This document shows, in pieces, positions 1 to 20,607 of a stretch of DNA of 20,607 bases. Within the stretch, counting starts at the first letter, position 1, and each line of letters opens with the position of its first letter. A model generated the notes under the pieces. That model had not been told where the DNA came from. It was given only the letters and a program-made list of their open reading frames with translations, and searched no databases. Made by a program: the position numbers and the translations under genes. The DNA is from a virus. Where the stretch lies: IMG/VR virus record IMGVR_UViG_3300028025_004534, positions 1 through 20,607 of that record; one strand, given 5' to 3'.

Positions 1-141
1 CATATGTTGCATTTCACTATGACCAAACAAATCAGGGTGTCTACCTGCTACTTGTCCTTTGTAGTTTATAGCAACTTCTCTACGTTCTGCTAACTCTTTA
101 GAGTATTCCATTTCTAATTTATCAACGTCATATTTTTGCAT
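1..141 (-). CDS. Hypothetical protein, C-terminus cut by window edge
   Basis: An open frame begins at ATG 141-139 and runs for 47 codons to the window edge without a stop. It starts MQKYDVDKLEMEYSKEL and is charged and probably helical at first. It continues with a Gly/His-rich stretch (GRHPDLFGHSEMQH). The start lies in the sequence AATAATTATG, the same TAATTATG context used by four other genes in this window, which supports it. It is the last gene visible in the early operon and lies just downstream of the tRNA-like RNA. No family is recognised. The length and C-terminus are unknown because the gene leaves the window. Confidence 0.6.
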   Translation of the reverse strand, partial: MQKYDVDKLEMEYSKELAERREVAINYKGQVAGRHPDLFGHSEMQHM

Positions 142-174
142 AATTATTTTTTAAGTTTTAAGTTTTTAATATTT

Positions 175-270
175 ACAGACAGGAAAGGAATTGAACCTTT
201 CTACAGGGAGCTACCCACCATCTATGGTCTTCCATTGGACTTGCACCAACTTTGCATCCAGCCTGTCTGT
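175..270 (-). ncRNA. tRNA-like structured RNA (degenerate or atypical tRNA)
   Basis: On the minus strand the element opens with ACAGACAGG (270-262) and closes with the exact complement CCTGTCTGT (183-175), a 9-bp terminal helix. Directly inside the 3' arm is a 5-bp hairpin AAAGG-TTCAATT-CCTTT (200-184). This is a typical T-arm with a seven-base T-loop, abutting the acceptor as in a tRNA. A D-arm-like hairpin TGCA-AAGTTGG-TGCA (256-242) carries the usual GTTGG. However, five rather than two bases separate it from the acceptor, and no canonical anticodon stem-loop fits the middle (about 241-201). That stretch offers only short hairpins (TGGAAGACCA, ACCATAGATGGT). CCA is not encoded. A competing fold places a 5-bp/7-base arm GTTGG-TGCAAGT-CCAAT in the middle. 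It could be a decayed tRNA, a tRNA with an unusual long arm, or a tRNA mimic. Confidence 0.55.
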
Positions 271-286
271 TTTAATTTTTTAGTTT

Positions 287-433
287 TTAATTGTTCTTTA
301 TACATTTAGTGCATTGAATAAAACCTGCTTCATTAAAATTTTCTGTTACATGTACTTCATCTCTTGTAAACCCACAAGTATCACAATAATTATGTGTAAA
401 TACCTTTTTAAAAAAACAAAATATTGATGTCAT
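287..433 (-). CDS. Zinc-ribbon microprotein (48 aa)
   Basis: The frame starts at ATG 433-431 and stops at TAA 289-287. The protein has a hydrophobic start (MTSIFCFFKKVF), then a CDTC pair (residues 17-20) and a CTKC pair (41-44). This C-x2-C...C-x2-C spacing is typical of a structural zinc ribbon. The start sits in GATTAATTATG, nearly the same junction that precedes the next gene upstream. It is the last of three consecutive zinc-ribbon microproteins and ends 16 bases before the tRNA-like RNA. Function is unknown. Small phage zinc ribbons often bind host proteins or nucleic acid, but nothing here identifies a target. Confidence 0.7.
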   Translation of the reverse strand: MTSIFCFFKKVFTHNYCDTCGFTRDEVHVTENFNEAGFIQCTKCIKNN

Positions 434-456
434 AATTAATCTTTTTTAGTTTGTTT
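431..456 (-). repeat. Junction repeat, copy A
   Basis: This 26-base stretch matches 611-636 at 24 of 26 positions. It spans the stop codon of the upstream microprotein gene, the short spacer and the TAATTATG start of the next. A repeated gene-to-gene joint suggests duplication or cassette exchange. Confidence 0.7.
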
Positions 457-613
457 CAAAATTATTTTCATCTTCATTAGCAATCTTTTCTTGGTCATCA
501 CAACATTCTTTACACCAAACTTCATTACCCATTTGCCAAAGATGTTCTCCATCTTCAGGAATGTTATTGCATAATGAACATTGATAAATTTTTTGTGTTA
601 ATATTTGTCCCAT
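446..613 (-). CDS. Zinc-ribbon microprotein (55 aa)
   Basis: The frame starts at ATG 613-611 and stops at TAA 448-446. The protein contains CSLC (residues 12-15) and CKEC followed by another Cys (34-38, CKECC), with a Trp-rich segment between (HLWQMGNEVWC). The C-terminal 17 residues are acidic and Asn-rich (IANEDENNFETN). The two C-x2-C knuckles suggest a treble-clef or zinc-ribbon fold. It sits between two other zinc-ribbon microproteins with gaps of 12 and 2 bases, so all three are probably cotranscribed. The sequence is not similar enough to its neighbours to be a simple duplicate, although the joints on both sides are repeated. Function is unknown. Confidence 0.72.
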   Translation of the reverse strand: MGQILTQKIYQCSLCNNIPEDGEHLWQMGNEVWCKECCDDQEKIANEDENNFETN

Positions 614-636
614 AATTAGTCTTTTTTAGGTTGTTT
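611..636 (-). repeat. Junction repeat, copy B
   Basis: This is the partner of 431-456 (24/26 identical). It also contains, at 625-640, a 16-base stretch (tttaggttgtttaagt) shared with the 22-base repeats at 804-825 and 983-1004. It covers the LKQPKKD C-terminus of one gene and the start of the next. Confidence 0.7.
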
Positions 637-807
637 AAGTTGTTTAATAAATCTATTCCACCATACAAATTTGTAACCTTCATATTGGTTTTCCCAATTA
701 CAAACTTCACAATCATACAATTTAGGTGCATCAGAATTACATTTAGGACAGAATCCCCAAACTTTTAATCTAATCCAACCTATTAATTGTTTTAGTTTAT
801 TTTTCAT
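616..807 (-). CDS. Zinc-ribbon microprotein (63 aa)
   Basis: The protein is basic and rich in Trp, with CPKC (residues 20-23) and CEVC (33-36). The CPKCNSDAP...YDCEVC arrangement looks like a zinc-ribbon or rubredoxin-like knuckle pair. The C-terminus is Lys/Gln-rich (FIKQLKQPKKD). The ATG at 807-805 overlaps the TGA of the upstream membrane microprotein (ATGA), which supports the start and implies translational coupling. The LKQPK ending is nearly the same as the end of the upstream gene and of a non-coding copy at 983-1004, so the 3' ends of these genes seem to derive from one sequence. The molecular function is unknown. Confidence 0.8.
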   Translation of the reverse strand: MKNKLKQLIGWIRLKVWGFCPKCNSDAPKLYDCEVCNWENQYEGYKFVWWNRFIKQLKQPKKD

Positions 808-825
808 TGTTTAGGTTGTTTAAGT
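804..825 (-). repeat. 22-base repeat, coding copy
   Basis: The sequence is identical over 22 bases to 983-1004. Read on the minus strand it encodes the LKQPKQ-stop end of the 804-965 gene and overlaps the ATG of the gene at 807. Confidence 0.8.
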
Positions 826-965
826 TTTTTTAGATTGTTCAAGTGCATATCCATATTGTATTTTGATTCTTTTCTGTATGTATAATAGTATACGTACTTG
901 TAAATTTTCATATACAAAACTAATCCTACAACAATAATGAATAAAGATAAAAGTAAGTGTTCCAT
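804..965 (-). CDS. Single-span membrane microprotein (53 aa)
   Basis: The frame starts at ATG 965-963 after the A-rich leader CTTAAATAAA and stops at TGA 806-804. Residues 3-20 (HLLLSLFIIVVGLVLYMK) form a likely transmembrane helix. An aromatic, basic stretch follows (KIYKYVYYYTYRKES), then a polar tail ending LKQPKQ. The expected topology is N-terminus out with a positively charged cytoplasmic tail, but this is inference. It overlaps the downstream zinc-ribbon gene by ATGA. Possible roles include membrane tethering or superinfection exclusion. Nothing in the sequence decides between them. Confidence 0.68.
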   Translation of the reverse strand: MEHLLLSLFIIVVGLVLYMKIYKYVYYYTYRKESKYNMDMHLNNLKKLKQPKQ

Positions 966-982
966 TTTATTTAAGTTTTAAG

Positions 983-1004
983 TCATTGTTTAGGTTGTTT
1001 AAGT
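983..1004 (-). repeat. 22-base repeat, non-coding copy
   Basis: This copy is identical to 804-825 but lies in the 61-base gap between the sigma-like gene and the membrane microprotein gene. Its minus strand still reads LKQPKQ-stop in one frame. The frame has an upstream stop and no start codon, so it looks like the relic 3' end of a deleted gene. Confidence 0.75.
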
Positions 1005-1026
1005 GATTGAATTTTGTGTGTGATTT

Positions 1027-1539
1027 TTATTGGTTATTAATTAGATTTTTTAATTGCTTTTTTGTTTTCTTAACAACATCAAAAACGTGTTTATGAGGCA
1101 GCCCAAAATACTTAGCCACCTTTTGACAATTTCTCATTTCAACGTATTTAGAAAATATAATTGATTCGTGCGCCTCATTCGGATTAAGTGTTAGTTTTTT
1201 ATCTAAATGCTTATTTGCAATGTCGGCTGTATCAATCCAGTCCTTTACGCTTGTTAACTTAAAATACTCAACCGCTTTGCCAACATCATTTTTTTTGTAT
1301 TTGTAATAAAATGGCGAGTTATTAGACATCCCCATATTTATTATGATTCGTAATACAAAGGCATTCAGATTACCATCACTCTTTAACTGAGCGAGTTTTT
1401 GGCAGTCATAGGATAAGAGAATTAAAGCAAGTTCCTGCCTCAAATCGTCCTGTAATTCAGATGGCTTAACTTTTGCGATAAGGTTGTTAATCTTCGCATC
1501 CTGATAAATCTCAACGATTATATCATTACAGGGATTCAC
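1027..1539 (-). CDS. Sigma-factor-like / HTH regulator (170 aa)
   Basis: Residues 26-70 (SELQDDLRQELALILLSY and FVLRIIINMG) resemble the helical core of sigma-70 region 2. Residues about 126-165 (IIFSKYVEMRNCQKVAKYFGLPHKHVF) resemble the helix-turn-helix of region 4 or of small ECF-like sigma factors. If so, it would bind host RNA polymerase and redirect it to phage promoters. The frame starts with GTG at 1539-1537. A TAA stop lies only two codons upstream and the next in-frame Met is residue 69, so GTG is the only workable start. It follows the VRR-NUC gene by nine bases in the replication operon. It could instead be a DNA-binding regulator without sigma activity. Confidence 0.6.
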   Translation of the reverse strand: MNPCNDIIVEIYQDAKINNLIAKVKPSELQDDLRQELALILLSYDCQKLAQLKSDGNLNAFVLRIIINMGMSNNSPFYYKYKKNDVGKAVEYFKLTSVKDWIDTADIANKHLDKKLTLNPNEAHESIIFSKYVEMRNCQKVAKYFGLPHKHVFDVVKKTKKQLKNLINNQ

Positions 1540-1548
1540 AGATTAAAA

Positions 1549-1833
1549 TTAAACTTTTATTTTTAATATTTCCAAAACATCCTCAATCTTTTCTATAATA
1601 TGCACCTGCCCCATCCATCCGGTATGAAATTTAACCTCTGATTCTGTTAGCTTTTTCTGCGATGCATATTTTTTGCCATCTTTAATCTCAAACAAATAGT
1701 TAATGCCTCTGAACCCTACAACGATATCAGGGAATCCTTTGCCTATTTCGTGCGTGCTAAATACTGAGGCAAAAGGAATCTGCCTTATTTGGTCAATTAT
1801 CTGCTTATGGTTTGCGTCTGTTCTTTTGATCAT
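1549..1833 (-). CDS. VRR-NUC domain nuclease (94 aa)
   Basis: This is a minimal PD-(D/E)xK-type nuclease. GKGFPDIVVG (residues 31-40) gives the catalytic Asp36, and LFEIKDGKKYASQKKLT (47-63) gives the Glu49-x-Lys51 pair with a following Gln. This layout matches stand-alone VRR-NUC proteins of phages, which are thought to cut branched or flap DNA during replication and recombination. The protein is essentially only the domain, with no extra DNA-binding region. Its ATG at 1833-1831 overlaps the TGA of the upstream gene (ATGA), so it is translationally coupled to a probable replication protein. Active-site residues appear intact. Confidence 0.88.
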   Translation of the reverse strand: MIKRTDANHKQIIDQIRQIPFASVFSTHEIGKGFPDIVVGFRGINYLFEIKDGKKYASQKKLTESEVKFHTGWMGQVHIIEKIEDVLEILKIKV

Positions 1834-2540
1834 TGGTTATAGTATTCACGCACAACAATGCGCTTAAAATTAAAATCAATGTTTAATACCTCCTGTTTGC
1901 TGATGTACTGAAATCCGTTTTTTTTAGATTTCATAAATGCGCCATATTCTTTGACATCGCCAAACTCCGCATTTTTCTTTAACTCGTTTTCCCTCATCTC
2001 AATCGCCCTGCGATAATATTCTATCTTTTCATCTTCATCTATAATCATCAATCCTAACTCAATAATCCAATCATAAATGTAGCCGGGTATCATATTAAAG
2101 GCAGTCGGATTTTTACCGAAATCCTCAATATCTTTTAACTTTTCTTCCTTGGTCATTTTGTATTCTATTTGTTTTGGAATCTCAACAGGCGCATCTTTTG
2201 CCAGTTCGTTTATATAAACCCTGTATTTGTCCATTATTTCAGTAAGATATGGCAGTGTAAATTGGTCATAAACGATAACATCTGCATCAATCTTTTTTTG
2301 TATCGCTAAATCAAACGCTAATAAAATTTCATCTAATTTTTTTTGCGGATAATATTCCCTGATTTTCTGAAATAGTATTTTTGATTCAATCTCTGAAGGC
2401 ATATTTTTTGAGCGCAAACCAACCATAACAAAGATTTTTGCGAGCGTTTGACCTATTTCAGCATCTGTACAATCTGATATTCTTTTTGACTTATTGGAAC
2501 TGATTTGCCCAATTAACGACTGATTCAATTCTATCTGCAT
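1830..2540 (-). CDS. Conserved phage protein, probably replication-associated
   Basis: The ATG at 2540-2538 is preferred, giving 236 aa. It follows ACTACTAACA, a leader like those of its neighbours, whereas the longer frame would need TTG. The N-terminal region (ISDCTDAEIGQTLAKIFVMV, then SEIESKILFQKIREYYP) and the stretch ILLAFDLAIQKKIDADVIVY with FTLPYLTEIMDKY are all-helical. They resemble a protein often found beside replication initiators in Bacteroidota phages and prophages. It overlaps the upstream replication-protein gene by 50 bases and is coupled to VRR-NUC downstream. A helicase-loader or accessory role is inferred from position only. No Walker motif is visible. Confidence 0.65.
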   Translation of the reverse strand: MQIELNQSLIGQISSNKSKRISDCTDAEIGQTLAKIFVMVGLRSKNMPSEIESKILFQKIREYYPQKKLDEILLAFDLAIQKKIDADVIVYDQFTLPYLTEIMDKYRVYINELAKDAPVEIPKQIEYKMTKEEKLKDIEDFGKNPTAFNMIPGYIYDWIIELGLMIIDEDEKIEYYRRAIEMRENELKKNAEFGDVKEYGAFMKSKKNGFQYISKQEVLNIDFNFKRIVVREYYNQ

Positions 2541-3228
2541 TGTTAGTAGTTTTAAGTTCAAAAAATCCTTTCCATCCGTTTGCGATGGATTGGTTGATTA
2601 TTTCTATGGCATTTGATTCTATGTTGTTTGAAAGTTTAGCTAATTGATTCAAAGATAATTTTTCTGAGGATCCTGTTTTATATGTAAACCTATGGCAATT
2701 TTTTTTGTAATCTTTCCACTCATTCCATTTTTTATTGAATATCTCGGAATTAAACGGATAATCTAAATTTTCAAAAATTTCGCTTTTATTAATACTTATA
2801 TCTTTATCCTTATCTTTATCTTTATCTTTAATAGTTTCGTAACTATTTTCTAATGGTTCTGTAATCATTACGTAATCATTACTGAATAATTCACTAACTA
2901 ATTCTAAAAGGTTATTTTTTTTAAGTTCATTAACCACAGAAATTACCGCAGGTTTTTTTGAGTTTAGCGTGCCGTATTGAAATTTCAGAAACTTTGGAAT
3001 AAACCATATGTTATTGATTTTCAAAACTCTACCGCTCATCATTTCAATTAAAAGTTTCTCATCTATTGATGTATTACACATCATATTCATCAGGTTAATT
3101 GATGGCTTGCAAATTCCTGCGTGGTTGCAATTATCCAGTAACCATTGCCAAATGATTCTGTAATCATTGCTCAATGATAGATACCAATCGTCTTTCCATT
3201 TTTCGGTATCTGTAAATCGCTTAGCCAT
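2491..3228 (-). CDS. Replication-initiation-like protein (winged-helix)
   Basis: The start at ATG 3228-3226 (245 aa) is chosen because AAGGAGGT lies five bases upstream. The alternative ATG at 3243 would add only MKEVK. Residues 1-110 (WYLSLSNDYRIIWQWLLDNC, GICKPSINLMNMM, IPKFLKFQYG) resemble the N-terminal winged helix of phage replisome-organiser/DnaD-like proteins, which bind the origin and recruit helicase. A KDKDKDKDKD linker (about 136-146) separates this from a C-terminal helical domain with FNKKWNEWKDYKK and NGWKGFFEL motifs, typical of these proteins. The linker DNA is a short tandem repeat. It overlaps its neighbours on both sides, as expected in a replication operon. Confidence 0.68.
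   Translation of the reverse strand: MAKRFTDTEKWKDDWYLSLSNDYRIIWQWLLDNCNHAGICKPSINLMNMMCNTSIDEKLLIEMMSGRVLKINNIWFIPKFLKFQYGTLNSKKPAVISVVNELKKNNLLELVSELFSNDYVMITEPLENSYETIKDKDKDKDKDISINKSEIFENLDYPFNSEIFNKKWNEWKDYKKNCHRFTYKTGSSEKLSLNQLAKLSNNIESNAIEIINQSIANGWKGFFELKTTNNADRIESVVNWANQFQ
2803..2831 (-). repeat. Six-base tandem repeat in a coding linker
   Basis: About four to five imperfect copies of tctttatc/tttatc encode the alternating Lys-Asp linker of the replication protein. The unit is in frame, so slippage would only lengthen or shorten the linker. Confidence 0.7.
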
Positions 3229-3430
3229 TTTTACCTCCTTCATTTTTTATTTTTTGTAGTTCAAAGGTTAAATCTAAAATAAACTCTTCAATAGTTTCTA
3301 AATCCAAATCAATTGTAAATTCACAATTTTTTTCATTAGAAAATCTTATACAGATATCATTATCTTTTGTATAATAAAAATCAATTGATTTTTCAAAATT
3401 CCCATCTAAATAAAATTTTTCCGTTGGCAT
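3221..3430 (-). CDS. Hypothetical acidic protein (69 aa)
   Basis: The frame starts at ATG 3430-3428. The protein is acidic and alternates beta-type segments (KSIDFYYTKDNDICIRFS, CEFTIDLDLETIEE) with a C-terminal helix (EFILDLTFELQKIKNE). This suggests a small alpha/beta fold. Its last codons (GGA GGT) provide the Shine-Dalgarno-like sequence of the replication gene, whose ATG lies inside it, so the two are coupled. The start codon directly follows the T-tract of a hairpin at 3439-3473, so expression may depend on reading through that structure. No family is recognised. Confidence 0.65.
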   Translation of the reverse strand: MPTEKFYLDGNFEKSIDFYYTKDNDICIRFSNEKNCEFTIDLDLETIEEFILDLTFELQKIKNEGGKNG

Positions 3431-3438
3431 AAAATAAA

Positions 3439-3473
3439 AAAGGTTCGCACTGATAGCAGCAGCACGAACCCTT
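3439..3473 (-). terminator. Intrinsic-terminator-like hairpin before the 3430 gene
   Basis: On the minus strand GGTTCG (3470-3465) pairs with CGAACC (3447-3442), extended by a G-T and two A-T pairs. A 17-base loop lies between, and TTTTTTATTTT runs on to the ATG at 3430. It could end transcription of the DnaA-like gene or act as an attenuator. Its loop contains 8 bases complementary to the loop of the neighbouring hairpin. Confidence 0.6.
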
Positions 3474-3488
3474 AATGGTTGAAATTAA

Positions 3489-3519
3489 ATTTCTTCTCGG
3501 CTGCTATACGTGAAGAAAT
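3489..3519 (-). other. Second hairpin with loop complementary to the first
   Basis: ATTTCTTC (3489-3496) pairs perfectly with GAAGAAAT (3512-3519) around a 15-base loop. The loop holds gctgctat (3500-3507), the exact reverse complement of atagcagc (3453-3460) in the adjacent hairpin loop. The 112-base gap 3431-3542 holds only these two structures and no gene. Confidence 0.6.
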
Positions 3520-3542
3520 CTTACGCTAATATACAAAAAAAT

Positions 3543-4046
3543 CTACAATCTACTTAACGAGTTATGCACACACTTAACAACAATCTCAGATAAAGTAATA
3601 TCAGTTTTTTTAGACTGAGCAAGCATATCGTAAAACATCGTTTCAGGAATATCTATCAGGATCTTTTTGAAACATTCATTATCCTTTACACGCTTTGAGA
3701 TAACGTGATTGTAATAATCTAAATGCCTGTAAACACACAAATGCAAATGCTCCAGTTTGTGCCTCATATCATCGTACACGTCTAAATATTTCCTCATCTC
3801 ATCACGTGCATTAATTACAGATGAATGATGCCTCCCGAATAAATAACCTATTTTTTCAATCGTTAAACTTAACGCTCTGTTATTTAGCAGTAAATCGTAT
3901 ATCATCATCCTGCCCATCACATACTCTTTAACCCTTCCCTTTTTCGTTATAGTGTTCGGATTAAGATTAAGATAAAAACAGGCAATGTGAATTATATCCG
4001 ATGGAGTATAACTACTCGTATCGTCTTGTTCTAATGGATGCCTCAT
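3543..4046 (-). CDS. Stand-alone DnaA domain IV-like DNA-binding protein
   Basis: Residues about 13-95 match the DnaA C-terminal DNA-binding domain. TPSDIIHIACFYLNL is followed by RVKEYVMGRMMIYDLL and by GYLFGRHHSSVINA (67-80), which corresponds to the DnaA signature around G-R-x-H-[ST]-[ST]-V. The AAA+ ATPase domain of real DnaA is absent. The C-terminal 40 residues (DIPETMFYDMLAQSKKTDIT) look like a small added helical unit. It may recognise DnaA-box-like sites in phage or host DNA, as initiator, regulator or competitor of host DnaA. Its ATG overlaps the TGA of the gene upstream (ATGA). A two-hairpin element follows its stop. Confidence 0.82.
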   Translation of the reverse strand: MRHPLEQDDTSSYTPSDIIHIACFYLNLNPNTITKKGRVKEYVMGRMMIYDLLLNNRALSLTIEKIGYLFGRHHSSVINARDEMRKYLDVYDDMRHKLEHLHLCVYRHLDYYNHVISKRVKDNECFKKILIDIPETMFYDMLAQSKKTDITLSEIVVKCVHNSLSRL

Positions 4047-4336
4047 TTTATCATTTTAAGTTTTAAGCCATCGCAGATTGATGGTTTGAATTTGAAAAAG
4101 TTTTTGTAAGTAGGATTTTGTAGCACAAACAAACGGCTGTAAAACGCTTTCATCTCATTAGATATTTTGAATCCTGAGTGCGCTTTTGTCATCGTTTCCC
4201 ATCTTACCCGGTTAATTATCATCTCTGACGAATAATATGGTCGCTTTGAGTTTATCGCCTGAAATGCAAATTTCTTATACATCTCATAAATCTGAGGATT
4301 CTTTTTGTGATAGTCAATTCTGCCTTTTAGTGTCAT
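4043..4336 (-). CDS. Conserved hypothetical phage protein (97 aa)
   Basis: The frame starts at ATG 4336-4334. The protein is basic and helical, with NPQIYEMYKKFAFQAINS, SSEMIINRVRWET and GFKISNEMKAFYSRLFV, then PTYKNFFKFKPS. These segments look like a conserved small phage family often found near replication genes, but I cannot name it with certainty. It overlaps the DnaA-like gene by four bases and is one base from the gene upstream, so the three are probably translated together. The basic charge fits nucleic-acid binding, but no motif proves this. Confidence 0.7.
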   Translation of the reverse strand: MTLKGRIDYHKKNPQIYEMYKKFAFQAINSKRPYYSSEMIINRVRWETMTKAHSGFKISNEMKAFYSRLFVLQNPTYKNFFKFKPSICDGLKLKMIK

Positions 4337-4337
4337 A

Positions 4338-4631
4338 TTAATTGTTTTGTGTTTTTAATTTGTCATTTATATTACTACCCTCAGCATATAAAATATTTAT
4401 TATGCTATTATATTTTGGGTTTTTTAATTCGTGTTCTGCAATAAATTTATTAAATTTTTCTTTTTTCATCCATTCAGGTTTTTCAAATGGATAACCAAAT
4501 AAACCTAATGCCATTTCGAATCTTAACATACTTCCAGAGCAGGTCATCTCATCAAATGATTCATTTTGTAACCATAATTCGAGTCTTCTTTTGCCTTCTA
4601 AATAAATTTTATATTCTCTTGTGCTTGTCAT
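4338..4631 (-). CDS. Hypothetical protein (97 aa)
   Basis: The frame starts at ATG 4631-4629, whose A-rich leader is ACTAACAAA. The protein is mostly helical (REYKIYLEGKRRLELWLQ, SMLRFEMALGLF) and has a Trp/Lys middle (KPEWMKKEKFNKFIAEHEL) and a polar tail ending KLKTQNN. No motif or family is recognised. The start overlaps the TGA of the small SH3-like gene upstream (ATGA). Base composition and codon use look like the neighbours. Confidence 0.68.
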   Translation of the reverse strand: MTSTREYKIYLEGKRRLELWLQNESFDEMTCSGSMLRFEMALGLFGYPFEKPEWMKKEKFNKFIAEHELKNPKYNSIINILYAEGSNINDKLKTQNN

Positions 4632-4801
4632 TTTGTTAGTTTTAAGTTGTTTATTGAGGTGCTAAATTTATTACCTTTTTCGTTGCAGACAATAACGGCA
4701 GGATGATGATTAGCGATGATGTAAACCCTATCACCAACCTTGCCGTAGATTGTTTTTTTGTTTACTGATTTGACATCATTTATTAAATACATCCAGTTCA
4801 T
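4628..4801 (-). CDS. Small SH3-like beta-barrel protein (57 aa)
   Basis: The frame starts at ATG 4801-4799 and stops at TGA 4630-4628, with ATGA overlaps at both ends, which is strong support for a real gene. It begins MNWMYLINDVKSVNK. The core (KVGDRVYIIANHHPAVIVC followed by GNKFSTSINNLKLTK) reads as successive short beta strands with V-G-D-x-V and H-P-A-V-I-V motifs. These are seen in small SH3/KOW-like proteins common in Bacteroidota phages. The function is unknown. It may bind protein or nucleic acid through the barrel. Confidence 0.75.
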   Translation of the reverse strand: MNWMYLINDVKSVNKKTIYGKVGDRVYIIANHHPAVIVCNEKGNKFSTSINNLKLTK

Positions 4802-5262
4802 TTACTGATGGTTGTTTTTACTGATGATGTAGATGATTTTGAAGGAGGATAAATACGCTTAACTACGCCTTCCTCATCAACGATTTCAATACCTTCTATC
4901 GGTAGCGTTTTCAGGAACTTTTCACGATCCTTAATCTGCTCATCCAATGCCATACGCTTTACTACTAACTCATTGTAAACATCATCTTCGCAGAAAACAT
5001 AATCGTATTTAACGCCAACCTCTGCCAGTTCCATTTTTGTGCCTGAGGCTGTTGTGTGAGCGTTGCCATACTTTGCGACCTCGTAACTTAAGTAATTGTA
5101 ATACTCAGGGTTGTCCTTTAATTTTTTAATGAAAAACTCCATCTTCGTTATGAACTCGTGAGTTTCAAGTATTCGACCATTATCTAACAACTCATTAACG
5201 CAGTTATCTGCAATCTTAGCAAGTTCCTGTTTGTTGTAATCTTTCTGAATTTGTGGTAGCAT
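4798..5262 (-). CDS. Conserved phage protein near recombinase (154 aa)
   Basis: The frame starts at ATG 5262-5260. The N-terminal half is helical (KQELAKIADNCVNELL, THEFITKMEFFIKKLKDN, YYNYLSYEVAKYGN). It leads to TASGTKMELAEVGVKYDYVF (about residues 72-91) and a further helix (NELVVKRMALDEQIKDREKFL), ending in a Ser/Thr-rich tail. The pattern of two helices, a short conserved G-x-K-hydrophobic-x-E-V-G-V-x-Y-D-Y segment and a coiled coil recalls a phage protein usually found beside ERF or RecT recombinases. It may serve recombination, but no catalytic motif is visible. It overlaps the small gene upstream by 47 bases. Confidence 0.7.
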   Translation of the reverse strand: MLPQIQKDYNKQELAKIADNCVNELLDNGRILETHEFITKMEFFIKKLKDNPEYYNYLSYEVAKYGNAHTTASGTKMELAEVGVKYDYVFCEDDVYNELVVKRMALDEQIKDREKFLKTLPIEGIEIVDEEGVVKRIYPPSKSSTSSVKTTISK

Positions 5263-5395
5263 AGTTGAATAATTTAGTTTTTAATGATTCTTTACCTCCG
5301 TTTTTTTCTACATCTATCTCAGAGATGTAGATACTGATTTGGATTTTTTTAAGATGTTTCGGGATGGGCTTTCGCCCTCTGTTTTCTGATTTCAT
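5216..5395 (-). CDS. Small RHH-like / basic DNA-binding candidate (59 aa)
   Basis: The frame starts at ATG 5395-5393, overlapping the TGA of ERF (ATGA), and stops at TAA 5218-5216, which is 47 bases inside the next gene. It begins MKSENRGRKPIPKHLKKIQI, then SIYISEIDVEKNGGKESLKT. A basic Arg/Lys-Pro tail, a K-I-Q-I-S-I-Y-I strand and a helix starting with a conserved Gly-Gly fit the start of a ribbon-helix-helix (CopG/Arc-like) protein. The long overlap encodes its C-terminal 15 residues in another frame. It could regulate the early operon, but a binding site is not identified. Confidence 0.68.
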   Translation of the reverse strand: MKSENRGRKPIPKHLKKIQISIYISEIDVEKNGGKESLKTKLFNYATTNSERLQQTGTC

Positions 5396-5940
5396 TTTTT
5401 AAGGTTTGTTAATGTTTGTTTTATTTCTTTACTGAGTTTGTATTTTTTCTCTACCTCTGAGATTTGACCTCCTCCATTGAGGTATGCAATAACCTTTAAG
5501 AATGCCTCTGTGTCCTTGTTGAGCCATTGTCTATCATCTGCCTCCGGTGTTGATTTGCCGTGTGTTGCTGCGTTGCCGTCATCATCTTCATCAATATTTA
5601 GAGATAATACGGATGCTATTGCATATCTGCGTTGGTAGGTAATTGCACTACCTCTGCCCTGTGGATCATCCTTAGCCGGGCGCATTGAATATTCCCCTGC
5701 GATATACTCCCCTGATTCGTGCATTAAGATAGTAGTTAAACCATCTGTGCCGGTAGGGAATTGTGAGATAGATAAACCGCATTCAATTAACGGCTCATTG
5801 ATTGCATCCAGTATATTACTCAGAGATGCGTAAGTAGATTTAAAGAAAGGATTTTTTGCATCCTTTTTGATGGTGTCGCATTTCACGTGAAACGTGATTA
5901 ACGCTTTTGCGATTTGCTCAATTGATTCTGATTTTTTCAT
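5392..5940 (-). CDS. erf: ERF family single-strand annealing recombinase
   Basis: The protein has the layout of phage P22 Erf relatives. An N-terminal helix (SIEQIAKALITFHVKCDTIKK) is followed by AKNPFFKSTYASLSNILDAI (28-47). Next come a beta-rich part (GLSISQFPTGTDGLTTILMH) and the hallmark GSAITYQRRYAIASVLSL (97-114), followed by an acidic DEDDDGN (118-123). ERF proteins anneal complementary single strands and can circularise or recombine phage DNA. The C-terminal about 50 residues are helical and variable, as usual in the family. The start at ATG 5940-5938 has the A-rich leader ACCAAAACACAAA. Neighbours on both sides overlap or lie within 16 bases. Confidence 0.92.
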   Translation of the reverse strand: MKKSESIEQIAKALITFHVKCDTIKKDAKNPFFKSTYASLSNILDAINEPLIECGLSISQFPTGTDGLTTILMHESGEYIAGEYSMRPAKDDPQGRGSAITYQRRYAIASVLSLNIDEDDDGNAATHGKSTPEADDRQWLNKDTEAFLKVIAYLNGGGQISEVEKKYKLSKEIKQTLTNLKK

Positions 5941-5955
5941 TTTGTGTTTTGGTTT

Positions 5956-6054
5956 TTAGTTAAAAAAATTATCTGCTAAACATCCGATAATACAGATTGC
6001 TAACATCGTGATGATTAATAAAATTTGCTGAGTGATTGTGTAATTGTGTTTCAT
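5956..6054 (-). CDS. Membrane microprotein (32 aa)
   Basis: The frame starts at ATG 6054-6052, overlapping the TGA of the gene upstream (ATGA), and stops at TAA 5958-5956, 15 bases before ERF. Residues 9-27 (QQILLIITMLAICIIGCLA) would form one transmembrane helix with a short polar N-terminus. The G-C in IIGCLA might mimic a lipobox, but the region before it is not a typical signal peptide. The tight overlap is the main reason to believe the gene. Function is unknown. Confidence 0.55.
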   Translation of the reverse strand: MKHNYTITQQILLIITMLAICIIGCLADNFFN

Positions 6055-6236
6055 TTTGTAAGATTTAATCCGTGTATAATACCTGACATAAATAATTTAA
6101 GCATATCAACGGAATCGGTTAAAGTAATTGAGGTTAAGATGTAGCTGCCTGTGTCTTGTAATTGTACTACATTCTCAGGCATTTCTTTTTGTAGTAAATC
6201 TGATTGTTGTTTTGTGAGTGCTAAAATCTGTGTCAT
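6051..6236 (-). CDS. Hypothetical protein (61 aa)
   Basis: The frame starts at ATG 6236-6234 after the A-rich leader ACACATAAA. It begins with a Gln-rich helix (KQQSDLLQKEM), has a central beta-like segment (NVVQLQDTGSYILTSITL) and ends in a hydrophobic helix (DMLKLFMSGIIHGLNL). No family is recognised. It lies one base from the gene upstream and overlaps the membrane microprotein downstream, so it belongs to the early operon. Confidence 0.62.
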   Translation of the reverse strand: MTQILALTKQQSDLLQKEMPENVVQLQDTGSYILTSITLTDSVDMLKLFMSGIIHGLNLTK

Positions 6237-6237
6237 T

Positions 6238-6450
6238 TTATGTGTGGTTTTGGTTATAAATCATTTGCCAATCTATTGCTCCAAATATTTCCTCTATAAT
6301 TTCATCAGAGGTAAACATATCGGTAACATCAATGGATGATGTCCAGTTATCAATTCTAATTTGAATAATGTCATAATCTTTGCCATTTCTCCAATCAACG
6401 ATAATCGTAGCCTCTGAGTTTTCAAATAGTCTTGTTGTGCTTAGTTTCAT
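6238..6450 (-). CDS. Hypothetical beta-rich protein (70 aa)
   Basis: ATG 6450-6448 is chosen, giving a protein that begins MKLSTTRLFENSEATIIVDW. It is preceded by TCACACAAAAACAAAACA, the same leader found before the gene at 6709. A longer frame reaching 6534 would run into the upstream gene and lacks such a leader. The sequence alternates strands (ATIIVDWRNG, YDIIQIRIDNWTSSIDV) and ends with an acidic helix (FTSDEIIEEIFGAIDWQMI). This recalls small phage proteins with one beta sheet and one helix, but no family can be assigned. Confidence 0.62.
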   Translation of the reverse strand: MKLSTTRLFENSEATIIVDWRNGKDYDIIQIRIDNWTSSIDVTDMFTSDEIIEEIFGAIDWQMIYNQNHT

Positions 6451-6468
6451 TGTTTTGTTTTTGTGTGA
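6451..6468 (-). repeat. Leader repeat before the 6450 gene
   Basis: This 18-base stretch is identical to 6712-6729. On the minus strand it reads TCACACAAAAACAAAACA and ends directly before the ATG. It is probably a shared A-rich translation-initiation leader typical of Bacteroidota. Confidence 0.65.
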
Positions 6469-6511
6469 AAAAATAAGCAGTTTGGAGGATGCTGCACCCC
6501 TGTAAGATTTA

Positions 6512-6709
6512 TTATTTTTTAGATTCATTTGCAACTTGCATCATTAACTTAAATTGCTTACGCATATAATCATTATCATTAACATTGCCTGTAATAAAAT
6601 TTCCAGTTACTTTGTCAAGTTCAATATGAAAATTCATTGAGTTTGTAAAGATGAAAGATGTTGCAGTTTCATTGATTGTCCAAAATTTGCGAATGTTTGA
6701 CTTTTTCAT
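6512..6709 (-). CDS. Hypothetical protein, first gene of the early operon (65 aa)
   Basis: The frame starts at ATG 6709-6707 behind the leader ACAAAAACAAAACAAA and about 23 bases after the predicted transcription start. It begins MKKSNIRKFWTINETATSF and continues with strands (FIFTNSMNFHIELDKV, GNFITGNV) and a basic C-terminal helix (YMRKQFKLMMQVANES). The fold may be a small beta sheet packed on one helix, similar in outline to the next gene. Being first after the promoter it is probably strongly expressed early. Function is unknown. Confidence 0.65.
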   Translation of the reverse strand: MKKSNIRKFWTINETATSFIFTNSMNFHIELDKVTGNFITGNVNDNDYMRKQFKLMMQVANESKK

Positions 6710-6711
6710 TT

Positions 6712-6729
6712 TGTTTTGTTTTTGTGTGA
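6712..6729 (-). repeat. Leader repeat before the 6709 gene
   Basis: The partner of 6451-6468, identical over 18 bases. It forms most of the short 5' untranslated region between the promoter and the first early gene. Confidence 0.65.
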
Positions 6730-6738
6730 TTGATAAAT

Positions 6739-6746
6739 CAAAGATA
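6739..6746 (-). promoter_or_regulatory. Bacteroidota-type promoter, -7 element TATCTTTG
   Basis: On the minus strand TATCTTTG matches the TAnnTTTG -7 consensus of the Bacteroidota primary sigma factor. The region about 20 bases upstream is only T-rich (GTTTTTTTATTTC), so the -33 element is weak or degenerate. It lies downstream of the late terminator and just before a leader and the first early gene. The gene-free stretch 6710-6948 holds this promoter, the terminator at 6863-6886 and otherwise very AT-rich DNA with A and T tracts. Confidence 0.6.
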
Positions 6747-6862
6747 TAACCTTTTCCGAAATAAAAAAACTTTTTTTCATTTTTTTTTCAAATATTTTTT
6801 AGGATACGCTGAAACCATTGTAAACATTGAGTTATATAAATAAAAAAAATATCAAATAAAAT

Positions 6863-6886
6863 AAAAAACCCCCATAAAAATGGGGG
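6863..6886 (-). terminator. Intrinsic terminator of the late operon
   Basis: On the minus strand CCCCCAT (6886-6880) pairs with ATGGGGG (6875-6869) around a TTTT loop, followed by TTTTTT (6868-6863). This is a textbook rho-independent terminator. It sits 63 bases after the stop of the last late gene. Confidence 0.9.
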
Positions 6887-6948
6887 GAAATTCACACAAA
6901 AACTCCCAACGTAGAAACATTAGGACTATTATTTAATAACCAAAACAC

Positions 6949-7227
6949 CTAATCTTCATCCTCTGATTCAAATAATTCAGAGTATAATTCGTTAATGCAA
7001 CTCTCTATAATTAGCAGCGATTTGCGCCTGATCCTTTTAATTCTCATCTCATCCGATTTACTCAATAACGCAGTATCAATATCATCAACTGCATTAATGG
7101 CCTGAAATGCTGAGGCAATGTAATCGTGAGAGGTAGTAAAATCTACCTGCAAATCTAACTCATTTTCCTCCGTTTCCTGTACAGAATCCTGTACATTTTT
7201 TTCGTTATTTTGCTCTGATGAAATCAT
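6949..7227 (-). CDS. Conserved hypothetical acidic phage protein (92 aa)
   Basis: The first about 30 residues are acidic and disordered (NNEKNVQDSVQETEENELDL). A helical domain follows (HDYIASAFQAINAVDDIDTA, then SDEMRIKRIRRKSLLIIESC) and it ends in an acidic tail (ELYSELFESEDED). The helical core looks like a small protein often found near the end of structural or lysis operons in Bacteroidota phages. No function is known to me. The start at ATG 7227-7225 overlaps the phosphoesterase gene by 23 bases. It is the last gene before the late terminator. Confidence 0.65.
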   Translation of the reverse strand: MISSEQNNEKNVQDSVQETEENELDLQVDFTTSHDYIASAFQAINAVDDIDTALLSKSDEMRIKRIRRKSLLIIESCINELYSELFESEDED

Positions 7228-8077
7228 AAACTAAATAATATTTTTCTTTGTTATTGATTTGCTTTCGCACATACTCAACCTTCAACCACCACGCTCCTAA
7301 TGGCTTAGGCATCTTGCCAGTTTCAATATGCCATCCTCCGTAACCATCTTTATACTCATCTTTGTAGGTAGGCATTCTTACGTGCCATTGTTCCTTCAAA
7401 GAAATCCTACCTGATTGATGCAATTTTTCCTGCATAAATGCTATGGTGTATTGTTCGTGAACGTGTCCGCTAATAACTATATCTGCATCCGGTAAATACA
7501 TTGATTGCCTCGCAGATTGTATAACACCTTTTGTAACAGGCCCTCCGCCTCCGTGTCCGTGAAAATACTTTATGACTAAAGGCAGGTGCATACCTTCGTT
7601 TCTATGAAAAATTAATTTGAGATAACCACCATAGCCACCCATATACACAGGATTTTTATTGCCTACGTTTAACCTTTCAACTAACCGCTCTATCAAATTT
7701 GTTTCGTGATTTTTTAAGATAGCCGTTTCGTGGTTGCCCTGTCCTATGACTGCTATCTGCTCACGATATGGCATCAACCACTCCGCAGCAGTTTCAACTA
7801 GTGAATCTAAATACTTTGTCGTTTGGTGTTCAGGTCTTACTTTACTCTTATCGCTTCGCTTATCATACTTTCCCTGCATAGCACAAAAGAAATCTCCAAC
7901 AAATAACACAGGAGCATTCTTTTGTTTCGCCTCCTCTAAATGTCTTTTAATCATTGACCTATCGCAATCGGGGTTATCCCAATGGTGGTCTGATGATAGT
8001 AAAAACCAATGCTCTTTTTGTTTCATACAATCAATTTTTATTTGATGTACGTTTCTACCTAGCTCAGTTATTATCAT
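7205..8077 (-). CDS. Calcineurin-like metallophosphoesterase
   Basis: The protein carries the full set of metal-binding motifs in order. SSDHHWDN (28-35) supplies Asp30 and His32, VGDFF (60-64) Asp62, GQGNHET (112-118) Asn115-His116, FHGHGG (172-177) a His pair, and SGHVHEQ (203-209) His205 and His207. This matches the calcineurin/Mre11-like fold with two divalent metals. Substrate cannot be told: it may be a nucleotide, DNA or a phospho-metabolite. The length (290 aa) fits a single-domain enzyme with no nuclease-specific extension. It sits between the lysozyme and a small acidic gene, overlapping both (14 and 23 bases), which is an odd place for a DNA repair enzyme. Confidence 0.85.
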   Translation of the reverse strand: MIITELGRNVHQIKIDCMKQKEHWFLLSSDHHWDNPDCDRSMIKRHLEEAKQKNAPVLFVGDFFCAMQGKYDKRSDKSKVRPEHQTTKYLDSLVETAAEWLMPYREQIAVIGQGNHETAILKNHETNLIERLVERLNVGNKNPVYMGGYGGYLKLIFHRNEGMHLPLVIKYFHGHGGGGPVTKGVIQSARQSMYLPDADIVISGHVHEQYTIAFMQEKLHQSGRISLKEQWHVRMPTYKDEYKDGYGGWHIETGKMPKPLGAWWLKVEYVRKQINNKEKYYLVYDFIRAK

Positions 8078-8516
8078 AATATAAATTTGATTCTGCTATC
8101 CTTCTGCGCGTTAATCCTTTCAACTCAACTAACTTACCTGCAACACGTGCCTTATTCCATTTCATAAACTCATCGCGAATGTTAGGATCGTTAGGATTTA
8201 ATTTTACTTTTTTTCTAAGTGTGGATTTGTTAAACGCTCCTATTCCTAAATTATAGATAAACGATAACAAGGCATCTGCCTGATTCTGATTAACATTTAA
8301 ATCCATTAAGGCAATGCTTTTATTATTTAACTCCCAGTGTAGTAAAATCTCAGCACCTTCCTTTGTAATCTTTTCGCCCATCTTTACCTTTCTGCCATCG
8401 TTCCACATTGTACTGCCGAATCCAATCGTAGCAACTCCTGCAGGGCAGATGTATGCTTTATCATAAAATCCCTCAAACTCCTTAATCAAATCAACGCATT
8501 TCTGTGATGCTTTCAT
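8064..8516 (-). CDS. Endolysin, GH24 lysozyme family
   Basis: The protein resembles T4/P21-type muramidases, which cut the glycan strand of peptidoglycan. Glu15 (IKEFEGF), Cys24 (YICPAG) and Thr30 (VATIGFGS) have the E-8x-(D/C)-5x-T spacing of the family, with Cys in place of the Asp found in T4. NQNQADALLSFIYNLGIGAF and GLTRRRIAESNLYY are conserved scaffold motifs. There is no signal peptide or SAR helix, so release needs a holin. At 150 aa it is a lone catalytic domain without a binding domain. It overlaps the spanin candidate by ATGA and belongs to the lysis block. Confidence 0.93.
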   Translation of the reverse strand: MKASQKCVDLIKEFEGFYDKAYICPAGVATIGFGSTMWNDGRKVKMGEKITKEGAEILLHWELNNKSIALMDLNVNQNQADALLSFIYNLGIGAFNKSTLRKKVKLNPNDPNIRDEFMKWNKARVAGKLVELKGLTRRRIAESNLYYDNN

Positions 8517-9034
8517 TTCTTAAAGTTTAATAAGATTGATAATAATAGTGCAATCATTAACCCAATAATCCACCATAAAGACATAACATAATTTTTGTTC
8601 CGTTTCTTTAACTCCTCATTTGCCTGATTCAACTGATTTTGTAAAGACACGTTTCGTGCTGAATCTACGATTGTTTTGTAGTAAACTATTGGTTTCAACT
8701 GAATCTCATAGGTTAAATGCTCTATTAATCCCTTAGCCCTTTTTAACTCTTTTTTGAGCGAATCGCAGCCGTTGTAATATCTTACTATTGTATCTCTTAA
8801 AATCCTGTTAATCGGCTCAGATTCTCTCAGAATGTATTTTAACAGCGTATCAGTTTTATATATGTATTCAATCTTGTCTGATGAGTCTATTTGCAATGTT
8901 TCACAGGGAAACCACTCGCTAAACTTTTGAGCCGTTAACGCTTTGTGATACACATACGCTTTATTCATTTGCCTATCCGCTTTCTGAGCGGTGTAGCATC
9001 CTGATAATAATATGATTAAAAATAGGTAGCGCAT
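8513..9034 (-). CDS. Candidate unimolecular spanin (lipoprotein with C-terminal TM)
   Basis: The start at ATG 9034-9032 (173 aa) is chosen because it gives a clean lipoprotein signal, MRYLFLIILLSGC, with lipobox L-S-G-Cys13 and a TTAATTATG leader. An upstream GTG would sit inside a hairpin. The middle is charged and helical (SLKKELKRAKGLIEHLTYEI, LQNQLNQANEELKKRN), likely a coiled coil. The end is a transmembrane helix (VMSLWWIIGLMIALLLSILL) with a short basic tail. An outer-membrane lipid anchor plus an inner-membrane helix in one chain is the u-spanin design, which links both membranes and fuses them at lysis. Its position beside lysozyme supports this. It could instead be another envelope protein. 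Confidence 0.72.
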   Translation of the reverse strand: MRYLFLIILLSGCYTAQKADRQMNKAYVYHKALTAQKFSEWFPCETLQIDSSDKIEYIYKTDTLLKYILRESEPINRILRDTIVRYYNGCDSLKKELKRAKGLIEHLTYEIQLKPIVYYKTIVDSARNVSLQNQLNQANEELKKRNKNYVMSLWWIIGLMIALLLSILLNFKK

Positions 9035-9043
9035 AATTAAAAT

Positions 9044-9065
9044 GGGGGTGCAATTAAACACCCCC
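9044..9065. terminator. GC-rich hairpin before the spanin gene
   Basis: GGGGGTG (9044-9050) pairs with CACCCCC (9059-9065) around an eight-base loop. On the plus strand it is followed by eight T, a good terminator for antisense transcripts. On the minus strand the tail is only ATTTTAATT, so it would be a weak terminator or an mRNA-stability element between the holin and spanin genes. Confidence 0.6.
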
Positions 9066-9071
9066 TTTTTT

Positions 9072-9299
9072 TTACTTCACATCCTTTTTGAGCATTTTGC
9101 CCTCTGTGTTTGTTAGAAGGTTTTTCATAAGGTACGCAATAGCTGCAGTTAGTGCCGTCGTTGCGATGGCAGTCCAGTCAAATGCCAAACTACCTGTTTG
9201 TAAAGTGTTGTAAACGATTGTCAAAACTGAGGTTAATACGGCTACTGCCAAACCTTTGATGAAATCGTTAACATTCAAATTCAGAAACGTGCTGTTCAT
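9072..9299 (-). CDS. Holin candidate (two membrane spans)
   Basis: This 75-residue protein has two hydrophobic segments, residues about 13-33 (FIKGLAVAVLTSVLTIVYNT) and 42-62 (WTAIATTALTAAIAYLMKNL). They are separated by a short polar turn, and the basic C-terminus ends KMLKKDVK. Size, two-span topology, Ala-rich second helix and charged tail fit class II holins, which make the membrane lesion that frees lysozyme. It lies upstream of the spanin and lysozyme genes. No family signature proves it. The next upstream gene is a second possible holin or antiholin. Confidence 0.6.
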   Translation of the reverse strand: MNSTFLNLNVNDFIKGLAVAVLTSVLTIVYNTLQTGSLAFDWTAIATTALTAAIAYLMKNLLTNTEGKMLKKDVK

Positions 9300-9305
9300 A
9301 ATTGT

Positions 9306-9515
9306 CTATTTTTCAAGTTGAGAAATACGATGTTCGTGATCCTTTACATTTTCTTTTATCTGCTCCAAATCCTTTGAAACAGCTACATCAGACATCAGGA
9401 TGCCCTGCACTATCTTTTCAAATCTGTCTAATCGCTTTACTAATTCTTTGCTCACAAAACCGATAAGTGCTATAACCACTCCGATTAATACATTTGTCAT
9501 CATTGCCGTTGTCAT
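9306..9515 (-). CDS. Small membrane protein with coiled coil (holin-associated?)
   Basis: Residues 6-23 (MTNVLIGVVIALIGFVSK) form one membrane helix. The rest is a charged helix (ELVKRLDRFEKIVQGIL, LEQIKENVKDHEHRISQLEK) with coiled-coil spacing. One span plus a coiled coil recalls hemolysin XhlA-type or accessory lysis proteins, but with the helix at the N-terminus. ATG at 9515-9513 overlaps the upstream gene by four bases. Two further Met codons (residues 5 and 6) could also serve as starts. It may work with the neighbouring two-span protein as holin and regulator. Confidence 0.6.
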   Translation of the reverse strand: MTTAMMTNVLIGVVIALIGFVSKELVKRLDRFEKIVQGILMSDVAVSKDLEQIKENVKDHEHRISQLEK

Positions 9516-9721
9516 TGATTGTTATTTTTAAGGGTATTTAATTCTTCAATATCGTAACTCACATATTGTATGTAATCAGGCAAAGATTGTACCGATATTT
9601 CAAACATATTTGGAAACGCTCCAAATATCGGGTGTTCCTCCATTACACCATCGTAATTGCTTAAATCTACAATTGTATAAGTGTTTGTATTTACTGAGTT
9701 TATTTGTCTGATGTGTTTCAT
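9512..9721 (-). CDS. Hypothetical protein (69 aa)
   Basis: ATG 9721-9719 is chosen, starting MKHIRQINSVNTNTYTIVDL. It overlaps the last base of the tail-fibre stop codon (TAATG), while the longer version would need TTG. The protein contains SNYDGVMEEHPIFGAFPNMF and SLPDYIQYVSYDIEELNTL. It looks soluble and compact, without membrane or metal motifs. Its place between the tail fibre and the lysis genes suggests either a small tail-associated factor or a chaperone, but this is only positional. No family is recognised. Confidence 0.6.
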   Translation of the reverse strand: MKHIRQINSVNTNTYTIVDLSNYDGVMEEHPIFGAFPNMFEISVQSLPDYIQYVSYDIEELNTLKNNNQ

Positions 9722-11313
9722 TAGTTTGTCCAATAAGTTGTAGAAATATATGCAATAGCCATTGATGCTGATGTAAAATTTAGATTTATTTCGTAACCTG
9801 TGCCGCCGCTGTTTTTACGCATTGCGCCTCTAATACCTGCGTTTGTTAATGTTGTAGCACCTGTATTTACCTGTGCAAATACAGGATATATATAATTACT
9901 ATTTGAAGTCAATCCTGATGGCTCGGCAGGTGTCGGTGCATCTGATGGTAATGTAACTAATAAAGTAGAGTTAGATGTTCCTGCACTTGTGTAAACTAAT
10001 GTAATATTCAAATCAACTCTTTTGCCTATGCGAGTCCAACGATATGTAAATGTGCCTGATGTCGGAGCAGTTCCATTCCACGTTATTGTTCCGCTATAAG
10101 TCCCTGATGTGTCCTTAAAATAAATTGATTGAGCGTTAGCAGTCTGATATGTTGCGTTACCCGGTATTGAATACGCAGGTAATGATTTTTGTTGCAAATT
10201 GCTTGTATCTGATGTGTTAAATTTGGCGTTAATTCTATTGCTCAAACTTGTTGTATCTGATGCGGATAATTTAGCATTGATACGATTGCTTAAAGATGCC
10301 GTATCTGATGGTTTCAAATAACGTGTTCCGATTGCGTTTGTTATTGTTACATCGTGCCAAAGTGAATCCACTCTGCTAAATTGTAACAAAACAGAATCGG
10401 CAGGAACTAATGGAATTGACACATCGGACAACTCATCTAATTGCCATCCGTTTTCTATTTTAATTTCAATGCTCCCTAGTGTTGGGTGCGCACGTGTTAT
10501 ACTTCCTATCTTACAAATGTGATAAGGTGCTAATGGTTTTGTTGTTGTCAAACCTCCTGCCGTTGTAGGTGATAAAAAAACAACATCGCCATCAGTAAAT
10601 GATGATGTAGGTAAATTTAACCCTGTAATATTCCCTGCCTGTATTATTATGCCTGATGAATTATCTGCTATATCATCAGCAACAAGTGCAAATGTTTTGT
10701 AACTATTATCCTCATTATTTGCCTGTGCTTTTGCTATCGTTGGTAAATTAGATGAATGTCTACCACTAATATAAACAACGCTGCCCTTTGCAATAGTCGC
10801 TCCAGTATTATTGTAAACATTAGTAATCAACCTTTTTGCATTTGTTGAATTGTATATTGATGCTATGTCGGTTGTTGTAGTTCCTTTGATAACTCTTATT
10901 GATGAATCATTGATTGATGTAACAGATTTTACAAATTGATTTGTTGTGTCTGCAATAGTTAAATAATTGCTTAACATAGATGCAGTATCTGTATACTTAA
11001 CACGCTCATCAATACGATTGCTTAAAGATGTAGTATCTGTACTGCCACCGCCACCGCTTACCTGCGACCAAGCCTGAGTTTTTGGGTTGTATTGATAAAA
11101 TCTATTATTACACGAATCAAAGGCAATAGCTGCTCTGCGTGTTGTAAATTGAACACTCTTTAACGTAGGAACTCCGCACGTTGTAGGTATTTGCAAAGTA
11201 GAATCAAATACCATTCTATTCGCCTGATAACCATACTGAGGCATTAACTGATAAACCTGAGCAGATGATTGCAAACAAAATAAAACAAATAGTATCGTTA
11301 TTAATTTTCTCAT
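9721..11313 (-). CDS. Tail fibre / receptor-binding protein with signal peptide
   Basis: The 530-residue protein starts with a Sec-type signal, MRKLITILFVLFCLQSSAQ (cleavage likely after Ala18). This is very unusual for a virion protein but typical of Bacteroidota exported proteins. A Gly-rich hinge (SGGGGS, 86-91) leads to a repeat-bearing shaft with SLSNRI at 96-101, 340-345 and 356-361, probably trimeric coiled coil. Residues about 160-290 form a beta-rich insertion (GSVVYISGRHSSNLPTIAKA, TDGDVVFLSP, ELSDV). The C-terminal about 130 residues (WNGTAPTSGTFTYRWTRIGK onward) are Ser/Thr/Asn-rich beta structure like receptor-binding tips. It lies between neck and lysis genes, as expected for a host-recognition protein. 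Confidence 0.75.
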   Translation of the reverse strand: MRKLITILFVLFCLQSSAQVYQLMPQYGYQANRMVFDSTLQIPTTCGVPTLKSVQFTTRRAAIAFDSCNNRFYQYNPKTQAWSQVSGGGGSTDTTSLSNRIDERVKYTDTASMLSNYLTIADTTNQFVKSVTSINDSSIRVIKGTTTTDIASIYNSTNAKRLITNVYNNTGATIAKGSVVYISGRHSSNLPTIAKAQANNEDNSYKTFALVADDIADNSSGIIIQAGNITGLNLPTSSFTDGDVVFLSPTTAGGLTTTKPLAPYHICKIGSITRAHPTLGSIEIKIENGWQLDELSDVSIPLVPADSVLLQFSRVDSLWHDVTITNAIGTRYLKPSDTASLSNRINAKLSASDTTSLSNRINAKFNTSDTSNLQQKSLPAYSIPGNATYQTANAQSIYFKDTSGTYSGTITWNGTAPTSGTFTYRWTRIGKRVDLNITLVYTSAGTSNSTLLVTLPSDAPTPAEPSGLTSNSNYIYPVFAQVNTGATTLTNAGIRGAMRKNSGGTGYEINLNFTSASMAIAYISTTYWTN

Positions 11314-11738
11314 ATAGGGAAATCGCAGTTATTAAATTGTCCAGTTGTATTAATGTTAAATGTCAAAGTTACCCCACTCAAATAATCCTCAAACTTTTCA
11401 CTAATCGCATCCCATCTAATATTTGAATCTATTGTTATCGTCCTGTCCTGTCTAAGTGCCATTACTATATCATTCGCTAATTGATGTTGGTCGCTAATAA
11501 CCTCCTGTTCAAATTCCCCCTCTACACCGCTTTTATCCAAAAACCAAAACTGAACACTATAAACCAAATCACGCCCTGCGTTTATCTGTCCGTTATTGAT
11601 GTTAAACAAGGCAACAGGGAACTGAGGCATATTAGCGTATCCTATCCACTCCGTTGGAGTTGCAAACCTTGTTGTCTTTATTATCGGATTGCTTGTTAGC
11701 AGGTCTGTTATCTTTGTTATTATTTGGTTGTATGTCAT
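11310..11738 (-). CDS. Tail-terminator / neck protein candidate
   Basis: This 142-residue protein has an N-terminal helix (YNQIITKITDLLTSN), several strands (PVALFNINNG, DLVYSVQFWFLD), a central helix (QHQLANDIVMALRQD) and a strand-rich end (SGVTLTFNINTTGQFNNC). This resembles the compact alpha/beta fold of tail-terminator and neck proteins that cap the tail tube. Similar proteins lie between the connector and tail genes in other Bacteroidota phages. The N-terminal part overlaps a small frame (11632-11790). The last codons overlap the fibre gene by four bases. The assignment rests on size, position and general pattern only. Confidence 0.5.
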   Translation of the reverse strand: MTYNQIITKITDLLTSNPIIKTTRFATPTEWIGYANMPQFPVALFNINNGQINAGRDLVYSVQFWFLDKSGVEGEFEQEVISDQHQLANDIVMALRQDRTITIDSNIRWDAISEKFEDYLSGVTLTFNINTTGQFNNCDFPI

Positions 11739-11790
11739 TAAACTTTTGCTTTACTTTTTCTATCCATTCTTTTTTATATCCTTTACTCAT
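11632..11790 (-). CDS. Small basic ORF nested with the neck gene (52 aa)
   Basis: The frame starts at ATG 11790-11788, three bases after the connector stop, and ends at TAA 11634-11632. Its last 107 bases overlap the next gene in another frame. The product begins MSKGYKKEWIEKVKQKFNDI and then becomes Asn/Lys/Asp-rich (NNNKDNRPANKQSDN). It fills the 55-base gap that would otherwise separate two packed genes, which supports it. The leader (ATAATTT) is A/T-rich like others. The low-complexity second half may simply mirror the overlapping gene. Real translation is uncertain. Confidence 0.42.
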   Translation of the reverse strand: MSKGYKKEWIEKVKQKFNDIQPNNNKDNRPANKQSDNKDNKVCNSNGVDRIR

Positions 11791-11793
11791 AAA

Positions 11794-12585
11794 TTATCTG
11801 TATAAAAATGTAAATAGTTCCCCTGCCATCGCAACATCGCCTGTAGGTAAAGTAACAACCCCTCCAACGATTTGTAAATATCCTGTGTCAGCTGTTGCCG
11901 TTTGTGTGATTCCTTTCGCTAATCCTCCACGCGATGCAAACAATGTAGTTCTACCTGCTAACGCTGACATACTAAATGTAGATTCACCACCTGTTGCCGT
12001 GTAATAAACAATATCAGGTGCAGAGTAACCCGATGATGAATTAACGTATTTGCTCGTTTCAGGTATGTAAGCGTTACCCAAATATATCGGACACGTGTAA
12101 CCCTTTTCTTCAGGAAAAATAATATCTAATCCGCTGCCATAATTCAAATACTCAAAATAGAGCGTGTAATTTTCCTGTAAATATTTTATTAATCGCGTTT
12201 TGTAAAACTCCGCCAAACTCAAATACTTTTGCTCAATCAATTCTAAATCTGCTCTACTCGGTGGTGCTGATTCCTCTGATGTCTTTTGTAAAAATCCCTT
12301 ACTAAACAATTGAAATCCCATTGTCATCGGTAACATACTCATCGTGTACCATATCAAACAATCGGTAATATAATCATTAAGCAAAATAACCTCATTTGCA
12401 TTTAGATTATTAGCAACCACACCCGACTGCAAACGCTGATATAATTTGCTACCCAATGCAGGTTGAATATACATATCACCTGCGACTTTTACCATAGGAA
12501 AAATCTGTTTGCCATCAATCTGATTAGATGCGCCAGTTCTTTCCTTGAAAGTTTGCTCCGTAATAAATAGGATATTTTTACTCAT
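11794..12585 (-). CDS. Head-tail connector, DUF6712-like
   Basis: The N-terminal 165 residues (FITEQTFKERTGASNQIDGK, AGDMYIQPALGSKLYQRLQS, LLNDYITDCLIWYTMSML) look like the DUF6712-type proteins of Bacteroidota phages, which are thought to form the head-tail adaptor under the portal. The C-terminal about 80 residues (APDIVYYTATGGESTFSMSA, GYLQIVGGVVTLPTGDVAM) form a separate Gly/Thr-rich beta domain, perhaps an Ig-like decoration exposed on the neck. It overlaps the portal gene by eight bases. The start at ATG 12585-12583 has an A-rich leader (GAAGAAAAAAG). Confidence 0.7.
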   Translation of the reverse strand: MSKNILFITEQTFKERTGASNQIDGKQIFPMVKVAGDMYIQPALGSKLYQRLQSGVVANNLNANEVILLNDYITDCLIWYTMSMLPMTMGFQLFSKGFLQKTSEESAPPSRADLELIEQKYLSLAEFYKTRLIKYLQENYTLYFEYLNYGSGLDIIFPEEKGYTCPIYLGNAYIPETSKYVNSSSGYSAPDIVYYTATGGESTFSMSALAGRTTLFASRGGLAKGITQTATADTGYLQIVGGVVTLPTGDVAMAGELFTFLYR

Positions 12586-14560
12586 CTTTTTTCTTCATTA
12601 ATTTTGATGTCCAACGATGCCTGCAATATTCTCTATGCTCACCATTTGGCTGAGTGTACCAACCGCCTCTCCTATCCCAAACACTATATCCAACACGCTC
12701 AGAAATGCTTTCTATATCGCTCCTGCTCCACGTCTTGCGCTTACTCAATTCTAACAACTTAGCGCAAAATGGTCTGTTTCTGCTATCCTCAGGCCCTTCG
12801 TAACTATAACGAATAACTAAGGTTGTAACTTTGCTTTGCTTACCCGGTAACTCCGATGCAGGTTTCAATACCTTGTAAGTCGGCTCAGCGTTTATTTTTG
12901 ATGGAACAGATTTGATAATCTCACGCTCTATAAAATCATTAATAATATCTACTACCAAATCCGTATCCAGTTTCAAAGTTCGTGCGATAACCTGAGGCGT
13001 TATATTTTCATCCTTTGTTATCAATGTCAAAACATCTGCCTGCGCCTGTGTCAAATTATCTGCGAAATATTCACGATAAGTTTCACGTGCTACCTCAGTA
13101 TAATTTTTTTTTTCTTCGCCGCAGTTTTCAAACTCCAATATCAAACGCTCATCTTCAGTTAGTGAAAACTTTTGTACCTCATCCTCAGTTAAAGGGTTAT
13201 CATCTATACCCAAAAATGTATCAACATCAGCATCAGAAAAACCAAATCCATTTTTAAGCATTAGTGTAGCCTGCGCTTTGCTTAGTTTGCCGTTACCAAA
13301 CTGACGAACAATTCGCATCACGTTCTGATATTGTCTGCCTGATAAGTTCCTGATTGCCTCGTTTGCCTTTTGCTCAACTTGCTGAGGTAGTTCACCCGGT
13401 AACGCCTGACTGCCATCTGCTGTGATTGCATTAGATTCTAACGGCTCACGTCCCATCAATTCCCTAATTTCATTCTGTGTTAAATTTGCCGCCATAATCG
13501 CCTCAGAAAATTCAAACTTTAACGGCTCAACAGGTTGTAAATAAAACTCCCCTGATTCGCCTTTCAGATTTCTGAACTGAGTGAATATCTCATTATATTC
13601 CATCTGACGTTCCTGAACGTAAACATTATTAAATACCTCGTATGCCTCACGGATTTCGTTTCTACTGCCTAACTGCCCATCAACCTTAACGCCAAACAAT
13701 GTAGGACTTACGACCTGATGGCATATCATTATCTCATTAGTGATAAGATTATTTACATTCGTAAAATCCTCTTTTGTGAGCATCGTGTTACCGAGATTAA
13801 CAATCTCAGCAGCGTTATCCTTGCTCTTGTTGAACATTATGACCAAACGCTTACCCTCATCGCCTGTAAACTTCTTTAATAACCCTCTTTCAACTTCGCC
13901 TTTATGTTCCTCATTTACAGGATCGCCATTATTCAAATTAATCAAAGTGCTGCCAACAAATCCCTGATTCGCATTACCGAGAATATGCCTGCTTACCTTT
14001 ATATCCGATTCAATGTAATTTAATCCCTGATAATATGCAGGTAATGGATAAACCTCACTAAGCGGATTGTACTCACGCTTAAAATAAATCTGTGAGCCGT
14101 ATTTATCGTTCATATTAAACGCAGGATATTCACGCGGCTTTTCCTTAAAATCGCTCCAATCGTTTTTAACGTAATACAAACTCAAATCTTTGTTAACCCT
14201 AACCTTTGCAAAATCTATATGATAAACCTCAGCAATCTGCCCTATGCGATTCCAAATAACTTGCAGATAATAACCTCTATAAAGTTCATCATCCTTTATA
14301 CATTTCTTTACTATCTGATTCCACGTTTCGCCTCTGCTGTTTGCAGTTCCTGCATCCTCAAAACCTTTGCCGTAAATGTATGTGCATTTGCTCTTAACTA
14401 TCGCTCCGTGCTTTGGCGATTCGTTATATAGAGATAACAGATAATTTGGGTAATCATTGTTTTTACCAAATTCAACATATGAATATTTACCCTTTTTTTC
14501 CTCAAATTTGGGCTGTTGTGCGTGGTCAAACTTAATGACTATGTGTTTGTAATTATCCAT
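12578..14560 (-). CDS. Portal protein with C-terminal helical and CRH domains
   Basis: Residues 1-375 look like a phage portal: N-terminal VEFGKNNDYPNYLLSLYNES, then SPKHGAIVKSKCTYIYGKGF, a central KVSRHILGNANQGFVGSTLI, LTKEDFTNVNNLITNEIM and the wing helix LTQNEIRELMGREPL (360-374). Portals form the dodecameric ring through which DNA is packaged. The C-terminal 285 residues are extra. A helical part (397-450) is followed by a winged-helix-like segment (DNLTQAQADVLTLITKD... around 501-550). The end module contains RNRPFCAKLLELSKRKTW, YSVWDRRGGW and CRHRW (595-650), which recalls the end of MuF-type minor head proteins. The fusion suggests combined portal and head-morphogenesis roles. The overlap with the gene upstream is eight bases. 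Confidence 0.78.
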   Translation of the reverse strand: MDNYKHIVIKFDHAQQPKFEEKKGKYSYVEFGKNNDYPNYLLSLYNESPKHGAIVKSKCTYIYGKGFEDAGTANSRGETWNQIVKKCIKDDELYRGYYLQVIWNRIGQIAEVYHIDFAKVRVNKDLSLYYVKNDWSDFKEKPREYPAFNMNDKYGSQIYFKREYNPLSEVYPLPAYYQGLNYIESDIKVSRHILGNANQGFVGSTLINLNNGDPVNEEHKGEVERGLLKKFTGDEGKRLVIMFNKSKDNAAEIVNLGNTMLTKEDFTNVNNLITNEIMICHQVVSPTLFGVKVDGQLGSRNEIREAYEVFNNVYVQERQMEYNEIFTQFRNLKGESGEFYLQPVEPLKFEFSEAIMAANLTQNEIRELMGREPLESNAITADGSQALPGELPQQVEQKANEAIRNLSGRQYQNVMRIVRQFGNGKLSKAQATLMLKNGFGFSDADVDTFLGIDDNPLTEDEVQKFSLTEDERLILEFENCGEEKKNYTEVARETYREYFADNLTQAQADVLTLITKDENITPQVIARTLKLDTDLVVDIINDFIEREIIKSVPSKINAEPTYKVLKPASELPGKQSKVTTLVIRYSYEGPEDSRNRPFCAKLLELSKRKTWSRSDIESISERVGYSVWDRRGGWYTQPNGEHREYCRHRWTSKLMKKKDE

Positions 14561-14927
14561 TGTATGTTACAAAAGTATTATTTTGTCCTGAATATTTTGT
14601 TGGCTCAAACTCACTCACACCGCTAAGATACATCAATCCAGTCTCAACTGGAACACTATCCGTGTCTATTGTATTAATATTATTTGTTTGAGTTTCATAG
14701 CATTTGTAAGTCCAAAACCCCTCCTCAGCATTCGCAAAATATGTATTAACAACCAAACTCATTTTCATATACCTATCTGTCGTGCTGATGTTGTTAAACA
14801 TAAACGAAACTACATCCTGCGTTATCCTATTTGTGAAGAAAATCCCAACGTAATAATCAGGATCAGTTAGATTCTCTTTTGCCGTTATGTAGATAGGTAT
14901 TGTTTGACCTTTTGCGATTGTAATCAT
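14553..14927 (-). CDS. Small beta-sandwich structural protein (124 aa)
   Basis: The protein is almost all beta: ITIAKGQTIPIYITAKENL, DYYVGIFFTNRITQDVVSFM, YMKMSLVVNTYFANAEEGFW, YKCYETQTN and GLMYLSGVSEFEP. It resembles a small protein seen between capsid and portal genes in some Bacteroidota phages. It may be a decoration or neck protein, but this is not established. The ATG at 14927-14925 directly follows the T-tract of a terminator hairpin (TTTTTTAATTATG), so its expression probably depends on read-through. It overlaps the portal gene by eight bases. Confidence 0.6.
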   Translation of the reverse strand: MITIAKGQTIPIYITAKENLTDPDYYVGIFFTNRITQDVVSFMFNNISTTDRYMKMSLVVNTYFANAEEGFWTYKCYETQTNNINTIDTDSVPVETGLMYLSGVSEFEPTKYSGQNNTFVTYNG

Positions 14928-14931
14928 AATT

Positions 14932-14962
14932 AAAAAACCTCCGACTTTTAATCGGTCGGAGG
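14932..14962 (-). terminator. Intrinsic terminator after the tail-tube gene
   Basis: On the minus strand CCTCCGAC (14962-14955) pairs with GTCGGAGG (14945-14938) around a nine-base loop, followed by TTTTTT. It lies 25 bases after the stop of the 14988 gene and just before the next start. Partial termination would raise capsid and tail-tube output over portal. Confidence 0.88.
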
Positions 14963-14987
14963 CATTTCTATTTTGAGTTATTGAGTA

Positions 14988-15527
14988 TTAAGTTCCCGGT
15001 GTTTCCAATGTCGCTGCGATGTTTGCAGGAACTACGAGGAAATCTTCACGCTCCTGACTTGAGAAGGTTAACAAATAACCATTTCTGTCTGCCAGTGCTG
15101 TTCCACTTCCTGCCTCTGTGGTTTCAAGTTGCAAACCGAACTCTTTACCATACATTCTATAAGTTCCGTCCCCTTCTTTCAAAACGAAAGTAAGGCGATT
15201 TTTTGCAAGTGTGGTAACGATGTTTCTCACATCTGCTGAACGGCTATTGATAGGGAAAATCACCTGATGAGTATAGAAGAAAGTTCCATTCTCAATAGAT
15301 GAGGTAATTCCGTTTCCTGCTGATGCAGTCGCACGTGGAACTTCAAACTTCCAAAATCTTTTGCCTGAATTTTTTGTAAGAGCAGATACAACACCTGAGG
15401 CAGATGTTACACGGCTATTACCTGATGCGTCATACAACGCTGAATTTTCTATAAGATAAACGACCTCAACACCGCCAACTGAATCGCGGCATTCAATCGC
15501 ATATCCTGATGTAACTACACAACTCAT
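14988..15527 (-). CDS. Probable major tail (tube) protein
   Basis: This 179-residue protein is beta-rich, with one central helix (SADVRNIVTTLAKNRLTFVL) and strands such as GGVEVVYLIENSALYD, FWKFEVPRA, NGTFFYTHQVIFPIN, YRMYGKEFGLQLETTEAGSG and NGYLLTFSSQEREDFLV. That layout fits tail-tube proteins of siphoviruses, which build hexameric rings around the tape measure. Its place directly after the capsid gene and between two terminator hairpins implies a separate, very high expression unit, which also fits. A head-decoration protein is the main alternative. The start is ATG 15527-15525 with leader AAATCTAAATAAT. Confidence 0.6.
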   Translation of the reverse strand: MSCVVTSGYAIECRDSVGGVEVVYLIENSALYDASGNSRVTSASGVVSALTKNSGKRFWKFEVPRATASAGNGITSSIENGTFFYTHQVIFPINSRSADVRNIVTTLAKNRLTFVLKEGDGTYRMYGKEFGLQLETTEAGSGTALADRNGYLLTFSSQEREDFLVVPANIAATLETPGT

Positions 15528-15543
15528 ATTATTTAGATTTAAG

Positions 15544-15572
15544 AAAAAAAAGGTGGTGTTTATTTCACCACC
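15544..15572 (-). terminator. Intrinsic terminator after the capsid gene
   Basis: On the minus strand GGTGGTG (15572-15566) pairs with CACCACC (15558-15552) around AAATAAA, followed by eight T (15551-15544). It is a strong terminator 24 bases after the capsid stop, placed to limit read-through into the following gene. Confidence 0.9.
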
Positions 15573-15596
15573 CTTTTATTCAGTTATTGAATTTTA

Positions 15597-16556
15597 TTAG
15601 ATAGCTGCTTTGAACTTCACACACTCGTTAGTGAATGCTACGTTAACACCAACTTTGAAACTTACTTTTGTGCGGATTTCATCGTTGTCCTCTGAATACC
15701 ATACTCTGTAATTTTGCTCCTCACCTTCCAAATCTACTGCCATTGCGATGTTTGAAACGCTCATAGCATAAGCATCTCCAGTTCCGTTAAGTCCGTTTAC
15801 AGGAACTACCTCGATGTTTGTTCCCGGTAGGATGAATGAACTTGCATTAGCATCTTGAGGATTGTAGCTAAACAGATTCAACGCTCTGTAAGCCATAATC
15901 AACAAACGATACCAATCATAACCTACAAAGATTTTAACATCACCTTTAGCCATTACAGCCGCAGGGATTGCTTTGTAGATTCCTTCTGTTGCTGCTACTA
16001 CGTTTGACTGAGTAATTGTGCTGATTGTTGCAACACCTGTGAAACCTGATACGTTAGCATCTACAGGGCTACCGCCATCAATCAATGCAGACAATCCGTC
16101 AAACTTGTTGAGATTACCATCGCCTGATGCAGTTGTACCCTGCCAAATTGCAGTTTCAAGTTGAGCAGCGATACGTGCGTTTTTCTTAGCGAGATAAGCA
16201 GCCAAGAAATCAGCGTTACCGAAATCTGTGTAAGTTGAGCCCGCTTTCAATGCTTCGGCGGTAAATTTCGCCTCAAAGTTTTTAGGGCAAATTGTTTCAG
16301 AAATCATAATCTTACCCGGAGTGATTGTTCTCTGAGTAAAGGTTGTAGTTCCTGATGGATTGTAACCGCAGGCATCTGTTTGAAAGAATGCATCGGTATC
16401 CATCAAAGGTATTGCAACAGGTCCTTTTGCACCCGGTATAACAACACCTCCATCCATAATGATTTGCTGAGTTCTCGCACCGATTACGGCTGATGTCAAA
16501 AGTGGTTTGACAAGTTGTTTAGTATAATCGGAAAGTGATCCTAATGATAATGCCAT
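15597..16556 (-). CDS. Major capsid protein
   Basis: At 319 aa this has the size and features of an HK97-fold capsid subunit. An N-terminal arm (LSDYTKQLVKPLLTSAVIGA) is followed by a Gly/Pro-rich loop (GVVIPGAKGPVAIPLMDT). The spine helix is NADFLAAYLAKKNARIAAQL. The A-domain stretch includes KGDVKIFVGYDWYRLLIMAY and SFILPGTNIEVVPVNGLNGT, and the final strands are NDEIRTKVSFKVGVNVAF. It follows a scaffold-like gene and the prohead protease and is followed by a strong terminator, as expected for the most abundant virion protein. No long delta domain is visible; the separate upstream gene may supply scaffolding. Confidence 0.85.
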   Translation of the reverse strand: MALSLGSLSDYTKQLVKPLLTSAVIGARTQQIIMDGGVVIPGAKGPVAIPLMDTDAFFQTDACGYNPSGTTTFTQRTITPGKIMISETICPKNFEAKFTAEALKAGSTYTDFGNADFLAAYLAKKNARIAAQLETAIWQGTTASGDGNLNKFDGLSALIDGGSPVDANVSGFTGVATISTITQSNVVAATEGIYKAIPAAVMAKGDVKIFVGYDWYRLLIMAYRALNLFSYNPQDANASSFILPGTNIEVVPVNGLNGTGDAYAMSVSNIAMAVDLEGEEQNYRVWYSEDNDEIRTKVSFKVGVNVAFTNECVKFKAAI

Positions 16557-16575
16557 TGTAGTTTAATTTTTGATT

Positions 16576-17133
16576 TTAAGAAAATAGAATATCGTACTTA
16601 AATCCCTCTTTATTGTTTGAAAATTTTGATTCTGATTTAATCGCTGCATCTGCTACGCCTGTCGGTGCTTCTGCCAAAGTTTGTGTAAGATTCAACAAAC
16701 CCTCAATAACCTGAGTTGCTTTGTTTAGTCTTGTTTCGTAGTCGGCAAATTTCTGCTCGTAAGATGCAAATTTAGACTCGTAAGATGCGAATTTTTCGTT
16801 TGTAGATGTTTCAAATGCTGAGAATTTAGCACCCATATCTTCAACGGCAGGAACTTCAACCTCAACCTCAATTTCTTGAGCAGGTTTAATTTCCATAATC
16901 ACACCATTATCACCCAGTACAATAATAGTACCATCAGATAATGTATGTTCGCCCGCAGGTGCAGGTACGCCCTCAATGGTAACGATACCACCAACGGCTA
17001 ATTCTGTAACCTCTACTTTTGTTCCATCTTTCAAAGTTGCCTCAATCATCTTAACTACTTCCTCCTGTTTTGGAGTATTGACCAATTCATTAAAGGTCAA
17101 TCTCAATTTTTCAATGATTTCTGTTGCTTTCAT
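16576..17133 (-). CDS. Scaffold-like protein with heptad repeats
   Basis: The N-terminal part has a helix (ATEIIEKLRLTFNELVN). A short beta-rich unit follows (KVEVTELAVGGIVTIEGVPA, GEHTLSDGTIIVLGDNGVI), then an acidic hinge (EIEVEVEVPAVED). Residues 103-145 form a coiled coil with three near-identical heptads, KFASYES (114-120), KFASYEQ (121-127) and KFADYET (128-134). The order protease, this gene and capsid matches a capsid assembly scaffold, which guides shell formation and is then cut out. The beta unit is common in proteins at this position in Bacteroidota phages. The C-terminus (KEGFKYDILFS) might contact the capsid protein. Confidence 0.7.
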   Translation of the reverse strand: MKATEIIEKLRLTFNELVNTPKQEEVVKMIEATLKDGTKVEVTELAVGGIVTIEGVPAPAGEHTLSDGTIIVLGDNGVIMEIKPAQEIEVEVEVPAVEDMGAKFSAFETSTNEKFASYESKFASYEQKFADYETRLNKATQVIEGLLNLTQTLAEAPTGVADAAIKSESKFSNNKEGFKYDILFS

Positions 17134-17147
17134 AATAATAGATATAT

Positions 17148-18191
17148 TTAGTCGTGAATAATTACGTTTAAGAGTTCAGATATTTTTTTGAGTGCGTTTT
17201 CCTCAGGTGAAATAGGCTGTTCATAGTCAAAAATTCCCTCCACAGAAAACCCTCTAAAATCGCCTGCCTTAATTTGCTGCCAAACCTTATCGTTCTCTAC
17301 ATAGAATGAGCCAAACCAACTGCCATCTGCTACACCCTCAAATCCTTTCATCGGCATTATGCCACGCTCTTTATCTGTTAACCAAGATTCAAACATAGTA
17401 ACACCTTTTACCTTTTGCTCAGGATCGTGCATCAGATTAACGTGGTTTTGATATTTCTTTTTAGCAAACTTTATCGCTATCTGTTTGATGGTGTCAGCAG
17501 AGAATTTTACATAATGCTCACCCATCTTTTCGTTATTACGATATATCAATTCATCTGCCAACATCAAAGGGCCTGAGATAATACGCTTTTCTTCGTTTAC
17601 TATCTTAAATTCCTGTTTTCTCATTTTATCAATCTGTTCTAATTTACGTGCTGCCCATTCTATACCTGCATCACCGCCCCAAGCTAACCAAACTAATCTA
17701 CCGCAGCCATCGCCTAACTCTTTATTAGAGTTCTGCCTGTGTCTTTCAAACGCTGCCATTTTTGCTATCGTGTCCCTTGAAATCGGTTTGCCATCAGCGA
17801 TTTGGTTTGCACGAATTTTGCCCACAGGTGTAGCACAATCCCCCCATCCGTTTTCCTCTGCCCAACGCAGAGCAATCTTTGCATTTTCTTTTGCCTGCTC
17901 AGGGTAATCGTTGTAAGATTCAAATTGTTGCTCATCAGAAAAATGCTGCTCCCATATTGAATAACAAATGGCTGCCGCCTGTTCGTTATCCTTTCCCTCA
18001 TTAATTACATATTCAATACAGCGAGGTATAAATTGGTTTTCCCTTTCGCCTTTTGATGGCTCAATAAATTCATTATTAAATGCGAGAAAATCTTTTTTTA
18101 TGGCAGGTTTATCCACTAATGCGATGTAAGAAACCTCTGCCTCATCGTTTAGATTCTCTCTGATTTTCAAATCGTAAATTGTTAATTTCAT
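17148..18191 (-). CDS. XkdF-like prohead protease with inserted domains
   Basis: Residues 1-40 (YIALVDKPAIKKDFLAFN) and 196-325 (IVNEEKRIISGPLMLADELI, GEHYVKFSADTIKQIAIKFA, NHVNLMHD, GSWFGSFYV, GDFRGFSVEGIF) together match the XkdF-type phage serine protease. His250 or His255 and Ser316 are likely catalytic residues. Between them, residues 41-195 hold two extra modules. One is FIPRCIEYVINEGKDNEQAA with AICYSIW (54-80). The second (95-187) contains GWGDCATPVGKIRANQ, GKPISRDTIAKMAAFERH and GCGRLVWLAWGGDAGIEWA. The protease would mature the prohead by cutting scaffold and capsid. The role of the insertion is unknown. The gene precedes scaffold and capsid genes. Confidence 0.78.
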   Translation of the reverse strand: MKLTIYDLKIRENLNDEAEVSYIALVDKPAIKKDFLAFNNEFIEPSKGERENQFIPRCIEYVINEGKDNEQAAAICYSIWEQHFSDEQQFESYNDYPEQAKENAKIALRWAEENGWGDCATPVGKIRANQIADGKPISRDTIAKMAAFERHRQNSNKELGDGCGRLVWLAWGGDAGIEWAARKLEQIDKMRKQEFKIVNEEKRIISGPLMLADELIYRNNEKMGEHYVKFSADTIKQIAIKFAKKKYQNHVNLMHDPEQKVKGVTMFESWLTDKERGIMPMKGFEGVADGSWFGSFYVENDKVWQQIKAGDFRGFSVEGIFDYEQPISPEENALKKISELLNVIIHD

Positions 18192-18202
18192 TTTTTTAAG
18201 TT

Positions 18203-20494
18203 TTATGATATACGTGCTGCTCTATTTATTCTTTGTATTCGTTCCTGATTTCCGCTAACATCTGATTCTACTACATACGCCCTCGCTGCTGCTGATCCTA
18301 TCTGATTAACTTGTGCCTGATTGATTAACGTAGATGCTAATTGTGGTTGTATTGGTGCTTGTACTGATGGAGCATTTGGAACTGATCCACCCGATGGAGC
18401 GTTACCACCGCCACCGCCTCCCGGTACTTTAACCGCCAAAATAGATTTAACATTCTTTATACCTGATGCAATCGCAGCACCTGCGGCAACCGCACCCAAT
18501 GCAGGCCCAACGACAGGAATACCCGATAATGATTGATATGCTTTTGTTGCTGATAAATACGTATCAATAGTTGCCTGAGCGATGGCAAACGCTTTACCAA
18601 CTCCAGTTTGCTTACCTACTAAATCAGCAAGATTACCCAATAACCCTGATATTTTTGCTAAGTTATCCTCACGTGCTTTTGCCTCTGCGTTATCCAGTTG
18701 AATACGTGCATCTGATAACTCTTTAGCTTTTGCGTTATATTGTTCCTCGCTTAATACGTTATTCTTAAATGCCTCATCTATTAACGCCTGCTCCTGTGCT
18801 AATGCCTCCCTGCGTTGGTCAATCGCTAACTGATTATTATTTGCACGTGCTGCGAGTAATGATAATTGTTTATTTAACTCCTTTTGGTTTTCATCTAACG
18901 ATAACTGCTCACGCTGTAACGTGTATTTTTCATCAATTAAGGCGATGCGTTTATTATATTCCTCCCTATTTATTTCCCCCTTATTTAGAAAATCTATTTG
19001 TTGGTCTATTTCCTCCTGCTGCTGAATTGATAACTGCAACTGCTTTTTATCAAACTCATTTGTGAGCGCATTTAACCTCTGCTGAGTGATTAAATCGTTT
19101 GTTATCTTATCCTGCGCTAATATTATTTCCTGTCTTTTCTTTTCATCCTCAGCGACTTTTTTTAATCTTTCCTCCTCTAATTTATTCGCCTCTAATTCAT
19201 ATTTCAAATCAATCTGTTTCAATAACAGATTTTCCTGCTCCTTATTAAACCCTTTCGCCTGAGTTGCCCTTATCTCATTCTCTTTATCTATTCTCAGTTT
19301 TTCCTTTGCACGCTTATCTTCATCAGCGATTGAGTTCAAATAATTCTGCTGCTCTAATTGTCTGATTTGCTCGTTTGCCTCTTTAACTAATTCCTTGCGT
19401 TTCTCTGCCTGCTCCTTTGCTTTATCCGCTGCCTTTTTATTATTTTCCTCAGCAATTTTTGCTAAATCATCTGACGCCTTTTTATTTTCTGCTGTTATCT
19501 CTACATTCTGTCTGCGTATTATATCCGCTTTTTCTTTGTTAGAATCATTGAGATTTTTTGTTTGTACTGAAAATTGTTCTAACGATGCATCCGTTACCTC
19601 TTTTTGTTTTGCTATAACCTCATCAGATGCGCCATTGGCTTTAAGTGTAGCGAGTGCGTTTTTGTTTTTCTCAAAAGTATTACGAGCCGTTTCGCGTGAT
19701 GCATTTGCAAACGCTATCTTTTCATCAATCAACTTTAACTCCAGTTCCCTGATTGCTTTTGTAGATGCGCCATTCGCTTTGGCTAAATCTAATTTATATT
19801 TTTGATTCGTTTCTAATGCCTCAGCGTTACGCTCTAATGTTTTTGTTTGTTCATCTAATGCCTTTTTATTTCCCTTTACCGCCTCTTCATTTTTCTTTGC
19901 CTCCTTTGATGAGTTCTGAAAAAACTTAATGAGTAATGCACCTGCTGCAATTAGTGCAACGATTGCCGTAACTAACGCTCCAATCGGATTCGCTGCCGTT
20001 GCTGCGTTCCAAAGAAACTGAGCCGCAGTAATCGCACGCTGAAAAATAGGGATGGTTTTCATTACCGCACCTAAATTCTTAAACGCATCCTTTGCCTCTA
20101 ATACTGAGTTAATTCCTTGCGATAACGCCAACGCCCCCTGTACTTTTACTAACGTCTTTTCCAGTTCCTCAGATTCACTACCAAATAACGCCTGCGCACC
20201 TTGTACCGCAGCAAATCCACCTGCGACACCCTGCAACGCTGAACTAAACGCCTTGAATTTTGCATCAGGATTAAACGCATCTGTTAACGCTTTTGCATCT
20301 CCTATCTCATCTTTCAAATTAGCGACTTTTTTTGCCGCCTGTACTGCCTCAGCTGATGTTTCACCGAACTGCTCACGCACACGCAATAACTCAGCGTTTG
20401 CCTCTCTTAATTGTTTTTTAATCGAGCCTACGGATTTATCTGCTCCTGATGTATCAGCCGTTATTTTTATTTGTACTTCTTGTGTATCTGCCAT
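18203..20494 (-). CDS. Tape measure protein
   Basis: This 763-residue protein begins with a conserved start (VQIKITADTSGADKSVGSIK) and a short coiled coil. A long hydrophobic stretch follows (AITAAQFLWNAATAANPIGA, then VTAIVALIAAGALLIKF, 154-192). A very long Glu/Lys/Gln-rich coiled coil covers about 196-620. The end has a second hydrophobic region (FAIAQATIDTYLSATKAYQS, VVGPALGAVAAGAAIASGI), a Gly/Pro-rich hinge and a final NQAQVNQIGSAAARAYVV. Tape measures set tail length and enter the membrane during DNA ejection, so this implies a siphovirus tail of modest length. It lies upstream of the head genes rather than after them, which is an unusual order. Confidence 0.88.
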   Translation of the reverse strand: MADTQEVQIKITADTSGADKSVGSIKKQLREANAELLRVREQFGETSAEAVQAAKKVANLKDEIGDAKALTDAFNPDAKFKAFSSALQGVAGGFAAVQGAQALFGSESEELEKTLVKVQGALALSQGINSVLEAKDAFKNLGAVMKTIPIFQRAITAAQFLWNAATAANPIGALVTAIVALIAAGALLIKFFQNSSKEAKKNEEAVKGNKKALDEQTKTLERNAEALETNQKYKLDLAKANGASTKAIRELELKLIDEKIAFANASRETARNTFEKNKNALATLKANGASDEVIAKQKEVTDASLEQFSVQTKNLNDSNKEKADIIRRQNVEITAENKKASDDLAKIAEENNKKAADKAKEQAEKRKELVKEANEQIRQLEQQNYLNSIADEDKRAKEKLRIDKENEIRATQAKGFNKEQENLLLKQIDLKYELEANKLEEERLKKVAEDEKKRQEIILAQDKITNDLITQQRLNALTNEFDKKQLQLSIQQQEEIDQQIDFLNKGEINREEYNKRIALIDEKYTLQREQLSLDENQKELNKQLSLLAARANNNQLAIDQRREALAQEQALIDEAFKNNVLSEEQYNAKAKELSDARIQLDNAEAKAREDNLAKISGLLGNLADLVGKQTGVGKAFAIAQATIDTYLSATKAYQSLSGIPVVGPALGAVAAGAAIASGIKNVKSILAVKVPGGGGGGNAPSGGSVPNAPSVQAPIQPQLASTLINQAQVNQIGSAAARAYVVESDVSGNQERIQRINRAARIS

Positions 20495-20496
20495 TG

Positions 20497-20607
20497 TTAG
20501 TATTTTCTAAATTCAAAAGATGTATGTTCTAACGCATCATCATTTAATGCACCACCTTTGTATGAATAAATTGACATTATTGTAGATGATTCATAAAATA
20601 CCTGATA
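20497..20607 (-). CDS. C-terminal end of an upstream gene (36 aa visible)
   Basis: An open frame enters from the window edge and stops at TAA 20499-20497, two bases before the tape-measure ATG. The visible end contains VFYESSTIMSIYSYKGGALN and LEHTSFEFRKY. The tight spacing to the next gene supports coding. Its position before the tape measure suggests a tail gene (for example a tail assembly or tube-related protein), but too little is present to identify it. Confidence 0.65.
   Translation of the reverse strand, partial: YQVFYESSTIMSIYSYKGGALNDDALEHTSFEFRKY

Follow-up and report, generated by a model that had tools for sequence, protein, structure and literature searches.

A covarying kissing-loop element, likely a cis-acting leader, before replication genes of phages that probably infect Bacteroidota

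Organization of the locus

The window (the whole stretch of 20,607 nucleotides of viral DNA that was analyzed) has a pair of hairpins with complementary loops between a DnaA-like gene and a block of replication genes. The features are all on the minus strand and are listed here from 5' to 3' on that strand.

3543-4046, minus: upstream gene, small protein with a DnaA C-terminal DNA-binding domain (Pfam PF08299 Bac_DnaA_C, E 2.6e-8, above cut-off)
3555-3557, minus: predicted upstream promoter element, TTR (TTA in the window), separated by 21 nt from the -7 element
3526-3533, minus: -7 promoter element TATATTAG (consensus TAnnTTTG)
3487-3521, minus: hairpin A, the 5' hairpin, with a 9-nt loop (3508-3500) and kissing bases AUAGCAG (3507-3501); from folding and covariation
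3474-3486, minus: linker AAUUUCAACCAUU between hairpins A and B; from the alignment
3439-3473, minus: hairpin B, terminator-like, with a 14-bp stem and a 7-nt loop CUGCUAU (3459-3453); from folding, terminator scan, and covariation
3431-3441, minus: U-tract and U-rich spacer UUUUUUAUUUU, reaching the start codon; from the terminator scan
3221-3430, minus: first gene of the replication block, a small ORF of 69 aa, with its ATG immediately after the spacer
2491-3243, minus: replication-initiation O-like protein (PHROG 678, E 5.5e-7)

The minus strand is taken as the functional one because the flanking dnaA-like gene and the replication block are both encoded on it and because a U-tract is located 3' of the 3442-3470 hairpin only in this orientation. 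The kissing-hairpin RNA spans 3521-3431, in the order hairpin A, linker, hairpin B, and U-tract, followed by the AUG at 3430. The original prediction described two hairpins with an exact 8-base complementarity (3453-3460 against 3500-3507), and both are present as described. The hairpin at 3442-3470 is terminator-like, as proposed, but on the minus strand hairpin A (3521-3487) comes first and hairpin B (3473-3439) second. Likewise, the complementarity of eight bases is exact, but the kiss proper consists of 7 bp and the eighth base is part of the closing pair of B. All seven loop-B bases are complementary to seven of the nine bases of loop A (AUAGCAG).

Promoters of Bacteroidota have the form TTG / TAnnTTTG. 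The arrangement TTA-N21-TATATTAG (3557-3526) fits this form and is a predicted promoter, from which transcription is expected to start near 3521; TTR and TAnnTTnG elements with the same 21-nt spacing were also read directly in relatives L002-L007. At the other end of the element, the UUUUUUAUUUU-AUG spacer is seen again in relatives that were found without requiring it. The 69-aa ORF has no Pfam match, and in L002 and L063 the leader is directly followed by its homologs.

The 95-nt minus-strand RNA folds with a predicted energy of -27.4 kcal/mol (z of -3.5), better than all of 200 dinucleotide shuffles. In shuffled versions of one window strand, pairs of hairpins with complementary 7-nt loops arise ∼0.13 times on average (12 of 100 shuffles). 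Taken alone, the sequence of the window is therefore no more than suggestive, and the relatives carry the claim. Other strong terminator-like hairpins in the window are at 9044-9065, 15547-15577, and 6869-6886, and the first two were called on both strands.

Conservation and covariation of the paired loops

Six related viral contigs, found only through their DnaA-like protein, all keep the element after the DnaA-like gene. Their loop pairs, which include AUAGCAG/CUGCUAU, GUAGAAG/CUUCUAC, and GUAGUAG/CUACUAC, differ in sequence and stay complementary, and the junction between U-tract and AUG is constant while the downstream gene varies. The first strict pattern scan returned only these same six contigs; further members were added by pattern scans and a motif scan. 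One pattern, AAGG...CCYTTTTTATNTTATG, mostly retrieved unrelated terminators, which were filtered out by loop complementarity.

Leaders of type I, to which that of the window belongs, combine a long hairpin A, whose loop has 9-10 nt, with a hairpin B of simple terminator form. In type II, hairpin A has 4-5 bp and a loop that is as a rule exactly 7 nt, and hairpin B is longer with internal loops. Alignments of 17 type I and 18 type II sequences were built, with members picked partly by loop match. The stems of hairpins A and B each covary on their own: across the 17 type I sequences, eight of eight scored pairs in hairpin A have changed on both sides (95.6% of cells paired), and hairpin B is paired in 99.3% of cells with many exchanges between G-U, A-U, and G-C. 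In the type I kissing helix, all cells (100%) are paired and four of the seven pairs have changes on both sides; none of 500 shuffles was equally high in cells paired and covariation score, and helices slid out of register are 13-75% paired. The type II kissing helix is 96% paired, with five of seven pairs changed on both sides and slid versions reaching at most 39%. Exchange of loops between members gave fewer pairs in all 100,000 permutations. The compensating changes that were to be sought in related phages were found in both stems and in the kissing loops.

Since several alignment members had been picked using loop complementarity, additional tests were built to be free of loop-match bias. 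Upstream regions were taken from two replication-protein families, one Lin1244_N/DUF4373-like and the other weakly like DUF1376; a 7-nt loop pair flanked by two stems is present in 91 of 156 regions (58%) versus 24 of 780 shuffles (3%). Fifty-four distinct leaders were then picked only by a TAnnTTTG-like box and U-richness of the last 12 nt, and every one of them carries 6- or 7-mers that are complementary and correctly spaced, versus 17% of shuffles. Among other gene starts on the loci studied, 8 of 1,858 show the same spacing class, of which five are replication leaders outside the query set, one is before an inserted homing-endonuclease-like ORF, and two are AT-rich chance occurrences. Loss of loop complementarity with retention of the stems, the observation named beforehand as refuting a kissing pair, was not seen; the six closest relatives and all 54 leaders keep the pairing, and with the covariation of the loops this upholds the kissing-loop pair that had been proposed. 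We regard the kissing pair as strongly supported by covariation, to the extent that sequence allows, and the structure and position of the element as strongly supported as well. Comparison across the collection indicates that compensating mutations maintain the element in more than 100 virus sequences.

The geometry of the element is constrained. Both loops are on the same strand, ∼40 nt apart, in every member. Spacing between loops is 41.5 ± 1.4 nt in type I and 39.1 ± 1.0 nt in type II, and its near constancy despite differing sequences is as expected for pairing in cis. The distance from loop B to the AUG is tight within each type (21-25 or 28-31 nt). In nearly all of the 54 leaders, TAnnTTnG precedes loop A, by 19-21 nt in type I and mostly by 8-10 nt in type II. 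This suggests that the RNA begins at the foot of hairpin A and that its 5' leader consists of the kissing element as a whole. The family has at least 22 different loop pairs, five of them added by eye, and the 22 loop types give a loop A consensus of R-U-N-N-N-M-N with an invariant U2. Runs of 5-8 U are present in all ten distinct type I leaders and runs of at least 5 in 36 of 44 of type II; some leaders of type II retain the kiss with a U-tract that is broken up or shifted (CUAUUUUAUUU, UUAAUCUUUUU, AUUAUCUUUUU).

Complementarity ends at seven positions, as the flanking positions pair in only 5 and 9 of the 54 distinct leaders. A conserved design of simple, mutually exclusive terminator and antiterminator helices is thus not supported. 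Because pairing stops at 7 nt and both stems covary independently, the conserved state appears to be both hairpins and the kiss together. A long antiterminator helix, in which loop A and the 3' stem pair with the B arm, was suggested by the CUGCUG repeat of the window and was rejected because it is not conserved.

The linker has features of its own. Its AUUUCAACC core is conserved across much of the type I alignment. In the window (3474-3486) and its type I relatives, the linker contains a second copy of ATTTC, a piece of the 5' arm of hairpin A. In a group comprising L127, L145, L151, and L152, the linker repeats CCAC of the same arm. The repeat, which changes along with the hairpin A arm in two groups, gives the 3' arm of A an alternative partner. 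In L229 (4757-4880) and the L174 group, the linker has an extra hairpin (TTGATTGA...TCAATCAA; GGTG...CACC) and the spacing between loops is still 41-42 nt.

Gene context and proposed function

Several different first genes follow the element, starting 0-7 nt past the U-tract, indicating that the element, rather than any single gene, is the constant. The DnaA-like gene is dispensable as a partner, as other leaders come after ssb-like or unrelated genes; at several loci of type II, an SSB-like DLPF tail was read by eye at the end of the upstream gene. Small ORFs can be slotted in right behind the leader: in L235 (1228-1500), the leader is followed by an ORF of ∼65 aa, like the 69-aa ORF of the window, and only then by the DUF4373-like gene. 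A further leader form, GUGCGAG/CUCGCAC, stands before inserted ORFs. In L338 (902-1000), L339, L340, L342, L343, and L373, the leader has loops GTGCGAG/CTCGCAC or GTACGAG/CTCGTAC and a stem AGTTGT/ACAACT, and precedes an HNH/NUMOD-like homing-endonuclease ORF that has seemingly been inserted between the leader and the replication gene.

The constant arrangement of promoter, kissing hairpins, U-tract, and AUG before varied first genes favors a cis-acting leader over a gene-specific riboswitch or an unrelated small RNA, and we consider a cis-leader function likely. The original proposal of a control point before the replication proteins is supported. We lean toward the interpretation that the element makes up the whole 5' leader of the mRNA for phage replication and acts in cis as a kissing-loop transcription attenuator, probably switching the first replication genes on or off or setting their timing. 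Promoter activity, termination, and regulation at the leader are inferred, with attenuation favored over translational control or a released small RNA. A GC-rich hairpin with a U-tract stands between promoter and first gene in the window, in 10 of 10 type I leaders, and in most of type II.

According to this attenuation model, the element has a Bacteroidota-type promoter of its own, from which transcription would begin at the foot of hairpin A, and this hairpin would fold first. As hairpin B emerges, its 7-nt loop would pair with loop A to form a compact two-hairpin kissing fold, in which hairpin B ends in a U-tract just ahead of the AUG of the first replication gene. The kiss would set how readily hairpin B closes and halts RNA polymerase, making the fraction of transcripts that read into the replication genes adjustable, and a phage or host protein recognizing the kissing fold perhaps does the setting. 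If the kiss forms before the 3' arm of B emerges, it could slow or promote the closing of that hairpin. Folds of the nascent chain start with hairpin A; at the stage where loop B has emerged and its 3' arm has not, pairing of loop A with loop B is the best structure in most members tried, and once the arm is out hairpin B forms. In several members, loop A transiently pairs with the B arm, and this extended pairing is not conserved. The AACC of the linker also pairs transiently with GGUU of the B 5' arm, a weak mini-hairpin seen in several members and lacking proof by covariation.

A fully coaxial kiss in cis would span ∼30 bp and would require the 13-16-nt linker to be nearly stretched (an estimate), raising the possibility of a kiss between two RNA molecules. 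Leader RNAs that terminate could accumulate as short RNAs and provide a plasmid-like copy control, in which their loops kiss the nascent leaders of the same phage and shut down expression of the replication genes as genome copies rise, a scenario that we regard as unlikely. If it were true, the many loop types would act as compatibility groups between co-infecting phages.

The main rival of attenuation is translational control by an operator of the T4 gene 32 kind. Here the 5' kissing fold would protect the mRNA and would present or hide the U-rich spacer and AUG; by analogy with T4 gp32, a replication protein or SSB might repress its own translation by binding this fold. There is precedent in the gene 32 mRNA, which has a 5' pseudoknot and then a less structured stretch with the ribosome-binding site (PMC535899). 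The tight distance between loop B and the AUG within each type and the SSB-like tails encoded upstream at several type II loci are in line with such an operator, as is the kiss kept by a minority of type II leaders that lack a good terminator, suggesting that termination may not be the universal function. Yet the spacer is U-rich, whereas translation start regions of Flavobacterium favor A, not U, at -3 and -6 (PMC6847099), so the U-tract is better explained by termination, and an intrinsic terminator needs a U-run next to a GC hairpin, as provided here by runs of 5-8. We therefore give control of translation or mRNA stability a limited probability, well below that of attenuation. A stand-alone phage small RNA of ∼90 nt, which would act in trans on host or phage RNAs or dimerize via its own loops with the next gene a mere neighbor, is improbable. 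Promoter and terminator do bound a unit of this size, and FopS, a Bacteroides small RNA family found in two contigs of the search, has the same CCUUUUUUAUUUUAUG ending layout. But the distance to the AUG is fixed, the next gene is nearly always a replication gene or an ORF inserted before one, and mutual pairing of the variable loops leaves no conserved free seed except the linker.

Two other explanations fare worse. Origins of replication often carry palindromes, and the element adjoins replication genes and a DnaA-domain protein, as an origin or cruciform acting as DNA might. However, many stem cells are G-U, which is stable in RNA and mismatched in DNA, and the promoter, U-tract, and AUG are at fixed places relative to the hairpins; a DNA element is very improbable. 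An ordinary terminator hairpin with chance complementarity would suffice for the window by itself, where the loop match is not beyond the shuffled rate given above, but it is refuted by the 22 or more complementary loop pairs of the relatives and by the outcome of both loop-blind comparisons.

The element, which precedes the replication genes of many uncultivated viruses, represents a widespread RNA family that has not been filed before. Evidence for a tertiary contact between its loops is unusually clear, and the element occupies the step at which a phage becomes committed to replication. Translation in Bacteroidota is independent of Shine-Dalgarno pairing. The leader offers a simple test system for a kissing contact controlling a terminator or start codon in this phylum, and its many natural loop pairs are ready-made orthogonal parts.

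Occurrence and relation to known RNAs

Each viral contig searched has one strong match. No Rfam 15 family reached its gathering cut-off in the window, seven other member loci, or 13 more leader loci; at a relaxed E-value, the best match was ncr982, with 23 bits versus a cut-off of 50. We suggest that the element is a new RNA family, absent from this library, of the known kind of structured regulatory leader. The hosts are probably Bacteroidota, judging from the promoter type, the lack of Shine-Dalgarno sequences, and a structural protein weakly similar to those of Nonlabens phages. A covariance model detected no member in 395 Bacteroidia genomes, with nine candidates scored per genome and limited sensitivity, and ten Bacteroidia genomes with homologs of the replication proteins have no leader in the start regions that are readable, several of these loci being readable in part. 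A pattern scan of genome contigs gave eight matches, none of which is a member by eye. A DNA search of named phages using the element found no match; the gap between start codon and preceding gene is short in Flavobacterium phage 1/32 and Porphyromonas phage 005b and leaves little or no room for a leader. A match in L246 was rejected as chance, and a doubtful one in L131 (534-670; model E 0.014), ahead of a gene for a GIY-YIG-like endonuclease, may be a distant kissing pair (CTCTAAC/GTTAGAG).

In ColE1, the 7-nt loops of RNA I and RNA II pair fully, vary in sequence as long as they remain complementary, and control replication. The phage leader resembles this system in the first two respects, with two stem-closed loops, full mutual complementarity, and compensating changes, and presumably in the third. 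Unlike in ColE1, where an antisense RNA pairs with its target in trans, both loops are in one RNA, ∼40 nt apart on the same strand, and no separate antisense RNA opposite a primer RNA was found or is needed. The c4 antisense RNA of phages P1 and P7 is likewise structured, comes from the 5' portion of an operon, and acts by pairing between parts of one transcript. It (RF01695) differs from the phage leader, which has no Rfam match, in pairing with target sites around a later start site. Attenuators of the pT181 and rplJL types also have structured leaders in which an intrinsic-terminator hairpin lies ahead of the first gene. The phage leader, in contrast, has no conserved antiterminator helix, and its conserved interaction keeps both hairpins. 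As in the T4 gene 32 operator, a tertiary-folded 5' end of a phage replication-gene mRNA is directly before the ribosome-binding region, but the T4 structure is a pseudoknot of ∼28 nt with A/U repeats and demonstrated gp32 binding, whereas the leader has two separate hairpins, a 7-bp kiss, a terminator-like second hairpin, and a protein partner that is conjectural.

FopS (RF04319) is likewise a short RNA of Bacteroidota that ends in an intrinsic terminator; it lacks kissing loops and has a single-stranded 5' seed and one hairpin, acting in trans on susC mRNAs (PMC11697453). Matches to this family were reported for L113 and L086 only, and for neither the window nor any kissing leader. In L113 (425-493) and L086 (1788-1856), TTTTTTATTTTATG comes after the FopS terminator, reproducing the junction of the kissing leaders and their spacing to the ATG. 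These junctions suggest that phages carry the FopS small RNA family of their hosts.
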